Of a stretch of 64,000 nucleotides of DNA, positions 1 to 64,000 are shown piece by piece. Under the pieces are notes generated by a model. The model was not told the origin of the DNA and did no database searches. It saw nothing but the letters and a program-made list of their open reading frames with translations. Numbering within the stretch: position 1 is the stretch's first letter; each line of letters begins with the position of its first letter. Source of the stretch: Acidipropionibacterium virtanenii (GTDB lineage Bacteria; Actinomycetota; Actinomycetes; Propionibacteriales; Propionibacteriaceae); assembly GCF_003325455.1 (NCBI RefSeq), contig NZ_CP025198.1:3286001-3350000 (forward strand). Reading direction: 5' to 3'. The translations under genes and the position numbers were made by a program.

Positions 1-809
1 ATCAGGGGGACGGGCCCCTCGCAGATGCGGCGGTCGACGAATCTCACCGCGGCTCCCGGATCTGATTTCCGGATGTCGGGGTGGGTGGTCACGTCGATGA
101 AGAGCTGCGGGTAGAACTGCTGAGGGTATTGACCAGCGGAGAGCATCCCGGCCAGCAGAGGCCGATCCTTCTTGTCCGTGAGGTTCAGCCTGACCCTCAC
201 CTCATGTTCGGACTCGGCACCCGAGACCGCCCGTGAGCCGAGTCTCCTCAGGCGTTCGATCAGCGTCTGAATGAGATCCTCGTCCAGATCGTCGACCGTC
301 GCCCCGTCCACGACCTCCCGATCGGTCCCCAGCATCTCGGTGCGATGACTCAGCAGGTAGATCTCGTATGCACTGAGCCGGACGTTCTTGTCGTCCCACC
401 TTCGGTACGAACCTTTGCTGATTCCCTGATCCGTGACGAAGCACGGCCCCGGGGCGTCCGGCATCGGATCCACCCTCAGGTTCACCACCGGGGCCCCGTC
501 CACGGTCATACGGTTCAGGATGTTGGGCGGTACCGGCGTGACTTTCGATCTCTCTCCAGGCTTCTCGATGAGTCCGGAGGCCACGGCGTCGATCGTCCTC
601 TGGGCGTCGAAACCTGGAGCGGGCTCGAACTCGTGACGTTCATCAAGACCGAGCAGAATGTCTCCTCCATCGGTGTTGGCGAAGGCACTCACCGTGGCCC
701 AGACATCTCTCGGCACCCCACCGACAGCACTCTTGGCCTCCACCGTCGCGTCATCGCTGCGCTGCCTGCGCAGGCGGTTGACGGTCTCAAGAATCTCCAT
801 CTCTTCCAT
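1..809 (-). CDS. Schlafen/AlbA_2-domain putative transcriptional regulator (3' end outside window)
   Basis: My own translation of the complement from the ATG at 809 stays open to the window edge, so at least 269 residues are present and the C-terminus is missing. The N-terminus reads MEEMEILETVNRLRRQRSDD, followed by VEAKSA and SAFANTDGGDILLGLDE. The E-x-K and AFANtxGG patterns are typical of the AlbA_2 (Schlafen-like) domain found in ATP-binding regulators. A GAGGTG ribosome site sits about 7 nt before the ATG. The upstream DNA holds a six-copy 21-bp repeat that may be its operator. The family call is fairly safe; the regulated target is unknown. Confidence 0.75.
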   Translation of the reverse strand, partial: MEEMEILETVNRLRRQRSDDATVEAKSAVGGVPRDVWATVSAFANTDGGDILLGLDERHEFEPAPGFDAQRTIDAVASGLIEKPGERSKVTPVPPNILNRMTVDGAPVVNLRVDPMPDAPGPCFVTDQGISKGSYRRWDDKNVRLSAYEIYLLSHRTEMLGTDREVVDGATVDDLDEDLIQTLIERLRRLGSRAVSGAESEHEVRVRLNLTDKKDRPLLAGMLSAGQYPQQFYPQLFIDVTTHPDIRKSDPGAAVRFVDRRICEGPVPL

Positions 810-829
810 GGCGGCACCTCAGGTCTCTC

Positions 830-955
830 AGTGATGGCCTCAGTTTATACACTGAGAGCCTCAGTTCCTAGACTGATGGGGACACTTTCGTCAGTGAGGG
901 CGTCACTTTCGTCACTGAGAGCGTCAGTCAGTCGAGTGAGGGCTCAGTGACGATG
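830..955. repeat. Six tandem 21-bp imperfect repeats, operator-like array
   Basis: Six consecutive 21-bp units start at 830, 851, 872, 893, 914 and 935. Each opens with A(C/G)TGA, then about 5 G/C-rich bases, then usually TCA(C/G)T, forming a spaced palindrome (for example ACTGA-gagcc-TCAGT at 851-865 and AGTGA-gggcg-TCACT at 893-907). The third unit has ACACT and the sixth has a 4-base spacer. The 21-bp period places the palindromes on one helix face. The array lies directly upstream of the AlbA_2 gene and runs into the 3' end of the YczE-like gene. A binding array for the neighbouring regulator is inference. Confidence 0.75.
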
Positions 956-1583
956 AAGGGCTCAGCACCCTGGCTGCCAGCCCGAGGAAGAGGCGGGTCA
1001 CCGGGCCGATGCCGAAGGCGTAGACGAAGGTCGCGATGAACAGGCGGCCGCCCAGGGCCCAGCCGGCGGCCATCACCACCACCTCGATCCCCGACCGCAG
1101 CAGCGCCACCGGTTTCCCCGTGCGCGCCACCAGGCCCGTCATGAGGCCGTCGCGGGGACCGGGCCCCAAGGCCGGCGAAATGTACAGCACGGTGGCGAAG
1201 CCGTTGAGGACCACCGCCCCCAGGACCATCGTCAGGTCGGCCCACAGGGGGCCGGGCCGGCGCACCACGGAGGTGGTGGCGTCGATCACCACGCCGACGA
1301 CCACGGCGTTGGCCACGGTGCCCGGCCCGATCCGCTGGCGCAGCGGGATCCACAGCAGCAGCACGAGCACCGACAGCCCGATCGCCGCCTGGCCGGTGCT
1401 CAGCGGGGTGTGCGCCGCGATGCCCTGGTGGAGCACGTCCCAGGGCATGTTGCCCAGCCCGGAGACGATCATCAGGCCCGAGGAGACGCCGAACAGCACC
1501 AGGCCCACCAGCAGGGCGGTGATCCGCACCGGCCAGCTGCGCTCGCCCAGCAGCCCGAAACCCGCGGCGGTACCCGATGCCAT
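924..1583 (-). CDS. YczE/YyaS/YitT-family integral membrane protein
   Basis: The 219-residue hydrophobic protein begins MASGTAAGFG and has about five membrane segments. It carries the family signature around SGLGNMPWDVLHQGIA and the loop ALGPGPRDGLMTGL, both characteristic of YczE/YitT-like proteins. Their transport role is uncertain. A longer open frame extends upstream to 2267 but runs antisense through the catalase gene, so the ATG at 1583 was chosen. No strong Shine-Dalgarno sequence is visible. The last codons lie inside the 21-bp repeat array that continues downstream, so its C-terminal SPSSSLSPHSTD tail is repeat-encoded and probably not functional sequence. Confidence 0.8.
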   Translation of the reverse strand: MASGTAAGFGLLGERSWPVRITALLVGLVLFGVSSGLMIVSGLGNMPWDVLHQGIAAHTPLSTGQAAIGLSVLVLLLWIPLRQRIGPGTVANAVVVGVVIDATTSVVRRPGPLWADLTMVLGAVVLNGFATVLYISPALGPGPRDGLMTGLVARTGKPVALLRSGIEVVVMAAGWALGGRLFIATFVYAFGIGPVTRLFLGLAARVLSPSSSLSPHSTD

Positions 1584-1666
1584 GCGAGGACTATAGGCGG
1601 ATCGGGCCGGCCGGCCCGCCGGTGCCACCGTGCGGACCGCCGGCCCCCCGGCGCCGGGAGCGGGCC

Positions 1667-3115
1667 TCAGATCCTGACGGCGATGGCCCGGCCGACCTCC
1701 TCGTCGATCTTCGTCCAGTACTCGACGATGTGGGAGCGCACCGGCTCGACGACGTCGTGGTTGAGGATCTGGTCGACGATGGTGTCCACCAGGTCGTCGC
1801 GCTCGGCGGGCGTGAACACGTCGTGCACCAGCGAGTGGGCCTGGCCGAAGTCGTCGTCGGCCGAGTGCAGGGTGGCCGCGGCGCGCACCAGGTCGCCGTC
1901 GCTGGCCCACGAGTCGTCGGCGGTGCCGGTCTGCGTGCCCCAGTCGCGCCCGTAGGAGTTCGGGGCGTAGACCGGCGCGGCGCCCGAGTGCTCGTAGCGC
2001 ATGTGCCCCTCGATCGTGTAGGCGTTCGTCGGCACCTCGGGCCGGTTGACCGGCAGCTGGTCGAAGTTCGACCCGATCCTGGCCCGCTCGGCGTCGGTGT
2101 AGGCGAAGGCCCGGCCCAGCAGCATCTTGTCCGGCGACAGCCCGGTGCCCGGCACCGTGTTGGCCGGTGCGAAGGCCGCCTGCTCGATCTGGGCGAAGAA
2201 GTTCTCGGGGTTGCGGTTGAGGGTGAACCGTCCCACCTCGACCAGCGGGTAGTCGCCGTGCGGCCACACCTTGGTGAGGTCGAAGGGGTTGAACCGGTAG
2301 CTCTGGGCGTCCTCGTAGGGCATCAGCTGCACCTTGACCGTCCAGCTCGGGAAGTCGCCGCCGGCGATGGCGTCGAAGAGGTCCTGTCGGTGGTAGTCGG
2401 CATTCGATCCGGCCAGTTCAGCAGCCTGCTCGTTGCTGAGGTTCTTCACGCCCTGGTCGCTGATGAAGTGCCACTTCACCCAGTGGAGCCTCCCCTCGGC
2501 GTTGGTCCACGAGTAGGTGTCCGAGGAGTAGCCGTTCATGTGCCGCCAGTCCTGCGGCAGGCCGCGCGGACCCATCAGGTAGGCCACCTGGTGGGCGGTC
2601 TCGGGCGACAGCGTCCAGAAGTCCCACTGCATGTTGGGGCTGCGCAGCCCCGAGTCGGGCAGGCGCTTCTGGGAGTGGATGAAGTGGGGGAACTTCATCG
2701 GGTCGCGCACGAAGAACACCGGGGTGTTGTTGCCCACCATGTCGAAGTTCCCCTCGCGGGTGTAGAACTTCAACGCGAACCCGCGGACGTCGCGCCAGGT
2801 GTCGGGCGAGCCCTGCTCCCCGGCGACGGTGGAGAACCGGGCCAGCATCGGGGTGCGCCGCCCCGGCTGGAGGAAGTCGGCCTTGGTGTACGCGGAGACG
2901 TCGCCGGTCACCTCGAACTCGCCGAAGGCCCCCGACCCCTTGGCGTGCGGGCTGCGCTCGGGCACCCGCTCGCGGTTGAAGTGGGCCAGGGTCTCCACCA
3001 GGTGCACGTCGTGCAGCGCGATGGGGCCGTCGGGGCCCACGGTGAGGGAATGCTCCTCGCTGATGGCCGGTGAGCCGTTCTCGTTGGTCGGTGTGCCTTT
3101 CGGATCGATGGGCAT
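1667..3115 (-). CDS. katA: Monofunctional heme catalase
   Basis: The protein decomposes hydrogen peroxide to water and oxygen in the cytoplasm. The 482-residue length fits small-subunit (clade 3) catalases. Visible hallmarks are the distal His57 in [15 protein letters not shown], Asn130 in [15 protein letters not shown], and the proximal heme tyrosine region [15 protein letters not shown] near residue 340. The ATG at 3115 has a GAGGAGA ribosome site and begins [17 protein letters not shown], a usual catalase N-terminus; the upstream extension to 3214 has no family similarity. It is monocistronic and faces away from the mog gene. Confidence 0.95.
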
Positions 3116-3283
3116 GACGCTCTCCTCAGCTGGTCTGCGTGAACTCGCGCCGGAGGCCTCGGGAGCCGACGCCGTGCCCGCCCCCGCTTCCGACGCCTTC
3201 TGGCACCATCTCACGAGCGCCGCCGCGGTTCAGGACTTCGGGTGAATCACCGGTGGCCCGGCCCGATCGGTAACGTGGCCCCG

Positions 3284-3784
3284 GTGAACCCCGTCCGAGC
3301 CCGCGTCATCACCGTCTCGGACCGCTGCGCCGCCGGCGAGGCCGTCGACCGCTCCGGCCCGTTGGCCGCCCGGCTGCTGGCCTGCTACGGGGAACAGGCG
3401 CTGATGCGCGACGAGGTGGTCATCGTCCCCGACGGCGTGGCTCCTGTCGCAGCGGCGATCACCGATGCCCTGGACGACGGGGCGCGACTGGTGTTCACCA
3501 CCGGCGGCACCGGCATCTCCCCGCGCGACCTCACCCCGGAGGCCACCGGGCCGCTGCTCGCCGCCCGGCTCGACGGCCTGGCCGAACAGATCCGTGCCCG
3601 CGGCGCCGAGGCGGCACCGGCGGCCGGCCTGTCGCGCGGCCTGGTGGGCATCACCTCACGGCGATCCGGAGCCGCGCTGGTCGTCAACGCTCCGGGCTCT
3701 CCCGGAGGGGTGCGCGACGCCGTGGCCGTGATCGGCCCACTGCTCGGCCACATCTTCGATCAGCTGGACGGCGGGGACCACTGA
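3284..3784 (+). CDS. mog: Mog/MoaB-type molybdopterin adenylyltransferase
   Basis: The protein adenylylates molybdopterin before molybdate insertion. The sequence VRARVITVSDRCAAGEAVDRSGP, then FTTGGTGISPRDLTPEAT and VVNAPGSPGG are diagnostic of the MoaB/Mog fold (GGTG substrate loop, PGSP). Three in-frame GTG codons are possible starts (3242, 3275, 3284). I chose 3284 because it gives the usual length of about 166 residues and begins next to the conserved first strand. None has a good ribosome site. It converges on moaC and lies beside moeA-moaC. A second, more divergent Mog-like gene is at 25933. Confidence 0.85.
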   Translation: MNPVRARVITVSDRCAAGEAVDRSGPLAARLLACYGEQALMRDEVVIVPDGVAPVAAAITDALDDGARLVFTTGGTGISPRDLTPEATGPLLAARLDGLAEQIRARGAEAAPAAGLSRGLVGITSRRSGAALVVNAPGSPGGVRDAVAVIGPLLGHIFDQLDGGDH

Positions 3785-3801
3785 GCGTCGGCAGCTGAGA
3801 T

Positions 3802-4281
3802 CTACGCCGGGCGGGTCCAGTCCCCGCTGCGCCCACCGGCCTTGTGAGTGATGATCGCGTGCTCGATCGCGAATCCCCGGTCGATCCCCTTGACCATGTC
3901 GGCGACGGACAGCGCCGCCACCGTCACCGCGGTGAGGGCCTCCATCTCCACCCCCGTGCGGTCGGCGGTGCGCACCGTGGCGCGGATCCGCACCCGGTCG
4001 GCCTCCAGCCACAGGTCCACCTCGGCCCCGTGGACGCCGATCCGGTGGGCCAGGGGCAGCAGGTCGGGGGTGTGCTTGGCGGCCTGGATCCCGGCCACCC
4101 TGGCCACCGCCAGGACGTCGCCCTTGGGCACCGTCTCATCGCGCAGGGCCGCCATGATCGGCTCCGAGCACACGACGGCGCACTCGGCGGTGGCCTCGCG
4201 GACGGTCGGGGTCTTGGCGGTGACGTCGACCATCCGGGCCGAGCCGTCCCCGCGCAGATGGGTGAACGGACTCTCGCTCAT
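3802..4281 (-). CDS. moaC: Cyclic pyranopterin monophosphate synthase MoaC
   Basis: MoaC works with MoaA to turn a GTP-derived intermediate into cyclic pyranopterin monophosphate. The 159-residue product contains ARMVDVTAKTPTVREATA at the N-terminus, KGDVLAVARVAGIQAAKHTPDLLPLAHRI in the middle and GVEMEALTAVTVAALSVADMVKGID, all standard MoaC blocks. The common LIPLCH cysteine is alanine here (LLPLAH), a conservative family variant. Its ATG overlaps the moeA stop (ATGA), showing translational coupling in a moeA-moaC operon. Confidence 0.95.
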   Translation of the reverse strand: MSESPFTHLRGDGSARMVDVTAKTPTVREATAECAVVCSEPIMAALRDETVPKGDVLAVARVAGIQAAKHTPDLLPLAHRIGVHGAEVDLWLEADRVRIRATVRTADRTGVEMEALTAVTVAALSVADMVKGIDRGFAIEHAIITHKAGGRSGDWTRPA

Positions 4282-5525
4282 ACCTCGCCCCTCGTCATCA
4301 GCACTTCCAGACCATCTCCTGCCTCCACGGCCTCCACCCCGACCGGCACCACCGCCAGCCCCTCGACCAGCGGCAGAGTGGCCACCAGATGGGACTTGGA
4401 TCCCAGCCGGTGGGCGGGCACCACGCGACCGCCCTCCCCCTCGCCGCTCTCCCACCGGATGGGCATGAACTGGGTCTTCTCCGCCGGGGAGCGCCAGCCG
4501 GCCCCGGCCGTCGCACGAACAGTCGGCGATTCGACGGGGACGGCCAGACCGCGCATGGCGGCGATGAGCGGGCGCGCATAGACGTGGAAGCTCACGAAGA
4601 CACTCACCGGATTGCCGGGAAGCGCCACCACCGGCGTCGCTCCGACGATCCCTGCCCCCTGCGGGCCGCCCGGCTGCTGGGCGACCTTGTGGAAGGTCAG
4701 CTCCGGCAAGGCCTGTCTCACCACCTCGTAAGCACCGGCCGAGATGCCTCCGGCGGTGATCACCAGGTCCACATCCCAGCCGGCGACCACCTCGCGCAGC
4801 CGGGCCGGGTCGTCGGGGACCCGGGCCCGCTGGGCGACCACCGCGCCGGCCTCGGACACGAGCCCGGCCAGAAGGATGCCGTTGGAGTCCGGAATGCGAC
4901 CGGCGGCCAGGTCGCTCCCGGCATCGGACAGCTCCGAACCGGTGGAGATGACGCCGACTCTGGGCGCCGGGTGAACGGCCAGGGATCCGTACCCGACCGA
5001 CGCGGCGGCCGCCAGACATGCCCCGTCGAGCAGCCGCCCGGCCTCCATCACCGGATCACCGATCTGGAGGTCCTCCCCCCGATGGCGGACATTGGCGCCG
5101 AGTTCCGGCGCCTGGAAGATCCTCACCTCGGCGGGCGCGTCGACGACTCCGGGCGCGTGGTCGGTGCGCTCCACCTTCACCACCGAGTCGGCGCCGGCGG
5201 GCATCCGGGCCCCGGTCATGATCCGCCGGGCGGTGCCGGTCTCGACGGGGTCACCGGCCGCTGATCCGGCGGGTATGTCGCCGGTCACCGGCAGCCGGAC
5301 AGGGGCATCGGGCCGCGCGGTGCTCACGTCCTGGAACCGCACTGCGAAGCCGTCCATCGCCGAGTTGGTGAAGGGCGGCACCGGCAGTCGCGCGGCGACA
5401 GGCTCAGCGCTCACCAGGCCCAGGCACCGCTCCAGCGGCATCTCGACCACGGCCGGTTCGTGGGCCAGCGACATCACCAGACGCCGGTGCTCGCCGATCC
5501 CCACGAACTGTTCGGACTGCGTCAT
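4278..5525 (-). CDS. moeA: Molybdopterin molybdotransferase MoeA
   Basis: MoeA inserts molybdate into adenylylated molybdopterin. The protein of about 415 residues has NSAMDGFAVR near the N-terminus, the MoeA linker-domain GTARRIMTGARMPAGADSVV, the central GVISTGSEL and ITAGGISAGAYEVV, and ALPGNPVSVFVSF. Usual MoeA has GGVSVGDYD; here the acidic position reads GAYE, a small departure. Two ATGs occur (5531, 5525). GGAGG abuts the first and is 6 nt before the second, so 5525 is preferred. It overlaps moaC by four bases. Confidence 0.95.
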   Translation of the reverse strand: MTQSEQFVGIGEHRRLVMSLAHEPAVVEMPLERCLGLVSAEPVAARLPVPPFTNSAMDGFAVRFQDVSTARPDAPVRLPVTGDIPAGSAAGDPVETGTARRIMTGARMPAGADSVVKVERTDHAPGVVDAPAEVRIFQAPELGANVRHRGEDLQIGDPVMEAGRLLDGACLAAAASVGYGSLAVHPAPRVGVISTGSELSDAGSDLAAGRIPDSNGILLAGLVSEAGAVVAQRARVPDDPARLREVVAGWDVDLVITAGGISAGAYEVVRQALPELTFHKVAQQPGGPQGAGIVGATPVVALPGNPVSVFVSFHVYARPLIAAMRGLAVPVESPTVRATAGAGWRSPAEKTQFMPIRWESGEGEGGRVVPAHRLGSKSHLVATLPLVEGLAVVPVGVEAVEAGDGLEVLMTRGEV

Positions 5526-5611
5526 CCCCATCCTCCGATCACCAGTTCGGTGGCACTGTCAGTGGTTACCGTGGGCCGTTCCATCCACCGTCCCGACCGA
5601 CGGAGCAGCGC

Positions 5612-6307
5612 ATGGCCCGCAGATCGCGTACTGACAAGCAGCTCACCAGGATCCATCCCGGCAGTGGACGCCCCATCAGGCCCTTCCGCCCGTGGGACAT
5701 CCTGTTCCGCACCGTCTTCCTCGCCCGGCTGCCCGAGACCACGACCGACGAGCACGTCGACTTCGCCGTCGAGGTGAACTACCTGGCCGACTATCTCAGC
5801 AGCGACGAGGAGAAGGCCGGCAGGCAGACCCCCCAGGCGGCCCTGTTCCGCGACGGACGGCAGCAGTACGTGTCGAACCTCCCGGCCGCCTTCCCCGTCC
5901 CCGGCGGCGTGATCGAGACGGCCACCAATCTCTACGGCCTGACCAGGATGCACTTCGTCCCCCATTCGGGACCCGAGCGCGCGCTCAACCCGCACCCGCG
6001 CTCCGCCGAGGGCCTGCGGGCCCGGCTCGGGCGTCGGTTCCCCGCGACGAGCCGGGCGATCGGCGTCATCGCGATCATCGTGCTGCTGGCCTGCCTCGCC
6101 CTGTCGGTGCCCCAGGTACTCGAACTCGTCTCGCACTGGCAGGTCGTGCAGGAGCGCTTCGGCGTCTTCGACTCCCCGGTCTCCCTGCCCGCCTGGGCGA
6201 ATATCACGATGGTGGTGGCCGGGATCCTCGCCGCCACCGAGCGGGCTCTCACCCTGCGCAATCACTGGCTGATCGACGCCGACACGCTCTGGACATCCTT
6301 CATCTGA
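5612..6307 (+). CDS. Uncharacterised two-helix membrane protein
   Basis: I do not recognise this 231-residue protein. It starts MARRSRTDKQLTRIHPGSGR after a GGAG ribosome site. A soluble N-terminal part of about 145 residues includes the hydrophilic stretch VDFAVEVNYLADYLSSDEE. Two likely transmembrane segments follow (about residues 149-171, AIGVIAIIVLLACLALSV, and 193-210). The start is divergent from moeA with an 86-bp gap. Nothing in its context explains its role beyond proximity to cofactor genes. Confidence 0.7.
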   Translation: MARRSRTDKQLTRIHPGSGRPIRPFRPWDILFRTVFLARLPETTTDEHVDFAVEVNYLADYLSSDEEKAGRQTPQAALFRDGRQQYVSNLPAAFPVPGGVIETATNLYGLTRMHFVPHSGPERALNPHPRSAEGLRARLGRRFPATSRAIGVIAIIVLLACLALSVPQVLELVSHWQVVQERFGVFDSPVSLPAWANITMVVAGILAATERALTLRNHWLIDADTLWTSFI

Positions 6308-6339
6308 TCTGCGCGCCGCGCCGGGAGTGAGGTCCCTGG

Positions 6340-6756
6340 TCACGGCAGCCCGGACCACTCATGGGATCCGTCGGCCATCCACTGGCATTTCCACACCGGC
6401 ACCCCGGCCTTGACGGCGTCCACCAGGTCGGATGCGGCGGCGAAGGCCTCACCACGGTGCTCGGCCGAGACCGCCACCACCATCGCCAGGTCGCCGACCT
6501 CCAGATGGCCGACGCGGTGCGCGGCCGCCGCCCCGTGGACACCGTCACGCAGCGCGCACTCCTCGACCAGCCCGGCCAGCATGCTCTCGGCCTGCGGGTG
6601 GGCGCTGTAGTCGATGGCGGTGACCCGCCGCCCGGCGTCGTGGTCGCGGACGACGCCGGTGAAGGTCACCACCGCGCCGCTGCGGTCGTCGACCGCCTGT
6701 TCGGCGATCGCCTCGACCGCCAGGGGACGGTCGCTGATCCGTGCGTGCACCGTCAT
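6340..6756 (-). CDS. moaE: Molybdopterin synthase catalytic subunit MoaE
   Basis: MoaE transfers sulfur from the MoaD thiocarboxylate to precursor Z. The 138-residue product contains GAVVTFTGVVRDHDAGRRV, VGHLEVGDLAMVVAVSAEHRGEAFAA and the C-terminal VPVWKCQW, including the catalytic lysine region. The start overlaps the moaD stop (ATGA), and GGAGG sits directly before the ATG, so translation is probably coupled to moaD. It is the last gene of the long narK-to-moaE operon. Confidence 0.95.
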   Translation of the reverse strand: MTVHARISDRPLAVEAIAEQAVDDRSGAVVTFTGVVRDHDAGRRVTAIDYSAHPQAESMLAGLVEECALRDGVHGAAAAHRVGHLEVGDLAMVVAVSAEHRGEAFAAASDLVDAVKAGVPVWKCQWMADGSHEWSGLP

Positions 6757-6992
6757 CCTCCGGCGAAGGGTGGCAGGACGTCGACGCGGGCGTCATCGGG
6801 CAGCCTGTCCTCGCGGCGGGTCGAGGCGCCGTCGACGAAGAAGCTGCACACGGCCATCGTTCTGGCCAGCCCCGGATGAACCGTCACCAACCGGTCGGCA
6901 AGCTCGGCCACCGTCTCCCCGGGGACGGCGTCGACAGCCTCCTCTGCGGTCCCGGCGGCCTCGCCCGCACCGCCGTAGTAATGCATGATCAT
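6753..6992 (-). CDS. moaD: Molybdopterin synthase sulfur carrier MoaD
   Basis: This small ubiquitin-like protein ends in the required Gly-Gly (PPFAGG), which carries the thiocarboxylate used by MoaE. The body includes VAELADRLVTVHPGLARTMAVCSFFVDG, matching the ThiS/MoaD fold. Three in-frame ATGs lie close together (6998, 6992, 6986). The GGAGG at 6999-7003 touches the first and is 6 nt from the second, so 6992 is chosen. A start at 6998 would overlap the moaA stop as ATGA. It overlaps moaE at the other end. Confidence 0.9.
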   Translation of the reverse strand: MIMHYYGGAGEAAGTAEEAVDAVPGETVAELADRLVTVHPGLARTMAVCSFFVDGASTRREDRLPDDARVDVLPPFAGG

Positions 6993-6994
6993 GA

Positions 6995-8035
6995 TCATCC
7001 TCCGATCGCCGACATCCGGCGCGATGATTCCCCGAACCCCCCCGACCCATGAGCCCCGTCCGAACCGTGGGCCGCCGCCTTGCGCCACATCTCACCTTGC
7101 CAGAGCTTGATCAACTCGTCATCGTCGGCACCGGAGCGAATCGCGCTGCGCAGATCGGTCTCGCGGGTGGAGAACAGGCAGTTGCGGATCTGGCCGTCGG
7201 CCGTCAACCGGGTGCGCGAGCAGTCCCCGCAGAACGGGCGGGTGACCGAGGCGATGATCCCCATCCTGCCGGTGCGCCCGTCGGGGGCGGTGACCGTCCA
7301 CCGCTGGGCCGGTGCCGAGCCGCGCGGTCCCGGATCCTCGGCCAGGGTGTATCCGGCCGAGCGCAGCGCGTCGAACATGTCGTCGGCGCTGATCACGGCG
7401 TCGGCGGACCAGCCGGGGGCGCCGATCGGCATGTACTCGATGAATCGCAGTTCCAGGTCGCGGTCCAGGCAGAAGCTCAGCAGTTCGGGGGCGTCGTCGC
7501 GGTAGCTGCGCTGCGGCACGGCATTGATCTTCACCGGGGAAAGCCCGGCGTCCAGCGCGGCGTCGATGCCAGCCAGGACGTCGTCGAGCCGGTCGCGCCG
7601 TGCCACGGCGGCGAAGCGGCCGGGGTCGATGGAATCCAGCGAGATGTTGACCCGACCCAGTCCGGCCGCCGCCAGCCCGGCGGCCCGGCGGTCCAGGCCG
7701 ATGCCGTTGGTGGTGAGCGCGGTCGCGGGGGCGACGCCGTCGGGGGTGCGCATCGCGACCGTGGCGGCGACCAGAGACTCCAGGGTCGGGCGGACGAGCG
7801 GCTCGCCGCCGGTGAAGCGCACCTTCGTGATCCCCAGCCTCTTCACGCCGATCCCGATCAGCCGGATCAGTTCGTCGTCGGTGAGCAGCTCCTCGCGCGG
7901 CAGCCAGACCATGCCCTCGACGGGCATGCAGTAGGTGCAGCGCAGGTTGCACTTGTCAGTCACCGAGACGCGCAGATCGGTGGCCACCCGGCCGAACCGG
8001 TCGGGCAGAGACTCCACCCGCGCGGAGACGCTCAT
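6995..8035 (-). CDS. moaA: GTP 3',8-cyclase MoaA
   Basis: MoaA is a radical-SAM enzyme that starts molybdopterin synthesis from GTP. Cys29, Cys33 and Cys36 (CNLRCTYCMP) bind the SAM cluster. GEPLVRP and NISLDS follow in expected order. A second cluster is marked by FCGDCSRTRLTADGQIRNCLFS. The protein ends in SAIGG, matching the conserved C-terminal double glycine needed for activity. Length 346 is normal. The ATG overlaps the preceding regulator stop and the stop overlaps moaD, so it is embedded in the nitrate operon. Confidence 0.97.
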   Translation of the reverse strand: MSVSARVESLPDRFGRVATDLRVSVTDKCNLRCTYCMPVEGMVWLPREELLTDDELIRLIGIGVKRLGITKVRFTGGEPLVRPTLESLVAATVAMRTPDGVAPATALTTNGIGLDRRAAGLAAAGLGRVNISLDSIDPGRFAAVARRDRLDDVLAGIDAALDAGLSPVKINAVPQRSYRDDAPELLSFCLDRDLELRFIEYMPIGAPGWSADAVISADDMFDALRSAGYTLAEDPGPRGSAPAQRWTVTAPDGRTGRMGIIASVTRPFCGDCSRTRLTADGQIRNCLFSTRETDLRSAIRSGADDDELIKLWQGEMWRKAAAHGSDGAHGSGGFGESSRRMSAIGG

Positions 8036-8763
8036 GACGCCGGCCTCCGGATCCGCCCCGGTCCGGTCGGCACGAGGACCACCTCGGTCACCCACGGGTC
8101 GTCCCCGTCGCGGAAGGTGGGCGCGGCCAGGCCCCGGGCGGTCCGCTCCACAACCCGCTCCACCATCCCCTGGCGGATCGCGAAGGCCACCGGGTCGGGA
8201 GCGGCCGGATCGGCGAAGGGGCAGTCGCGCAGCACCAGGGCGGTAGGGATCTCCGGGTGCGGCTCGGCGGCCAGCCCGAAGGCGGTGAGGAAGACCCGGA
8301 TCTTGGTCATATGGGCGGCCAGCTCGAAACCGGGCGAGATCTCGCCGACGTCGTGATCGGGCACCTTCGCGGTGGCCAGCGCGTCGTCGCCCAGATGATG
8401 GCCCAGATCCCGCCCGGCGGCCATCGGATCGGCGGCGGTGGCGCGCATCCAGGCGATGGTCGACCGTGCCATATGGCGCAGCATCTCGACCGAGGAGGCG
8501 GGGCCCGACAGGGCACGACTCACATACCCCCAGGCCGGTCGGCCGCGGCCGGCCACGGGCATCCGCTCGCGCTCCACCAGGCCCAGTTCCAGCAGCACGT
8601 CGAGGGGCTCGCGCACGGTGTTGACGTGCAGCCCGCACTCGCGCGCCACGTCGGCGACCCTCACCGGGTCGTCGTGACCCGAGACGGCGGCCAGCACGGT
8701 CTGCTGGGCCGGCGTCAGGGAGCCGATCGCCGGCAGGATGTGGTCGATCCCGGATGCCCTCAA
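8032..8763 (-). CDS. ArsR/MarR-like winged-helix regulator with C-terminal CPF motif
   Basis: The 243-residue protein has a winged-helix region near residues 15-80 (TPAQQTVLAAVSGHDDPVRVADVARECGLHVNTVREPLDVLLELGL) and a C-terminal domain containing VLRDCPFADPA. This organisation matches the regulator beside nirK at 49331, but the second cysteine found there (LLCPLHRG) is absent. A TTG at 8763 with GGTGAGG upstream gives a start 4 bp after narI; longer starts would run into narI. It sits between narI and moaA, so it probably senses a nitrate-respiration signal and may act on this operon. Ligand and site are unknown. Confidence 0.75.
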   Translation of the reverse strand: MRASGIDHILPAIGSLTPAQQTVLAAVSGHDDPVRVADVARECGLHVNTVREPLDVLLELGLVERERMPVAGRGRPAWGYVSRALSGPASSVEMLRHMARSTIAWMRATAADPMAAGRDLGHHLGDDALATAKVPDHDVGEISPGFELAAHMTKIRVFLTAFGLAAEPHPEIPTALVLRDCPFADPAAPDPVAFAIRQGMVERVVERTARGLAAPTFRDGDDPWVTEVVLVPTGPGRIRRPAS

Positions 8764-8767
8764 GACC

Positions 8768-9484
8768 TCACCACCCCCGACGTCTGGGGCCGGCGGCCAG
8801 GTTCTCGTCGCGGGAGCGGTAGACGATGGCCGGCCGGGTGGGGTAGGCCACCGGGGCCGAGAGCACATGGACCAGCCTGGTGAAGGGCCAGACGCAGAAC
8901 AGGATCATGGCCGCCACGATATGCAACTTGTAGTCGAGGGGCACCGTGGCCATCAGCGCAGGGTTGGGCTGGAACAGCGGGATGGTGCGGAACCACGGGC
9001 TGATGGTCTGGCGGTAGTCGTAGCCGCCCCCGATGATCTGCTGGTGGATCGTGGCCCAGGATCCCAGCGCTACGGCGATGCCCAGCAGGGTGTACATCAC
9101 GATGTCCATCGTCGTGGTGGCCAGCCGCACCGACTTGACGACGACGCGGCGGTAGATGAGCCCGGCCATCCCGATCAGGGTGGCGACGGCGGCCAGCGTC
9201 CCGGGGATCATCGAGATGTAGTGGTAGACGCCCTCGGGGATGCCGACCGCCGACGTCCAGGACTCGGGGATCGCCAGTCCGATGACGTGGCCCAGGAACA
9301 CGAAGAGCATCCCGAAATGGAACAGCGGGGAGGCCCAGCGCAGGATCGCGGGCTCGTTCCACTGGCTGGATCGGCTGGTCCAGCCGAATTGATCACTGCG
9401 GTAGCGCCAGATGAGCCCGCCGACCAGCATGACGATGGACAGGTAGGGCATGCCCACCCACAGCACCAGTTCCGCCGTGCTCAT
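8768..9484 (-). CDS. narI: Respiratory nitrate reductase gamma subunit NarI
   Basis: NarI is the membrane cytochrome b subunit that oxidises quinol and passes electrons to NarH. The 238-residue protein has five membrane helices. His56 and His66 (HFGMLFVFLGHVIGL) and His188 and His206 (YKLHIVAAM and FTRLVHVLSAP) are the four heme b ligands expected in the family. The start overlaps the narJ stop as ATGA. Confidence 0.97.
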   Translation of the reverse strand: MSTAELVLWVGMPYLSIVMLVGGLIWRYRSDQFGWTSRSSQWNEPAILRWASPLFHFGMLFVFLGHVIGLAIPESWTSAVGIPEGVYHYISMIPGTLAAVATLIGMAGLIYRRVVVKSVRLATTTMDIVMYTLLGIAVALGSWATIHQQIIGGGYDYRQTISPWFRTIPLFQPNPALMATVPLDYKLHIVAAMILFCVWPFTRLVHVLSAPVAYPTRPAIVYRSRDENLAAGPRRRGW

Positions 9485-10188
9485 GATCGGCCTCCTGCTG
9501 AGCCTGGGGACGGGGCGGCGGGGGCCGCAGGGGAGGGCGTCGCGTCGAGGGCCGCGATCCCCACCAGCTCGGTGGGCGGGCCCTGGTTGATGAGTTCCTG
9601 GTAGCGGGCCAGGGTGGCGTCGTCCAGCGGCGGCAGCGTGGTGCACAGCGCCTCGAGCAGATGGGCGTAGGGGCTGGACGCCGACACCAGGGCGGCGCGG
9701 ATCACCTCCAGGCCCTCCCGGTTGGCGCGCAGCAGCTCGTCGCCGGACGCCGTCTCGTTGAGGGCGCAGAACTCCAGGACGACGGGCAGGTAGTCGGGCA
9801 GTTCCTCGCGGGCCATCTCGAAGCCGGCGCGGCCCATGATCTCGCGGAATCCGAGGATCGCCGCGCCCCGGCCGCGGGTATCCCCGGCCGAGTAGTAGGT
9901 GAGGTACAGCGCGCAGCGGCGCCGCTGGTCGAAGGTCTCCACATAGTGCTCCTGGAGACGTCGCAGCCCCCATCGGCGGGCCACCGCGCAGAAGGCGGCG
10001 ATCTCGCCGGACGCCGGGCCCGGCATCAGGGCGGCGTCGCGGGTCACGGCGTCCAGGACGCCGGGCAGCCCGTCGCCGGGGTAGTCGAGCAGCAGCCCGG
10101 CGGCCATCTGCACCACCCGTCGCTGGTCGGGTGTGGCATCCACCGAGGCGGCGACCGGCATCCTCGGTGCGCCCATGAAGATGTTCAT
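9481..10188 (-). CDS. narJ: Nitrate reductase assembly chaperone NarJ
   Basis: NarJ binds apo-NarG and assists cofactor insertion; it is not part of the final enzyme. The 235-residue product contains LLLDYPGDGLPGVLDAV, HYVETFDQRRRCALYLTYYSAGDTRGRG and DYLPVVLEFC, which are the NarJ/TorD-type signature blocks. The C-terminus is low complexity, rich in Pro, Ala and Ser. GGAGG precedes the ATG by 7 nt, and the ATG shares a base with the narH stop (TGATG). Confidence 0.95.
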   Translation of the reverse strand: MNIFMGAPRMPVAASVDATPDQRRVVQMAAGLLLDYPGDGLPGVLDAVTRDAALMPGPASGEIAAFCAVARRWGLRRLQEHYVETFDQRRRCALYLTYYSAGDTRGRGAAILGFREIMGRAGFEMAREELPDYLPVVLEFCALNETASGDELLRANREGLEVIRAALVSASSPYAHLLEALCTTLPPLDDATLARYQELINQGPPTELVGIAALDATPSPAAPAAPSPGSAGGRS

Positions 10189-11723
10189 CAGAGAACCTCC
10201 AAGGGCAGGGTGCGGGTGCCGGCCGGTGCGGCCCCGGGGGTCGTGGCGCCGGGAGCAGCGCCGTGGAAGGCTTCGACATCGTAGTCGACCGGGCAGCCCT
10301 CCAGCTCCGTGATGCCCGGCGGCATCCCGGTGCGGGTGGTGGGGATGACGTAGCGCTCGTCGTACTTGGCGATCGACAGCAACCGGTACATGGCCCGGAC
10401 GTCGTCGCCGGTCATGCCGACCGCCTCCGGGATGGTCTCGTCGGCGTCATTCCCCATGAAGACGTCGCGCATGTAGCTGCGCATCGCCGCCAGTCTGCGC
10501 AGTGACCTCTCCACCGGCGCGGTGTCACCGGCGCTGAACAGCCCCGCGAGGTACTCCATCGGGATGCGCATCTGGGAGATCGCCGCCAGCAGCACCTTGT
10601 GGTTCTCGCCGTCGGAGCCCGAGGCGGTGACGGCGTCGACCACCGGGGACAGCGGCGGCACGTACCAGACCATCGGCAGGGTGCGGTACTCGGGATGCAG
10701 CGGCAGGGCCACCTGGTAGCGGGTGATGAGGTCCCAGATCGGGGAGGCCTGGGCGGCCTGGATCCAGGAGTGGGCGACGCCGTCGGCCTTGGCCGCCTCG
10801 ATGACCGCGGGGTCGTTGGGGTCCAGCAGGATGTCCCGCTGGGCGGCGTAGAGGTCGCGCTCGTCTTTCTGCGAGGCGGCCCAGGTGACCCGGTCGGCGT
10901 CGTAGAGCAGCACTCCGAGGTAGCGCAGCCGGCCGACGCAGGTCTCCGAGCAGACGGTGGGCTGGCCGGCCTCCAGGCGCGGGTAGCACAGGGTGCACTT
11001 CTCGGCCTTGCCGGTCTTGTGGTTGAAGTAGACCTTCTTGTACGGGCAGCCGGAGACGCACATCCGCCAGCCGCGGCAGCGGTCCTGGTCGACGAGCACG
11101 ATGCCGTCCTCGACCCGCTTGTACATGGCTCCCGAGGGGCAGGCGGCCACGCAGGTGGGGTTGAGGCAGTGCTCGCAGATCCGCGGCAGGTAGAACATGA
11201 AGGTGTACTCGATGGTCTTGGCGACCTCGAGGTTCATCTGGTGCAGGACGGGGTCGGCGTCGAGGGTCTCCATGGAGCCGCCGAGGTCGTCGTCCCAGTT
11301 GGGTCCCCAGGCGATGGTGTCCTTGTGCTGCCCGGTGAGGGTGGACGTCGCCCGGGCGGTGGGGGTGGTGCGCGACGCCGGTGCGCTCAGCAGGGTGTCG
11401 TACTCGTAGGTCCACGGCTCGTAGTAGTCGTTGACGCCGGGCAGGTTCGGGTTGGAGAAGATCCTGCCCAGGGTGGCCAGGCGTCCGCCCTGCCGGGGCA
11501 CGAGCCTGCCGCCGGCGGTGCGCCGCCAGCCCCCCTTCCACTTGTCCTGATCCTCCCAGCCCCGGGGGTAGCCGACGCCGGGGCGGGTCTCCACGTCGTT
11601 GAACCACATGTACTCGGTGCCCTCGCGGTTGGTCCACGCCTGCTTGCAGGTGACCGAGCAGGTGTGGCACCCGATGCACTTGTCGAGGTTCATCACCATC
11701 GCGATCTGCGCCATGACCTTCAT
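10188..11723 (-). CDS. narH: Respiratory nitrate reductase beta subunit NarH
   Basis: NarH carries electrons from NarI to NarG through iron-sulfur clusters at the inner membrane face. In the 511-residue protein the first cluster motif is Cys16, Cys19, Cys22, Cys26 (CIGCHTCSVTC). Later come CEHCLNPTCVAACPSG, CRGWRMCVSGCPYKK (tryptophan in place of a cysteine, as in the 3Fe-4S cluster of NarH) and CTLCYPRLEAG. The C-terminal tail (PGATTPGAAPAG) is low complexity. The ATG shares one base with the narG stop; GGAGGTG lies upstream. Confidence 0.97.
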   Translation of the reverse strand: MKVMAQIAMVMNLDKCIGCHTCSVTCKQAWTNREGTEYMWFNDVETRPGVGYPRGWEDQDKWKGGWRRTAGGRLVPRQGGRLATLGRIFSNPNLPGVNDYYEPWTYEYDTLLSAPASRTTPTARATSTLTGQHKDTIAWGPNWDDDLGGSMETLDADPVLHQMNLEVAKTIEYTFMFYLPRICEHCLNPTCVAACPSGAMYKRVEDGIVLVDQDRCRGWRMCVSGCPYKKVYFNHKTGKAEKCTLCYPRLEAGQPTVCSETCVGRLRYLGVLLYDADRVTWAASQKDERDLYAAQRDILLDPNDPAVIEAAKADGVAHSWIQAAQASPIWDLITRYQVALPLHPEYRTLPMVWYVPPLSPVVDAVTASGSDGENHKVLLAAISQMRIPMEYLAGLFSAGDTAPVERSLRRLAAMRSYMRDVFMGNDADETIPEAVGMTGDDVRAMYRLLSIAKYDERYVIPTTRTGMPPGITELEGCPVDYDVEAFHGAAPGATTPGAAPAGTRTLPLEVL

Positions 11724-14700
11724 CAGAACTGCACCTCCTGGCTGCGACGCCGGATGAGCGTCACCTCGTCGCGCTGGTTGCCGGTGGGGCCGTAATAGTT
11801 GAACGAGTAGCTCAACTGGGCGTACCCGCCGATGAAATGGCTGGGCTTGAGCATGATCCGGGTCAGCGAGTTGTGGATGCCGCCGCGCTTGCCGGAGCGC
11901 TCGGACAGCGGGGTGTTCATGGTGCGCTCCTGGGCGTGGTACATGAACACGGTGCCCTCGGGGATGCGGTGGCTGACGATGGCGCGGGCGTCCACGGTGC
12001 CGTTGCGGTTGTAGGCCTCCACCCAGTCGTTGTCGGCCACCCCGACCTTGGCGGCGTCGGCCGGCGACATCCAGATGGTCTGGCCGCCGCGGCCAAGGGT
12101 CAGCATGTGCGGGTTGTCGTAGTACTGGGAGTGGATGGCCCACTTGTTGTGGGCGGTGATGTACCTCACCGCCACCTCGGCGACGCCCTCGGCGGTCTGT
12201 CCGAGGTAGCCGACCGGCCGCTCCCCGTAGAGGTGGGCGATGTCCAGGGGCGGCCGGTAGACCGGCAGGTTCTCCCCCATGTCGCGCATCCAGTCGTGGT
12301 CCAGGTAGTAGTGCATCCGCCCGGTGAGGGTGTGCCAGGGCTTGTGGCGCTCCACATTGACCACGAAGGCCGAGTAGCGCCGCCCGCCGTGCTCCGAGCC
12401 CGACCACTCCGGGGAGGTGATCACCGGCTGTGGCTGGGACACGGTGTCGGCGAAGGTGACGCGGCGGTCCTGGGATCCCGACGCCAGGTCGGCCATCCGA
12501 GTGCCGGTGCGGGCCTCCATCTGGGTGAAGCCGTCGGTGGCCAGGCGCCCGTTGGTGGTGCCGGAGGTGGCCAGGATGGTGTCGACCGCCTTGATATCGG
12601 TGTCGACCAGCGGCCGGCCCTGGGCGGGGCCTGCCGTGGCGACGCCGTGGCGCCGGCCCAGTTCTGCGATCTCCTGGTCGGGGTGGAAGGTGACCCCCTT
12701 GACGGCCATCCCGGCGGTGCCGGTGAGCGGGCCCAGGGTGTCGAACTTGGCGCCGATGGCCGTGTAGTCGCGTTCCACGGGGATGAGTTTCGGCATGGTG
12801 ACCCCGGGGATCCACAGCCGTTCTCCGGTGTCGGGATCGGTGACGTCACCGGTGGCCCCGGCCGGGCTGGTCATCTCGTCAGGGGTGTCGTGCATCAGCG
12901 GGGCCGCGACGACGTCGGTGCGGGTGCCCAGATGTTTCTGCGCCATCTGGGAGACCAGATGGGCCAGGGTGCGGAAGGTCTCGAAATCGGTGCGGGCCTC
13001 CCACGGCGGGTCGACGGCCGCATTGAAGGAGTGCACGAAGGGGTGCATATCAGTGCTGGAGAGATCATGCTTCTCATACCAGGTGGCGGCCGGAAGAATG
13101 ACGTCGGAATGCAGGGTGGTCGACGTCGTGCGGAAATCCGCGGTCCACATGAGGTCGAGTTTTCCGGCGGGCGCCTCGTCGCGCCAGCGCATGGAGCTCG
13201 GACGCTGGTCGGGGGGCAGCTCGGAGGCATTGACGTCGTCATCGCAGCCCAGCATGTGGCGCATGAAGAACTCGGTGCCCTTGGCGCTGGAGCCCAGCAG
13301 GTTGGTGCGCCAGTTCGCCAGCACGCGGGGCTGATTCTGCTCGGCGTCGGGGTCCTGGCAGGCGAAGCCGAGAGTCCCGGCGGCCAGCCGGCCGGCGATG
13401 TAGTCGCCGGGCTTCTGGCCGGCCGCCGCGGCCTCGTCTGCCAGGTCGAGGGGATTGCGGTCGAAGGTGGGGTAGCTGGGAGACCAGCCCCGCTTCGCCG
13501 ATTCGACCAGGGTGTCGGCGGTGGTGAGCCCCGAAAGGGTGCCGGCCCCCAGCGGGGAGGCCACCTTCTCGGCCCGGGCACCGTCGTAGCGCCACTGGTC
13601 GGTGGTGAGGTAGTACCAGGCGGTGGAGATCATCTGGCGGGCCGGGCGGGCCCAGTCCAGGGCGAAGGAGTAGTTGGCCCAGCCGGTGAAGGGGCGCACC
13701 TTCTCCTGGCCCACATAGTGCGCCCATCCGCCGCCATTGACGCCCTGTGTGGCGCACATATTGGTGAGCGACAGAAATGTCCGGTAGATCTCGTCGGCGT
13801 GGTAGAAGTGATTCACTCCGGCGCCCATGATGATCATGGATCGCCCGCCGGACTCGATCGCATTGAGGGCGAATTCCCTGCCGATCCGTTCGGCCGCGGC
13901 GGCCGGGACGCCGGTGAGTTCGGCCTGCCAGGCCGGGGTGCCCGGAGCGCTCGGGTCGTCGTAGCCGGTGGGCCAGTCGCCGGGAAGCCCGTCGCGGCCC
14001 ACCGCGTAGCGGGCCAGCAGCAGGTCGAAGACGGTGGTCACCAGGTGCCCGTCGATCATCCTGGCCGGTACGCCGCGGCGGACGATCCCGGCGCCGAGGC
14101 TGACCTGGCCGGGCGAGGAGGGCAGGTCGAAGCGGGGCATCGCCACCTCGACGGGCTGCCAGGAGTCGGTGTCCATGACGCTCATCACCGGCTCGACGCC
14201 ATCCAGGTCGAGGTTCCAGTGGCCGGCCCCGGACTCGGAGAAGCGGTCGGCCAGGGTGCCGCCGGGATCCTTGACGGCGCCGTCGGCCTCCATGATCAGG
14301 GGCCGGAACTCCGGCTTCTCGGGGCGGGTGGCGGCGTCGACGTGCGCGGCGGTGAGGAACTTGCCGGGGATGCGGGTGCCGGATGCGGCGGCGTCGTCCC
14401 CCTGATAGGGATCCAGTTCGATGAGGAAGGGCGAGTCGGTGTAGCGGCGCATGTAGCTCATGAACATGGGTTCGCGGCGCCCGACGTGGAACTCGGTGAG
14501 GATGACGTGGCCCATCGCCATCGCCAGGGCCCCGTCGGTGCCGGGCTGGACGCGCAGCCACTCGTCGGCGAATTTGGTGTTGTCGGCGTAGTCGGGGCTC
14601 ACCACCACGACCTTCTGGCCGTGATAGCGGGCCTCGGTCATGAAGTGGGCGTCGGGGGTGCGGGTGATCGGGACGTTGGAGCCCCACATGATGAGGTACT

Positions 14701-15496
14701 GCGAGTTGAACCAGTCGCCGGACTCGGGGACGTCGGTCTGGTCTCCGAAGACCTGCGGGCTGGCCGGAGGCAGGTCGGCGTACCAGTCGTAGAAGCTCAG
14801 CATGGTGCCGCCGACCAGTTCGGTGAATCGGGACCCGGCGCCGTAGGAGACCATCGACATGGCCGGGATGACGGAGAATCCGGCGATCCTGTCCGGGCCG
14901 TAGGTCTTGATGGTGTGGACGTAGCCGGCCGCGACGATCTGCGTGGCCTCCTCCCAGGAGACCCGCACCATGCCGCCGTGGCCGCGCGCGCTCTTGTAGG
15001 CGCGTGACAGCTGCGGATCGGAGACGACGGCCCCCCAGGCGTCCACCGGGTCGCCGAGCTCGGCCAGTTTCGCCCGCCAGGCGTCCAGCAGCACCGATCG
15101 CACGTAGGGGTGGCGGATCCGCGTCGGGGAGTACTCGTACCAGCTGAACGCCGCCCCACGGGGGCAGCCGCGCGGCTCGTACTCGGGCATGTCGGGGCCG
15201 GTGGTCGGGTAGTCGGTCTCCTGGGACTCCCAGGTGATGATCCCGTCCTTGACGTAGACCTTCCAGGAACACGATCCGGTGCAGTTGACGCCGTGGGTGG
15301 AGCGCACCACCTTGTCGTAGGACCAGCGCTGCCGGTAGAAGACGTCGGCCGCCCGTCCGCCCTCCAGGAAGAGCTGGCGGGTGTCGGGGGAGGCCTTGCC
15401 GCGGCGCAGCCAGCTGCCCATTCTCAACAGCGCCGAGCCCGCGCCGTTCTCATCCGGCGTCCGGGGGGACTGCTTCTCATCGCGACTGGTCGTCAT
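11723..15496 (-). CDS. narG: Respiratory nitrate reductase alpha subunit NarG
   Basis: NarG is the catalytic molybdenum subunit that reduces nitrate to nitrite. The length of 1257 residues is normal. The N-terminal FS0 motif is His68, Cys72, Cys76 and Cys111, exactly the H-x3-C-x3-C-x34-C spacing of membrane-bound NarG. The YDWYADLPPASPQVFGDQTD segment carries the molybdenum-ligand aspartate (about Asp237). No twin-arginine export signal precedes it, so a cytoplasm-facing enzyme is expected. AAGGAGA precedes the ATG. Confidence 0.98.
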   Translation of the reverse strand: MTTSRDEKQSPRTPDENGAGSALLRMGSWLRRGKASPDTRQLFLEGGRAADVFYRQRWSYDKVVRSTHGVNCTGSCSWKVYVKDGIITWESQETDYPTTGPDMPEYEPRGCPRGAAFSWYEYSPTRIRHPYVRSVLLDAWRAKLAELGDPVDAWGAVVSDPQLSRAYKSARGHGGMVRVSWEEATQIVAAGYVHTIKTYGPDRIAGFSVIPAMSMVSYGAGSRFTELVGGTMLSFYDWYADLPPASPQVFGDQTDVPESGDWFNSQYLIMWGSNVPITRTPDAHFMTEARYHGQKVVVVSPDYADNTKFADEWLRVQPGTDGALAMAMGHVILTEFHVGRREPMFMSYMRRYTDSPFLIELDPYQGDDAAASGTRIPGKFLTAAHVDAATRPEKPEFRPLIMEADGAVKDPGGTLADRFSESGAGHWNLDLDGVEPVMSVMDTDSWQPVEVAMPRFDLPSSPGQVSLGAGIVRRGVPARMIDGHLVTTVFDLLLARYAVGRDGLPGDWPTGYDDPSAPGTPAWQAELTGVPAAAAERIGREFALNAIESGGRSMIIMGAGVNHFYHADEIYRTFLSLTNMCATQGVNGGGWAHYVGQEKVRPFTGWANYSFALDWARPARQMISTAWYYLTTDQWRYDGARAEKVASPLGAGTLSGLTTADTLVESAKRGWSPSYPTFDRNPLDLADEAAAAGQKPGDYIAGRLAAGTLGFACQDPDAEQNQPRVLANWRTNLLGSSAKGTEFFMRHMLGCDDDVNASELPPDQRPSSMRWRDEAPAGKLDLMWTADFRTTSTTLHSDVILPAATWYEKHDLSSTDMHPFVHSFNAAVDPPWEARTDFETFRTLAHLVSQMAQKHLGTRTDVVAAPLMHDTPDEMTSPAGATGDVTDPDTGERLWIPGVTMPKLIPVERDYTAIGAKFDTLGPLTGTAGMAVKGVTFHPDQEIAELGRRHGVATAGPAQGRPLVDTDIKAVDTILATSGTTNGRLATDGFTQMEARTGTRMADLASGSQDRRVTFADTVSQPQPVITSPEWSGSEHGGRRYSAFVVNVERHKPWHTLTGRMHYYLDHDWMRDMGENLPVYRPPLDIAHLYGERPVGYLGQTAEGVAEVAVRYITAHNKWAIHSQYYDNPHMLTLGRGGQTIWMSPADAAKVGVADNDWVEAYNRNGTVDARAIVSHRIPEGTVFMYHAQERTMNTPLSERSGKRGGIHNSLTRIMLKPSHFIGGYAQLSYSFNYYGPTGNQRDEVTLIRRRSQEVQF

Positions 15497-15514
15497 TGCG
15501 GGATCTCCTTGCGG

Positions 15515-16846
15515 TCAGCCGGGGTAGGGAGCCCTGGGGCGGGCGTACTGGAGCCAGCACACCGCCGAGCAGAGCAGGCAGAAGGCGGCGCAGATCCAGA
15601 ACCACACCGACGCCGACATCGACGAGAGCGCCACGCCGATGACGAAGGGGCCGAAGCATCCGATCGCCGCGGTGAATCCGATCGCGCCGCCGGCCTGGCG
15701 GGCGGGCATGATCATCGGCATCTGCTTGAAGGTGCCGGCGTTGCCGATGCCCGAGAAGAAGAACATGGCGAGCATCCCCCACAGGAAGAATCCGAACTGG
15801 TCGGGCGACGTCGGGTTGAGGAACAGGGCGCAGAAGGCGAGAGTGATCGTCATCCCGATACCGGAGACGAAGGTCCACACGGCCCCGCCGAAGCGGTCGC
15901 ACAGCGGCCCCCAGGCGACCCTCACCAGGGAGCCGATGAGCGGTCCGAGGAAGGCGTAGGAGGCGCCGGCCGGCAGGTTCGAGAATGTGCCGGCCAGGTC
16001 GGAGGCGTCGCCGTAGGTGTTGTTGATGAGCAGCCCGAACTGGGCGCTGAAGCCGCTGAACAGTCCGAAGGTCATGACGTACATCAGCGTCATCACCCAG
16101 GTGTTGGGGTTGGAGAAGATGTCGATCTGTTGACGGAAGTTGGCCTTGACGGGCACGTCCTTGAGCAGGGTGAAGGCCAGGATCGCCGCCAGGACGGTCC
16201 AGGGCAGGAAGACGATGGCGGCGTTGTGCACCCACAGCGGGCTGTCACCGGCCCGCTCGGGGGCGATCCAGGTGATGCCGAGCAGGCCGAATCCCATCAG
16301 CCAGGGGCCGATGAGCTGGATGATCGACATGCCGAGATTGCCGACGCCGGCCTGGATTCCCAGCGCGGTGCCCTGCTTGCGCTTGGGGAAGAAGTAGCCG
16401 GTCGAGGGCATGTAGCCGGAGAAGGAGCCGCCGCCGATGCCGCACAGCAGGGACAGGAAGAGCAGGGTCCCGAAGCTGGTGGAGGTGTCCTGGACGGCGA
16501 AGAACCAGCCGAGCATCGGGATGAGGTAGAGCAGTGAGCTGATCCCCACGAGCTTGCGGGTGCCGATCACCGGGGGCAGGAACATGTAGACCAGCCGGAT
16601 GACGCCGGCCGACAGGCCCGGCATGGCGGTGAGCCAGTACAGCTGGGACTTCGACAGGTCGAAGCCGATGGCGTTGAGCTTCGGTGCCACGGCGCTCACC
16701 AGGAACCACACGCAGAAGGCGATGACCATGGAGAAGGTCGAAACGGTCAGGGTGCGCCAGGCCCGGCGGGAGTCCCAGTTCTCCTCGGGGCTCCAGTCCT
16801 CGATGACGTGGCGCGACGTCGCTGTGCTCACTTGTCCCCTGCTCAC
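15515..16846 (-). CDS. narK: Nitrate/nitrite transporter NarK (major facilitator family)
   Basis: The 443-residue protein has about 12 membrane helices and NarK-type motifs such as GIGGGSFSGYMPSTGYFFPKRKQGTALGIQAG (first nitrate signature) and FFSGIGNAGTFKQMPMI. It probably imports nitrate and/or exchanges it for nitrite. It is the first gene of the operon, 18 bp before narG. Two GTG starts (16846 and 16831) arise from a perfect tandem 15-bp duplication, each with its own GGGGACAA leader; the outer one also has GGAGG. Confidence 0.95.
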   Translation of the reverse strand: MSRGQVSTATSRHVIEDWSPEENWDSRRAWRTLTVSTFSMVIAFCVWFLVSAVAPKLNAIGFDLSKSQLYWLTAMPGLSAGVIRLVYMFLPPVIGTRKLVGISSLLYLIPMLGWFFAVQDTSTSFGTLLFLSLLCGIGGGSFSGYMPSTGYFFPKRKQGTALGIQAGVGNLGMSIIQLIGPWLMGFGLLGITWIAPERAGDSPLWVHNAAIVFLPWTVLAAILAFTLLKDVPVKANFRQQIDIFSNPNTWVMTLMYVMTFGLFSGFSAQFGLLINNTYGDASDLAGTFSNLPAGASYAFLGPLIGSLVRVAWGPLCDRFGGAVWTFVSGIGMTITLAFCALFLNPTSPDQFGFFLWGMLAMFFFSGIGNAGTFKQMPMIMPARQAGGAIGFTAAIGCFGPFVIGVALSSMSASVWFWICAAFCLLCSAVCWLQYARPRAPYPG

Positions 16847-16855
16847 TTGTCCCCT
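16826..16855. repeat. Perfect 15-bp tandem duplication over the narK ribosome site and start
   Basis: The 15-mer GCTCACTTGTCCCCT occurs twice back to back (16826-16840 and 16841-16855). Read on the minus strand, each copy carries a purine-rich leader plus GTG start, and the 15-bp unit keeps the frame. narK therefore has two alternative in-frame translation starts. Confidence 0.9.
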
Positions 16856-16874
16856 CCGTGACGGGTCGAACTAA

Positions 16875-16905
16875 TTTACCCGGACATTACCAGGTAAAAC
16901 CTGGT
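16875..16905. promoter_or_regulatory. Palindromic operator candidate upstream of narK
   Basis: A perfect inverted repeat ACCAGGT-AAA-ACCTGGT lies at 16889-16905, with an overlapping wider pair TTTACC (16875-16880) and GGTAAA (16893-16898). On the minus strand TAAATT about 30 nt before the first GTG resembles a -10 element, with the palindrome covering the -35 area. This would suit a regulator of the narK-moaE operon. No FNR-type box is visible here. The binding protein is unknown. Confidence 0.55.
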
Positions 16906-17022
16906 CGGTGTGCGAACACCCCCGGATCACCCCCTCCCCCACCCCTGGTGGACAGCGATGGCCCCGAACCCGCACTCCTGTCGCGCATTGCGTGGCACAC
17001 CACTGTGAACTACAGTTGACAC

Positions 17023-17325
17023 ATCGTCCAGGTCATCAAGAGCACGACATTCGACCAGTGGCTGCGAAAGCTCAAGGACCACGCAGCCGTTGGCCGGATC
17101 CTCGCGCGGATTGATCGGCTCACCTCGGGCAATCCGGGCGACGTCAGGCCGGTCGGAGGCGGTGTCTCAGAGCTGCGTATCCCCTATGGTCCCGGATATC
17201 GCGTCTACTACCTGCAGCGCGGCTCCCGGATCATCCTGCTGCTCTGCGGTGGCGACAAGTCGAGCCAGGCACGAGACATAGAGACGGCACACCGCATCGC
17301 CCAGGAGTGGAGGAACAATGAGTGA
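17023..17325 (+). pseudogene. HigB/RelE-like toxin reading frame without a canonical start codon
   Basis: The frame translates as IVQVIKSTTFDQWLRKLKDH, then ARIDRLTSGNPGDVRPVGGG, SELRIPYGPGYRVYYLQRG and LLLCGGDKSSQARDIETAHRIAQEW. This is an essentially complete phage-type HigB toxin. Directly upstream in frame is TGA (17017-17019), then CAC ATC GTC. The nearest normal in-frame start is a GTG at 17005, separated by that stop, so translation would need a rare ATC or internal CTG (17062). The start has probably decayed by point mutation or indel. The 3' end overlaps the intact antitoxin by 8 bp. It may be silenced rather than dead. Confidence 0.75.
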
Positions 17326-17617
17326 GAACGCAGAGCAGTTCAGTGCCTTCGACACTGCGGACTACCTGGAGAACCTTGACGACGCCGCCGCCTATCTCGA
17401 AGCCACCCTGGCGGACAGCGATGACCCCGCACTCATCGCCCGTGCACTGGGCACGATTGCCAGATCCGGCAACCTCAGCCAGCTCGCCCGCCGGATCGGC
17501 ATGAGCCGGGAAGGGCTCTACAAGGCCCTTTCCGCCGACGGCAATCCCAGCTTCGCCACCATCACGAAAGTTGCCGGCGCGCTCGGGCTGAGACTCCGCT
17601 TCGAGCCCGCCCGCTGA
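17318..17617 (+). CDS. HigA-like HTH antitoxin
   Basis: The 99-residue protein has a helix-turn-helix near residues 50-75 (GNLSQLARRIGMSREGLYKALS, then GNPSFATITKVAGALGLRLRF), typical of the HigA-like partner of phage-type RelE/HigB toxins. GGAGG about 5 nt before the ATG supports the start. Its ATG lies inside the toxin's final codons (ATGAGTGA). It should bind and neutralise the toxin and repress the locus. The antitoxin frame is intact although the toxin start is damaged. Confidence 0.85.
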   Translation: MSENAEQFSAFDTADYLENLDDAAAYLEATLADSDDPALIARALGTIARSGNLSQLARRIGMSREGLYKALSADGNPSFATITKVAGALGLRLRFEPAR

Positions 17618-17661
17618 GCACCCAGGACCACGGCCTGGAGGTCGTGGCGCCGGCCCGACGT

Positions 17662-17721
17662 CGCGCCAGAGTCTGCACGAGTCGCCCGAAATACCTGGCG
17701 CGTCGTGCAGGTTCTGGCGCG
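17662..17721. repeat. Hairpin repeat, copy A (19-bp arms, 22-nt loop)
   Basis: Inverted arms at 17662-17680 and 17703-17721 match at 17 of 19 positions (outer GCGCCAGA/TCTGGCGC). The 22-nt loop contains GAAATACCTGGCGC. Copy B at 30433-30502 has different arm bases but nearly the same loop and the same loop length, so these belong to one repeat family. It lies between the HigA-like gene and the P450 gene. Confidence 0.8.
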
Positions 17722-17840
17722 TCGTGGGACCATCCGGGCGGCGGAGCCCCCGGGACCGTGGACACCCGCTCGATATTTCACGGGTTAAGCCGTTAATATT
17801 CTCCGGAGACGTCCCGACCCCAGCCCCCGGAGGAGGCCCC

Positions 17841-19052
17841 GTGCCGAAGTCCGCACCCCACACCGTGCCCAGCGCCGTTCCCACTACCGCCCCGACCGTT
17901 GTCACCTTCGACGAGCAATGTCGGGAACCCCGACAGGCCACCGAGGAACTTCGCGGCACAGCTGTGGCCGCCGACGCGTCGGGGGACTGGGTGGTGCTGG
18001 GCCATGCCGAGGCCATCCGGGTCGCGAGCGACGCGGACACCTTCTCCTCGGCCGTCTCGACGCACCTCCAGGTGCCCAACGGGCTGGACGGCGAACAGCA
18101 CTCGGCCTTCCGCCAGGTCATCGACCCCTTCTTCGGCGCTGAGCGGATGGCCGCTCTGGAGCCGGTTCTGAGAACAGTCGCCGAGGACCTGGTTGCCTCA
18201 CTCCCCCGTGACACGCCGGTGGACGCCGTCGCAGGCATCGGCTCGGTCTTCGCGGTGCGCGCCCAGACCCGGTGGCTGGGCTGGCCCGCCGATCTGGAAC
18301 CGCGCCTGCTGGCCTGGATGGACGAGAATCATGCGGCCACCCGATCGGGCGATCGGGATCGCACGGCCGGCGTCGCCGCGGCCTTCGACGCCATCATCGA
18401 GGAGGTCGTCTCCGCCAGGACGGGCGAGACGGACGGGCAGACCGACGTCACCACCGAGCTGCTGAACAGCACGGTGCAGGTCGACGGCCAGCCGGCCCGG
18501 CCGTTGAGCCGTCCCGAGGTGGTCTCCATCCTGCGGAACTGGACCGGCGGCGACCTGGGATCGATCGCGGCCTGCGTGGGAGTCGTGCTCCAAGGACTGG
18601 CCGCGGCCCCGGATCTCCAGGCGCGGATGCGGGTGGCCGGGCCGGCCGAGAGGTCTGCGATCATCGACGAGCTGCTGCGCCGCGACGATCCCTTCGTCTC
18701 GAACCGACGGGTGGCCACCTGCCCCGTCGACCTGGGCGGGCAGCACGTCGAGGCCGGGCAGCGGGTCCGCATCCACTGGACGGCGGCCAACCGCGACGAG
18801 CAGGTCTTCGGCGATCCCGACCAGATCAGGACCGGGAGCCACGCAGCAGACAACCTGGTCTACGGCGTCGGGCCCCATGTGTGCCCGGGCAGGCCGTTGG
18901 CCACCCTGGAGCTCGTCGTGCTCGCCGAGGTGCTGCTGGGGGCCTGTTCGATCGCCCTCAGCGAGGACATTCCCACCAGCCGCGAGGTGAGCCCGGTCGG
19001 GGGATACGCCCGCGTCGGCATCATTCTTCGCCCGTACCGTCAGGAGAAGTGA
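17841..19052 (+). CDS. Cytochrome P450
   Basis: A 403-residue soluble P450. The heme-thiolate motif is YGVGPHVCPGRPLA near the C-terminus. ExxR is present as DELLRRDDP. The I-helix reads NWTGGDLGSIAAC, with serine rather than threonine near the oxygen-activating position. The GTG at 17841 follows GGAGGAGGCCCC; longer starts lie in A/T-rich promoter-like DNA (TTAATATT near 17793). The next gene, a flavin-reductase-fold protein, overlaps it by one base. Substrate is unknown. Confidence 0.9.
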   Translation: MPKSAPHTVPSAVPTTAPTVVTFDEQCREPRQATEELRGTAVAADASGDWVVLGHAEAIRVASDADTFSSAVSTHLQVPNGLDGEQHSAFRQVIDPFFGAERMAALEPVLRTVAEDLVASLPRDTPVDAVAGIGSVFAVRAQTRWLGWPADLEPRLLAWMDENHAATRSGDRDRTAGVAAAFDAIIEEVVSARTGETDGQTDVTTELLNSTVQVDGQPARPLSRPEVVSILRNWTGGDLGSIAACVGVVLQGLAAAPDLQARMRVAGPAERSAIIDELLRRDDPFVSNRRVATCPVDLGGQHVEAGQRVRIHWTAANRDEQVFGDPDQIRTGSHAADNLVYGVGPHVCPGRPLATLELVVLAEVLLGACSIALSEDIPTSREVSPVGGYARVGIILRPYRQEK

Positions 19053-19681
19053 TGGCTGAACACATCCTCATCGATCCGCCCATCCTCTACATCGGCACGC
19101 CGGTGGTACTGCTGTCGACGCTGAATCCCGACGGCACGGCGAATCTGGCGCCGATGTCCTCGGTCTTCGCCCTCGGGCAGACGGTGGTGCTCGGCATGGA
19201 GCTCAACAGCCGGACCGCGCAGAATCTACGGGAGCGCCGGGAGGTGGTCATCAATGTGCCCGGGCCGCAGCTGTGGCGCAATGTGGAATCCCTGGCCCGG
19301 CTCACCGGCCACGACCCTGTGCCGGACGAGAAGCGCGACGTCTACTCCTACTGCGCCGACAAGTTCACCGCCGCCGGGCTCACCGCCGAGAACTCCGACA
19401 GCGTGGGGCCGCCGAGGGTCGCCGAGTGCCTTCTGCAGATCGAGGCCGAGGTGGTGGCGGCCGAGCCCGATGCCGGAGGCGTCTTCCTGGTGACCCAGAC
19501 CCGGGCCCGGGCGATCCACGCCGACCCGGAGCTCATGGTGCCCGGCACACGGCACATCGACGCCCACAAGTGGCACCCGCTGGTGCTGAACTTCCGCCAC
19601 TACTTCGGGCTGGGCGAGGAGGTCGGGGAGAACTTCAGGACGCCGACCCCCAGCAATCCGGCTGTCTCCCGGGTGAACTGA
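19052..19681 (+). CDS. Flavin-reductase-like (FMN-binding split barrel) protein
   Basis: The 209-residue protein begins MAEHILIDPPILYIGTPVVLLSTLNPDGTANLAPMSSVFALG, typical of the FMN-binding split-barrel flavin reductase family. HPLVLNFRHYFGLGEEVG lies near the end. Its ATG shares a base with the P450 stop (TGATG), with AGGAG upstream, so the two are co-translated. It could reduce flavin for another oxygenase or act on a related substrate. Electron delivery to the P450 is not shown, since P450s usually use ferredoxin or flavodoxin. Confidence 0.8.
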   Translation: MAEHILIDPPILYIGTPVVLLSTLNPDGTANLAPMSSVFALGQTVVLGMELNSRTAQNLRERREVVINVPGPQLWRNVESLARLTGHDPVPDEKRDVYSYCADKFTAAGLTAENSDSVGPPRVAECLLQIEAEVVAAEPDAGGVFLVTQTRARAIHADPELMVPGTRHIDAHKWHPLVLNFRHYFGLGEEVGENFRTPTPSNPAVSRVN

Positions 19682-19699
19682 CCGGTCGGGTTGAGAGCG

Positions 19700-19737
19700 T
19701 GTAGGAGATGTGGGCGTCATTTCCCACATTTCCTACA
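19700..19737. repeat. Hairpin repeat, upstream copy flanking the AbrB gene
   Basis: The 15-bp arms (TGTAGGAGATGTGGG and its complement with one mismatch) surround the loop CGTCATTT. The same element in the same orientation recurs at 20079-20120 with the identical loop and the leading GAGAGCGTGTAGGA. The two copies bracket the orphan AbrB gene. Confidence 0.85.
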
Positions 19738-19774
19738 GATCTCCGGCTACGGGGTGATGAGGTCCAGGGCCGGC

Positions 19775-20002
19775 TCACTCATCGCGCAGCAGCCTCATCA
19801 GCTCATCGGTGGTCCTGGCGGTCGTCGCCCTCCCCCGCATGCGGCGCACCACCCGGTCACCGCGCGTCTCCTCCGGCCGGTCGACCACAATGCGCAGCGT
19901 CCCACCGTCATCCACCACATCGACCTCGTCACCCTCCACCAGGCCGTGACTGCGGCGCAGCCCGGCGGGAATCGTCACCTGTCCCCTGCTGTTCAGCTTC
20001 AT
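19775..20002 (-). CDS. AbrB/SpoVT-type antitoxin-like DNA-binding protein (orphan)
   Basis: The 75-residue protein starts MKLNSRGQVTIPAGLRRSHGLVEGDEVDVV, a canonical swapped-hairpin AbrB domain as in VapB antitoxins. An upstream extension to 20110 is encoded by a hairpin repeat and was excluded. A GAGGG ribosome site precedes the ATG. A VapC-like toxin would be expected next. Instead an ATG overlapping its stop opens only MSEPALDLITP before a TAG, and then comes the hairpin repeat. The toxin therefore seems lost. Confidence 0.75.
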   Translation of the reverse strand: MKLNSRGQVTIPAGLRRSHGLVEGDEVDVVDDGGTLRIVVDRPEETRGDRVVRRMRGRATTARTTDELMRLLRDE

Positions 20003-20078
20003 CGCCCTCGCCCCCGTACGTAATACGTGTCCTACATGATGCGGCACCACCGATTGCGGTGACCGGGAACCCCGAGAG

Positions 20079-20120
20079 CGTGTAGGAAGTGGGGGCGTCA
20101 TTTCCCACATTTCCTACACG
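20079..20120. repeat. Hairpin repeat, downstream copy flanking the AbrB gene
   Basis: The 17-bp arms (starting CGTGTAGGA, two mismatches) surround the loop CGTCATTT. It is a direct copy of the element at 19700-19737, about 380 bp away. It lies just upstream of the orphan AbrB gene and before mobA. Confidence 0.85.
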
Positions 20121-20200
20121 CCTTCGGGACCCTGCCACTCAGACGGTCGGAGCGAGCGGCGCTCACTACCACGATGCGCCCCTGCGGCATGATCGGGAGC

Positions 20201-20839
20201 ATGACTGATCGGATCGATGCCGTGATCCTGGCCGGGGGCACCGCCGAGCGGCTCGGCGGCGCCTCGAAGGCGGACCTGCGCCTGGGCGGCGCACGGCTGC
20301 TGGACCTGGTGCTCGGATCGATCCGGGCGCTGCGGGGAGAACGGGAGGGCCACGACGTCGTCGTCGCTCCCCCATCGGTGCGGATGCCAGCCGGAACGCT
20401 GCGCACCATGGAGGCCCCGCCCGGATCGGGGCCGCTGGCCGGGATCGGCGCCGGGCTGGCGCTCCTGCCCGACGATATGGTCCTACCGCCAGAGGACGGG
20501 GATCTGGTGCTGGTGTGCGCGGTGGACTCCCCGGGGATCCGCCGATGGGCGCCCCTGCTGCTGAACGCTCTGGTGACGGATGGCGCGGGTGGTACTGGTG
20601 GCACAGATGGAGCGGTGGCGATGGGCGGCGAACCCGAGCCCTTCCGCCAGTACCTGCAGGGGGCCTACCGGCGCCGACCCCTCGACGAGGTGCTGGCGGC
20701 GGCCGGGAGCCTCGACAATCGCTCCGTGCGCGGCGTGCTGAAGCGCCTCAGGCTGATCGACGTCCCCGTCGACGCCGACCTGTGCCGGGACCTGGACACC
20801 CCCGAGGACCTGGCCTGGTGGCGTCGACATTTCACCTGA
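20201..20839 (+). CDS. mobA: Molybdenum cofactor guanylyltransferase MobA-like
   Basis: The 212-residue nucleotidyltransferase contains DAVILAGGTAERLGGASKADLRLGG (the LAGGxxxRxGG nucleotide loop and K) and PPGSGPLAGIGAGL, then a VCAVDSPGIRR acidic strand in place of the usual CDxP. MobA attaches GMP to molybdopterin to give the bis-MGD form needed by NarG. Starts at 20189 and 20201 are both possible; 20201 places the MTDRIDAVILAGG start as usual. It is separated from the other mo genes by accessory DNA. Confidence 0.85.
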   Translation: MTDRIDAVILAGGTAERLGGASKADLRLGGARLLDLVLGSIRALRGEREGHDVVVAPPSVRMPAGTLRTMEAPPGSGPLAGIGAGLALLPDDMVLPPEDGDLVLVCAVDSPGIRRWAPLLLNALVTDGAGGTGGTDGAVAMGGEPEPFRQYLQGAYRRRPLDEVLAAAGSLDNRSVRGVLKRLRLIDVPVDADLCRDLDTPEDLAWWRRHFT

Positions 20840-20865
20840 TCAGGCCGGATCGGCAAAGGAGTTCC

Positions 20866-21183
20866 TCAGTCCAGGGCCAGGACGGCCAGGAGCGCACGGT
20901 CCACCCAGGCGAGTTCCTCACGCGTGAGCCGGCCGACGAACTCACCGAGACGGACCTCGGGGTCGATCGCGGTGACCTGCTCGATGAGGATGCGGGTCGA
21001 CACCCCGTCGATCTCGACCTCGGGACGGAAGGATGCGGGCCTGCGGCCGGTCGACGTGGGAGCGACGAGCCAGGTCGACAGGGGCAGGTCGTCGGACTGG
21101 ACGACGACGGCGAACCGGCGCCCCGCCTGCTCATGACCGCGGGCATCACGGGGAGATCTCAGCCGGTAGATGTCACCACGCAC
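20866..21183 (-). CDS. MazF/PemK-type endoribonuclease toxin
   Basis: The 105-residue protein begins VRGDIYRLRSPRDARGHEQAGRRFAVVVQSD, followed by VAPTSTGRRPASFRPEVEIDG and ILIEQVTAIDPEVRLGEFVGRL, matching MazF/PemK toxins (RGD-hydrophobic start, R-P-FAVVVQ, STGRR, EQ). The GTG at 21183 lies in the last codons of the antitoxin gene, overlapping by 11 bp, so the pair is co-translated antitoxin first. Confidence 0.88.
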   Translation of the reverse strand: MRGDIYRLRSPRDARGHEQAGRRFAVVVQSDDLPLSTWLVAPTSTGRRPASFRPEVEIDGVSTRILIEQVTAIDPEVRLGEFVGRLTREELAWVDRALLAVLALD

Positions 21184-21403
21184 TGATCTGGTCCATCTCA
21201 GCGGCGAGCTCCTTGGCCGCGGCCCGCTCCTCAGGGTCATCTCGCAGAGCCCTGGCCTCCTCGCGCATCAGGCGCCGCCGAAGGGCGCGACCGGCCTCGA
21301 GGATGGCTGCGCGGGCCGCCTCGGACTTCGACAGCCCGCCGGCCGTGAGCTCCTCGAGCGCCTCCTCGGTCTTCTCATCCGTGCGAATCGTCAGCGTTCC
21401 CAT
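21173..21403 (-). CDS. Ribbon-helix-helix antitoxin paired with MazF-like toxin
   Basis: The 76-residue protein starts MGTLTIRTDEKTEEALEELTAGGLSKSEAARAAI, an RHH DNA-binding fold, followed by a charged C-terminal tail for toxin binding. On the coding strand TACAAT lies about 8 nt before the ATG and no ribosome site is present, so the transcript may be leaderless. Autoregulation through the A/T-rich ACACATATTGTAC region is likely but inferred. Confidence 0.82.
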   Translation of the reverse strand: MGTLTIRTDEKTEEALEELTAGGLSKSEAARAAILEAGRALRRRLMREEARALRDDPEERAAAKELAAEMDQISAW

Positions 21404-21449
21404 AACACATATTGTACGACACACTGCCCTACGCAGGGCCGTCTCCTCC

Positions 21450-22850
21450 TCACTCGATGAGCTTGCCCAGCAGGTCGTCCCCGGCGTCGCCGCCGGACGG
21501 CGCCTGCGAAGCCGTCGTGGCCTCGCCCCGCCGCGAGGCGTCCGCGATGGCTCGCTGCGAGGCGACCACGGCGTCCTCGATGGCCGTCTCGCCGTTCTCC
21601 AGGGCCTTGATGTTGCGTGCCCGCAGCGCCCGGCCGGCCTTGTCCGCCTGCACGATCGAATGGCACTGGGACTTCACGGAGTCGATGATCGTCCAGATCG
21701 TCTCCTCGGTGATGACCGGCGCCTGGGCGGCGTTCGCCACCTGGTCGATCGATTTCGCCGTCTCGGTGAACGCCGCCTGGATGAGCTTGTTCGTGCCCTC
21801 CTGCACCGCCTCCCCCAACTGCGCGCCCTCCTTGGCGAAGGCCGCCTGCTGCCACAGCGCCAGCGACTGCCTGGCCGAGGGCAGGCCCATGGTGCGGAAG
21901 GCCGCCAGCCGGCGGCGCAGTGCGAAGGTCGTGACGACGAGGTTACGGGTGGCCGGCGCATGGGCGAATCCCAGGAAGAACTGGGTGCGCCAGTCGGCCC
22001 ATGTCTTCTCGGTCTCCGAGAGCGTGAACGACAGGCCGGAGTGGATCTCGCGCAGCTTGGACGCCGAGATCGTCTCTCCCTTGTAGTCGGCGGACTGACT
22101 CCCGGAGGCCTCGGCGGCGCGCAGCGCCGCATCCGCCTCGTCGAACTGGGCGCGCAGCTCCTCGATCACCTGCTCCAGGGCGGCCAGCACGGCGACCACA
22201 TTGTCCATGTGCTCCAGGGTCTGCTTGTGCAGCAGCTGGCCGCGGGTGATGTTGTCGGCCAGGGCCGTCTCCATCTCGGACAGCTTCACCTCCGCCAGGT
22301 CGATCTTGTCGGAGATGGGCTTGGACTCGCGCACCATCGTCGACAGCGTGTACCGGTACTTCTTGAAGAAGCCCTTGACGGCGCCCACCGCGTTCTCGAT
22401 CTTGACCGAACGCCACTTCTTCTCGAAGCCGTCCATCTCGCGCAGCATGTCGTTGACGATCCGATCGGCCTGGGGCACCTTGATGTGCCGCTGGGCCTCC
22501 AGCAGCTGGCTGGACGCGTCGTTCATCTTCTTCATGATCGGCCCGCCGAAGCTCACGATCTGGTTGGCGTCGGCGACGAACTTCCCGGCCAGCGCCGGAG
22601 CTCCCCGCTTGAGATCTCCCAGCTGCTTGTCCGACAGCAGGCTGCGGAACTGGAAGCTCGCCTCCTCGGGCGTGGCCGCCGCGGCGTCGGCCCCCGGCGC
22701 CGCGGCGATCGCGACCTCAAGGGCGGTGCCCGCGACCTCGCTGCTGCGGGTGTCTCCCGGCTCCAGCAGGGCGGCGAAGTCCACCGCCACCGTCTCCTCC
22801 GGCTGCACTGTCTCCTCGGGCTGCACTGTGTCCTCGGGCTGATCCGGCAT
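21450..22850 (-). CDS. TelA-family toxic-anion-resistance protein
   Basis: The 466-residue, mostly helical protein matches the TelA/toxic anion resistance family: KVPQADRIVNDMLREMDGF, KGFFKKYR, LHKQTLEHMDNVVAVLAALEQVI and ITEETIWTIIDSVKSQ. The N-terminal repeat EDTVQPEETVQPEETV comes from a short tandem DNA repeat. It is the third gene after a VWA lipoprotein and a membrane protein, so it probably serves an envelope-stress or VWA-linked complex rather than tellurite resistance alone. Confidence 0.85.
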   Translation of the reverse strand: MPDQPEDTVQPEETVQPEETVAVDFAALLEPGDTRSSEVAGTALEVAIAAAPGADAAAATPEEASFQFRSLLSDKQLGDLKRGAPALAGKFVADANQIVSFGGPIMKKMNDASSQLLEAQRHIKVPQADRIVNDMLREMDGFEKKWRSVKIENAVGAVKGFFKKYRYTLSTMVRESKPISDKIDLAEVKLSEMETALADNITRGQLLHKQTLEHMDNVVAVLAALEQVIEELRAQFDEADAALRAAEASGSQSADYKGETISASKLREIHSGLSFTLSETEKTWADWRTQFFLGFAHAPATRNLVVTTFALRRRLAAFRTMGLPSARQSLALWQQAAFAKEGAQLGEAVQEGTNKLIQAAFTETAKSIDQVANAAQAPVITEETIWTIIDSVKSQCHSIVQADKAGRALRARNIKALENGETAIEDAVVASQRAIADASRRGEATTASQAPSGGDAGDDLLGKLIE

Positions 22851-22903
22851 GGCTTGTCTCCACTCGATAGGCGGGCGTGACGCCCGGTGTGTTGCGGGTG
22901 CTG

Positions 22904-23953
22904 CTATTCATCCTGGTCGCTGTAGACGTCCGAGAGCTTGGCCTCGTCGACGGCGCGCACCAGCGATCCCAGCGCGACCTGGAACTCCAGGTCGCGGGAC
23001 TCGTTGACCTGCCGGATGTTGTCGATGACCTGATGGTCCACGGCGTCGATCGCCCGATGGACCTCCGCGGTCCGCGCCTCGGGGCCCGACCAGTACTGCG
23101 GATTGGCGAGGATGTCGCCGTAGTAGTCCGGGCTGAGCCCCTTGAGCAGCTTGGACAGGGTGTCCTTGTACTGCGACTGCAGCAGCCTCATCTGCTGGTC
23201 GGTGCCGCGCCTCTCGACGCGCACGAAGAGGTCGGTGATGTGGCCGGCCAGCGCCGAGATGCGCTGCCCGATCCCCGGATAGCCGGCGGCCAGATCGCGG
23301 AGCCGGTCGACGGCCTCGCGCACATACCGGCCGTCGGGGCCGTCCAGGGCGTCGTCCAGATCCTTGCGCAGCTGCTTGTCCTGCTGCTGGCGACGGGCGC
23401 CGCGCACCGCCCTGCGCCGCCGGGCGGCCACGATGCCGACGCCGCCGCCCACCAGCACGACGACGCTCGTGATGATCGAGGCCACCACGCCGAGGGGGAC
23501 GCCACCGGTCTCGGGGGGCACCAGATCGCTGCGGATGGCCGCCACCGCGACGCCGCCATCGGCCTCGTTCTGCCCGTACAGCGCCTTGCTGATCGACGCG
23601 GCGTCGTCATCGGAGGCGACCGCGAACCGGTCCTTGGCCGGCTGGTCCTCGATGACGATGACGGTGCGCGCCCGGCCCGCGTCCTTGACGGCGGCGGCGA
23701 TGGAACTCGAGGAGACGCTCTGGGCCTGGTCGGGCTGGGGGATGACGACCACCTGGACGCCGTCGGGCAGCGAACTCCTCAGCCGGGGGGCGTTCGAGAT
23801 CGAGGCGTCGCCGTAGAGGCACACCGGCTGGGAGCCGCAGGCGGTCACGACCGCATCGGCCCCGGAGTCCGCCGCGGCCGGGGCGGCCCCCAGCACCGCG
23901 GCGGCAATGATCGCAGCGCCGGCGACGGCCAGGATCGATCGTGTGGTAGCCAA
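22904..23953 (-). CDS. Secreted/membrane protein of the TelA-VWA cluster
   Basis: The 349-residue protein has a signal peptide (MATTRSILAVAGAAIIAAAVLG, cleavage near APAAAD). An extracellular domain of about 120 residues follows with two cysteines (TACGSQPVC), then one transmembrane helix (LGVVASIITSVVVLVGGGVGIVA). The cytoplasmic region is basic and helical (RRRRAVRGARRQQQDKQLRKDLDD). No enzyme motif is seen. XpaC-like proteins often neighbour TelA, and the C-terminal helical region may be related; that is low-confidence inference. It lies 10 bp after the VWA gene. Confidence 0.75.
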   Translation of the reverse strand: MATTRSILAVAGAAIIAAAVLGAAPAAADSGADAVVTACGSQPVCLYGDASISNAPRLRSSLPDGVQVVVIPQPDQAQSVSSSSIAAAVKDAGRARTVIVIEDQPAKDRFAVASDDDAASISKALYGQNEADGGVAVAAIRSDLVPPETGGVPLGVVASIITSVVVLVGGGVGIVAARRRRAVRGARRQQQDKQLRKDLDDALDGPDGRYVREAVDRLRDLAAGYPGIGQRISALAGHITDLFVRVERRGTDQQMRLLQSQYKDTLSKLLKGLSPDYYGDILANPQYWSGPEARTAEVHRAIDAVDHQVIDNIRQVNESRDLEFQVALGSLVRAVDEAKLSDVYSDQDE

Positions 23954-23963
23954 CGTGTACCCC

Positions 23964-25775
23964 TCAGAAATTGTTCATGACCTGCTGGAAGACGTCGGTG
24001 ATCTTCGTCGGATCGGTCGCGTCGAAGGACTGTCCGCCGGAGGCCTTCGCCAGCCTGCCCAGCGTGTTGGTGTCGGCGTTCTTCGAGTAGGCGATGGTGA
24101 AGATCCGCACCGGCTTGTCGTCGCCGCCCTCCTTCTGGTCGGCGTTGAGCTTCTGGATCAGGGTGGACAACGCCATCTTCGAGCCGGCGTCCTCCCCGTC
24201 GGACAGCACGATGATGGCGTTGATGCGGCCGGACTCGGCGTGCTTCTTCATGTAGTCGTAGGCGGTGTTGACGGCGTCGTAGAGCGGGGTGCCGCCCTGG
24301 CGGGTGTTGGCCAGGTCGCGGATGTCGGACTTGAGCCCCTCCTTGTCCGCGCCGAGGGTCGAGAACGGGCGGACCACCCCGATACCCGGGGCCGCCCTGC
24401 CGTCGATCGTCGACGTCATACCCGTGGTGAAGGCCCAGACGCCGATCTCGTCGGTGGGGCGCACCGCGCCCAGGGTGCTCGTCGCCCCCTCGATCGCGCC
24501 GTCGAGCCTGGTCTTCCCGCCGCCGATGCTGCCGGACATCGACCCCGAGACGTCGACGAGCTGCAGCACGGCCGAGGGCTTGCGGATCTGCGCCCACTGG
24601 TCGATGGCCGCCGAGACCACCTGCGCGGAGGGCTGAGGCAGCGTCACCGCGGGCTTCTTGAGATCGATGCCGACCTTGTCATTGAGCTTCCGGCTCGCGT
24701 CGACGCTGCTGTCCAGCGGGCGGAAGCCGTAGTCGGGCAGGAGCTGCTGAGCCTCCTTGGTGTGCAGGAAGCTCACGAAGGCCGTGGCGGCCGCCTTCTG
24801 CTCGGCGGTCACCCAGTCGGCGCCGAGCACCGCTGCCGGATTGTCGCTCCACATGGAGCCTTCCTTGGGATAGACGGCCACCAGCTTCTCGCTGGGCGGG
24901 GTGAGCTTCTCCCCGGGCTGGACGGTGTGGGAGTCCGGATTGCCGATGTTGTAGTTGTAGATCGAGGTCTCCTCGACCGCCACCGCGCTCACGTAGGACG
25001 ATCCCTGCCCCGAGCTGCGGTCGGCCAGGTTCGCCAGCACCTTGCCGGTCGTGTCGCCGTAGTGGATGGCCCCGGACTCGAAGGCCTGGGAGAAGGTCTT
25101 GGCCTTGGCGACGTCGTCGGTGGTCAGGTCCTTCTGCTTGCCGTCGGCGGCGTAGGCCTGCATGAGGAGGGTCGACAGGCCAGATGTGGAGCTGTTCGGG
25201 TTGGTCTTGGCGATCTTGAAGGAGCCCCACAGCGGCTTGCCGACCGCATCCCAGCCCTTGGGGTTCTTGATGAGGTCGTGGATCTGCTTGATGCTGATCT
25301 GCTTGCCCGGATAGCCCAGCGCCCTGGCCATCGACTCGGGCATGCCGAAGACGATAGGCGTCCTGGTGAAGCTCTTGGCCTCGGTGAAGACCTTGTCGCC
25401 GGCGATGGAGGTGACGCGGTCGGTCCACACGGTGGAGGCCGGGGACCAGATCGCGGGGGCGTCCGCGGCTCCCAGCGGCCAGGTCTTCGTGGACGCCGAC
25501 AGATACTCCGAGGCCTTGCCGGAGGCCACGTTCACGGGCCGGATCGTCGCACAGCCCGCCAGCCCCTTGGCCTGCTCGGAGTCCTTGAACCTCTCCCCCA
25601 GCTTCTCCATGAGGTTGACCTTCTCCGAGGAGGTCGCCACGACGACGTCGGTGCAGCCGTCGCCGCCGGAACTGCTCTTCGACGATCCTGCGCCGCAGCC
25701 GGCCAGGACCATGGACCCGGCCACCGTGGCGATCACGGCCACCCTGAATCTGAGGGGCACTCTCCCTGTGAGCAT
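23964..25775 (-). CDS. Lipoprotein with substrate-binding-like and von Willebrand A domains
   Basis: The 603-residue lipoprotein has a lipobox LAGC (Cys27). A periplasmic-binding-like region of about 350 residues follows (VVVATSSEKVNLMEKLGERF, then TPIVFGMPESMA, WGSFKIAKTNPNSSTSG). A C-terminal VWA domain starts near residue 400 with an intact MIDAS motif DVSGSMS plus GGTPLYDA and VLSDGED. It should sit outside the cell membrane and bind a divalent metal and a partner. It is first in a three-gene operon with the membrane protein and TelA. Confidence 0.88.
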   Translation of the reverse strand: MLTGRVPLRFRVAVIATVAGSMVLAGCGAGSSKSSSGGDGCTDVVVATSSEKVNLMEKLGERFKDSEQAKGLAGCATIRPVNVASGKASEYLSASTKTWPLGAADAPAIWSPASTVWTDRVTSIAGDKVFTEAKSFTRTPIVFGMPESMARALGYPGKQISIKQIHDLIKNPKGWDAVGKPLWGSFKIAKTNPNSSTSGLSTLLMQAYAADGKQKDLTTDDVAKAKTFSQAFESGAIHYGDTTGKVLANLADRSSGQGSSYVSAVAVEETSIYNYNIGNPDSHTVQPGEKLTPPSEKLVAVYPKEGSMWSDNPAAVLGADWVTAEQKAAATAFVSFLHTKEAQQLLPDYGFRPLDSSVDASRKLNDKVGIDLKKPAVTLPQPSAQVVSAAIDQWAQIRKPSAVLQLVDVSGSMSGSIGGGKTRLDGAIEGATSTLGAVRPTDEIGVWAFTTGMTSTIDGRAAPGIGVVRPFSTLGADKEGLKSDIRDLANTRQGGTPLYDAVNTAYDYMKKHAESGRINAIIVLSDGEDAGSKMALSTLIQKLNADQKEGGDDKPVRIFTIAYSKNADTNTLGRLAKASGGQSFDATDPTKITDVFQQVMNNF

Positions 25776-25932
25776 CGCGGCGGTCCTTCCTGTCGAGTCT
25801 CGGTGCGCCTACAGCCGCAACCGGCAGCCAGATCGCCGGCCCAGATCGTCCGGCGGTGTGAAGTTCTGGGGGGAGTCTAGTGACACGGGTTGCAGCCGCG
25901 GGGCGAATGAGACTCCCGGGCGACGCCCGCCC

Positions 25933-26430
25933 TCACTCCTCGTCGAGCTGGGCGAGGACGTGAGGCAGCAGGGGGACGACGACGTCCAGGGTGTCCGACG
26001 CCCCTCCCCTCGATCCCGGCGAGGCGACCACCAGGGCGCCGTGGGCGTCGCGCGAGGTGACGCCGACCACCTCCCGGGACAGGCTCGACAGCGGGGTGTT
26101 CTCCAGCCCGTGGGCGCGGATCTGCTCGGCGATGCCCGGCAGCTCCACCTCGATCACGGCCCGCACCTCCTCGGGAACCCGGTCCCGGCGGTTGAAGCCG
26201 GTACCTCCCAGCACCAGGACGAGCCGAGCCGGGGTCTCCAGCGCGGCGGCGAGGGCCGTACGGACCTGCCCGGCGTCCTCGGCCACCACCGCGAGATCCA
26301 CCGGTGAGAGCCCGGCCTCCTCGATCCGGGCACGGGCCGCCGGACCCGCCTTGTCGGAGCGCTCGCCGGAGATCACCCGGTCGTTGACGACGATGATCCG
26401 GGCACCGGTGCCGGTCAGGTCATAGGACAT
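25933..26430 (-). CDS. Divergent Mog/MoaB-like molybdopterin-binding protein
   Basis: The 165-residue paralogue of the mog product contains ARIIVVNDRVISGERSDKAGP, VLGGTGFNRRDRVPEEVRAVIE, GIAEQIRAHGLEN and VVASPGSRGGASD. The usual VSD is VND, and the threonine-rich T-P-E of GTGIxxRDxTPE is replaced by RDRVPEE. It is divergently transcribed from the HTH/TOBE gene and modABC, so a role in molybdate or tungstate cofactor handling is likely, but activity may differ from Mog. Confidence 0.75.
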   Translation of the reverse strand: MSYDLTGTGARIIVVNDRVISGERSDKAGPAARARIEEAGLSPVDLAVVAEDAGQVRTALAAALETPARLVLVLGGTGFNRRDRVPEEVRAVIEVELPGIAEQIRAHGLENTPLSSLSREVVGVTSRDAHGALVVASPGSRGGASDTLDVVVPLLPHVLAQLDEE

Positions 26431-26512
26431 GTCTTCTCCTCATCTTCGGCGGGCATCTCTCTGTCGATCCTCGTATCGGGAGTATTCCATCATTTACAAC
26501 GGGGATCTCCGG

Positions 26513-26518
26513 TATATT
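26513..26518 (+). promoter_or_regulatory. Probable -10 element giving a leaderless transcript
   Basis: TATATT ends 7 nt before the ATG at 26526, and there is no ribosome site between them. Transcription would therefore start at or next to the start codon, as is common for actinobacterial regulators. No good -35 was found at the expected distance. Confidence 0.5.
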
Positions 26519-26525
26519 GTCGCCC

Positions 26526-26933
26526 ATGCCTTCCCATCGCATCTCGGATGTGGCCACACTGCTCGGCGTCTCCGACGACACCGTCCGCCGCTGGATAGAT
26601 CAGAGCCAGGTCGAGGCCGCCAAGGACGACGCCGGACGGCTGCGCATCGACGGTGCGAGCCTGGCCCGGTTCCTCACCGACCAGCAGCGGGCACGCCCAG
26701 GCCTGGAGGACGGGTCGGGCGTCCAGTCGGCGCGCAACCACATCCAGGGCATCGTCACCGCCGTCACCTCCGATGCGGTGATGAGCCAGGTCGACCTCAT
26801 CGCGAGGAGCTCGCGGATCGTCTCCCTCATCTCCACCGAGGCGGTCCGCGATCTCGGCCTTGAGGTCGGATCCATCGCCGTCGCGCAGGTCAAGGCCACC
26901 AACGTATCGATCGAACTACCACTCACCCGCTGA
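26526..26933 (+). CDS. HTH plus TOBE (molbindin) molybdate-responsive regulator
   Basis: The 135-residue protein joins a MerR-type excisionase-like HTH (MPSHRISDVATLLGVSDDTVRRWI) to a C-terminal TOBE/Mop domain (GSGVQSARNHIQGIVTAVTSDAVMSQVDLIA, then VRDLGLEVGSIAVAQVKATNVSIE), which binds molybdate. It lies 10 bp before modA on the same strand and most likely regulates molybdate uptake. The ATG at 26526 directly follows a TATATT element, suggesting a leaderless mRNA. Confidence 0.85.
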   Translation: MPSHRISDVATLLGVSDDTVRRWIDQSQVEAAKDDAGRLRIDGASLARFLTDQQRARPGLEDGSGVQSARNHIQGIVTAVTSDAVMSQVDLIARSSRIVSLISTEAVRDLGLEVGSIAVAQVKATNVSIELPLTR

Positions 26934-26943
26934 TGGAGACCCG

Positions 26944-27762
26944 ATGATGACGCACCCGATTCTCAGGCACCCGCTCCTCAGGTGCAGATCCGCCCTCGCC
27001 GTCGCCCTCACCGCCGCACTTCTCTCCCCGGTCGCCGCATGCTCGAGCGCCGACGACTCGTCGAGGGCCTCAGCCCCGGCGTCCGCGAAGCCCACGACCC
27101 TGACCGTCTTCGCCGCGGCGTCGTTGACCAAGTCCTTCGACCAGATCGGGAAGGACTTCCAGAAGGCCCATCCCGGCGTCACGGTCCGTTTCTCCTACGA
27201 GGGCTCCCAGACGCTGGTCGAGCAGCTGTCGGAGGGGGCACCGGCCGATGTGCTGGCGACCGCCGACACCAAGAATATGGACAAGGCCACCAAGGCCTCC
27301 CTGGTGGGGACCACCACCGAGTTCGCCACCAACACGCTGATTCTCATCACCCCGCCCGGCAACCCCGCCAGGATCACCGGCCTCGACTCCTCGCTGACCG
27401 GCAGGAAGCTGGTGATCTGCGCCCCCGCGGTGCCCTGCGGCAACGCGACCAAGGAGCTTGCGGGCAAGCTCGGCGTCACCCTGGCACCCGTGAGCGAGGA
27501 GGAGAAGGTCACCGACGTCCGCGGCAAGGTGGAGTCCGGGCAGGCGGACGCCGGCATCGTCTACCGGACCGACGCCGCCGCCAGCGGCAAGAAGGTGACC
27601 GCCGTCGCCATCGAGGACGCCGACAAGGTGGTCAACCACTACCCCATCGCGGCCACGAAGAGCTCGAAGAACGCCGACCTGGCGCGTCAGTTCATCGCCC
27701 AGGTGACGTCGGCCCAGGGGCAGAAGGTGCTGGCCGACCCCGGCTTCTCACCGGCATCCTGA
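26944..27762 (+). CDS. modA: Molybdate-binding lipoprotein ModA
   Basis: ModA captures molybdate (or tungstate) outside the cell for the ABC transporter. The 272-residue protein has a lipobox ending at Cys33 (SPVAACSS). Next come TLTVFAAASLTKSFDQIGKDF, FSYEGSQTLVEQLSEGAPADVLATAD and VRGKVESGQADAGIVYRTDA, all standard ModA blocks. Two ATGs occur at the start (26944, 26947), and a GGAGA lies upstream. modBC begins about 6 bp after its stop. Confidence 0.95.
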   Translation: MMTHPILRHPLLRCRSALAVALTAALLSPVAACSSADDSSRASAPASAKPTTLTVFAAASLTKSFDQIGKDFQKAHPGVTVRFSYEGSQTLVEQLSEGAPADVLATADTKNMDKATKASLVGTTTEFATNTLILITPPGNPARITGLDSSLTGRKLVICAPAVPCGNATKELAGKLGVTLAPVSEEEKVTDVRGKVESGQADAGIVYRTDAAASGKKVTAVAIEDADKVVNHYPIAATKSSKNADLARQFIAQVTSAQGQKVLADPGFSPAS

Positions 27763-27768
27763 CCGGAG

Positions 27769-29820
27769 GTGGTGATCACGCGGGAGACCCGTCGCGGCCG
27801 GGCGCTCGACCCGGCACCACTGCCGGTCTGGATCGCCGTCCTGGCGGTGGCCGGCATCTGCGCCCTGGTGCTGCCGCTGCTCGGCATGGGGCAGCGGGTG
27901 CCGTGGACGCGGTTGCCCGCCCTGATCGGCACCGAAGCGGCGCGCGACGCCCTGTCGTTGAGCCTGCGCACCTGCCTGTCCGCGATCCTCATCGATCTGC
28001 TGCTCGGCGTCCCGTTGGCGCTGCTGCTGGCCCGCGACTGGCGGGGTGTGCGGGTGGCGCGGGTGGTGGTGCTGCTGCCGCTCTCCCTGCCGCCGGTGGT
28101 GGCCGGGATAGCGCTGCTGGCCACCTTCGGGCGGCGCGGGCTGATCGGCGCCCGGCTGGAGGCCGCCGGCGTCTCGATCGCCTTCTCCACGGTGGCCGTG
28201 GTGATGGCCCAGGTCTTCGTCTCCCTGCCCTTCCTGGTCACCACCCTGGAGTCGGCCGTCCGCACCCGTCCGTGGGGCCTGGAGGAGACCGCCGCCGCGC
28301 TGGGGGCCGGGCCGAGCAGGGTGCTGGCCACCATCACCCTGCCGACCATGACACCGGCCCTGACCCGTGGCACCGCCCTGGCGGCGGCCCGGTGCCTGGG
28401 CGAGTTCGGGGCGACGCTGACCTTCGCCGGGTCGTTGCAGGGCACCACGCGCACCATGCCGCTGGAGATCTACCTGGCCCGGGAGACCGATTCGGACACC
28501 GCGCTGGCGCTGGGCCTGATGCTGGTGGTCGTCGGGGCGATCGTGGTGGCCCTCACCGAGTGGACGCCCCGACGACGGCGGAGGCGGCGCGGTGCAGGGG
28601 TTCTCGGCGCGAAGATCCTCGGCGCGAAGGCAGCCGCTCCCGCTGCGGCTGTCTCCCCCTCCCCCGCGGATCCCGATGAGCCGACGTCAGCACCCAGCTC
28701 GGTGCGCGTCCGGGGGCGGATCCGGGAGCGCGGCTGGGATGTCGATCTCAGGGTGGACGCCGGTGAGGTGATTGCTGTGATGGGTCACAACGGCGCCGGG
28801 AAATCCACCCTGGCCGGGGTGATCACCGGGCTGCTGGGGCTGGACTCGGGAGAGCTGCGGATCGGCGGGAGGCTGGTCGACGGCGCGGGCGTGCTTCTGC
28901 CTCCGCGACGTCGCGGAGTGGCGCTGCTCACCCAGCAGGCACGGATCTTCGGGCACATGTCCGTGCTCGACAACGTGGCCTACGGGCCCCGCAGCCACGG
29001 CGCGTCGCGGGAGCGGGCCCGCCGGATCGCCCGTGCGGAGCTGGCGGGGGCGGGCTGCCTGGATCTGGCCGGCCGGCGCGGAGATGAGCTGTCAGGGGGG
29101 CAGGCCGCCCGGGTCGGACTGGCGCGGGCGCTGGCCGTGGCCCCCGACGTGCTCATCCTGGACGAGCCGACCGCGGCTCTGGACGTGGAGTCCCGCGCGA
29201 TGGTGCAGCGGGTGCTGCGCCGACGACTGGCGGCCACCGGAACGACGGCGATCCTGATCACCCACGACGTCATCGATGCCGTGCAGGTGGCCTCCCGCCT
29301 GCTGGTGATGGACGGCGGGCGGGTGGTCGCCGACGGCTCGCCATCGGCCCTGCTGGCCTCCCCCACCACCGGTTTCACCGCCCGGCTGGCCGGGGTGAAC
29401 ATGATCCGGGGACGGGCGCAGGTGGACAGCGACCATCTGGTGTCGGTGTCGATCGGGGAGCGGCGCCTGGTGGCCGTGACGGGATCGGGGGAGGAGACGT
29501 CAGGGGCGGAGGGGGCGGAGACCATCGCCGAGGGGGACGAGGTCGCCCTGGTCTTCGCCCCCCGCACCGTTGCCCTGCACCGCGAACCGGTCCCCGGATC
29601 ACCGCGCACCTGTCTGCCCGGGACGGTGGCCGGGGTCGAGCAGTCGGGCGGGCTGGTGACGGTGCTGGTCACCCTGGACTCCGGGGAGACCATCAGGGCT
29701 CAGGTGACCATCGGCGCCTGGACCGAGCTGGGGATCTCGCCGGGCGAGACGCTGTGGTGCACGATCAAGGCCACCCAGGTCCGGGCGGTGCCGGCGGGTC
29801 CGGCGCAGGCGGGTCGCTGA
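27769..29820 (+). CDS. modBC: Fused molybdate ABC permease-ATPase ModBC
   Basis: The single 683-residue chain joins a ModB permease (residues about 1-265, with the EAA-type loop LEETAAALGAGPSRVLATITLP) to a ModC ATPase. ModC elements are Walker A GHNGAGKST, signature LSGGQAARVGLARALA, Walker B LILDEPTAAL and a C-terminal TOBE-like region. An Arg-rich linker RRRRRRRG and an Ala/Pro stretch with a short repeat (GAKILGAK) separate the parts. Two adjacent GTGs follow GGAGG; 27769 overlaps that site, so 27772 is an equal candidate. Confidence 0.93.
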   Translation: MVITRETRRGRALDPAPLPVWIAVLAVAGICALVLPLLGMGQRVPWTRLPALIGTEAARDALSLSLRTCLSAILIDLLLGVPLALLLARDWRGVRVARVVVLLPLSLPPVVAGIALLATFGRRGLIGARLEAAGVSIAFSTVAVVMAQVFVSLPFLVTTLESAVRTRPWGLEETAAALGAGPSRVLATITLPTMTPALTRGTALAAARCLGEFGATLTFAGSLQGTTRTMPLEIYLARETDSDTALALGLMLVVVGAIVVALTEWTPRRRRRRRGAGVLGAKILGAKAAAPAAAVSPSPADPDEPTSAPSSVRVRGRIRERGWDVDLRVDAGEVIAVMGHNGAGKSTLAGVITGLLGLDSGELRIGGRLVDGAGVLLPPRRRGVALLTQQARIFGHMSVLDNVAYGPRSHGASRERARRIARAELAGAGCLDLAGRRGDELSGGQAARVGLARALAVAPDVLILDEPTAALDVESRAMVQRVLRRRLAATGTTAILITHDVIDAVQVASRLLVMDGGRVVADGSPSALLASPTTGFTARLAGVNMIRGRAQVDSDHLVSVSIGERRLVAVTGSGEETSGAEGAETIAEGDEVALVFAPRTVALHREPVPGSPRTCLPGTVAGVEQSGGLVTVLVTLDSGETIRAQVTIGAWTELGISPGETLWCTIKATQVRAVPAGPAQAGR

Positions 29821-29823
29821 GGA

Positions 29824-29839
29824 CGGGCCGGAGGGCCCG
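29824..29839. terminator. Weak hairpin after modBC
   Basis: CGGGCC-ggag-GGCCCG forms a 6-bp stem right after the modBC stop, between it and a convergent gene. There is no T-tract, so terminator function is uncertain. Confidence 0.35.
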
Positions 29840-29881
29840 GTACCGAAGGCCGCGCGCCGATGACGCGGCGGCCCCGGCAGC

Positions 29882-30307
29882 TCAGCCCACGGCCCTCCTG
29901 ACCAGCTCTCGCAGCCGCTGCTCGACGGCGTCGTCCACCTCGACCACGGCGAAGGAGACCGGCCACATCGGGCCGTCGTCCAGGTTCGCGTGCTCGTCGA
30001 AGTTCACCGTGCCGTAGCGGGTCTTGAACTTGGACGCCGGCTGGTAGAAGACGATGTTCGTCCCGTCGGCGGCGTAGGTGGGGAATCCGTACCAGGTCTT
30101 GGGTGTCAGCCGGGGCGCCTCCTCGGAGACGATCCGGTGCAGCAGCACCGCGACCTCCTTGTCGACGCCGTCGAGGGCGTCGATGGCGGCGGCGCAGGCC
30201 TCCAGATCCTTGGCGATCTTCGCGGCCCCCTTGAGGCCCTTGGTGGTGCGCAACTCCTCGGCGCGCTGCTTCATGGCGGCGCGCTCCTCGTCACTGAATC
30301 CGCTCAT
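29882..30307 (-). CDS. DUF1801-family protein
   Basis: The 141-residue protein contains APRLTPKTWYGFPTYAADGTNIVFYQPASKFKTRYGTVNF, matching the DUF1801/YdhG-like fold sometimes called an iron chaperone. A helical N-terminus (FSDEERAAMKQRAEEL) precedes it. GAGGAG lies 7 nt upstream of the ATG. It is monocistronic and convergent with modBC. Function is not established. Confidence 0.8.
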   Translation of the reverse strand: MSGFSDEERAAMKQRAEELRTTKGLKGAAKIAKDLEACAAAIDALDGVDKEVAVLLHRIVSEEAPRLTPKTWYGFPTYAADGTNIVFYQPASKFKTRYGTVNFDEHANLDDGPMWPVSFAVVEVDDAVEQRLRELVRRAVG

Positions 30308-30432
30308 GTCATGCTCCTCGGTCGATCCTCGGCCTGCGGGCCGGGCTTTCGCCGCGGGCCGGTGTCCGCCACCCTATGCGCCCGGAAGGGGCACCTCGCC
30401 CCCGTCGCCGTCGGTTCAGGCCACGGGATATC

Positions 30433-30502
30433 CACGCAGCGCCAGAGTTCGAACGCACCGCCTGGAATACCTGGCGCCGCGTTCGAACTCTGGCGCTGCG
30501 TG
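30433..30502. repeat. Hairpin repeat, copy B (24-bp perfect arms, 22-nt loop)
   Basis: Perfect inverted arms of 24 bp (30433-30456 and 30479-30502; core GCGCCAGAGTTCGAACGC) enclose a 22-nt loop with GGAATACCTGGCGC. It shares loop sequence, loop length and outer GCGCCAGAGT with copy A at 17662, while the inner arm bases differ and co-vary. It sits in a 459-bp gene-free stretch. The remainder of that stretch holds GC-rich DNA and the promoter described next. Confidence 0.9.
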
Positions 30503-30614
30503 AGGGTGGGTGGGGGGCACGGCCGGCCAGGGCGGGGAGGTGGCTGATCCGGAGTGAGAGGGACATGGCCGGCCAGGAGTGGACGGGCGTGGGTTCCAGG
30601 TTGTTCTTGTCCAT

Positions 30615-30679
30615 ATTTCAAGACTTGGTCTCACATTTCAAGACGTGGCTTGCCACGTCCGCGGCCCTGCCGTTAGCGT
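30615..30679 (+). promoter_or_regulatory. Promoter with paired activator-type repeats for the sulfur operon
   Basis: ATTTCAAGAC occurs at 30615-30624 and 30635-30644, exactly 20 bp apart. Both copies continue as (T/G)TGG. The second merges into a perfect palindrome GACGTGGC-tt-GCCACGTC (30642-30659). TTGCCA (30650-30655) and TAGCGT (30674-30679) with an 18-bp spacer form a plausible promoter overlapped by the palindrome. A LysR- or TetR-type sulfur regulator would fit; that is inference. Confidence 0.6.
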
Positions 30680-30766
30680 GACCGTTGACGTCGCCGAGAG
30701 CGGTGACGTCAGGCCCGGACCCACCGGGCATCAGTGGGGTCCCGGACCCCAGATCGAGGAGACACT

Positions 30767-30859
30767 GTGAGCACCAGGATGCGCACCGCTGGAGGCACGG
30801 CACCAACCGCCCGCCACCAGATGTGTATGTGCATGTGTCCGGTCTCCTCCTGTTGCTGA
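30767..30859 (+). CDS. Short Met/Cys-rich leader peptide (putative attenuator)
   Basis: The 30-residue ORF starts at GTG 30767 (GAGGAG 5 nt upstream; alternative ATG at 30779) and ends MCMCMCPVSSCC before TGA. Five of the last eleven residues are cysteine, interleaved with methionine. Cysteine-rich leader ORFs upstream of sulfur genes are known in actinobacteria and act as cysteine-responsive attenuators. This one lies about 200 bp before an ABC transporter operon carrying thiol-transferase-like genes. Ribosome stalling when Cys-tRNA (or Met-tRNA) is low would be the expected signal. I found no convincing terminator/antiterminator pair in 30860-31065. Confidence 0.7.
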   Translation: MSTRMRTAGGTAPTARHQMCMCMCPVSSCC

Positions 30860-31065
30860 TCCGCGGACACCGCCGCATCACCGGCGAGCGCATCACCAGC
30901 TGCTGAACCCCGGTAACCCCGGAGACGCCAGCACCCCAGCACCCCAGGAGACCCGCCGCGCAGGGCTGACCTCTTCCCGCGCACCGCTCCCCCGTCATCA
31001 CGCCGCATCACCCAGTACCCGTGCGCCCCGCGGCGCCCCGGTCTGGCCCATCAGATGGAACACAT

Positions 31066-32085
31066 ATGCAGCATCTTGTCTCCGACACCTCTCTCGGCGG
31101 CCCCGTCGAGCAGGCCCCGGAAGCCCGTTCCAGGGCACAGCGCTCCGCCCTGATCCGCCTCATCGTCTCCCGGATCCTGGGCGCCGTCTTCGTCCTGTGG
31201 GCCGCGGTCACGCTGACCTTCCTGGCCGTCCACGCCACCCCGGGCGACACCGTCTCCCTGCTGCTCGGCCAGAACCGCGACGACCCGGTGCTGCGGGCCC
31301 GCACCATCGCGCGCTGGGGCCTCGACCACCCGTTGTGGTACCAGTACCTGCTCTACCTGGTGCGCATTCCCACCGGCGATCTCGGCGTCAGCTACACCTT
31401 CAGCCGCCCGGTCACCGAGCTGCTCGCCGAGTCCATCGGCCCCACCCTCCAACTGGCCGGGGCAGCCACCGTCGGCGCGGTGATCATCGCCTACCTCATC
31501 ACCCTCGGCACATCGACCCGGCTGCGGCGCCTGCGGCCGGTCTCCCAGGTCATCGAACTCGTCCTGCTCTCGGCCCCGGCCTTCTGGATCGGGATCGTGC
31601 TGCTGCTGGTCCTCAGCTTCAAGCTCGGCTGGTTCTCCATCGTCGACCCGAACTCCCCGCAGGCCCTGGTGCTGCCCGCCCTGTCCCTGGCCCTTCCGAT
31701 CGGCTGCTACCTGGCGCAGATCCTGCGCGACGGCGCCGACCGGGCCATGGAACAGCCTTTCGCCCTCACCTCGCGCTCCCGCGGTCTCTCGGAATCCCGC
31801 GTCTACGCCGGCCACGCCCTCAAGCACGGCACGGTCCCGGTGATCACCGTGCTGGGACTCATCATCGGCAGCCTCATCGGCGGCGCGGTGGTCGTCGAGC
31901 AGGTCTTCGGCCGCGCCGGCCTGGGCCAGATCGCCGTCCAGGCGGTCAACGTCAAGGACGTGCCCCTCATCCTCGGCGTCACCATCGTCGCCACCGCGGC
32001 CTTCGTCATCGCCTCCACCCTGGTCGACGTCGCCGCCCTGGCCATCGACCCGCGGCTGCGCGCCGCCTCAACCGCCAGGAGCTGA
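31066..32085 (+). CDS. ABC transporter permease (DppB type)
   Basis: The 339-residue permease has six membrane helices and dipeptide-transporter motifs: ATPGDTVSLLLGQNRDDPVL, WYQYLLYLVRIPTGDLGVSYTFSRPV and, in the EAA loop, ALTSRSRGLSESRVYAGHALKHGTVPVITVLG. It imports peptides or peptide-like compounds with the genes that follow. The ATG at 31066 (MQHLVSD) is preceded by a weak AGATGGA; upstream in-frame codons look non-coding. It is the first structural gene after the Cys-rich leader. Confidence 0.92.
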   Translation: MQHLVSDTSLGGPVEQAPEARSRAQRSALIRLIVSRILGAVFVLWAAVTLTFLAVHATPGDTVSLLLGQNRDDPVLRARTIARWGLDHPLWYQYLLYLVRIPTGDLGVSYTFSRPVTELLAESIGPTLQLAGAATVGAVIIAYLITLGTSTRLRRLRPVSQVIELVLLSAPAFWIGIVLLLVLSFKLGWFSIVDPNSPQALVLPALSLALPIGCYLAQILRDGADRAMEQPFALTSRSRGLSESRVYAGHALKHGTVPVITVLGLIIGSLIGGAVVVEQVFGRAGLGQIAVQAVNVKDVPLILGVTIVATAAFVIASTLVDVAALAIDPRLRAASTARS

Positions 32086-32087
32086 CC

Positions 32088-32939
32088 GTGGCCGTCCTCA
32101 CACTTCCCGTCTCCGCCCGCCGCCCCGGCACCGGCCGCTCGAACCTCACCATCGTCGCCTCCGGCACCGTGCTGGGTCTGGCCGCCGTCACCGCGATCGT
32201 CCCGAACCTGCTCGTCCGGACCGACCCGCTGTTCGCCGACCCGACCGCCTCCCTGGCGGCTCCCTCGGCCGCCCACTGGGCCGGCACCGACCTGCAGGGC
32301 CGCGACGTCTTCTCCCGGATCATCCACGGGGCGCGCTACTCCCTGTCCATCGGGCTGGGGGCCACCGCACTGGCCCTGGCGGCCGGCCTGCTGCTCGGCA
32401 TCCTCGCCGCCACCGCGCCCCGCTGGGCAGACATGGTCGTCAGCCGGGCCGTCGACATCCTCGCGGCCTTCCCGGAGGTGCTGCTGGCGCTGCTCTTCAT
32501 CGCGCTGACCGGCCCCGGCGTCACCAATCTCATCGTGGCCATCGGCATCGCCGGCATTCCCAAGTACGCCCGGCTGGTGCGCACCCAGGTCCTCACCACC
32601 CGTCAGGCCGGCTACGTGGAACAGGCCCGCACCTACGGCATCACCGGGTTCCGCTCTCTGCTGCGTCACGTGCTGCCCAACGCGCTGGGCTCCCTGCCGA
32701 TCATCGCCACCATCGGGCTGGGCGAGGCCATCGTCTCCTCGGCGGCGCTGAGCTTCCTGGGGCTGGGCCCCCAGCCCCCCAATCCCGAATGGGGGCTCAT
32801 GATCGCCGAGTCCCGCGACTACCTGCGTCATGCCTGGTGGCTCGGGGTGTTCCCGGGAGCCGCCGTCACCGTCGTCGTCATCGCCGCCACCGTGCTGGGC
32901 CGCACCCTCCAGGCCCGTTACGAGAGAAGGTCGTCATGA
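32088..32939 (+). CDS. ABC transporter permease (DppC type)
   Basis: The 283-residue permease has HWAGTDLQGRDVFSRIIHGARYSLSIGLGA, a DppC/OppC signature, and the EAA loop YVEQARTYGITGFRSLLRHVLPNALGSLP. It pairs with the upstream DppB-type subunit to form the channel. The GTG at 32088 follows CCAGGAG, 2 bp after the first permease. The stop overlaps the ATPase start (ATGA). Confidence 0.92.
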   Translation: MAVLTLPVSARRPGTGRSNLTIVASGTVLGLAAVTAIVPNLLVRTDPLFADPTASLAAPSAAHWAGTDLQGRDVFSRIIHGARYSLSIGLGATALALAAGLLLGILAATAPRWADMVVSRAVDILAAFPEVLLALLFIALTGPGVTNLIVAIGIAGIPKYARLVRTQVLTTRQAGYVEQARTYGITGFRSLLRHVLPNALGSLPIIATIGLGEAIVSSAALSFLGLGPQPPNPEWGLMIAESRDYLRHAWWLGVFPGAAVTVVVIAATVLGRTLQARYERRSS

Positions 32940-34702
32940 GCATCACCAGGAACCGACCAGGTCACCGTCTCCGCGTGGTTCCCGACGCGGCCGATGCCGC
33001 GGCCGGCGCGGACACCGACAGCACCGAGACCGGCACAAGGCCGCTGGTCGACATCCGCAACCTCGACGTCCGCTTCACCGGGCGCCGCGAGGTGCATGCG
33101 GTGCGCGGGATCTCGCTGACCATCAATCCCGGCGAGGCCGTGGCCATCGTCGGGGAGTCCGGATCCGGGAAGTCCGTCACCTCGCGCAGCATCGTCGGCC
33201 TGGCCGGCGACAACGCCCAGGTGAGCGCCGACGAGTTCAGCGTCCTCGGACGCGACGCCCTGAGACTTCGCGAGAGCCAGTGGCGCGACATCCGCGGACG
33301 CCGGATCGGATTCGTCCTGCAGGACGCCCTGACCTCCCTGGACCCGCTGCGCACCGTCGGCCGCGAGATCGCCGAGACCCTGCGCACCCACCGGATCGTG
33401 GGTCGGCGGCAGATTCCCGGACGGGTCGACGAGCTTCTGCGCGAGGCCGGCATCCCCGACGCCGAGGTCCGCTCCCGCCAGTACCCCCACCAGCTGTCGG
33501 GCGGGCTGCGGCAGCGCGCGCTGATCGCCTCGGCGCTGGCCGGCGGGCCCGACCTGCTCATCGCCGACGAGCCCACCACCGCCCTGGATGTGACCGTCCA
33601 GGCGCAGATCCTCGACCTGCTGGAGGCCAGGCGGGCAGACGGCACGGCCCTGCTGCTGGTCTCCCACGACCTGGCTGTGGTCTCGCGGATCGCCGACCGG
33701 GTGCTGGTGATGCACGACGGCGTCGTGGTGGAGGAGGGCCCCACCACCCGGGTGCTGTCGAACCCCGCCGACTCCTACACCCGCTCGCTGCTGGCGGCGG
33801 TCCCCTCGGCGTCGACCAGGGGCACCCGGCTGTCCACGGGCTCCCCTGTTCCCATCAGCACAGCCCCGATCAGCACGGGTTCCGACGCCGAGGGGCACGA
33901 TGACGCCGCCCCGGTGCTCGAGGCCGCGGGCGTCACCAAGCGCTACCCGCTGCCCGGCGGGGGATCGCGCACCGCCGTCGACGACGTCAGCCTCACCCTG
34001 GCGCCCGGCCAGAAGCTCGGCATCGTCGGGGAGTCCGGATCGGGCAAGAGCACCCTGGCCCGGCTGCTGCTGGATCTCACCCTCCCCGATGAGGGCGAGA
34101 TCAGGATCGGCGGACTGCCGTGGTCCCGGAAGGAGGGGGTGGACGCCGACCTGCGACGTCAGGTGCAGTTCATCTCCCAGGATCCGCTCGGCTCCTTCGA
34201 CCCCCGCTACTCGATCGGCGAGATCATCGCCGAGCCGCTGGGCATCAGTCTCCGCGCGACCGGGGCCCGCGAGGCGGTGGCCGATCTGCTCGGCTCCGTC
34301 GGCCTGGACCCGAGCTTCATCGACGCCTCGCCGAGACGGCTGTCGGGCGGGCAGCGCCAGCGCATCGCCATCGCCCGCGCCCTGGCCCTGGAGCCCCGGG
34401 CGCTCATCTGCGACGAGCCCGTCTCGGCCCTGGACGTCTCCATCCAGGCCGCGGTGCTCGACCTGTTCTCCGACCTGGCCGAGCGCACCGGCACCGCCCT
34501 GGTGTTCATCTCCCACGACCTGGGTGTCGTCCACCACCTCGTAGATCAGGTGCTGGTGATGCGCTACGGCCGGGTCATCGAGTCCGGCGACGTCGACGAC
34601 GTCTTCACCCATCCCCTGCACCCCTACACCCAGGAACTGGTGGCCGCGATCCCCCGGCTCACCACCACCGACGCCCCCCGGCCCGGACGACTGCACGCCT
34701 GA
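32936..34702 (+). CDS. Double ABC ATPase (fused DppD-DppF type)
   Basis: The 588-residue protein carries two complete ATPase domains. Both have GESGSGKS Walker A motifs and Walker B segments (LLIADEPTTALD and ALICDEPVSALD), with signatures LSGGLRQRALIASAL and LSGGQRQRIAIARAL. Each ends with the oligopeptide-transporter C-terminal extension (NPADSYTRSLLAAVP and HPLHPYTQELVAAIP). It energises the two permeases. The start overlaps the preceding stop by four bases with AAGG upstream. Confidence 0.95.
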   Translation: MSITRNRPGHRLRVVPDAADAAAGADTDSTETGTRPLVDIRNLDVRFTGRREVHAVRGISLTINPGEAVAIVGESGSGKSVTSRSIVGLAGDNAQVSADEFSVLGRDALRLRESQWRDIRGRRIGFVLQDALTSLDPLRTVGREIAETLRTHRIVGRRQIPGRVDELLREAGIPDAEVRSRQYPHQLSGGLRQRALIASALAGGPDLLIADEPTTALDVTVQAQILDLLEARRADGTALLLVSHDLAVVSRIADRVLVMHDGVVVEEGPTTRVLSNPADSYTRSLLAAVPSASTRGTRLSTGSPVPISTAPISTGSDAEGHDDAAPVLEAAGVTKRYPLPGGGSRTAVDDVSLTLAPGQKLGIVGESGSGKSTLARLLLDLTLPDEGEIRIGGLPWSRKEGVDADLRRQVQFISQDPLGSFDPRYSIGEIIAEPLGISLRATGAREAVADLLGSVGLDPSFIDASPRRLSGGQRQRIAIARALALEPRALICDEPVSALDVSIQAAVLDLFSDLAERTGTALVFISHDLGVVHHLVDQVLVMRYGRVIESGDVDDVFTHPLHPYTQELVAAIPRLTTTDAPRPGRLHA

Positions 34703-34776
34703 GCCGGCGTCCCTTCCTCCGCTGTATCCCCCTTCCCCATCACCCCTTCCCCGCCATCACTCGCAAGGAATCCGAC

Positions 34777-36477
34777 ATGACCTCTCCCCTCGATCCGTTC
34801 AACCGCCCCGTCGGCCGACGCTCGCTCATCATGGCCGCCGCCGGCCTGGCCGCACTCGGACCGGTCCTGAGCGCCTGCGGCGGATCATCCTCGAGCGCCT
34901 CCCCGGCAACCCCCACCGGCAAGCCCGTCGACGGCGGCGCGCTGATCTGGGCCATCGAGACCCAGTTGTCCTCGGCCAACCCGCACACCAACGGCCAGGA
35001 CAAGGCCCGCCCGATCCTGCGCAACGCCTTCGACTCGCTGATCTTCCTGGACGGCGACGGCAAGTACCAGCCGTGGCTCGCCAGGACGATCACCCCGTCG
35101 GCCGACGGCACGGTCCTCACTCTGGAACTGCGCACCGACGTCACCTTCTCCGACGGGGAGAAGTTCAACGCGGCCGCCGTCGTCAAGAACTTCGACAAGC
35201 TCTCCGACGCCAAGTACGCCACCTCGGCGGCCGGCGCGCTCAGCTCCCTGAAGAAGTACGAGGCCACCGGGCCGTACACGGTGAAATTCACCCTCTCCAA
35301 GCCCGACAACTACTTCCTCACCTGGCTGGCAGGCGTGACCGCGGCCCCCATCTCCCCCAAGAGCCTGGCCCTGTCCATGGACGAGCTGCAGGCCGGCGGC
35401 CCGAAGATCGCCGGTACCGGGCCCTTCACGATCAGCACGTACTCCCTCAACACCGAGATCGTCTTCACCCGACGCAAGGACTACGCCTGGGCGCCGGCCG
35501 CGATCGCCAAGGGCCAGAAGGCCGCCCACCTCGAGAAGGTGACCTACCGCACCCTCAAGGAGGGCTCGGCGCGCACCGGCGCACTGTCCCGCTCCCAGGT
35601 GGACGTCGCCTCAGACATCCAGCCGCTGGACGTGGAGACCTTCACCTCGAATCCGAGGTTCGCCTATGTGCGGGCCACTGCGGCGGGCTCCCCGTACTCG
35701 CTGTACTTCAACGTCTCCAAGACACCCTTCGAGGATATCCGGGTCCGTCAGGCGTTCGCCCAGGGGGCCGATATCACCGCCATCGTCAACAGCATCTATC
35801 GCGGCACCTATCAGCGCGCCTGGGCTCCCTACAATCTTCTCGGCCCCTACCAGGATCCGTCCCTGAAGAACTGGCTGAAATTCGACAAGGCGGCTGCCAA
35901 CAAACTGCTCGACAAGGCCGGCTGGGCGACGAAGAATGCGTCCGGCATCCGCACCAAGAGGGGCAAGACGCTGACGGTGCGCACCGTCTCGGCCTCCGAC
36001 TACGTCCGCGAGAGCCGGGACCAGCTCAATGTGGCCCTGGCTGCGGCGCTCAAGCAGAATATCGGCATCGACTACAAGTTCCAGGCGGTGGACCTGGGCA
36101 CCGAGGCCAACCGCGCCAAGGCCAACGACTACGAGATCTTCGACAACTCCTACGGCGGTGCCGATCCGGTGGTGCCCTTCGACCTGCTGTACTACTCGTC
36201 CGATCCGTCGCGCGGATACATCGCCCGCGGACGATACAACGACAAGCAGCTCGAGAAATTGATCGACGACGCCCGGTTCAGCAATGACACGGCGGCCCGC
36301 AAGAAGACCTACAAGACCATTCAGGAGTACGTCACCAAGGAGAAGTACTACGCCCTTCCGCTGGCGGTGACCCAGGACACCTACGCCTACAATGCTGAGA
36401 AGGTCGCCGGGATCGTGGCCGATCCGGCCACCGGCGGTCCCTTCAGCGCCTACACCGCGTGGGTGGCGTCGAAGTGA
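34777..36477 (+). CDS. Extracellular solute-binding lipoprotein (family 5, peptide type)
   Basis: The 566-residue lipoprotein has a twin-arginine-like RRSLIMAAAG and lipobox LSAC (Cys34). The sequence DGGALIWAIETQLSSANPHTNG, then TLELRTDVTFSDGEKFNAAAVVKNFDKL and the C-terminal KTYKTIQEYVTKEKYYALPLAV are typical of SBP_bac_5 proteins. It captures the transported compound, which could be a sulfur-containing peptide or conjugate given the operon. AAGGA precedes the ATG. Its stop overlaps the next gene. Confidence 0.93.
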   Translation: MTSPLDPFNRPVGRRSLIMAAAGLAALGPVLSACGGSSSSASPATPTGKPVDGGALIWAIETQLSSANPHTNGQDKARPILRNAFDSLIFLDGDGKYQPWLARTITPSADGTVLTLELRTDVTFSDGEKFNAAAVVKNFDKLSDAKYATSAAGALSSLKKYEATGPYTVKFTLSKPDNYFLTWLAGVTAAPISPKSLALSMDELQAGGPKIAGTGPFTISTYSLNTEIVFTRRKDYAWAPAAIAKGQKAAHLEKVTYRTLKEGSARTGALSRSQVDVASDIQPLDVETFTSNPRFAYVRATAAGSPYSLYFNVSKTPFEDIRVRQAFAQGADITAIVNSIYRGTYQRAWAPYNLLGPYQDPSLKNWLKFDKAAANKLLDKAGWATKNASGIRTKRGKTLTVRTVSASDYVRESRDQLNVALAAALKQNIGIDYKFQAVDLGTEANRAKANDYEIFDNSYGGADPVVPFDLLYYSSDPSRGYIARGRYNDKQLEKLIDDARFSNDTAARKKTYKTIQEYVTKEKYYALPLAVTQDTYAYNAEKVAGIVADPATGGPFSAYTAWVASK

Positions 36478-37508
36478 CGGCGCTCATCGAGGGCAACTCC
36501 CCCGGCTCGGTCGTTCACGAGGCGAGCCCCGTCGACTTCGACACCTACGGGACGATCTACGAGCCGCGCGGCGAGGCCCGGAAAGCCCCCTTCGGCGCCG
36601 GGGCCGATGCCGACGTCTACCCCTTCCGGGGCCGCATCGATCCGAACGGGGAGTTTCCGCCGGAGGCGGGCCGCTACCACCTGTACGTGTCCCTGGCCTG
36701 CCCCTTCGCCCACCGCACACTCATCGTGCGGGCGCTCAAGGGTCTGGAGGAGGTGATCGGCGTCTCGGTGGTCGATCCGATCCGCGACGGGCGCGGCTGG
36801 GCCTTCCGGGCCGGCGCTGATCCGTCCCGGCGGCACGGCGGCCTCGGCCAGACCCTGGACCGGGCCAACGGCTTCGCCCTCCTGTCCCAGGCCTACGAGG
36901 CCTCGGTGCCCGGCGGCGTCTACACCGGGCGGGTCTCGGTGCCGGTGCTGTGGGACACCCGCAGCGGCCAGGTGGTCTCGAACCACTATCCGGAGATCAC
37001 CCTGGATCTGGGTTCCCAGTTCAACCAGTGGGCCGGCGAGCCGGGGCTCGACCTGTACCCCGTGCCGCTGCGCGACGAGATCGACGCCCTCAACGACGTC
37101 GTCGGCCCTCACCTCAACGAGGGCGTCTACCACGCAGGATTCGCCACCACGCAGAGTGATTACGAGGCCGGGTACCGGGAGGTCTTCGAGACCCTCGATC
37201 TGCTGGAGGAGCTGCTGGCCGACGGCCGCGAGTTCCTGGTCGGCGGCCGGCTCACCGAGGCCGATATCCGGCTGTGGCCCACTCTGGCACGATTCGATTC
37301 GGTCTACCACGGCCATTTCAAGCTCAATCGAAACCGCCTGGTAGACCTACCGAATCTGTGGGCCTACACCCGTCGGCTGTACGCCATTCCGGCCTTCGGA
37401 GCCACCACCGATCTTGACCAGATCCGGCGCCATTACTACGGCACCCAGCTGCACATCAACCCCACCGGGATCGTGCCGCCGTCGCCGCGCATCGACTGGT
37501 CCCTGTAA
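36474..37508 (+). CDS. Xi-class glutathionyl-hydroquinone-reductase-like protein (CPFAH active site)
   Basis: The 344-residue protein matches the YqjG/ECM4 (Xi) group, which reductively removes thiols from S-glutathionyl or similar conjugates. The active-site motif is Cys76-Pro-Phe-Ala-His in VSLACPFAHRTLIVRALKGLEEVIGVSVV, then VPVLWDTRSGQVVSNHYPEI, LYPVPLRDEID and the C-terminal FLVGGRLTEADIRLWPTLARFD. The GTG at 36474 overlaps the binding-protein stop. Actinobacteria usually use mycothiol, so the physiological conjugate is uncertain. Confidence 0.88.
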   Translation: MTALIEGNSPGSVVHEASPVDFDTYGTIYEPRGEARKAPFGAGADADVYPFRGRIDPNGEFPPEAGRYHLYVSLACPFAHRTLIVRALKGLEEVIGVSVVDPIRDGRGWAFRAGADPSRRHGGLGQTLDRANGFALLSQAYEASVPGGVYTGRVSVPVLWDTRSGQVVSNHYPEITLDLGSQFNQWAGEPGLDLYPVPLRDEIDALNDVVGPHLNEGVYHAGFATTQSDYEAGYREVFETLDLLEELLADGREFLVGGRLTEADIRLWPTLARFDSVYHGHFKLNRNRLVDLPNLWAYTRRLYAIPAFGATTDLDQIRRHYYGTQLHINPTGIVPPSPRIDWSL

Positions 37509-37541
37509 CCCCACCCGAGAAGAACGAGAGAAGGAGACGAT

Positions 37542-38639
37542 ATGTCCGCCGTCGTCGCAGATTTCGAGACCGAGCTCAACACCGAGGAGCCCAAGACCTT
37601 CGAACCGGTCAAGGCGTTCCCCGAGACCAATACCGAGCAGACCCCCGACGGGGCCTTCCGGCGCCAGCGCAACCTCTTCCCGGTGCGCTTCGGCGAGGGG
37701 CCGGGCCAGTACCCGGCCGAGCCGGGGCGCTACCGGCTGCTGGGTTCGGTGAGCTGCGGCTGGTGCAGGCGCCAGCTCATCGCGATCCGGCTGCTCGGCC
37801 TCGAGGAGGCCCTGCCCTTCGTGCCGCTCTACGGCCGCGACGGCGCCGGATGGCGGATCAGCGAGACCCAGGGCGACGTCGTCGCGAAGTGGGGGTCGGA
37901 CCGGCTCAACTCCTTCTACGAGCGCACCATCCCGGGCTTCACGGGCCGGGGCACCTCCCCGACGATCATCGACATCGAGACCGGGAAAGTGGTCACGAAC
38001 TCCTACCACACCATCGATCTGGATCTTGCGAGCGTGTGGAGGCCCTTCCACAAGGCCGACGCCCCGGATCTGTATCCCGAGGATCTGCGCGAGGAGATCA
38101 ATCTGCTCAACCAGCAGATCTTCGACGACGTCAACAACGGCACCTACAAGGTGATCTTCGCCACCAACCCGCAGGCCGCCCGGGCCGCGCTGGGAATCTT
38201 CGAGGCCCGCCTGGCCGATTACGATTTCCGGCTGGACTCGCGACGCTATCTGTTCGGCGACCGTCTCACCGATTCCGACATCCGGCTGTTCCAGACGCTG
38301 TCCTCCTACGAGCGCAGCTACCGTCCGCGGCTGGCCGCGATTCTGGGGGAGGACGACGTCAAGCATCTGACCGACTTCGGGAATCTGTGGGGATATGCCC
38401 GCGATCTCTTCCAGCACGGTTTCGTCGACGATCGGGAGCTCTACTTCCTCAACCTGCTGCCGGGACCCTCGGGCGAGTACGTCCAGGGACAGGGCTTCGC
38501 CGAGGGGATCGAGCTGCCCGACGCCGCCGAGGCCCTGGCGGCGTGGCGCGAGCCGAGCGGGCGCGAGCAGCTGGCCGGTTCGCCGCTGTACTCCGGCCCG
38601 GGATCGGGCGGCTCCTTCGAACTGTGGAACCTGAAGTGA
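37542..38639 (+). CDS. Xi-class GST-like protein with a CGWC active site
   Basis: The 365-residue paralogue of the preceding protein aligns throughout (RYRLLGSVSCGWCRRQLIAIRLLGLEEA, SPTIIDIETGKVVTNSYHTI, YLFGDRLTDSDIRLFQTL). In place of CPFAH it has Cys72-Gly-Trp-Cys75, a thioredoxin-like two-cysteine site suited to dithiol-disulfide chemistry. The ATG has GAGAAGGAGA upstream, 33 bp after the first gene. Two tandem paralogues with different cysteines suggest sequential thiol reactions. Confidence 0.85.
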   Translation: MSAVVADFETELNTEEPKTFEPVKAFPETNTEQTPDGAFRRQRNLFPVRFGEGPGQYPAEPGRYRLLGSVSCGWCRRQLIAIRLLGLEEALPFVPLYGRDGAGWRISETQGDVVAKWGSDRLNSFYERTIPGFTGRGTSPTIIDIETGKVVTNSYHTIDLDLASVWRPFHKADAPDLYPEDLREEINLLNQQIFDDVNNGTYKVIFATNPQAARAALGIFEARLADYDFRLDSRRYLFGDRLTDSDIRLFQTLSSYERSYRPRLAAILGEDDVKHLTDFGNLWGYARDLFQHGFVDDRELYFLNLLPGPSGEYVQGQGFAEGIELPDAAEALAAWREPSGREQLAGSPLYSGPGSGGSFELWNLK

Positions 38640-40087
38640 GCACCGCCGTCAGGCCCGTCATCGACGCCCACTCGTATCCGCCCGAGGTGATCGCCTCGCT
38701 GCGGCCGATCCCGGTCGGCCTGTGGCTGCAGGTCCTGGGCGACTCCCGGGTCGGCTCGGGCCCCCTGGTGCTGCGCCACGCGCTGCCCGAGGAGTACGAG
38801 GAGGTGGGCGACGTCCTGGAGGCGGCGTTCACCACGGGCTGCTGGTCGACCCCGGAGTACATCGCGAGCCTGCACGCCATCGAGTCCCGGGCGGCGACGT
38901 CGAATGTGTGGGTGGTGGCCGATGACGACGGCGTCCTGGCGGCCGTCCTCACACCCCAGCCGCGGTATCTGGAGTCCGACGCCTTCACCTTCAACATCCT
39001 GGGGGTCGGACCGCGGGGCCGCGGTCTGGGTCTGGGCCGGCTTCTCACCGATCATGCCGTGGACCTCGCCCGATCGCTGGGGCTGGGCACCGTGGAGATC
39101 CACTCCGGGCCGCAGATGACCGCGGCCCACAAGGTCTATGTCGACTACGGATTCGTGCGGCGCATCGAACAGGAGACGGCTGTGGTCGACGGCCACCAGC
39201 GGTTGCGGAGCTTCACCTACCGGGTGCCCGATCCGGTGGCCGACCCGCCGTCGATCGAACGCGCCGCCGCGCCGGCCGTCGATTCGCCCTTCCCGAGACC
39301 AGGAGATCCTGTGAGCATCACCGCACTGCGCCCCGCCGGGGTTGAGGACGCCGGCCGCTTCCACCCCGAGGCGCCCCGGCGCCCCGGGCCGGCCGAGCTG
39401 CCGGACCGGCGGCTGCGGCTGGTGGCCCCGGCGTCCTCTCCCCGCAGTTGGGGGGCGGTGCTGGGGGCGCGTATCGCGGCACCCGAATGGGTTCGGGTGG
39501 AATGGTCGCAGGAGGTGGCTTCGCCGGTGCTGCTGGACGGGGAGGGACTCCTGGTGAGCGACGACTGGTCGTGGATCTCGCGGTCTCTGGCCACGGCGTC
39601 CGGGAGCGGGATCTACCCGGCGGCCCGGCGCGAGGAGATCGACACCCTGGAGCAGGTGATCGGCGCCGAGCTCATCGGCGCGCTGGAGGAGGTGGTGTTC
39701 TCCACCGCGCAACCGGTGCGCGACGCCGTCTCCCGGCTGCTCTTCGCCCGCCTAGGACTGCTCGATCTCCGGCTGGCGGATCGACGGTTCCTGCTCGGCG
39801 ATGAGCCGACCACCGCCGACCTGACCCTGTTCGGGCTGCTGCTCGGCTGGGACCTGCACTACCGGGCGCACCTGGGCTGGGGCGCGGCCTCCCTGGTCGA
39901 CTACCCGAACCTGTGGGCCTGGGCGCGCCGACTGGCCGCCGACCCGCAGGTGCTGTCGGCCGGGGACCGGGTGGCGGCTGGCCTGGACGCCGGCCCCGAC
40001 GGCACCTTCGCCGAACCCTGGGGACCGGCGCTGCCGGTCGAGGGGATCGACGACATCCGGGCCGCATGGTGGGAGCCCGTGAAGTAG
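38636..40087 (+). CDS. GNAT acetyltransferase fused to a cysteine-less GST-like domain
   Basis: One open frame of 483 residues. Residues about 40-195 form a GNAT domain (VWVVADDDGVLAAVLTPQ, acetyl-CoA loop GPRGRGLGLGRLL, HKVYVDYGFVRR). Residues about 226-483 resemble the Xi-GST proteins upstream (RRFLLGDEPTTADLTLFGLLLGWDLHYR, ALPVEGIDDIRAAWWEP), but the active-site region reads APASSPRSWGA, without cysteine. An internal GTG at 39311 (residue 226) follows AGGAGATCCT, so the second half may also be made alone. The GTG start at 38636 overlaps the previous stop. Confidence 0.8.
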   Translation: MSTAVRPVIDAHSYPPEVIASLRPIPVGLWLQVLGDSRVGSGPLVLRHALPEEYEEVGDVLEAAFTTGCWSTPEYIASLHAIESRAATSNVWVVADDDGVLAAVLTPQPRYLESDAFTFNILGVGPRGRGLGLGRLLTDHAVDLARSLGLGTVEIHSGPQMTAAHKVYVDYGFVRRIEQETAVVDGHQRLRSFTYRVPDPVADPPSIERAAAPAVDSPFPRPGDPVSITALRPAGVEDAGRFHPEAPRRPGPAELPDRRLRLVAPASSPRSWGAVLGARIAAPEWVRVEWSQEVASPVLLDGEGLLVSDDWSWISRSLATASGSGIYPAARREEIDTLEQVIGAELIGALEEVVFSTAQPVRDAVSRLLFARLGLLDLRLADRRFLLGDEPTTADLTLFGLLLGWDLHYRAHLGWGAASLVDYPNLWAWARRLAADPQVLSAGDRVAAGLDAGPDGTFAEPWGPALPVEGIDDIRAAWWEPVK

Positions 40088-40090
40088 CGA

Positions 40091-40161
40091 CAAATTCTCG
40101 TTCCAGAACCCCCGGATCGACGTCGGCGACCACGATCATGCGGTTCTGGAGCGAGAAATTG
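40091..40161. repeat. Long hairpin after the thiol operon
   Basis: Arms of 20 bp (40091-40110 and 40142-40161, 18 of 20 paired; core TTCTCG(T/C)TCCAGAACC) enclose a 31-nt loop. It starts three bases after the GNAT-GST stop and ends 39 bp before the next gene. It could be a terminator or a further repeat family; no T-tract follows. Confidence 0.6.
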
Positions 40162-40200
40162 CGCCCCTACACTGGGCCACACACCGACGGAGGAGGACAC

Positions 40201-40488
40201 ATGGCCACGCCCACCATCACCGACAACACCGAGGAGCACCGCTACGAGGCGCGCCTGGACGGCAAACTCGCCGGATACCTGGACTACGAGCGGACGGGCG
40301 ACGTCGTCGACCTGCCCCACACCTTGGTCTTCCCTCAGTACGAGGGCAAGGGCGTCGCCGGGGCACTGGTCCGCCACGGCCTCGACGACATCCGGGGCCG
40401 CGGACTGACTGTCACGCCGACCTGCCCCTACGTCGACTCATGGATCCAGCGCCATCCCGACTACGCCGACCTCGTGCACCGGGGTTGA
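40201..40488 (+). CDS. Small GNAT-like (YjdJ-type) N-acetyltransferase
   Basis: The 95-residue protein reads RYEARLDGKLAGYLDYERTGDVVDLPHTLVFPQYEGKGVAGALVRHGLDDIRGRGLTVTPTCPYVDSW, the compact single-domain acetyltransferase fold seen in YjdJ/GtsA-like proteins, with the EGKGVAG acetyl-CoA loop. GGAGG lies about 7 nt before the ATG. A small ORF follows directly after its stop. The acceptor is unknown. Confidence 0.85.
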   Translation: MATPTITDNTEEHRYEARLDGKLAGYLDYERTGDVVDLPHTLVFPQYEGKGVAGALVRHGLDDIRGRGLTVTPTCPYVDSWIQRHPDYADLVHRG

Positions 40489-40674
40489 ATGCGGGCAGCC
40501 GTGGGTAACGATCTTGAGCGCGACCCGGACCTCACGGAATGGGAGCAGCACATCGCCGACCGGACCGCAGACCTCCGCGCGGGCCGCATCAAGGCCGTCC
40601 CCGCCGAAGAGGTCGACCTGATGCTCGGATGCAGCGGTGAGCCGCCCGCATCCACACTCGACGAGATTTCCTGA
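40489..40674 (+). CDS. Small hypothetical protein
   Basis: The 61-residue ORF starts at the ATG immediately after the GNAT stop (MRAAVGNDLERDPDLTEWEQHIADRTADLRAGRIKAVPAEEVDLML). The acidic, helical composition is reminiscent of small antitoxin-like addiction-module components, but no toxin follows; next comes a strong terminator. It may be translated by coupling. Weakly supported. Confidence 0.45.
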   Translation: MRAAVGNDLERDPDLTEWEQHIADRTADLRAGRIKAVPAEEVDLMLGCSGEPPASTLDEIS

Positions 40675-40714
40675 TCGCTCCGGGCCTGGCCAGCAACACT
40701 GCCTGACGCGCAGA

Positions 40715-40759
40715 ATGCGGCGGTGCCGCCGACCGTTCGGGTCGGCGGCACCGCCGCAT
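40715..40759. terminator. Strong bidirectional terminator hairpin
   Basis: A perfect 20-bp stem (ATGCGGCGGTGCCGCCGACC and its complement) with a 5-nt loop GTTCG lies between the convergent small ORF and the dps gene. It can serve both strands. T-rich tails are weak, as usual in high-GC actinobacteria. Confidence 0.8.
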
Positions 40760-40783
40760 CATGACTCGTTGTGACTACCAGGC

Positions 40784-41317
40784 TCAGGCCTTCTCGGGAG
40801 CGCGGGTCTCGGCGCTGATGAACCAGGCCTGCTGCTCCAGCTTCTGGGTGTACTCGTGCAGCATGTCCGAGGTGGTCGGATCCTCGGCGTCGACGGCGTC
40901 ATGCACCTCGCGCATAGTGGCGACGGTGGCATCGATGGCGGCCACCATCAGGTCGATGGCGTCGTGGGTCGACACCTCGCCCTGCGGGAACTGCTCGATG
41001 GAGGTGCGGGCGGCGACCACCGACGGACGGCCGTCGGGGGTGGCGTGCAGGGCGCGCAGACGCTCGGCGAACTCGTCGGACCCTTCGCGGGCGATGTCAA
41101 CGACCTCATCGAGATTGAGGTGAAGGTCGCGGAAGTTCGGCCCGACGATATTCCAGTGGGCCTGCTTGCCGACCAGGCTCAGGGCGATGAAATCGACGAC
41201 CACCTTCTGCAGGTTGTCGCTCAGCTCCTTGGACGCGCGGAAGCCGTGCTCAGCGTTCTCGACGGCTGTCCGGGTGTCTCCAGCGTGCTTCGGAACGGTG
41301 ATGGACTGCTCGGTCAT
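40784..41317 (-). CDS. dps: Dps-family DNA-binding ferritin-like protein
   Basis: The 177-residue protein oxidises and stores iron and protects DNA. The ferroxidase and interface residues appear in LVGKQAHWNIVGPNFRDLHLNLDEVVDIAREGSDEFAERL (His, Asp and Glu ligands of Dps). The N-terminal extension MTEQSITVPKHAGDT is short and polar. An AAGGAG site is upstream. It is monocistronic, next to the Crp/Fnr-type regulator on the same strand. Confidence 0.93.
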   Translation of the reverse strand: MTEQSITVPKHAGDTRTAVENAEHGFRASKELSDNLQKVVVDFIALSLVGKQAHWNIVGPNFRDLHLNLDEVVDIAREGSDEFAERLRALHATPDGRPSVVAARTSIEQFPQGEVSTHDAIDLMVAAIDATVATMREVHDAVDAEDPTTSDMLHEYTQKLEQQAWFISAETRAPEKA

Positions 41318-41443
41318 ATGACCTGACTCCTTATCTCGTTGGCTTCTCTTACGCTCTCTGTGGGGTGGAACGTCTCCCCGTGCCCCACTATTCCGTGTCG
41401 TAGTGCTCGGCGTGTCGCGATCGGGCGGATCCGGCCGACGCCC

Positions 41444-42133
41444 TCAGCCGGCGGCCAGCTCTTCCAGGGCGTCGACGTCGCGCAGCGTGATCTCCGGGCC
41501 CGAGGTGGCGATCAACCCTTTGGACCGCAGGGCGTCGAGCCCCCGGCTGAACGACTCCGGGGTCATCCCGAGCAGCGAGGCGGTGTCCTTCTTGGCCATC
41601 GGCAGCCTCACCCGGTAGCCGCCCCGGCCCGCGACTCCCGGCTGATCCAGCAGATAGCCGGCGATCCGCGCCGGGCGACTCGTGCTGGTCAGGCTCAACC
41701 GATGCTCGGCGTCGTCCAGCCGCTGGGTCAGCGAGCGCAGCATCGCCATCGCCACCGACGGATGGGCGGCGATCAAGGGCGCCAGATCGGCCCGGGAGAA
41801 GACGCACATCCGGGTGGGGGCGGTGGCCTCGATGAGGTAGGTCGGCGCCTCCCCTGTGAGGAAGGACCCCTCCCCCACGAAGTCTCCGGGACCGGCCAGC
41901 CGCAGCACGCGCTCATGCCCGCCGGCCGACATCCGGGACACCTTCACCTGCCCCCGGTGGACGACGGCCAGGCGCCCTGTCGCCGGGCCGAAGGCCTGGC
42001 CGCGGTCCAGCGCGGTCGGCCTTGCCAGGGCGCCGACCGCGTCCTGATCGGCCGGGCTCAGACCGCCGAACAGCGGCACCAGGCGCACACAGCTGACGTG
42101 CTCGGTGACGTCGGTGAGAGGCAGGTTCTTCAC
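41444..42133 (-). CDS. Crp/Fnr-family transcriptional regulator
   Basis: The 229-residue protein has a cyclic-nucleotide-type beta barrel (LAVVHRGQVKVSRMSAGGHERVLRLAGPGDFVGEGSFLTGEAPTYLIEA) and a C-terminal HTH (KKDTASLLGMTPESFSRGLDALRSKGLI). The recognition helix has E-x2-S-R, which in FNR reads TTGAT-type half-sites. Only two cysteines are present (Cys15 and one near residue 110), so an FNR-style 4Fe-4S cluster seems unlikely. A matching CTTGAC-N4-GTCAAG palindrome lies 38 bp upstream, implying autoregulation and control of the divergent metal genes. Confidence 0.88.
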   Translation of the reverse strand: MKNLPLTDVTEHVSCVRLVPLFGGLSPADQDAVGALARPTALDRGQAFGPATGRLAVVHRGQVKVSRMSAGGHERVLRLAGPGDFVGEGSFLTGEAPTYLIEATAPTRMCVFSRADLAPLIAAHPSVAMAMLRSLTQRLDDAEHRLSLTSTSRPARIAGYLLDQPGVAGRGGYRVRLPMAKKDTASLLGMTPESFSRGLDALRSKGLIATSGPEITLRDVDALEELAAG

Positions 42134-42170
42134 ACTCGCGAGGGTAGTGCCGAATGATGCTTCAGGCCTT

Positions 42171-42186
42171 CTTGACCTGCGTCAAG
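42171..42186. promoter_or_regulatory. FNR/DNR-like box in the divergent promoter region
   Basis: CTTGAC-CTGC-GTCAAG is a perfect 6-bp-arm palindrome, close to the FNR consensus TTGAT-N4-ATCAA. It lies between the Crp/Fnr gene (start 42133, minus) and the metallochaperone/ATPase genes (start 42258, plus), so one dimer could control both. Confidence 0.7.
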
Positions 42187-42257
42187 GAGTGCGGTGCCGG
42201 ACCGGATCAGTATTCGAGGTGTCGCCGGGACAGGCGGCATGACGAAAGGACACAGCA

Positions 42258-42497
42258 ATGAGCACCGACGAGATCACGACCACCCACACCGTGCTGCGCG
42301 CCGAGGGCTTCTCCTGCCCCTCCTGCGTCGCCAAGGTCACCGGCGCCCTGCAGAAGCTGCCCGGCGTCGGCGACGTCACCGTGCACTTCGCCTCGGGACG
42401 CATCGAGGCCGACCACGACGAGGCCCGCACCGGCGTCGACGACCTGATCGCCGCCGTCGGCAAGCTGGGCTACCCCGCCACCCCGTCGGCCTTCTGA
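42258..42497 (+). CDS. Heavy-metal-associated (HMA) domain metallochaperone
   Basis: The 79-residue protein has GFSCPSCVAKVTGALQKLPGVGDVTVHFASGRIEADHD, the ferredoxin-like HMA fold with a CxxC metal site (CPSC). The following P-type ATPase has no N-terminal HMA domain, so this small protein probably delivers the metal to it. The AAAGGA ribosome site is about 8 nt upstream. The same FNR-like box may govern both. Confidence 0.88.
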   Translation: MSTDEITTTHTVLRAEGFSCPSCVAKVTGALQKLPGVGDVTVHFASGRIEADHDEARTGVDDLIAAVGKLGYPATPSAF

Positions 42498-42536
42498 AAC
42501 CGCCCTCTACCCGTGAACCGAAAGGGACTGAGAACG

Positions 42537-44570
42537 ATGATGTCCACTCTCAGACGCCCGGGGGCTCGACTGGCCGCCGCCGGGATCCTCATCCTCGCGG
42601 CCCTCGCGATGGGACGCCTCGGCGCCGGATGGGCGCCGGCCGGTGACATCGCCATGGCGGCCGCAGCGCTCATCTCGACCGTCCCGATCGCGGCGGCCGC
42701 CCTGCGAGCCCTGCGCACCAGGACGATCGGGATCGACCTGCTGGTCTCCATCGCCTCGATCGGGGCCCTGGCGATCGGCAACTACTGGGAGGCGGCGGCC
42801 GTCACCTTCCTCTTCGCATTCGGCCACGTCCTCGAACAGGGGGCCATGACACGCACCAGGTCGGCCCTCACCGACCTGGTGGACTCGGCCCCTCAGGAGG
42901 CCGTCCTGGTGCGCGACGGCCGTACCGAGACGGTGCCCACCGGCAGACTCAGGCCCGACGACGTGGTGCTCGTGAGCGCCGGGAGCTCCGTCCCGGTCGA
43001 CGGGACGGTGGTCTCCGGATCCGGCGCGGCCGACGAGTCGGCCGTGACCGGGGAGTCCATGCCCGCCGAGAAGACCCCCGGCGACCAGGTGCGCTCGGGC
43101 ACCACGCTGACCACCGGGATGATCCAGGTCCGCGCCGAGAAGGTCGGCTCCCAGACCCTGCTGGCCCGCATCGTCGCCCGGGTCGAGGAGGCCCAGGACG
43201 CCCGCGGGCGAGTCCAGACGATGATGGACCGGTTCGGACGCTGGTACACCCCGGCCATCATCGTCCTGGCGATCGTCGTCGGGCTGGCCAGCGGCAGCCT
43301 CACGTTGGCCCTCACCCTCTTGGTGATCGGCTGCCCCGGAGCCCTGGTGATCTCCGTGCCGGTGGCGGTCGTCGCCGGTATCGGACGCGGGGCCCGCGAC
43401 GGCATCCTCATCCGCGGCGGGGAGCATCTGGAGACCGCAGCGAAGGTCGACACCGTGGTCCTCGACAAGACCGGGACCCTGACCACCGGCCACCCCGAGC
43501 TCAAGCAGGTCGTACCCCACGGTGCTGGAGAGAACAGTGCTGGAGAGAACGGTGCTGGGAGCGAGGACGAGGTGCTGCGCTGGGCCGCCCTCGCCGAGGT
43601 CGGCTCCGGACACCCGCTGGCCGACCCGATCGTCGACGCCGCACGGAACCGCGGCGTCGCCCCCGAGGGGGTGCCGGGCGAGGCGGAGGCGATCCCCGGA
43701 CGCGGCCTGACCGCCGAGGTCGGCGACCCGGACCGTCCCGAGACCCGCCATCGGGTGGTCGTGGGCACCGCGGAACTGGCGGGCGAGGAGCTGGGCTCCG
43801 AGCACGACGCCGGATGGGCGGCCTCGACGTCCGCCCGGCTGGCGGCCGACGGAGCGACACCGGTGACTGTCCTGCGTGACGGCGAGCTGCTCGGGGTCAT
43901 CGCGATCGCCGACACCATCCGGGCCGACGCCCCGGCCGCCCTCGCCCGACTGCGCCGCGCCGGCGTCGGGCATCTGGTGATGTTGAGCGGCGACCGCTCT
44001 GAGGTCGCAAGCGCAGTCGCCCAGCAGCTCGGCATCGACGACGCCCGGGGCGGCCTGCTGCCCGAGGACAAACTCTCGGCGGTCCAGGAACTGCGGGCCG
44101 CCGGAGCTGTGGTGGCCATGGTCGGCGACGGCGTCAACGACGCCCCGGCCCTGGCGGCGGCCGACGTCGGGGTGGCGATGGGGGCCGCCGGCAGCGCCCT
44201 GGCGGTGGAGACCTCCGACATCGCGCTGATGGCCGACGACCTCACCCGCCTGCCCGAGTCCCTGAGACTGGCCCGTCGCACCCGTGCGGTGATCCGCCAG
44301 AACATCGTCATCGCCGTCGCGACGGTGACCCTGCTGCTGGCCGGCGTACTGGTCGGCGGGGTGACGATGGCGCTGGGCATGCTGGTCCACGAGGCCTCGG
44401 TGCTGGTCGTCATCGTCAACGCCCTGCGGCTGCTGGGACGCCGGGCCCGCCACGACAGCTCCGAGCGGACGGGGCAGACCGGGCGGCAGGTCCAGCCGTG
44501 GCAGACTTCAGAGCATGGCGGATCGAGATCGGGACGCCGAGGGGCGTCCCCGCAACAGCAGACCGCGTGA
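42537..44570 (+). CDS. P1B-type heavy-metal ATPase with a CPG motif
   Basis: The 677-residue pump has the phosphorylation loop DKTGTLTTG, TGESMPAEK, the HP motif SGHPLADPI and the hinge GDGVNDAPAL. The transmembrane metal site reads VIGCPGALVISVPVAV, with CPG in place of the CPC of copper/cadmium pumps, so metal specificity cannot be assigned. GAGENSAGENGAG is a short in-frame repeat. ATG 42537 was chosen; GTG 42513 is an alternative. The 3' end overlaps the DUF309 gene by 56 bp. Confidence 0.9.
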   Translation: MMSTLRRPGARLAAAGILILAALAMGRLGAGWAPAGDIAMAAAALISTVPIAAAALRALRTRTIGIDLLVSIASIGALAIGNYWEAAAVTFLFAFGHVLEQGAMTRTRSALTDLVDSAPQEAVLVRDGRTETVPTGRLRPDDVVLVSAGSSVPVDGTVVSGSGAADESAVTGESMPAEKTPGDQVRSGTTLTTGMIQVRAEKVGSQTLLARIVARVEEAQDARGRVQTMMDRFGRWYTPAIIVLAIVVGLASGSLTLALTLLVIGCPGALVISVPVAVVAGIGRGARDGILIRGGEHLETAAKVDTVVLDKTGTLTTGHPELKQVVPHGAGENSAGENGAGSEDEVLRWAALAEVGSGHPLADPIVDAARNRGVAPEGVPGEAEAIPGRGLTAEVGDPDRPETRHRVVVGTAELAGEELGSEHDAGWAASTSARLAADGATPVTVLRDGELLGVIAIADTIRADAPAALARLRRAGVGHLVMLSGDRSEVASAVAQQLGIDDARGGLLPEDKLSAVQELRAAGAVVAMVGDGVNDAPALAAADVGVAMGAAGSALAVETSDIALMADDLTRLPESLRLARRTRAVIRQNIVIAVATVTLLLAGVLVGGVTMALGMLVHEASVLVVIVNALRLLGRRARHDSSERTGQTGRQVQPWQTSEHGGSRSGRRGASPQQQTA

Positions 44571-45003
44571 CGGCCTTGGTCGGCCCCTGCCGCGCGACCG
44601 GCACGGCGTCCCGGTGACACCCGAGGATCTGAACCTGACGGTGCCCGAGACCCTGGAGATGGCACAGGATCTGTTGGATCGCGGCAGGCCCTTCCATGCC
44701 CACGAGGTGCTCGAGGCCCGGTGGAAGTCCTGTCCCCGGGCCGAGCGGGACCTGTGGCAGGGGCTGGCCCAGCTGGCGGTCGGCATCACCCATCAATTGC
44801 GCGGCAACACGACCGGCGCGATCACGCTGATCGGTCGCGGCGCCAAGTATCTGCGTCCCTACGCGTCGGATGCCGCGCCCGCCCATGTTGACGGGGTGGA
44901 CGTCCACCAAGTCCTCGACTGGGCCGATCGGACGGTCGCGGGGCTGAAGGCAGGTCAGGGCATCGGCGCCACCGTCACACTGCGTCAGGAGGCATCATCA
45001 TGA
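44515..45003 (+). CDS. DUF309-family protein
   Basis: The 162-residue protein contains GRPFHAHEVLEARWKSCPRAERDLWQGLAQLAVGITHQLRGN, the (F/H)HAHEVLE signature of DUF309. The N-terminus is charged and probably disordered (MADRDRDAEGRPRNSRPRDGLGRPLPRDRHG). It starts inside the ATPase 3' end in another frame. Function unknown. Confidence 0.8.
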   Translation: MADRDRDAEGRPRNSRPRDGLGRPLPRDRHGVPVTPEDLNLTVPETLEMAQDLLDRGRPFHAHEVLEARWKSCPRAERDLWQGLAQLAVGITHQLRGNTTGAITLIGRGAKYLRPYASDAAPAHVDGVDVHQVLDWADRTVAGLKAGQGIGATVTLRQEASS

Positions 45004-45368
45004 CGACATTCCAGATCGCCAACATCCGCGACGAGATCCGCGACGGGGCGCAGGACGACGGCTACCGCGTCCTGGTCGACCGGCTGTGGCCGCGCGGCGT
45101 CAGCAAGGAGAAGGCGGCCCTCGACGAGCACCGCAAGGAGATCGCCCCGAGCAACGAGCTGCGCAAGTGGTTCGGCCACGACCCGGACCGCTTCGAGGAG
45201 TTCGCCGCCCGCTACCGCGAAGAACTCGATGCCTCCGGTGCCGCCGAGACCTTCGCCCACGATATGGCCGGCCACGACCTGGTGACCCTGCTCTACGGCG
45301 CCAAGGACCGCGAGCACAACCAGGCGGTCGTGCTCAAGCAGGTCCTCGACGAGCTGGGTGGCGCCTGA
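45000..45368 (+). CDS. DUF488-family protein
   Basis: The 122-residue protein has DGYRVLVDRLWPRGVSKEKAALDEHRKEIAPSNELRKWFGHDPDRFEEFAARYREEL, the hallmark of DUF488 (YeaO-like) proteins. Its ATG overlaps the DUF309 stop (ATGA), with AGGAGG upstream. Function is uncharacterised. Confidence 0.88.
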   Translation: MTTFQIANIRDEIRDGAQDDGYRVLVDRLWPRGVSKEKAALDEHRKEIAPSNELRKWFGHDPDRFEEFAARYREELDASGAAETFAHDMAGHDLVTLLYGAKDREHNQAVVLKQVLDELGGA

Positions 45369-45418
45369 CCGGGGGCACCGCTCGATGAGGCCCCCGACCT
45401 TCGTGATATTTTCGAGGA

Positions 45419-46621
45419 GTGCCTGATCAAAAACCGGGGGACCCCCGCGCCGGTGCCCCTGTCCAGGCCTCACGTGTTCGAACCCCACGTGTTCGAACAC
45501 AGCACCGCCCCGGCCTGCTCAGCCGGCACCGGGCCTGGTTGATGGTCGGCGCGGGATTCTCACTGCTCGCCGGGCTCGACGGCGCCCTCATCCTACTGGG
45601 CGTGTGGTCGCCGGTCCTCACCGCCCGGCTGTCGCAGTGGCACGGCCCCTTCATGGTGCTCGGTTTCATCGGCACCGTGATCTGCCTGGAGCGGGCGGTC
45701 GCCCTGGACCGGTCCTGGGGCTATCCGGCCCCGCTGGCGTCCGGTCTCGGATCGATCCTGCTGGCCTCTCCCGCGCCGGTTCAGGTGGGGCTGGCGCTGC
45801 TGCTGCTCGCCCAGATCGGCATGCTCGCCATCTACATCCCCCTGTGGCGCCGCAGCGAGGACGACGCCACCGTCATCCAGGCCGCCGGATCACTGTGCGC
45901 GGTCGGCGCGGCCGCTCTGCTGCTGGCCGGGATGGAGGTGCGGTCGGTGATCGGGTGGCTGTCGTGCTACCTGGTGCTCACCATCCTCGGGGAGCGCCTC
46001 GAACTGTCGCGACTGACGATGACCCGCAACCGCTTCCTGCCCACCGCCGCGCTGTGCCTGCTGGCCGCGCTGGTGATCCAGATGGCCTCCCCGGACCTCG
46101 GCTGGCCGCTGCTCGGCCTGGTGCTGGTGGTGATGTCGGTCTGGCTCATCGGCAATGACGTCGCCCGGGTGGGCATGCGCCGCGGCGGTCAGGCCGCCTA
46201 CATCGGCGGGATGCTGATGGCCGGCTATGTGTGGCTGGCGATCGCCGGCGTCGTGTGGATCTTCTCCGGGCCGCTGGGTACCGGGACCGGCTATGACGCC
46301 GCCGTCCACGCCGTCTTCCTGGGGTTCGTGATGGGCATGATCCTGGGTCACGCGCCGATCATCCTTCCCGCCGTGCTGCGGATCCGACTCGACTGGTCGG
46401 GCTGGTTCTGGTTGCCGGCGGTGCTGCTGGAGGCCTCACTGGTGATCCGGCTGGGGATCGGGGACGGCCTGGGACGTCCCGTGGCCGTACAGACCGGTGG
46501 GACGATCAATGTGATCGCGCTGCTGAGCCTGATCGCCGTCGTCGTCGCCCATGCGCATCCACGAGACAGTGCCCATTCACAGGACAGTGCCCATTCACAG
46601 GACAGGAGGACCCGTGCCTGA
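45419..46621 (+). CDS. Polytopic membrane protein upstream of nirK
   Basis: The 400-residue protein has about ten to twelve hydrophobic segments. His-bearing helix ends appear (LSQWHGPFMVLGFIGTVICLERAVAL and HAVFLGFVMGMILGHAPIILPAVL), loosely like NnrS-type heme/copper membrane proteins; this relation is inference. The GTG at 45419 follows GAGGA, and TATTTT ends 5 nt before it, so a leaderless start is possible. In-frame duplications make the tails RVRTPRVRT and DSAHSQDSAHSQ. It overlaps the nirK fusion by 8 bp and probably serves nitrite/NO metabolism. Confidence 0.75.
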   Translation: MPDQKPGDPRAGAPVQASRVRTPRVRTQHRPGLLSRHRAWLMVGAGFSLLAGLDGALILLGVWSPVLTARLSQWHGPFMVLGFIGTVICLERAVALDRSWGYPAPLASGLGSILLASPAPVQVGLALLLLAQIGMLAIYIPLWRRSEDDATVIQAAGSLCAVGAAALLLAGMEVRSVIGWLSCYLVLTILGERLELSRLTMTRNRFLPTAALCLLAALVIQMASPDLGWPLLGLVLVVMSVWLIGNDVARVGMRRGGQAAYIGGMLMAGYVWLAIAGVVWIFSGPLGTGTGYDAAVHAVFLGFVMGMILGHAPIILPAVLRIRLDWSGWFWLPAVLLEASLVIRLGIGDGLGRPVAVQTGGTINVIALLSLIAVVVAHAHPRDSAHSQDSAHSQDRRTRA

Positions 46622-49334
46622 GATCACCTCGCGCCCGGCCGAGGAACCCACTGCGAAGGGCTCCGACCGGACCCGCCGCAGCGCCTGGCACCGCAAGGCC
46701 TCGGCGCCCGTCTCGGTGTGGCTGGTGGCGCTGCTGGCCGTGGTGATCGGCGGCCACTGGATTCCCCAGCAGCGCTGGCTGCTGGTGCACATGGTGACCC
46801 TGGGCGTGGCCACCACCTCGATCCTGGTGTGGGGGCAGTACTTCACCGAGTCGATCCTCCACGAGAAACTCGGCGAGATGGACCGGAAGCGCCAGGTCTG
46901 GAGGATTCGCATCCTCAACCTCGGCGTACTGGCCTGCTGCGTCGGCATGGTGCCGAGCTGGCCGTGGGTGGTGGTGGCCGGGGCGAGCGTCGTGGGACTG
47001 GCGATGTGCTGGTACGCCATCGATCTCGGCCTGCAGGTGCGCCGCGCGCTGCCGGGCCGCTTCGACGCCACCGTCCGGTTCTACAGCGCCGCCGCCTGCC
47101 TGCTGCCGCTCGGCGCGATCGCCGGGGCGATCATGGCCTTCTCCCCCGAGGAGCCCTGGCGCACCCGGCTGCTGATGGCCCACCAGGGGCTCAACATCAT
47201 GGGATTCGTGGGGCTGACGGCCGTCGGGACCCTGGTGACCCTGTGGCCCACCGTGCTGCGCACCAGGATGCAGCCCAGCCAGGACCGCAACGGGAGGCGC
47301 GCGCTGTGGATCATGTGCGCCGCCGTGCTGGTGATGACCGCCGGATCGCTGGGGGGCTGGTGGTGGCTCGAGGCGGCCGGAGTGCTCGCCGAACTGGCCG
47401 GGCTGTGCGTGGTCGGTGTGGATCTGGTGCGCTGCGCGATGAAGAAACCCCCGCGCGACTTCCCCGGGTACTCGATGGGCGCGGCGATCATCTGGTTCGC
47501 GATCTGGCTGGGATGGCTGGCCGGAACCATCCTCATCAAGCGCGATCACCTCCTCCAGGAGGACGTCACCGCGCTCACCGTGCCGGTGGTCGTCGGCTTC
47601 CTGCTGCAGCTGCTGCTGGGCGCCATGAGCTACCTCATGCCGATGGTGATGGGCGGCGGGCCGGCGATCGTGCGCGCCACCAACGCGAAGATGCACACCC
47701 TGGGTGCGCTGCGGGCCACCGTCACCAACGCGGGCCTGGTGATCTGGGCGCTGGCCACCGGAACGTGGACCACCCGGATCGGGCTGGGGCTGGCGATCCT
47801 CGGGATGGCCGGATTCCTGCCGGCGATGGTCGCGATGGTGAAGACCGGGGTGGGGATGCTGCGGGCCACGAGGGCGGCCGCCGTCGGGCGCGCGAATCAC
47901 TCGCCCGAGGACCGTTCTGGAACTCGTGAGCGCGAAAAAGGCGCTCCAGCTAGCAAAATGCGCGCCTCCACCAACCATCCGGCCCCGGCGCCCACCGCCC
48001 CGACCTCCCGGCGCTCCTTCGCCGGAGCGGCGATCGGGCTGGGTGCCGCGCTGGGCGCGGTGGCCGTGGGGCGCCGCCTCGACGGCACCTCCACCGACTC
48101 CTCGTCGACGGGCGCCGGGGCCACCGCGACCGGCCGCACCACCACGGTGGCGATCACGATGAAGGACATGCATTACCACCCGTCCTCGGTGGAGGTGCCC
48201 GCCGGCAACCGGCTGGTGGTCCAGCTGCACAACGCCGATCCCGAGCAGACCCACGACCTGTACTTCGCCTCGGGGGCGACGTCGAGGCGACTGGCCCCCG
48301 GGCAGAGCCAGACGGTCGACGCCGGGATCATCACCGCCCCCACCCAGGGGTGGTGCACCATCGTCGGGCACCGGTCGATGGGGATGGAACTCGACGTGAC
48401 GGTCGGTGGTGCCGCGGCCTCGCAGGCTGCCGGATCCACAGCGACCGCACGCCGGAAGGTCGATCTCACGAAGGCCCCCGGCAAGGGCTTCCGCACCCGC
48501 GACGCGAAACTCCCGGCGCTGTTGGCGGGCCGCGATCACGCGATGACCCTCACCGTCACCGAGTCGGTCCAGGAGGTGGCCCCCGGCGCCACCATCACGG
48601 CGATGACCTACGACGGGCGGGTGATGGGACCGGCGATCCACGCACGGATGGGTGACACGATGGACGTCCACCTGGTCAACCGCGGCACGATGGGCCACTC
48701 CATCGACTTCCACGCAGGCACCGTCTCGCCGAACGCCGTGATGCGCACCATCTCGCCGGGGGCCTCGCTGGACTACCGGTTCACCCTGCACCGGTCGGGG
48801 ATCTGGCTCTACCACTGCTCGACGATGCCGATGAGTTCGCACATCGCAGCCGGCATGTACGGGGCCGTCGTCGTGCCGCCCCACGACCTGGCACGGGCCG
48901 ACCGGGAGTACCTGCTGGTGCAGTCGGAGACCTACCTGGACGCCGCGAACGGCAAGGAGGTCGATGCCGACAAGATCGCCGCCGAGACCCCCGATCTCAC
49001 CATGTTCAACGGGCATGCCAATCAGTACGTCTTCGCCCCGCTCACCGCGAAGGTCGGGGAGCGGGTCCGGATCTGGGTGCTGGCCGCGGGTCCGAGTCGT
49101 GGTATCTCATTCCATGTGGTGGGTACCCAGTTCGACACGGTCTTCAAGGAGGGCGCCTACCTGCTGCGCCCCGACAACGCCGAGGGCGGCGGATCCCAGG
49201 CCCTGGACCTGGCGAGCGCCCAGGGAGGGTTCGTGGAGATGGTCTTCGAGGAACCGGGCCGTTACACCTTCGTCAATCATTCCTTCGTCGAGATGGAGCG
49301 AGGGGCACGAGGACTCATCGAGGTGGTCTCATGA
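46614..49334 (+). CDS. nirK: Tripartite membrane-cupredoxin-NirK copper nitrite reductase
   Basis: A 906-residue chain. Residues about 30-430 form a multi-helix membrane domain. A Tat-like SRRSFAG lies at 465-471. A cupredoxin follows with ligands His547, Cys581, His586 and Met589 or 591. The C-terminal third is NirK: Asp698 and His700 (SIDFHAG), His734-Cys735 (YHC), His743, Met748, His834 (SFHVVG) and His889 (VNHSF). These correspond to the complete type 1 and type 2 copper sites, so nitrite reduction to NO is expected. The GTG at 46614 has GGAGG. It is co-translated with the regulator (ATGA). Confidence 0.9.
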   Translation: MPEITSRPAEEPTAKGSDRTRRSAWHRKASAPVSVWLVALLAVVIGGHWIPQQRWLLVHMVTLGVATTSILVWGQYFTESILHEKLGEMDRKRQVWRIRILNLGVLACCVGMVPSWPWVVVAGASVVGLAMCWYAIDLGLQVRRALPGRFDATVRFYSAAACLLPLGAIAGAIMAFSPEEPWRTRLLMAHQGLNIMGFVGLTAVGTLVTLWPTVLRTRMQPSQDRNGRRALWIMCAAVLVMTAGSLGGWWWLEAAGVLAELAGLCVVGVDLVRCAMKKPPRDFPGYSMGAAIIWFAIWLGWLAGTILIKRDHLLQEDVTALTVPVVVGFLLQLLLGAMSYLMPMVMGGGPAIVRATNAKMHTLGALRATVTNAGLVIWALATGTWTTRIGLGLAILGMAGFLPAMVAMVKTGVGMLRATRAAAVGRANHSPEDRSGTREREKGAPASKMRASTNHPAPAPTAPTSRRSFAGAAIGLGAALGAVAVGRRLDGTSTDSSSTGAGATATGRTTTVAITMKDMHYHPSSVEVPAGNRLVVQLHNADPEQTHDLYFASGATSRRLAPGQSQTVDAGIITAPTQGWCTIVGHRSMGMELDVTVGGAAASQAAGSTATARRKVDLTKAPGKGFRTRDAKLPALLAGRDHAMTLTVTESVQEVAPGATITAMTYDGRVMGPAIHARMGDTMDVHLVNRGTMGHSIDFHAGTVSPNAVMRTISPGASLDYRFTLHRSGIWLYHCSTMPMSSHIAAGMYGAVVVPPHDLARADREYLLVQSETYLDAANGKEVDADKIAAETPDLTMFNGHANQYVFAPLTAKVGERVRIWVLAAGPSRGISFHVVGTQFDTVFKEGAYLLRPDNAEGGGSQALDLASAQGGFVEMVFEEPGRYTFVNHSFVEMERGARGLIEVVS

Positions 49335-50002
49335 CCGGAACACAGCTCAGACTCACCGATCCCGGAACCGATTCGCCGGCCGACCGGGTCGTCGACTCGC
49401 TGCGGCGGCGCGGAGGCACGGCGTCGGCCTCAGAGGTGGGAGAGGACCTCGCCATCCACGTCTCCACGGCGCGATTCCATCTGGACCGGCTGGTCGAGGA
49501 GGGGCGGGTCCGGACGGGCCGGGAGAAGCGAGCGACCCGCGGACGCCCCCGCACCATGTTCACCCTCGCCCCGGATCCGGCCGACGGCCCCAGGGCCTAT
49601 CACATGCTCGCCGGGGTGCTCGTCGACCATCTGGCCCGCCAGGACGACGCCGTCGCCGTGGCCCACCAGGCCGGCGTCGAGTGGGGACGCCGGTACGCCG
49701 GGGTCGACATCTCCGAGATCCTCGAGCAGATCGGTTTCGCCCCCTGCCCGGCAGAACAGAGCAGTCCGGCGGAACAGAACGGCCCGGCAGATCGGGACAG
49801 CGCTGCCGCCGCGGACGATTCCGATGACGGCGCCGTCCGGCTCGCGCTGCGCCACTGCCCCTTCATCGACGTCGTCCGGGATCACGCGGACCTCCTCTGC
49901 CCGCTGCACCGCGGCGTCATCGAAGGGGTCGTGGGGCATCCGGTCGGTCTGGAGGCCCACCCCGGCGGGATCTGCTTCGTCGATCTGGATCAGGCCGGCT
50001 GA
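49331..50002 (+). CDS. ArsR-like winged-helix regulator with CPF/CPLH cysteine motif
   Basis: The 223-residue protein has a wHTH (ADRVVDSLRRRGGTASASEVGEDLAIHVSTARFHLDRLVEEGRVRT) and a C-terminal domain with RHCPFIDVVRDHADLLCPLHRGVIEGVVG. The two conserved cysteine segments resemble iron-sulfur or metal-sensing regulators of the SufR-like kind. It overlaps nirK and is related to the regulator in the nar operon. It plausibly senses NO or redox state and controls nirK; this is inference. The Ser/Glu stretch AEQSSPAEQNGPAD is a repeat expansion. Confidence 0.8.
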   Translation: MTGTQLRLTDPGTDSPADRVVDSLRRRGGTASASEVGEDLAIHVSTARFHLDRLVEEGRVRTGREKRATRGRPRTMFTLAPDPADGPRAYHMLAGVLVDHLARQDDAVAVAHQAGVEWGRRYAGVDISEILEQIGFAPCPAEQSSPAEQNGPADRDSAAAADDSDDGAVRLALRHCPFIDVVRDHADLLCPLHRGVIEGVVGHPVGLEAHPGGICFVDLDQAG

Positions 50003-50027
50003 GCCCCGGCCGGCTCCCATGAGCCCC

Positions 50028-51686
50028 TCAGTACCGGGGCGACCACATGGCGTCCTGGATCGCCTGGACGACGTCCTCGTGGCTGCGGGTCGCGAGCCCC
50101 TCGGCCACCGCCTGCTCGTACACGGCCCGCGCCACGGTGGCCGAGACCGCGCGCAGATTCTCCACGTCGGGCAGCAGGGAACTGCCCCGTCCGGCCTCGT
50201 CGGCGGCCCAGGCCACGCCGCGGGCGGCCGCGGCGAGAATCCCCGGCGTCACCCGGGTGGCCCCGCTCACCGCCACTCCCAGCCCGATGCCGGGGAAGAC
50301 GAGGAAGTTGTTCGCCTGCCCGATCGTGTACTCCTTCCCGTCGTACTCGAACGCTTCGACCGGGATGCCGGTGGCCACCAGCGCCCGGCCCTTCGACCAC
50401 TCGATGATGTCGCGCGGGTCAGCCTCCACGCGGTCGGTCGGGTTGGAGATCGGCAGGATGATCGGGCGTCCGGTGGCGTCGGCCATCGCCTCCACGACCC
50501 GGCGGGTGAAGGCGCCGTGCCGGGTGGAGGTGCCGAGCAGAATGGTGGGCCGCGCGGCCCGGATCGCCTCCAGCTGCCCTGGGGACGTCCCGCCCGCCGG
50601 CCGTTCGGAGGCAGGCCTCGTATAGGCCTTCTGGAAGTCGCGCAGGCCGTCGGTGTCGTCGAAGAGCAGGCCCTGCTTGTCCACCAGCCAGATGCGCGAC
50701 GCCGCCTCCTGCCGATCCGCACCGGCCTCGACCATGGCGTCGCGCAGCTGGTCGGCGATCCCGACCCCCGCAGTGCCGGCGCCGAAGACGACCATCCTCT
50801 GCTCGGTCAGGGGGATCCCGGTCTCGGAGGTCGCGGCATAGAGAGCGGCCATCACCACCGCCCCGGTGCCCTGGACGTCGTCGTTGAAGATGCGGTAGCG
50901 CTCGGCGTGCTCGTCGAGAATCGCGCGGGCGTGATCGGGCCCGAAGTCCTCGAAGTGCAGCAGGGCATCGGGGAACAGTCGGGCGGCGGTGGAGATGTAG
51001 CGCTCGATGAACTCGCGGTAGTCGTCGCCGCGGCGTCGCGAATGCCGGTTGCCCAGGTAGAACGGATCGTTGAGCAGCAGCTGATTGTCGGTGCCGACGT
51101 CCAGTGAGACGGCGATGGTGCGGCGCGGGTCGATGCCGGCCCCGGCCGTGTAGATCGCCAGCTTGCCCACCGAGATCTGGATGCCGCCCACGCCCCAGTC
51201 CCCGATGCCCAGGATCTGCTCGGCGTCGGTGCACACGATGAGGTCGACGTCGTCGGGCCCCAGCCCGAGCGTGGCGAAGGAGGCCTCGATCTCGTCGGGG
51301 CGGTCGATGGACAGGAAGACGCCGCGCTGCCCGCGGTACTCGTCGGAGTAGTTCTTGATGGCCTCGCCGACCGTGGGGTCGTAGACGATGGGCAGCAACT
51401 CCGACAGGTGATCGATGATCACCTTGTAGTAGAGGGTCTCGTTGCGGTTGTGCACCTGCTCCAGCAGCAGGTTGCGCTGAAGGTCGGAATCGACCTCATG
51501 AAGGTTGTGGTAGACGCGGTCGGCCTGCTCCTGAAGATCCAGGACGCCGGTGGGCAGGCGTCCCGTCAGGCCGAGCCGGGAGCGCTCGGCGTGGGTGAAT
51601 CCCGACCCGTGGTTGAGGACGGGATCTCCCAGTGCCGGCGGCACCGTCGGCGTCGATGGCGTGTGCTGGTCCCGGCGTCCTACCAT
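50028..51686 (-). CDS. maeA: NAD-dependent malic enzyme
   Basis: The enzyme oxidatively decarboxylates malate to pyruvate. The 552-residue chain is of the long (SfcA/MaeA) type. It has LYYKVIIDHLSELLPIVYDPTVGEAI, VCTDAEQILGIGDWGVGGIQISVGKLAIYTAGAGI, the metal-site FEDFG followed by YRIFNDDVQGTGAVV, and the nucleotide-binding GAGTAGVGIADQL. Start at 51686. In propionibacteria malate and pyruvate are central to fermentation. It is monocistronic and convergent with the nirK regulator. Confidence 0.95.
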   Translation of the reverse strand: MVGRRDQHTPSTPTVPPALGDPVLNHGSGFTHAERSRLGLTGRLPTGVLDLQEQADRVYHNLHEVDSDLQRNLLLEQVHNRNETLYYKVIIDHLSELLPIVYDPTVGEAIKNYSDEYRGQRGVFLSIDRPDEIEASFATLGLGPDDVDLIVCTDAEQILGIGDWGVGGIQISVGKLAIYTAGAGIDPRRTIAVSLDVGTDNQLLLNDPFYLGNRHSRRRGDDYREFIERYISTAARLFPDALLHFEDFGPDHARAILDEHAERYRIFNDDVQGTGAVVMAALYAATSETGIPLTEQRMVVFGAGTAGVGIADQLRDAMVEAGADRQEAASRIWLVDKQGLLFDDTDGLRDFQKAYTRPASERPAGGTSPGQLEAIRAARPTILLGTSTRHGAFTRRVVEAMADATGRPIILPISNPTDRVEADPRDIIEWSKGRALVATGIPVEAFEYDGKEYTIGQANNFLVFPGIGLGVAVSGATRVTPGILAAAARGVAWAADEAGRGSSLLPDVENLRAVSATVARAVYEQAVAEGLATRSHEDVVQAIQDAMWSPRY

Positions 51687-51732
51687 GGTTGTCGCCTTCC
51701 GGTCGCAGGTGCGTTGCTGGCCACAACGATAG

Positions 51733-51764
51733 GAGCGCCGCCGTGGAACTCCACGGCGGCGCTC
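51733..51764. terminator. Terminator hairpin after the phosphofructokinase gene
   Basis: A perfect 14-bp stem GAGCGCCGCCGTGG / CCACGGCGGCGCTC with loop AACT lies 24 bp beyond the pfk stop. No T-tract follows, as is common in this GC range. Confidence 0.7.
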
Positions 51765-51787
51765 AGTCCCGAGGGATCGGCAGGAGG

Positions 51788-52918
51788 TCAGTCGTCGCCC
51801 AGGCTGGTGCCCACAGAGCGGGCGGCCTCCACCCAGGGGTGGTCCAGCGGCACATATTTCACCTTGCCGCCGACCTCCTTGAGGGGAATCGTGCCGGTGC
51901 CGGTACCCTCGGCGGTCACCATGATCCCGAACTCGCCGTCATCGACCAGCTGGGCGCCCTTGGTGCCCAGCCGGGTGGCCAGCAGGCGATCCTGAGCGCA
52001 CGGCGTCCCACCGCGCTGGACGTAGCCGAGGATGGTGACGCGGGACTCCAGGCCGGTGGCGTCCTCCAGCTGGGTGGCCAGCTTCATCGTGTTGTCGCGC
52101 ATCGAGCGCTCAAGATCTGCCTTCGCCTTCTTGGCGGCGGCCTTCGTGTCAGGGTTCCTGGATTCGTCGACGAGGGCCTGGGCACCCGACATGGCCAGCG
52201 CATCGGTCTCGTTCCGCGCCCCCTCGGCCACCGCGATCACCGAGAAGTTGAGCCCCTCCTTGCGGCGCTGCTCCACGGCGTCGACGATGGCGTCGAGATG
52301 GTAGGGCACCTCCGGCAGCAGGATGATGTCGGCGCCACCGGCGATGCCCGATCCGAGCGCCAGCCAGCCGGCCCGGTGGCCCATGATCTCGGCGAGGATG
52401 ATGCGGTGGTGGGAGTGGGCCGTGGAGTGCAGCCGGTCGATGGCGTCGGTGGCGATCTCCAGGGCGGTGGAGAAGCCGAAGGAGTCGTCGGTGCCGATGA
52501 TGTCGTTGTCGATCGTCTTGGGCAGATGGAGGACGTTGAGGCCGGCCTTGGAGAGCTTGTTGGCGTTGCGCGCGGTGCCTCCGCCGCCCAGAGTCACCAG
52601 GGCGTCGAGCCCGAGCTTCTCGTAGTTCTCCTTGATGGTGGGGATCATGTCGCGGGTCTCGCCGTCGACCACCATGCGATTGACCTTGTCACGGCTGGTT
52701 CCCAGGATGGTGCCGCCGACGGTGAGGATGCCCGACAGGGCACGGCCGTCCAGCGGGACGTAGCGGTTCTCAGCCAGCCCGCGGACGCCGTCCTGGAAGC
52801 CGATGAGCTCCATGCCGTGCTGCCTGATGGCGGCCTTGCCGAAGCCGCGGATGGCGGCGTTGAGGCCGGGGCAGTCCCCACCGGCGGTGAGAATTCCGAC
52901 CTTCTTCTTCTTGGCCAT
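51788..52918 (-). CDS. pfkA: 6-phosphofructokinase, probably pyrophosphate or mixed type
   Basis: The 376-residue enzyme has TAGGDCPGLNAAIRG, the catalytic loop PKTIDNDIIGTDDSFGFSTAL, MGHRAGWLALGSGIAGGAD, and VTILGYVQRGGTP. In ATP-type PFKs the loop begins PGTIDND; the lysine here is typical of PPi-dependent or group III enzymes. The phosphoryl-donor loop reads LGGGGTARN, neither GGDG nor GGDD. AGGAGG precedes the ATG. Donor preference therefore remains open, though propionibacteria do use PPi in this step. Confidence 0.92.
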   Translation of the reverse strand: MAKKKKVGILTAGGDCPGLNAAIRGFGKAAIRQHGMELIGFQDGVRGLAENRYVPLDGRALSGILTVGGTILGTSRDKVNRMVVDGETRDMIPTIKENYEKLGLDALVTLGGGGTARNANKLSKAGLNVLHLPKTIDNDIIGTDDSFGFSTALEIATDAIDRLHSTAHSHHRIILAEIMGHRAGWLALGSGIAGGADIILLPEVPYHLDAIVDAVEQRRKEGLNFSVIAVAEGARNETDALAMSGAQALVDESRNPDTKAAAKKAKADLERSMRDNTMKLATQLEDATGLESRVTILGYVQRGGTPCAQDRLLATRLGTKGAQLVDDGEFGIMVTAEGTGTGTIPLKEVGGKVKYVPLDHPWVEAARSVGTSLGDD

Positions 52919-53009
52919 GCTTCCTCCTGTCTCGGTGGGCGCAATCCTGCCATGCCCGCGGGCGACTCGTCAGGATCTGATCCAGCCACCAGAGGGTGAG
53001 CCGTATCCG

Positions 53010-53056
53010 TCACTTCTGTACCAGTGAGGTGAATAGCTCACTCATATACGTAGTGA
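53010..53056. promoter_or_regulatory. Operator-like half-site cluster before the SatD-like gene
   Basis: TCACT and AGTGA alternate at 53010-53014, 53023-53027, 53038-53042 and 53052-53056, giving two inverted pairs (spacers 8 and 9) about 28 bp apart. CTGTAC occurs beside the first and last sites. The cluster lies directly before the ATG at 53081, so binding would block or activate this promoter. Confidence 0.5.
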
Positions 53057-53080
53057 ACTGTACAGGTTATTCTTGCCGTC

Positions 53081-53773
53081 ATGGGTGCGATGCATGGCTG
53101 GGCGCTCACTGTGGACCAGCGCCGCAGCAGGATGTCGGAGGACCTCGTCCCGGGGCTGCTGCGCGCCCTGACTCGGCTGCCCGTGATCGACGTCGGGGAC
53201 CCGACGTCGCCCGCCGGGAGCCCGCACTGGGCACTGACGCCCGAGCGCACCGCCGGCGACGAGATACAGGCCTTCACCACCGACCCGGCCACCCTGGTCG
53301 CCGCGGTCTGGACGGTCTGCGGACAGCGCCTGTGGTGGTGCGGAATCGGCATGGGAGAGGTGCGCACGCCCCTGCCGGACTCCACCCGAGAGGCGGCCGG
53401 ACCGGCCTATATCGCTGCTCGTCAGGCCGTGGACGGGGCGAAGAAGGCCCCCAACGGGGTGCTCGTGGAGCTGGCCGGGCCCCCGGCCTCGACACGGCTG
53501 GCACGGGTGATCGACGTGCTGGCCGAGGTGGCGTCCTCCCTCACCCCGGCCGAACTTGACGTATGCGACCTCTACGATCGCGGCATGGACAGACCGGCGA
53601 TCGCCGGACGGCTCGGGATCAGCGCACCGGCGGTGAGCAAGAGGCTCACCTCCCGGCGGTGGGAGTTCCTGCGGCGGACGCGGGCGCTGGCGGTCGATCT
53701 GGCCGCCGAGGCCCTGTCCGAAAGGACAGTGTCCAGAAGTGCAGTGTCCAGAAGTACCGGGAAGGGGGGATGA
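53081..53773 (+). CDS. SatD-like protein with C-terminal HTH
   Basis: The 230-residue protein has a SatD-type core: TAGDEIQAFTTDPATLVAAVW, WWCGIGMGEVRTPLPDSTREAAGPAYIAARQAV. The C-terminal helix-turn-helix reads LYDRGMDRPAIAGRLGISAPAVSKRLTSRRW. SatD proteins pair with a small membrane protein, as here. The ATG at 53081 lacks a strong ribosome site. The tail carries a DNA-level in-frame duplication (TVSRSAVSRS). The biochemical role is unknown. Confidence 0.75.
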   Translation: MGAMHGWALTVDQRRSRMSEDLVPGLLRALTRLPVIDVGDPTSPAGSPHWALTPERTAGDEIQAFTTDPATLVAAVWTVCGQRLWWCGIGMGEVRTPLPDSTREAAGPAYIAARQAVDGAKKAPNGVLVELAGPPASTRLARVIDVLAEVASSLTPAELDVCDLYDRGMDRPAIAGRLGISAPAVSKRLTSRRWEFLRRTRALAVDLAAEALSERTVSRSAVSRSTGKGG

Positions 53774-54207
53774 TGCTCATCCATGTTCTTGTCACCCTGG
53801 CGCTGGCGGTCCTCGCCGTGCCCGGCGGAGCACCCGTCGTCCGGGCGGTGTTCTGGGCCGCGACGCCGGCAGCCGACCGGCCGGGATCGCTGTGGACGGC
53901 GATGCGGTCCCGGCAGACCGACGACGGCATTCTGCGGGGCGGACGCTGGATCGGCTACCTGGAGCGCCTGGGGATCACGGCGTCCCTGCTGGCCGGGCAG
54001 CCCGGCGGTGTGGCCGTGATCGCCGGGGTGAAGACCCTGGCCCGCTACGCCGAGCTGCACTCTCTTCCTGCCCCGGGGACCGACGCCGGTCAGGCCCGGC
54101 GCCAGTCCCAGGCGGCGATAGAGCAGTTCATCATCGGCACCATGGCCTCGATGGTCTGGGCCGGGCTGCTCGCCCTGCTGTCCGTCCGGTCGTGGGGGCT
54201 GTGGTGA
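53770..54207 (+). CDS. SatD-partner membrane protein (DUF3307-like)
   Basis: The 145-residue protein has about three hydrophobic segments. The block RGGRWIGYLERLGITASLLAGQPGGVAVIAGVKTLARYAEL resembles DUF3307-type partners of SatD. The ATG at 53770 overlaps the SatD stop (ATGA) after a run of G that serves as ribosome site; an adjacent second ATG is possible. A longer frame upstream is antisense-like coding of SatD and was rejected. Confidence 0.78.
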   Translation: MMLIHVLVTLALAVLAVPGGAPVVRAVFWAATPAADRPGSLWTAMRSRQTDDGILRGGRWIGYLERLGITASLLAGQPGGVAVIAGVKTLARYAELHSLPAPGTDAGQARRQSQAAIEQFIIGTMASMVWAGLLALLSVRSWGLW

Positions 54208-54223
54208 GGGTGTCGAATCGACG

Positions 54224-55687
54224 TCAGGAGGGGTCGGGAAGAGCCAGGTAGATGGTCTCCAGGAACTCGTCGATCCCCTGGTAGGAGCCCTCGCGCCCCA
54301 GACCGGACTCCTTCACCCCGCCGAAGGGGGCGGCCGCATTGGAGAAGACGCCGATATTGACGCCGACCATCCCGGTCTCCAGTTTCGCCCCCAGCCGCTG
54401 GATGCGGTCGACGTCGCGGGTGTACGCATATCCGGCCAGCCCGACGGGCACCGAGTTGGCGATCCTCAGGGCCTCCTCCTCGGTGCTGAAGGTGGTGATC
54501 GGGGCCACCGGCCCGAAGATCTCGGTGGTCATCACATCGGCGTCGGCGGGCACCCCGGCGATCACCGTGGGCGGGTAGTAGAACCCCCTGCCCGAGGGGA
54601 TCTCGCCACCGGTGAGCACCTCCCCGCCGGCCTGGCGGGCCGAATCCACCAGCCCGTGCACCTTCTCGCGGTCTCCGGCGGTGATGAGGGGGCCGACGTC
54701 GGTGCCCTCGGCCATCCCGTCGCCGACCACCAGGCCCGACATGTACCGGGTGAACTTCTCGGTGAACTCATGGGCCACGGACTCGTGGACGATGAACCGG
54801 TTGGCGGAGATGCAGGCCTCCCCCATGTTGCGCATCTTGGCGCCCTTGGCCCCCTCGACCGCCGCGTCGACGTCGGCGTCCTCGAAGACGATGAAGGGGG
54901 CGTTGCCGCCCAGCTCCATGGAGGTGCGCAGCACGTGCTCGGAGGCCTGGGCCAGCAGGTGGCGGCCGACCGGGGTGGACCCGGTGAAGGAGAGCTTGCG
55001 CAGCCTGGGATCGGCCAGCACCTTGTCGGTGACGCCGTGGTCGCGGCCTGTGACGATGTTGAGGACGCCGTCGGGCAGTCCGGCGTCCTGCATGGCCTTC
55101 GCGAAGAGCAGGGTGGTGAGCGGGGTGGCCGAGGCGGGCCGGATCACCACGGTGCAGCCGGCCGCCAGGGCGGGGCCGGACTTGCGGGTGGCCATCGCCA
55201 GCGGGAAGTTCCAGGGGGTGATGAACAGGCAGGGGCCGACGGGGCGCTTCATCACGAGCTGGCGGACCTTGCCCTCGGGCAGGATGCCGTAGTCGCCGCG
55301 GATGCGCACGGCCTCCTCGGAGAACCAGCGCAGGAACTCGGCGCCGTAGGTCACCTCGCCGTAGGCCTCGACCAGCGGCTTGCCCATCTCCAGAGTCATG
55401 AGGCGGGCGAAGTCGTCCTTGCGGTCGGTGATGATCTGCCAGCCGCGCCGCAGGATCTCGGCGCGCTCGCGCGGGGCCGTGGCGGCCCAGGCGTCCTGCG
55501 CGACGACGGCGGCGTCCAGCGCGTCGACGCCCTGGTTCTGGCCGGCGTCGGCGATGGAGATGAGCACGTCCTCGGTGGCGGGGTCGATGACGTCGAAGGT
55601 ACGGCCCTCGTCGGCGTCGACCCACTGGCCGCCGATGAGCAACTGATGCGGGAGGTCTTGCGGAAGCGAACGGTCCATGGTCGTCAT
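54224..55687 (-). CDS. gabD: NAD(P)-dependent succinate-semialdehyde/aldehyde dehydrogenase
   Basis: The 487-residue aldehyde dehydrogenase contains FITPWNFPLAMATRK, LSFTGSTPVGRHLL, the catalytic glutamate MELGGNAPFIVFEDAD and cysteine GEACISANRF, and EIFGPVAPITTF. The GGACISANR-like segment and EMGKPLVEAYGEV fit succinate-semialdehyde dehydrogenases, which oxidise the semialdehyde to succinate. Exact substrate is not certain. The ATG at 55687 is used (55678 is an alternative). Confidence 0.88.
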   Translation of the reverse strand: MTTMDRSLPQDLPHQLLIGGQWVDADEGRTFDVIDPATEDVLISIADAGQNQGVDALDAAVVAQDAWAATAPRERAEILRRGWQIITDRKDDFARLMTLEMGKPLVEAYGEVTYGAEFLRWFSEEAVRIRGDYGILPEGKVRQLVMKRPVGPCLFITPWNFPLAMATRKSGPALAAGCTVVIRPASATPLTTLLFAKAMQDAGLPDGVLNIVTGRDHGVTDKVLADPRLRKLSFTGSTPVGRHLLAQASEHVLRTSMELGGNAPFIVFEDADVDAAVEGAKGAKMRNMGEACISANRFIVHESVAHEFTEKFTRYMSGLVVGDGMAEGTDVGPLITAGDREKVHGLVDSARQAGGEVLTGGEIPSGRGFYYPPTVIAGVPADADVMTTEIFGPVAPITTFSTEEEALRIANSVPVGLAGYAYTRDVDRIQRLGAKLETGMVGVNIGVFSNAAAPFGGVKESGLGREGSYQGIDEFLETIYLALPDPS

Positions 55688-55843
55688 GGGGCCCACGTTA
55701 CGACCGTGCCGTGCCGCGTCGAAGCCGACAGGACCTGCGGGATGTCCCCCACCCCGGCGCCTCCCTCTCATCCCCGGGGAGGAGGCCGGAAGAGGTTCCG
55801 GGGCACGATCCGCGACGACGCCGCGCCCGGGAAGGCTGGGGCC

Positions 55844-56629
55844 ATGCTCAGTCGAACGTCACCCCGGACCCCGCAGACCCGCCCCTCCCCCGCCGCGCCG
55901 GACCGGGAGGGCCACCCGCCCGTTGTCGTCGCCGACTCCCTGGTGAAGACCTACGGGCCCACCCGCGCGCTGGCCGGGGTGAGCACGGTCATCGGAGCCG
56001 GCGAGTCGGTGGCCGTGATGGGCCCCTCGGGCTCCGGCAAGACCACCCTGCTGCACTGCCTGTCGGGCATCCTCGCCGCCGACTCCGGATCTATCGAACT
56101 GCAGCTGGACCGGCCCGTCCGGGTTGACGGGCTGGACGCCGCAGGCCGGGCGCGGCTGCGGCGCGAACGCCTCGGTTTCGTGTTCCAGCAGGGGATGCTG
56201 GTGCCTGAGCTCACGGCCGTCGAGAACGTGGCGCTGCCGCTGATGCTCAACGGCGTCGACCGGTCACAGGCCGAGGCCCAGGCCTCCCGCTGGATGGCGG
56301 CCCTGGGACTGCCCGGGCTGGAGGATCGACGGATCGGGCAGCTGTCGGGCGGCCAGGCGCAACGGGTGGCCATCGCCCGAGCCCAGGTCACCGACCCCGC
56401 GATCGTCTTCGCCGACGAACCCACCGGCGCGCTGGATTCACGGACGGCCGCCGAGGTGATGGCGGCCCTGCTGGAGTCGACGGCCGGTCGTGGGCGCACC
56501 CTCGTCGTCGTCACCCATGACCTGAATGTGGCCCGGTCCTGCGGGAGGATCCTCACCCTGGCCGACGGCCGGATCGTCTCCGACCAGCGGCGTCCGGCCC
56601 CCGTGGGACGGAAGGAGGCTGTGCGATGA
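55844..56629 (+). CDS. ABC transporter ATPase (LolD/MacB type)
   Basis: The 261-residue ATPase has Walker A GPSGSGKTT, signature LSGGQAQRVAIARAQ, Walker B IVFADEPTGALDS and VVVTHDLNVA. DEPTGALDS marks the MacB/LolD-type group that works with FtsX-like permeases. GAAGG lies upstream of ATG 55844. The stop overlaps the permease start (ATGA). Such pairs often export antimicrobial peptides or lipids; no sensor kinase is nearby. Confidence 0.9.
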   Translation: MLSRTSPRTPQTRPSPAAPDREGHPPVVVADSLVKTYGPTRALAGVSTVIGAGESVAVMGPSGSGKTTLLHCLSGILAADSGSIELQLDRPVRVDGLDAAGRARLRRERLGFVFQQGMLVPELTAVENVALPLMLNGVDRSQAEAQASRWMAALGLPGLEDRRIGQLSGGQAQRVAIARAQVTDPAIVFADEPTGALDSRTAAEVMAALLESTAGRGRTLVVVTHDLNVARSCGRILTLADGRIVSDQRRPAPVGRKEAVR

Positions 56630-58047
56630 GCGGCCTCGCCCCAGCCACGGATGCCACTCCGCCCGAGGCGATTGACCTCCCGGGAGCCGGAACGGCGCGC
56701 ATCACCTGGCCGATCCTGCGGATGCTGGCCCGCCCCACCCTGGCCGACCGGCATTCCTGGGCGCTGCCGGTGACCGCCTTCGCCGTCATCTCGACGATCA
56801 TCCTCGACGTGACCGCCGGGGCCGCGATGTTCTGGCGCATCCCCGGCGACCTGGCGGTGATGTACCGCGGCCTGTCGGGCCTGGCCGTGGTGCTGCTGGT
56901 GCTGCCCCTGGTGACGCTGGCCTCCTCGGCCACCCGGTTGTCGGCACGGCGCCGCGACGACCGGCTCTCGGCGCTGCGGCTGCTGGGAGCGACGTCGGGG
57001 ACCCTGCGGCTGCTCACCCTGGCGGAGTCCGGGGCCTACGCCCTGGCGGGGTCGCTGGCCGGGGTGGCGGGGTACGCCGTCAGCCTGCCGCTGCTGGGGA
57101 TGCTGCCGTTCAACGGCGGGCCGATCGGTGTGGGGTCCCTCCTGCTGGGTCCCGGGCCGCTGCTCGGCGTCATCGCCGCCCTGGTGGTGCTGGCGCTGGC
57201 CAGCTCGGCGGTGAGCCTGCGGCGGGTGGAGATCTCCCCGCTGGGGGTGCGGATGCGCTCCGACTCCCAGAGGGTCTCGGCGCTGAGGATCGTCGCGGGC
57301 GCGGTGGTGCTGGTGGTGGCCGTCGGCTCGGCGGTGATCGCGCCGAAGCTGGGAGCGTCTGCCGCCCCGATCATCGTGCTCGCACTCGTGCTGTTCGCGA
57401 TGGGCACGGGTCTGGCGGTGATCAACATCGTGGGACCCAGGCTCATGTCGGTGTACTTCCGCGGCCGGCTGCGCCGGGCGAGGACGGCCCCGGCCCTGGT
57501 GGCCGCCCGGATGGTGCTGGAGGCCCCCAAGGCGGCGTGGCGCCAGGTCTCGGCACTGGGGTCGGTGTGCTTCGTCGGCGTGGCCGGCGGGGCGGGGGTG
57601 GCGCTGCTGAGCCAGGCCTCGAACTCCGGCGACGACCCGGCCGGGGCCATCCTGGTCTCCGACATCCGCACCGGCATCATCCTCACCATCGTCTTCGCCT
57701 TCGCGACGGTGGCCTGCTCGGTGGGCATCAACCAGACCTCGGCGGTGCTGGACCGCCGCGACATCGAGGTGGGACTGGATCTGATCGGCATGACCGTGGC
57801 CGAGCAGGAGGAGGCCAGACGCCACGCCGTGCTGGGACCGCTGTGGTTCGTGATGGCCGTCTCGATCGCCAGCTCCGTGGTGGTGCTGCTGCCCCTGGTC
57901 GGGGCGGCACTGGTGCTCTCGCCGGTCACCCTGGCGGTGACCCTGGGGGTGATCGCCGCGGGCGCGGGGATGGTGGCCGCTGGGCTGCGGGCCACCCGCG
58001 GCACCCTGATCGGGGTGCTGGAGGGCGGTCTGGCGCGGGTGGAGTAG
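56626..58047 (+). CDS. FtsX-like ABC permease
   Basis: The 473-residue protein has about ten membrane helices in two FtsX-like halves. DDRLSALRLLGATSGTLRLLTLAESGAYALAGSLAG is the typical loop next to a helix. It is co-translated with the ATPase. There is no large extracellular MacB-type domain. Substrate is unknown. Confidence 0.88.
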   Translation: MSGLAPATDATPPEAIDLPGAGTARITWPILRMLARPTLADRHSWALPVTAFAVISTIILDVTAGAAMFWRIPGDLAVMYRGLSGLAVVLLVLPLVTLASSATRLSARRRDDRLSALRLLGATSGTLRLLTLAESGAYALAGSLAGVAGYAVSLPLLGMLPFNGGPIGVGSLLLGPGPLLGVIAALVVLALASSAVSLRRVEISPLGVRMRSDSQRVSALRIVAGAVVLVVAVGSAVIAPKLGASAAPIIVLALVLFAMGTGLAVINIVGPRLMSVYFRGRLRRARTAPALVAARMVLEAPKAAWRQVSALGSVCFVGVAGGAGVALLSQASNSGDDPAGAILVSDIRTGIILTIVFAFATVACSVGINQTSAVLDRRDIEVGLDLIGMTVAEQEEARRHAVLGPLWFVMAVSIASSVVVLLPLVGAALVLSPVTLAVTLGVIAAGAGMVAAGLRATRGTLIGVLEGGLARVE

Positions 58048-58411
58048 GCATCGCCCGGCCTGCCGCCATCCCCTCCTCCGGCTGGTGGGATCCGGCCGGC
58101 GCGCCGTGGGAGGAAGCGGGGGTTGCCCGCGCCTGCAGCCTGACCCAGGCTCAGAACCTCACCGGGCGAGCTGCGCGCCCGCGACCACAACGAGTGGCCC
58201 ACCATGACCCACAACCGGCCACAGGCCCCCAGCCCCCTCCCGAGGCGACCGAGGCGCCGCACCGCATCGCCTGCACGGCCGGAATCGACCCGACCAGGCC
58301 CTGGCACGCCTCGCCGAGGCCACCTGGCCCACCCCGGCCGGCACTATCAGTGACCCGTTCTGGCACATGCGGACCTGCATCGCCGACGACACCGCAATGA
58401 ACTGCTTAGAG
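58048..58411. other. Gene-free, degenerate-looking stretch
   Basis: Between the FtsX-like permease and the Mrr-like gene I find no supported gene. Short frames (for example ALARLAEATWPTPAGTISDPFWHMRTC around 58300 on the plus strand) look like a decayed coding remnant, but I cannot name the parent. It marks the start of the accessory island. Confidence 0.5.
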
Positions 58412-58433
58412 TTTTTCGGGCATGTCCGAAAAA
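58412..58433. terminator. Bidirectional hairpin with T/A-rich arms
   Basis: TTTTTCGG-GCATGT-CCGAAAAA forms an 8-bp stem whose arms supply T-tracts on both strands. It lies 34 bp after the stop of the minus-strand Mrr-like gene and can end its transcript. Confidence 0.65.
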
Positions 58434-58466
58434 TTCAAAGCAGTCAAATCAGGTACCTGTTCGTGA

Positions 58467-60209
58467 TTATGGCTGCTTCGTTGCTGTTTTAGGAATTTCT
58501 GGGTCATCTCGGCGCCAGCGAATCCGCCGGTCCGGCGTGGTGAATGCATGGACAACGACGTCATCCCGCTTCCTACGCTCGAGGAGCGTGGGGGTTGGCA
58601 GTACGGCGACCTGATAACCCAGATCAACCTTCTGCTCCCCCACACACACTGTGAGCGGCAGCTGAATCTGAAGATCCTCGCCTTCGGTAGGCGTGACTTC
58701 CGAGCCAAGCTCAACGAAAAGACACTGGCCGTCGGGGTACGACCCTGCCAGTTCCTTCCCCCGTAGCAGCTTTCCCGCACGATGCCATGAGCTGAACTGC
58801 TCACGGGACAGGGTCCCGAACTCGGGTGTGAGGATGAGTTCGCTGGCGTGCTGCTGCAGGAAAGCCAGCGTCTCCAGGGCGCCGGTGACCGCGCCGATGT
58901 ACTGGAGGGCTTCGCCCTGCCGGTCGAAACCGATGCTTGCGTCGATGATGCCGCGCGCGGGTGGGGTATGGCGCACACTGATGCGCAGCCTGTTGGGTGA
59001 GTGGAGCTGGCTGACAAACTTCATCGCGCCGTATGCGACTGCCACCGGGTGCCCGACAAAGTCGCCGAAAGTCAGTGAGCGGTGGACCTGGCTGTTCTTG
59101 AGGTCGTAGCGGTCTTCGATGCTGAACAGGCCATTGGTCTCCTCAAGTACCGCTCGTGCCCCGCCCATAATGCCCTGGCTCCGGACGACACGCCGTACGT
59201 CAGCCTCTCCGACAACGGCCTCTTCGGGATCAAGCACTTCCAGATGCAGGTCAGGGTTCTTGCCCAGATCCTGATGTGCGGTCGGCCCAGTCCTGATGAT
59301 TGCCCCCTTCAGTGGTCCGCCGAGGCCACCAGGCGCGTCGATCTCACCGTCGAACGCGCCCTCCGGGCTCGTGAACGGAGCGCCGTAGGTGAGGAAGTCT
59401 TCAAGCTGGCGGGCGAACTCGCTGTCAGGTTCGGCTTTGAAGGTGCCCTTGATAGTGATGGGTCGCTCGGCGGTGGAGGCAGCACATCGGGCGATGATGT
59501 CCACACTCGTCCACCGACCTCCCTCTACGGCGTCCATGCAGTGTAAGACCAGTCCAGGGCGCTCACCCTCGCGCGGTGGTGGAGGCGGCGTCCCTTCCCC
59601 GAAGTGGGGTTCGTAGCGGTAGTGCGGATCATGATCGAGCGTCTTGATGGCTTTCTCAAGCCGCTCCGCGACCTCGGGGACCGTGAGGCCTGGTCCGATC
59701 TGGTCTGTCCCGAGCAGCGCCATGACTTCGGCGTGCGTCCTCTCGACGAGCGCACGGCCATCGTGGAGGTAATAGTCGATGACGTCGTCGTACTTCGCGG
59801 CCTGCTGATCGACCCATGTAAGGCCATGCCAGATCTTCTTGATGCCGGCCTGCCCGAGGCCTTGGAGCCAGGTTTCCGTCTCCGGCGTCGGATCCCAAGG
59901 AGTGACCAGATACCACTCCTCAACCGTTAGGCTCTCCCACCGTTTCTCGGTTTGCAGCTCGGCCTGGAGGGTCTCCAGCGAGTCCTCGATATCCTTCTTC
60001 TGACGCGGCGTAAGCTTGCCTGTGTACCGCTTGACCTGGTAGACGACGTCACCGCCCTCGGGACCAGCACCGCGGTCCAGGATGTCCACCCCACCATCCC
60101 CGCGCGACGGCGTGATACGCACAGAATTCGGATGCTCCCGGTTGACAAACATGGCAACAACCGCCTCGACCTGACCGCCCTCGAGCCGGGTCCACTCCAC
60201 CAATCCCAT
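58467..60209 (-). CDS. Mrr-like restriction-endonuclease-fold protein of unknown architecture
   Basis: The 580-residue protein opens with an Mrr_cat-type nuclease domain: Glu10 region, Asp42 in RITPSRGDGGVDILDR and Gln58-Val-Lys60 in VVYQVKRYTGK, fitting (E)-D-QxK catalysis. Residues about 70-580 match nothing I recognise (for example YDLKNSQVHRSLTFGDFVGHP). GGAG lies just before ATG 60209; ATG 60269 is an alternative. It sits alone in an IS-rich island, so a DNA-targeting defence protein is a reasonable inference. Codon use is less GC-biased than in the surrounding core genes. Confidence 0.7.
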   Translation of the reverse strand: MGLVEWTRLEGGQVEAVVAMFVNREHPNSVRITPSRGDGGVDILDRGAGPEGGDVVYQVKRYTGKLTPRQKKDIEDSLETLQAELQTEKRWESLTVEEWYLVTPWDPTPETETWLQGLGQAGIKKIWHGLTWVDQQAAKYDDVIDYYLHDGRALVERTHAEVMALLGTDQIGPGLTVPEVAERLEKAIKTLDHDPHYRYEPHFGEGTPPPPPREGERPGLVLHCMDAVEGGRWTSVDIIARCAASTAERPITIKGTFKAEPDSEFARQLEDFLTYGAPFTSPEGAFDGEIDAPGGLGGPLKGAIIRTGPTAHQDLGKNPDLHLEVLDPEEAVVGEADVRRVVRSQGIMGGARAVLEETNGLFSIEDRYDLKNSQVHRSLTFGDFVGHPVAVAYGAMKFVSQLHSPNRLRISVRHTPPARGIIDASIGFDRQGEALQYIGAVTGALETLAFLQQHASELILTPEFGTLSREQFSSWHRAGKLLRGKELAGSYPDGQCLFVELGSEVTPTEGEDLQIQLPLTVCVGEQKVDLGYQVAVLPTPTLLERRKRDDVVVHAFTTPDRRIRWRRDDPEIPKTATKQP

Positions 60210-60534
60210 GCTCCAAGTATCGACGAAGAAGACTCTGCTGCCGACTCGATCCAGCGGCGATACACTCATCAGGCTTAGCGCCCCGCCTCGATCACGACAC
60301 CGGAGAGCTGCTGAATCGATCAGCGCGCTCACACCGACGAGAGGTCGGCAACATCGAGAGCGAGCGCCGAACACAACTGGTCGCTACTCGATGGATTGGA
60401 CCCACATCTGAACTTTTACGCACCGCTGCAGCTCTGCATGCGGTTTCAACCCGTACGAATCATGTGGTTCGGGTTGAGTCAGGAAACCTCGTGACCTACG
60501 CCCTAGGCGCCATGCGATCCGGAACCTAGATCCA

Positions 60535-60720
60535 CGAAGACCCCCCCCGCCCACTCCGGCAACAAGCGACTCAAGATTGCGCTGCCCGACCCCACTGGAG
60601 CGCCATCCACCGCAACCCGGACCCGAAGGCCTACCACCAGCGCAAACACCCCCAGCAGATAACCAACTCGCACCACTGCGCTCCCAGGCCCGGCATCACT
60701 CACCCCCTCGCCCACCGGCA
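60535..60720 (+). pseudogene. Degenerate IS110-like transposase C-terminal remnant
   Basis: In shifting plus-strand frames I read HSGNKRLKIALPDP and then AIHRNPDPKAYHQRKHPQQ. These resemble the SGNxxLKxAL and PxxxAYYxRKR blocks of IS110-family transposases (my recall of the family, no search made). Frameshifts separate them, so it is dead. The rest of 60210-60823 shows no other gene. Confidence 0.45.
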
Positions 60721-60823
60721 GCACCTGCCTTACAGCCTCGTGAAGGGGCTACAACCCGTCGGGATGATCTGGGGTGGAGGGTTATCGGCTTCTCCGATGC
60801 CCTGGTCTTGGGATAGTGGGTGG

Positions 60824-61696
60824 GTGACATCCTCCCCTGGCAACGAGCCACGATGCGACGCCGCCGCCCGGACCCGACACGCAGCCGGAATCGCCGTCCG
60901 GGCCGCAGACGCCGTCGTACGGGTCACCAGCGCACCGTCTGACACGTCATGGTGGACACGCCTGGACACCCTCGTGAGGCATCACATCGACCAGTCGCCC
61001 TCGATTGCCCAGCTCGCACTCTGGATCAATGATGCGGTGCGCTGTCTATCGGTCTCGATCGCAGACTCCTCCCGGGCCACAGCCGTCCTCATCGCCCAAG
61101 GCGTCAACGTCCAGCTCAGCGCGCTGGCCAGCGCGAGGGTCTGCCTCGAGTCCACCAGCCGCCTCAACTATCTCCTGGACCAGCAGGACCACCTGCTGGA
61201 ACACGCACTACTGATGCTGTGGCAAGACCTCAACGACGAGGCGCCCATGAACCGGTGGGCCCAGGACAGACAACTCGGCGCCGGCCGCCCGCACCTGCCC
61301 GAGGAGCTCGAGGAACTCACCACAGCCCTTAGATGGACCGTCAACCGTGAAAAAGGCGGCCGTTTCCGAAGCCTCCAGAACCCCGACACCGGCGCCAAGA
61401 GCTCCCTTCCCAGCGCAACGACACTGATCAAAGAACTTCCCATCGCCAGCGCCGAGCAGGCCTGGCGCATCACCTCAGCTGCCAGCCATAGCCGGACTTG
61501 GCTGCTGTCACACGAGATCAGCCACCCCGATGAACCCATACCTGCTGCCACATCCCTGACCGCCGCAGCAACCACCATCGACGCCGTCACCGCGACCGCA
61601 CGGCTTATCGGCACCACCTTCGACGTGCCCGCACTCCTGCATGACGCCGATCGACTCGCCACCACAACATGGGGAGCGCCTCCCACTTGGGCATAG
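60824..61696 (+). CDS. Uncharacterised helical protein
   Basis: I do not recognise this protein of about 290 residues. It is largely alpha-helical (SIAQLALWINDAVRCLSVSIADSS, ASARVCLESTSRLNYLLDQQDHLLEHALLMLWQDL), with no membrane segment or catalytic motif. Start codon is uncertain: GTG 60824 has TAGT-rich DNA before it, ATG 60797 and GTG 60740 are alternatives that enter transposase-remnant sequence. It lies between the Mrr-like gene and the repeat-rich gene in the accessory island. Confidence 0.6.
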   Translation: MTSSPGNEPRCDAAARTRHAAGIAVRAADAVVRVTSAPSDTSWWTRLDTLVRHHIDQSPSIAQLALWINDAVRCLSVSIADSSRATAVLIAQGVNVQLSALASARVCLESTSRLNYLLDQQDHLLEHALLMLWQDLNDEAPMNRWAQDRQLGAGRPHLPEELEELTTALRWTVNREKGGRFRSLQNPDTGAKSSLPSATTLIKELPIASAEQAWRITSAASHSRTWLLSHEISHPDEPIPAATSLTAAATTIDAVTATARLIGTTFDVPALLHDADRLATTTWGAPPTWA

Positions 61697-61706
61697 CCCA
61701 AGATGA

Positions 61707-63470
61707 TCAGTCGTGACTCTTGCGGATGATGCCGGTGAATCCTGTGACGAACAGTGTGACGAGTGTCCAACCGATGATGTGAGCCACCCATGATGTGATG
61801 ATCATTCCGGGACTTGTGGCAGGGCAGGCAGTATGTCTCACTGAGAAGATGATGGGCACAGCCCATCCGAGTCCAGCCTCTACCCGCTCAAGCCTGCCGC
61901 ATGCCGGCGAGCTGAACCACACGGATGCTCCGACCGAGGCGGCCGCGACGATGACGAGCATCACCAGGCTCCGCCATGACTGGTATCCGTAGCCGGTCGT
62001 GTGCTTCGACAGCCAGGCGATCGTCTTATTCCGCCATGGATGTCTGGTCTGGGAAAGGGCACGATGACGTCGGTCCTCCTGTTGGGCAATGAGGACCCGA
62101 CGAGCTGTGTCGTCATGACCGGCTGCTCGCCAGGCCGCGGCGAGCTGCTGCCAGGGTTGAGCCGCGTACTCGATGGTCTGATTGGCCAGCAGATCGATCC
62201 ACGCCCTCTCCTGGTCCTCCTCTTCCCCAATTCGGAGCGTAGGGAGTCCGGGGTAGGTGAGCCCGTCCAGGACCAGCCATCGGATAGGTGGCTCATCGCC
62301 GATGAAGGCTGGTGACAGGACCAATTGCCCTTCAATATGAGCGCCCAACAACCGGACTACGCCACGGTCCCCGCAGCCACCGTATGAGCCATTCAGGATC
62401 ATGTCGCTGCCAGCGACCAGGTTGTCGCAAGCCAACGCCAGCCCGTCGGGGTTTAATATCGTACCGCCGCATCGGAGCTGTCCGCCAAGATGAGCCCCGA
62501 GCAACCGGACTACACCTTCCGGGCCGATTCCGGCGCACCGTCCATCAACTGCTGTGATGCCCTCCGTGACCAGGTTGTCGGCATACAGCGCCGGCCCGTC
62601 TGAATTGGTGATGTCGGCGCTGCACTGAAGTTGGCCACCGATATGAGCCCCAGGCAGTCGGACTGCACCACGGTTCCCAGCACCTGCGCAAGAACCGTGG
62701 AGGATCACGTCGCTGTTTGTGACCATATGGTCGCAGACCAACGCCGGTCCAGAGGAAGCAATGATGTCGGCGTTGCACCGGAACTGACCACCGACGTGGG
62801 ACCCGTGCAACCTCACTGCGCCGAGATCATCATTTCCGGTACTCCTGCATCTTCCACTCACAGTGACGTTGCTGTCAGTCGTCAAATTGTCGCAGGCCAG
62901 AACTGGTCCGTCGGTGTTGGTGATGTCGGCGTCGCACTGCAAATGCCCACCGACGTGACACCCCTGCCATCTCACTGCACCGAGCCGGGTTGATGCAGTG
63001 AGGTGGCATCTCTCCAGGACGCAGTCGTTGAGAATGCGGGCTTGCTCCAGGTCCAGGACTGCGTTCGTATCCTCCCGAGTAGCGAGGATCGACACACGGA
63101 AGTGCAGGTGGTGCAGACTCGATCTGACTGCGGAGAACCCGAAAGGCAGCTCACAGTCGACGAACACCAAAGGCAGCCCGAAGGTGATGTCATCGAGATC
63201 CAGTCGCTCATCAAGAACCGCACCGATGATCCGTAGTCCTCGAGGATCCGCGTACTGACAGGAGGCGACTATCCCACAGATGAGTGCACGGACCACGGCA
63301 GCCCTGACAGGAACACGCCCCGCATAAGGTCCATCGGAAGAAACAGCACTACGCAAGTCATACAACCGACCTTCTGTAAGACTCCTTGCCAAGAGCTCCT
63401 CTGGTGCAGTCAGTGAACCGTCCCGGGGATGATGGAGGCAGTGAAGCCACGGAAAGGACTTCTCTGTCAT
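61707..63470 (-). CDS. Beta-helix repeat membrane protein, 5' end replaced by an insertion sequence
   Basis: The 587-residue frame holds four full repeats of about 50 residues and a partial fifth, each like GAVRLHGSHVGGQFRC...GPALVCDH, a stacked-turn (pentapeptide-related) pattern. Two C-terminal transmembrane helices follow (SLVMLVIVAAASVGASVWF and HIIGWTLVTLFVTGFTGII). The first 19 codons (MTEKSFPWLHCLHHPRDGS) are antisense to the IS3 element; native sequence begins at LTAPEELLARSLTEGRLYDLRSA (63413). The true N-terminus is therefore lost, and the IS supplies a fortuitous in-frame ATG. Function unknown. Confidence 0.75.
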   Translation of the reverse strand: MTEKSFPWLHCLHHPRDGSLTAPEELLARSLTEGRLYDLRSAVSSDGPYAGRVPVRAAVVRALICGIVASCQYADPRGLRIIGAVLDERLDLDDITFGLPLVFVDCELPFGFSAVRSSLHHLHFRVSILATREDTNAVLDLEQARILNDCVLERCHLTASTRLGAVRWQGCHVGGHLQCDADITNTDGPVLACDNLTTDSNVTVSGRCRSTGNDDLGAVRLHGSHVGGQFRCNADIIASSGPALVCDHMVTNSDVILHGSCAGAGNRGAVRLPGAHIGGQLQCSADITNSDGPALYADNLVTEGITAVDGRCAGIGPEGVVRLLGAHLGGQLRCGGTILNPDGLALACDNLVAGSDMILNGSYGGCGDRGVVRLLGAHIEGQLVLSPAFIGDEPPIRWLVLDGLTYPGLPTLRIGEEEDQERAWIDLLANQTIEYAAQPWQQLAAAWRAAGHDDTARRVLIAQQEDRRHRALSQTRHPWRNKTIAWLSKHTTGYGYQSWRSLVMLVIVAAASVGASVWFSSPACGRLERVEAGLGWAVPIIFSVRHTACPATSPGMIITSWVAHIIGWTLVTLFVTGFTGIIRKSHD

Positions 63471-63789
63471 GCCTGCACCACGTAAGTACCCCGGCGAGCT
63501 CCGGGAACGAGCGACCCGGATGACCCTGGACGCTCTCGAGGCCGATCCGGCGTCTCAGCGCGGCCTGTTCCGCCGCATCGGCGAGCAACTCGGAGTTAAC
63601 CCCGAGACGCTACGAGGCTGGGTCCGTCAGGCCCAGGTCGATGCCGGTGATCGTCCCGGCACCACGACCGATGAGGCCGCCCGGATCCAGGAACTGGAGA
63701 AGGAGGTCCGCGAGCTACGGCGGGCCAACGCGATCCTGCGTTCGGCCTCGGCTTTTTTCGCGGCGGAGCTCGACCGCCCATCCTACTGA
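63469..63789 (+). CDS. IS3-family transposase OrfA
   Basis: The 106-residue protein has an HTH (PGELRERATRMTLDA, then RRIGEQLGVNPETLRGWVRQAQVD) and a leucine-zipper-like tail (IQELEKEVRELRRANAILRSASAFFAAELDRP), typical of IS3 OrfA. The run of six T at 63753-63758 lies just before its end and would allow -1 slippage into orfB. Confidence 0.93.
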   Translation: MPAPRKYPGELRERATRMTLDALEADPASQRGLFRRIGEQLGVNPETLRGWVRQAQVDAGDRPGTTTDEAARIQELEKEVRELRRANAILRSASAFFAAELDRPSY

Positions 63790-64000
63790 TCTGTCAGTTC
63801 ATCGACGAGTACCGCGACGAGTTCGGAGTCGAGCCGATCTGCCAGACCCTGCGCCAAGCAGACATCCAGATCGCTCCGAGCACGTACTACGCCCGCCGGC
63901 ACCATCAGCCCTCCAGACGCGAGCAGCGTGACGAGGTTCTGAAGGAGGAGATCACCGAGGTGCACCACAAGAACTTCGATGCGTTCGGGGTCCGCAAGAT
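63759..64000 (+). CDS. IS3-family transposase OrfB (partial, reached by -1 frameshift)
   Basis: After a -1 shift at the T6 tract the frame reads ILLICQFIDEYRDEFGVEPICQTLRQADIQIAPSTYYARRHHQP and EEITEVHHKNFDAFGVRK, matching the N-terminal part of IS3 OrfB (integrase-type DDE transposase). The catalytic core lies beyond the window edge. The product is expected as an OrfAB fusion. Confidence 0.88.

Follow-up and report, generated by a model that had tools for sequence, protein, structure and literature searches.

The short, cysteine-rich open reading frame (ORF) that precedes an importer/GST/GNAT operon in the 64,000-nt stretch of Acidipropionibacterium virtanenii DNA analysed here (the window) is, to judge from its sequence, likely to be a cysteine-responsive upstream ORF (uORF) that attenuates this operon. 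Such a role had been proposed in the initial annotation of the window, and it is by comparison that the proposal stands, as Cys-rich leaders are found in all four congeners concerned, at 14 of 51 homologous operon loci and at 16 of 68 cysE loci. Translation of the leader, its response to cysteine, the direction of control and the use of Rho are what we infer.

The leader ORF and its surroundings

The sequence bears out the GAGGAG Shine-Dalgarno (SD) motif, the GTG start and the 30 codons ending in MCMCMCPVSSCC that had been annotated at this place (Table 1). The SD lies 5 nt before the GTG and is invariant in four congeners, which disfavours a leaderless start at the 5' end of the transcript. 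Five of the last 11 codons are Cys codons, and 206 nt separate the stop from the ATG of the first operon gene. No other ORF of the window, on either strand, is preceded by an SD, has no more than 45 codons and carries five or more Cys among its last 12. Exact matches to ATGTGYATGTGY number three in the 3.43-Mb genome, every one inside leader ORFs: two of them overlap in the present leader and the third lies in a second leader considered below. Profile searches with NCBIfam and Pfam gave no match over cut-off for the leader peptide, nor did NCBIfam for seven related leaders, and the three weak Rfam matches obtained for 28000-42000 are all below gathering score, with none of them in the leader region.

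As the initial annotation had it, the genes downstream encode a peptide-type ABC importer, thiol-transferase-like proteins and a GNAT fusion, GST domains being the only kind of domain found in the thiol-transferase-like proteins, which that annotation had placed in the Xi class. The best family matches of the importer are nickel/peptide permeases, below cut-off, and a GST1 plasmid search led to distant homologues. We infer that the operon imports and processes an organosulphur compound; a leader of the cysteine type is a hint at such a role, in which an organosulphur or thiol compound would be used when cysteine is scarce.

Table 1. Positions in the window of the leader, its predicted signals and the genes of the operon
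Feature	Position	Strand	Remarks
Box GGTCTCA of candidate promoter	30627-30633	+	
Candidate promoter region	30627-30679	+	read by eye
-35-like TTGCCA	30650-30655	+	18-nt spacer to -10-like
-10-like TAGCGT	30674-30679	+	
SD GAGGAG of leader ORF	30756-30761	+	invariant in 4/4 congeners
Leader ORF	30767-30859	+	GTG...TGA, 30 codons, VSTRMRTAGGTAPTARHQMCMCMCPVSSCC
Predicted hairpin inside leader ORF	30771-30832	+	RNAalifold, 4 congeners
Met-Cys repeat ATGTGTATGTGCATGTGT (MCMCMC)	30821-30838	+	in leader
Terminal Cys-Cys-stop of leader	30851-30859	+	TGT TGC TGA
Gene-free spacer, candidate Rho-loading (rut) region	30860-31065	+	C 47%, G 25%
Peptide/nickel-type ABC importer permease (dppB-like)	31066-32085	+	first gene
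Second permease (dppC-like)	32088-32939	+	
Fused double ATPase (dppD-dppF-like)	32936-34702	+	
Family-5 solute-binding protein (dppA-like)	34777-36477	+	
GST-fold protein 1 (GST1)	36459-37508	+	GST_N_2 + GST_C_2
GST-fold protein 2 (GST2)	37542-38639	+	comparison anchor; GST_C_2 at its cut-off score; alignment
GNAT acetyltransferase fused to GST C-terminal domain	38636-40087	+	

Since a consensus promoter scan of the leader region found nothing, the promoter listed in Table 1 is to be taken as a candidate. Its box is kept as GRTCTCA in four aligned congeners and its -10-like stretch in altered form. This box sits at the junction of two direct repeats, CATATTTCAAGACTTGG and CACATTTCAAGACGTGG, which lie 20 nt apart at 30612-30648, just 5' of the candidate promoter, and are a possible regulator site. 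Further upstream, between a minus-strand ORF (29882-30307) that has no family match and the leader region, there is an inverted repeat (30433-30502; 33 nt, 91% complementary, 4 nt between the arms), which may end transcription from the neighbours or may be a repeat element.

Conservation and recurrence of the leader

Five Acidipropionibacterium genomes were compared, namely that of the window and G003, G027, G047 and G063. The leader is found in all four that carry the operon or the GST2 gene; none was seen in the fifth, G027, which has no orthologous dppB (best 30%) and no GST2 match at 1e-20 and whose single MCMC site is not a leader. In G063 the leader precedes GST2 and an orthologous dppB is lacking (best 32%), and G047 has the two permeases, the ATPase and the GNAT-GST gene and shows no GST2 match. 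Besides the window peptide VSTRMRTAGGTAPTARHQMCMCMCPVSSCC the leaders read VSDLMHTAGGTATTARRQMCMCMRSVSCCC (G003), VNAIVHTVGGLAISARRPMCMCMPCPSALDPMCCR (G047) and VNPFMHSAGGPASIASRPMCMCPVCCMCCR (G063). In the alignment the four share the SD, the GTG and the stretch ATGTGYATGTG, and each has a Cys codon next to its stop or, in two of them, separated from it by a single Arg codon. The leader-to-gene spacers, on the other hand, are unlike one another. The window and G003 leaders differ at 5, 5 and 3 sites in the three codon positions and by eight amino-acid changes. With this lack of third-position bias, a point against the leader, no ordinary coding constraint is seen on the peptide as such. One might suspect a chance ORF with a TG-rich repeat, as GC-rich DNA often has short ORFs and ATGTG is a simple repeat. 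We give this explanation next to no weight: comparable SD-preceded Cys-rich ORFs were absent from all 60 simulated windows (first-order Markov versions of the window), and the ORF is kept in the congeners while its Cys codons alternate between TGT and TGC and while one leader, that of G047, has taken up an in-frame insertion of 15 nt.

A lack of conservation of the ORF and its Cys codons at homologous loci would have spoken against the initial annotation, and comparison did not refute it: within the genus the elements just named (SD, GTG, MCMC and end Cys codons) are kept, and in other genera Cys-rich leaders turn up again at some of the homologous operons and before some cysE genes. To recognise such leaders we used a Met-blind rule, which calls for at least three Cys in the last ten codons and a start codon further up; at the operons it covered the 600 nt that precede the first operon gene or GST2 together with the initial 40 nt of that gene. 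Contigs fetched twice were counted once, and five loci were left out, two having no GST2 orthologue (L049, L050) and three having the operon start or gene cut off (L080, L094, L097). Cys-rich ORF ends precede 14 of 51 operon loci (54 stretches) against 1.4 expected, and 16 of 68 cysE loci (17 ORF ends) against 1.8 expected, where the expected counts are the rate elsewhere in the same loci and are somewhat low because control ORFs were made unique and length was not, and where Poisson figures overstate the case since the loci are related, five of the 16 cysE leader loci belonging to one genus and two being near-duplicates. The 68 loci derive from 76 cysE places in 75 of 147 genomes, from which the eight weakest (44-48% identity) were removed.

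Three of the 14 operon loci are those of Acidipropionibacterium, the G047 leader failing the strict rule with two Cys in its last ten codons; three are chance-like (L058, L062, L076), and eight are credible leaders elsewhere (L033, L041, L042, L044, L045, L091, L093, L096). L058 and L062 are the only Bifidobacteriaceae loci found by the rule, which yielded no Cys-rich ORF end at the proteobacterial operon loci. Short Cys leaders stand before GST2 homologues in Propionibacteriaceae metagenome bins at L044 (MVETVLNPVCCRLCL), L045 (MAKVMLISVCCCLCL), L093 and L096 (both ..SCCCR), ending about 140-325 nt upstream. The rule finds no leader at 37 of the 51 operons and 52 of the 68 cysE loci, so that many of these loci evidently do without such a device. 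Where it occurs, the peptides differ between genera while Cys codons by the stop recur, as would be expected of a leader that is read codon by codon.

The same recurrence bears on the idea that the ORF encodes a functional Cys-rich peptide, either a metal binder or a RiPP precursor. MCMCMC and the clustered Cys residues are possible metal ligands, the importer is similar to nickel importers, and the peptide of one congener has a weak match to thiopeptides (E 2.6, 8.1 bits as compared to a cut-off of 29). However, unrelated Cys-rich ORFs occupy the equivalent place at other loci and before cysE, and there is no peptide-modifying enzyme among the ten translations of the region (the leader and nine ORFs, 29885-40485), which makes a functional peptide highly improbable.

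The methionine codons and a predicted in-ORF hairpin

Why would a cysteine leader carry alternating Met codons? The initial annotation had suggested that the leader reports both cysteine and methionine. Comparison argues well for the cysteine part and faintly for the methionine part, because the excess of Met shrinks once two Met-Cys genera are set aside and because the Met-Cys codons may be the arm of a hairpin. Within the last 12 codons, Met accounts for 29 of 241 non-Cys codons (12%) in 31 leaders but 18 of 858 (2%) in 100 control ORFs (p 2e-9). Once the two Met-Cys genera and a near-duplicate are removed, the count falls to 9 of 176 (p 0.034) in the 22 leaders that are left, three of which contain MC.

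In the five genus genomes ATGTGYATGTGY is found at eight distinct places, of which four are the importer/GST leaders, two are the second leader and two lie elsewhere. The second leader, which is MVERIVAARRPDRARVMCMCSCPR in the window genome and MAEHSVATRRPHRARVMCMCPCPR in the genome of G003, precedes an ABC importer with a binding protein similar to the SsuA subfamily, at a score below cut-off; the ends of this leader read ..RARVMCMCSCPR (L212, G000:C1 about 2250056, minus strand) and ..RARVMCMCPCPR (L105, G003). Across the family MCMC has 63 matches in 46 of 147 genomes, as compared to about 50, by our own count, for the reversed control. Reading 25 further MCMC loci yielded 15 frames that run more than 25 codons past the motif, seven short frames that we do not take as leaders, and three leaders, two before cysE (L130, L131) and one before a tauD-type gene (L122); three more of the 63 matches are cysE leaders from the genus of L130 and L131, and the other 26 were left unread. 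The L122 leader (G014) ends in ..MPRCWCMCMCGR and precedes the gene of a TauD-type dioxygenase. By scan none of the leaders at L122, L130 and L131 has an SD, and they are perhaps leaderless. Leaders ending in ..ALMCMCCC(C)RLG lie 61-74 nt before cysE in five genomes of one other genus of the family (L143-L147). Phylum-wide, MCMCxC occurs in five of 396 genomes and coincides with leaders only at the two sites of the window genome, and we have rejected the motif as a general actinobacterial tag. Finally, ..CMCRM.. stands ahead of MetN-like genes at eight of ten loci of one genus, which is probably Streptomyces, as its leaders are near-identical in sequence to the one of S. lividans; L218 has a variant without the motif, and at L226 no leader was seen.

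If the leader were a dual sulphur sensor, the ribosome would stall on shortage of either Met or Cys and the leader would report the total sulphur supply. The overall Met excess would agree with this, as would the fact that Met-Cys runs precede importer/GST genes and an SsuA-like importer in Acidipropionibacterium, cysE in five genomes of another genus and tauD in a third, and that the S. lividans metNIQ leader (..ARCMCRRMCAF) has been published as Met-dependent (PMC8079986), with the ..CMCRM.. leaders of MetN-like genes adding to it. Then again, the excess is small outside the two Met-Cys genera, ATGTGYATGTGY is barely more frequent in the family than its reverse, RNA pairing may account for the Met codons, and AUG stalling would be a blunt signal since every protein needs Met. 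We consider dual sensing doubtful; the Met-Cys alternation nonetheless makes the reading of two amino acids by one leader testable.

Pairing of the Met-Cys codons within the ORF is predicted by RNAalifold from the four congeners, and RNA pairing is therefore an alternative to amino-acid sensing in explaining why the Met codons are there. The outer arm of this hairpin joins codons 5-7 (30779-30785) to the Met-Cys codons (30822-30828), and its inner stem joins 30791-30801 to 30809-30818 (GGAGGC..GGC/GCC.GCC). Accordingly worded, the alternative is that AUGUGYAUG pairs with an upstream AUGCACAY-like stretch of the same ORF to form either the first hairpin of an attenuator or a pause hairpin, and that cysteine alone is sensed. 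Duplex energies between the motif and the upstream 62 nt agree with it, averaging -11.4 at 12 leader sites as compared to -8.2 at 24 non-leader sites (p 0.0008), and exact upstream complements of the Met-Cys codons measure 6-9 nt in the five cysE leaders L143-L147 and 8 nt in G063. The difference is, however, driven mainly by these five related cysE leaders; taken singly the importer/GST leaders give p values of 0.105, 0.465, 0.095 and 0.060, none of them below 0.05, and the tauD leader has no upstream complement. Moreover, covariation in the hairpin is scant, most pairs being invariant among the four congeners, and when the whole ORF is folded, three of the four importer/GST leaders have an ordinary energy (z-scores 0.15, -0.49, -1.94 and 0.04), the window leader being no more stable than its shuffles; five metN leaders score from -1.45 to -2.67. 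Folded as a single sequence, the window ORF keeps the inner stem and pairs its Met-Cys codons otherwise. A structural role of the Met codons is thus a possibility that we hold tentatively.

For the whole leader-to-gene region, RNAalifold of the four congeners gave no consistent fold but the in-ORF hairpin, many of the other predicted pairs being broken in one or more of the sequences. Leader GGUCUCCU could be paired by eye with downstream AGGAGACC in the window and in G003; the other two congeners did not show this pairing, and it was rejected.

The spacer and the proposed mode of control

A terminator scan of 30300-31200 found no intrinsic terminator between the leader and the first gene, and a classical terminator/antiterminator attenuator was rejected on this ground. 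The spacer is marked by its base composition. Ranked among 150-nt stretches of the window, its excess of C over G (C>G skew) reaches the 99.0 percentile; the values for the congener spacers (157-296 nt) are 99.6, 96.9 and 97.8, and that for the 90 nt following the second leader is 99.5. Among stretches of 60 or 120 nt downstream of leaders, three doubtful leaders being excluded, 25 of 28 have C>G and the other three are zero or negative. Before cysE, the skew of the last 70 nt averages 0.27 at the 16 loci with a leader as compared to -0.01 at the 52 without (p 2e-5); the difference holds against an intergenic-only control of 24 loci without a long upstream frame (p 0.0005) and when each genus is reduced to its mean (six with a leader, 14 without, p 0.02), one with-leader mean being 0.00. 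C>G spacers at cysE thus go with the presence of a Cys leader and on average are not found where none is seen. A finding to the contrary is that, of nine other upstream stretches of the window, eight range from -0.19 to 0.17 but the 150-nt stretch preceding dppA within the operon scores 0.42. Such C-rich, G-poor spacers fit the loading of Rho after the ribosome has left, although they do not prove it.

We suggest the following course of events. With charged tRNA-Cys in plentiful supply, the ribosome would read the short ORF, terminate at its stop codon next to the Cys codons and leave, whereupon the C-rich, G-poor spacer would be exposed and transcription would stop there, most likely via Rho. 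When cysteine is short, the ribosome would stall on the Met-Cys or the terminal Cys codons, and the stalled ribosome would melt the in-ORF hairpin and shield or re-fold the spacer, so that the operon is transcribed.

Stalling could also act on translation, by freeing the ribosome-binding site of the first gene rather than by blocking Rho. The SD of this gene (ATG at 31066) is weak, cysteine genes of M. smegmatis have been described as being under translation attenuation (PMC13236596), and in E. coli uORF-controlled translation is coupled with Rho (PMC12121999). Yet no consistent pairing that would hide the start of the first gene is found in the four congeners, whose spacers are dissimilar, and we regard translational control as somewhat unlikely. 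Attenuation of transcription by a cysteine-responsive leader is the reading that we prefer.

Comparison with known leaders

P. acnes belongs to the same family as Acidipropionibacterium. Cys leaders without terminators have been predicted in Mycobacterium and P. acnes, and Rho was suggested to act there (PMC1262725). The present leader resembles those of the Mycobacterium and P. acnes cys operons and of B. longum cbs in being a short ORF with Cys codons near its stop; those leaders precede sulphur operons, as the present one may do, and, as far as the available text of that paper goes, have no conserved terminator hairpin either. It differs from them in its target operon, in the alternating Met-Cys run and in that the C>G skew of the spacer was measured against a control, which in that text does not accompany the proposal of Rho-dependent attenuation. 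Our measurements thus supply a controlled C>G sign for a proposal which those who made it in 2005 described as weak (PMC1262725).

The polycysteine sORFs of M. smegmatis, reported to be cysteine-dependent (Canestrari et al. 2020, as cited in PMC9031893, PMC9094748 and PMC13236596), likewise are upstream ORFs rich in Cys codons. Unlike the present leader with its strong SD, they are leaderless, and the available portions of the three citing papers make no mention of a Met-Cys alternation. The metL leader of S. lividans metNIQ (MSTTSDRTPATEATTTPGARCMCRRMCAF) shares with ours the alternation of Met and Cys near its end, the lack of a typical Rho-independent terminator and the position before a known or, in our case, putative importer of a sulphur compound; it is different in being leaderless, unrelated in sequence and followed by a Met importer, and according to the accessible part of the report its authors point to Met and Thr, not to Cys (PMC8079986). 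From another phylum, uORFC-8-2 of the Rhodobacterales is similar in its tandem Cys codons and in that it is presumed to be read by the ribosome, whereas it has an intrinsic terminator and a conserved fold and precedes another gene, cysS (PMC8632094).

Could mixed Met-Cys leaders be a recurring actinobacterial class, separately arisen before importer/GST, sulphonate-type importer, cysE, tauD and metNIQ genes, with Met-Cys codons that signal a shortage of either sulphur amino acid and at the same time supply the first hairpin of an attenuator acting through Rho? The literature searched, largely without subscription journals, held no description of such a class, and we think this broader view unlikely. 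The present leader has those sequence features of actinobacterial cysteine leaders that were looked for, and would on these grounds be one of them, its links to sulphur and to Rho being indirect. What sets it apart from the known actinobacterial cysteine leaders is its SD-led start, its Met-Cys run and its target, by which ribosome-read cysteine control would be extended to a peptide-importer/GST operon.
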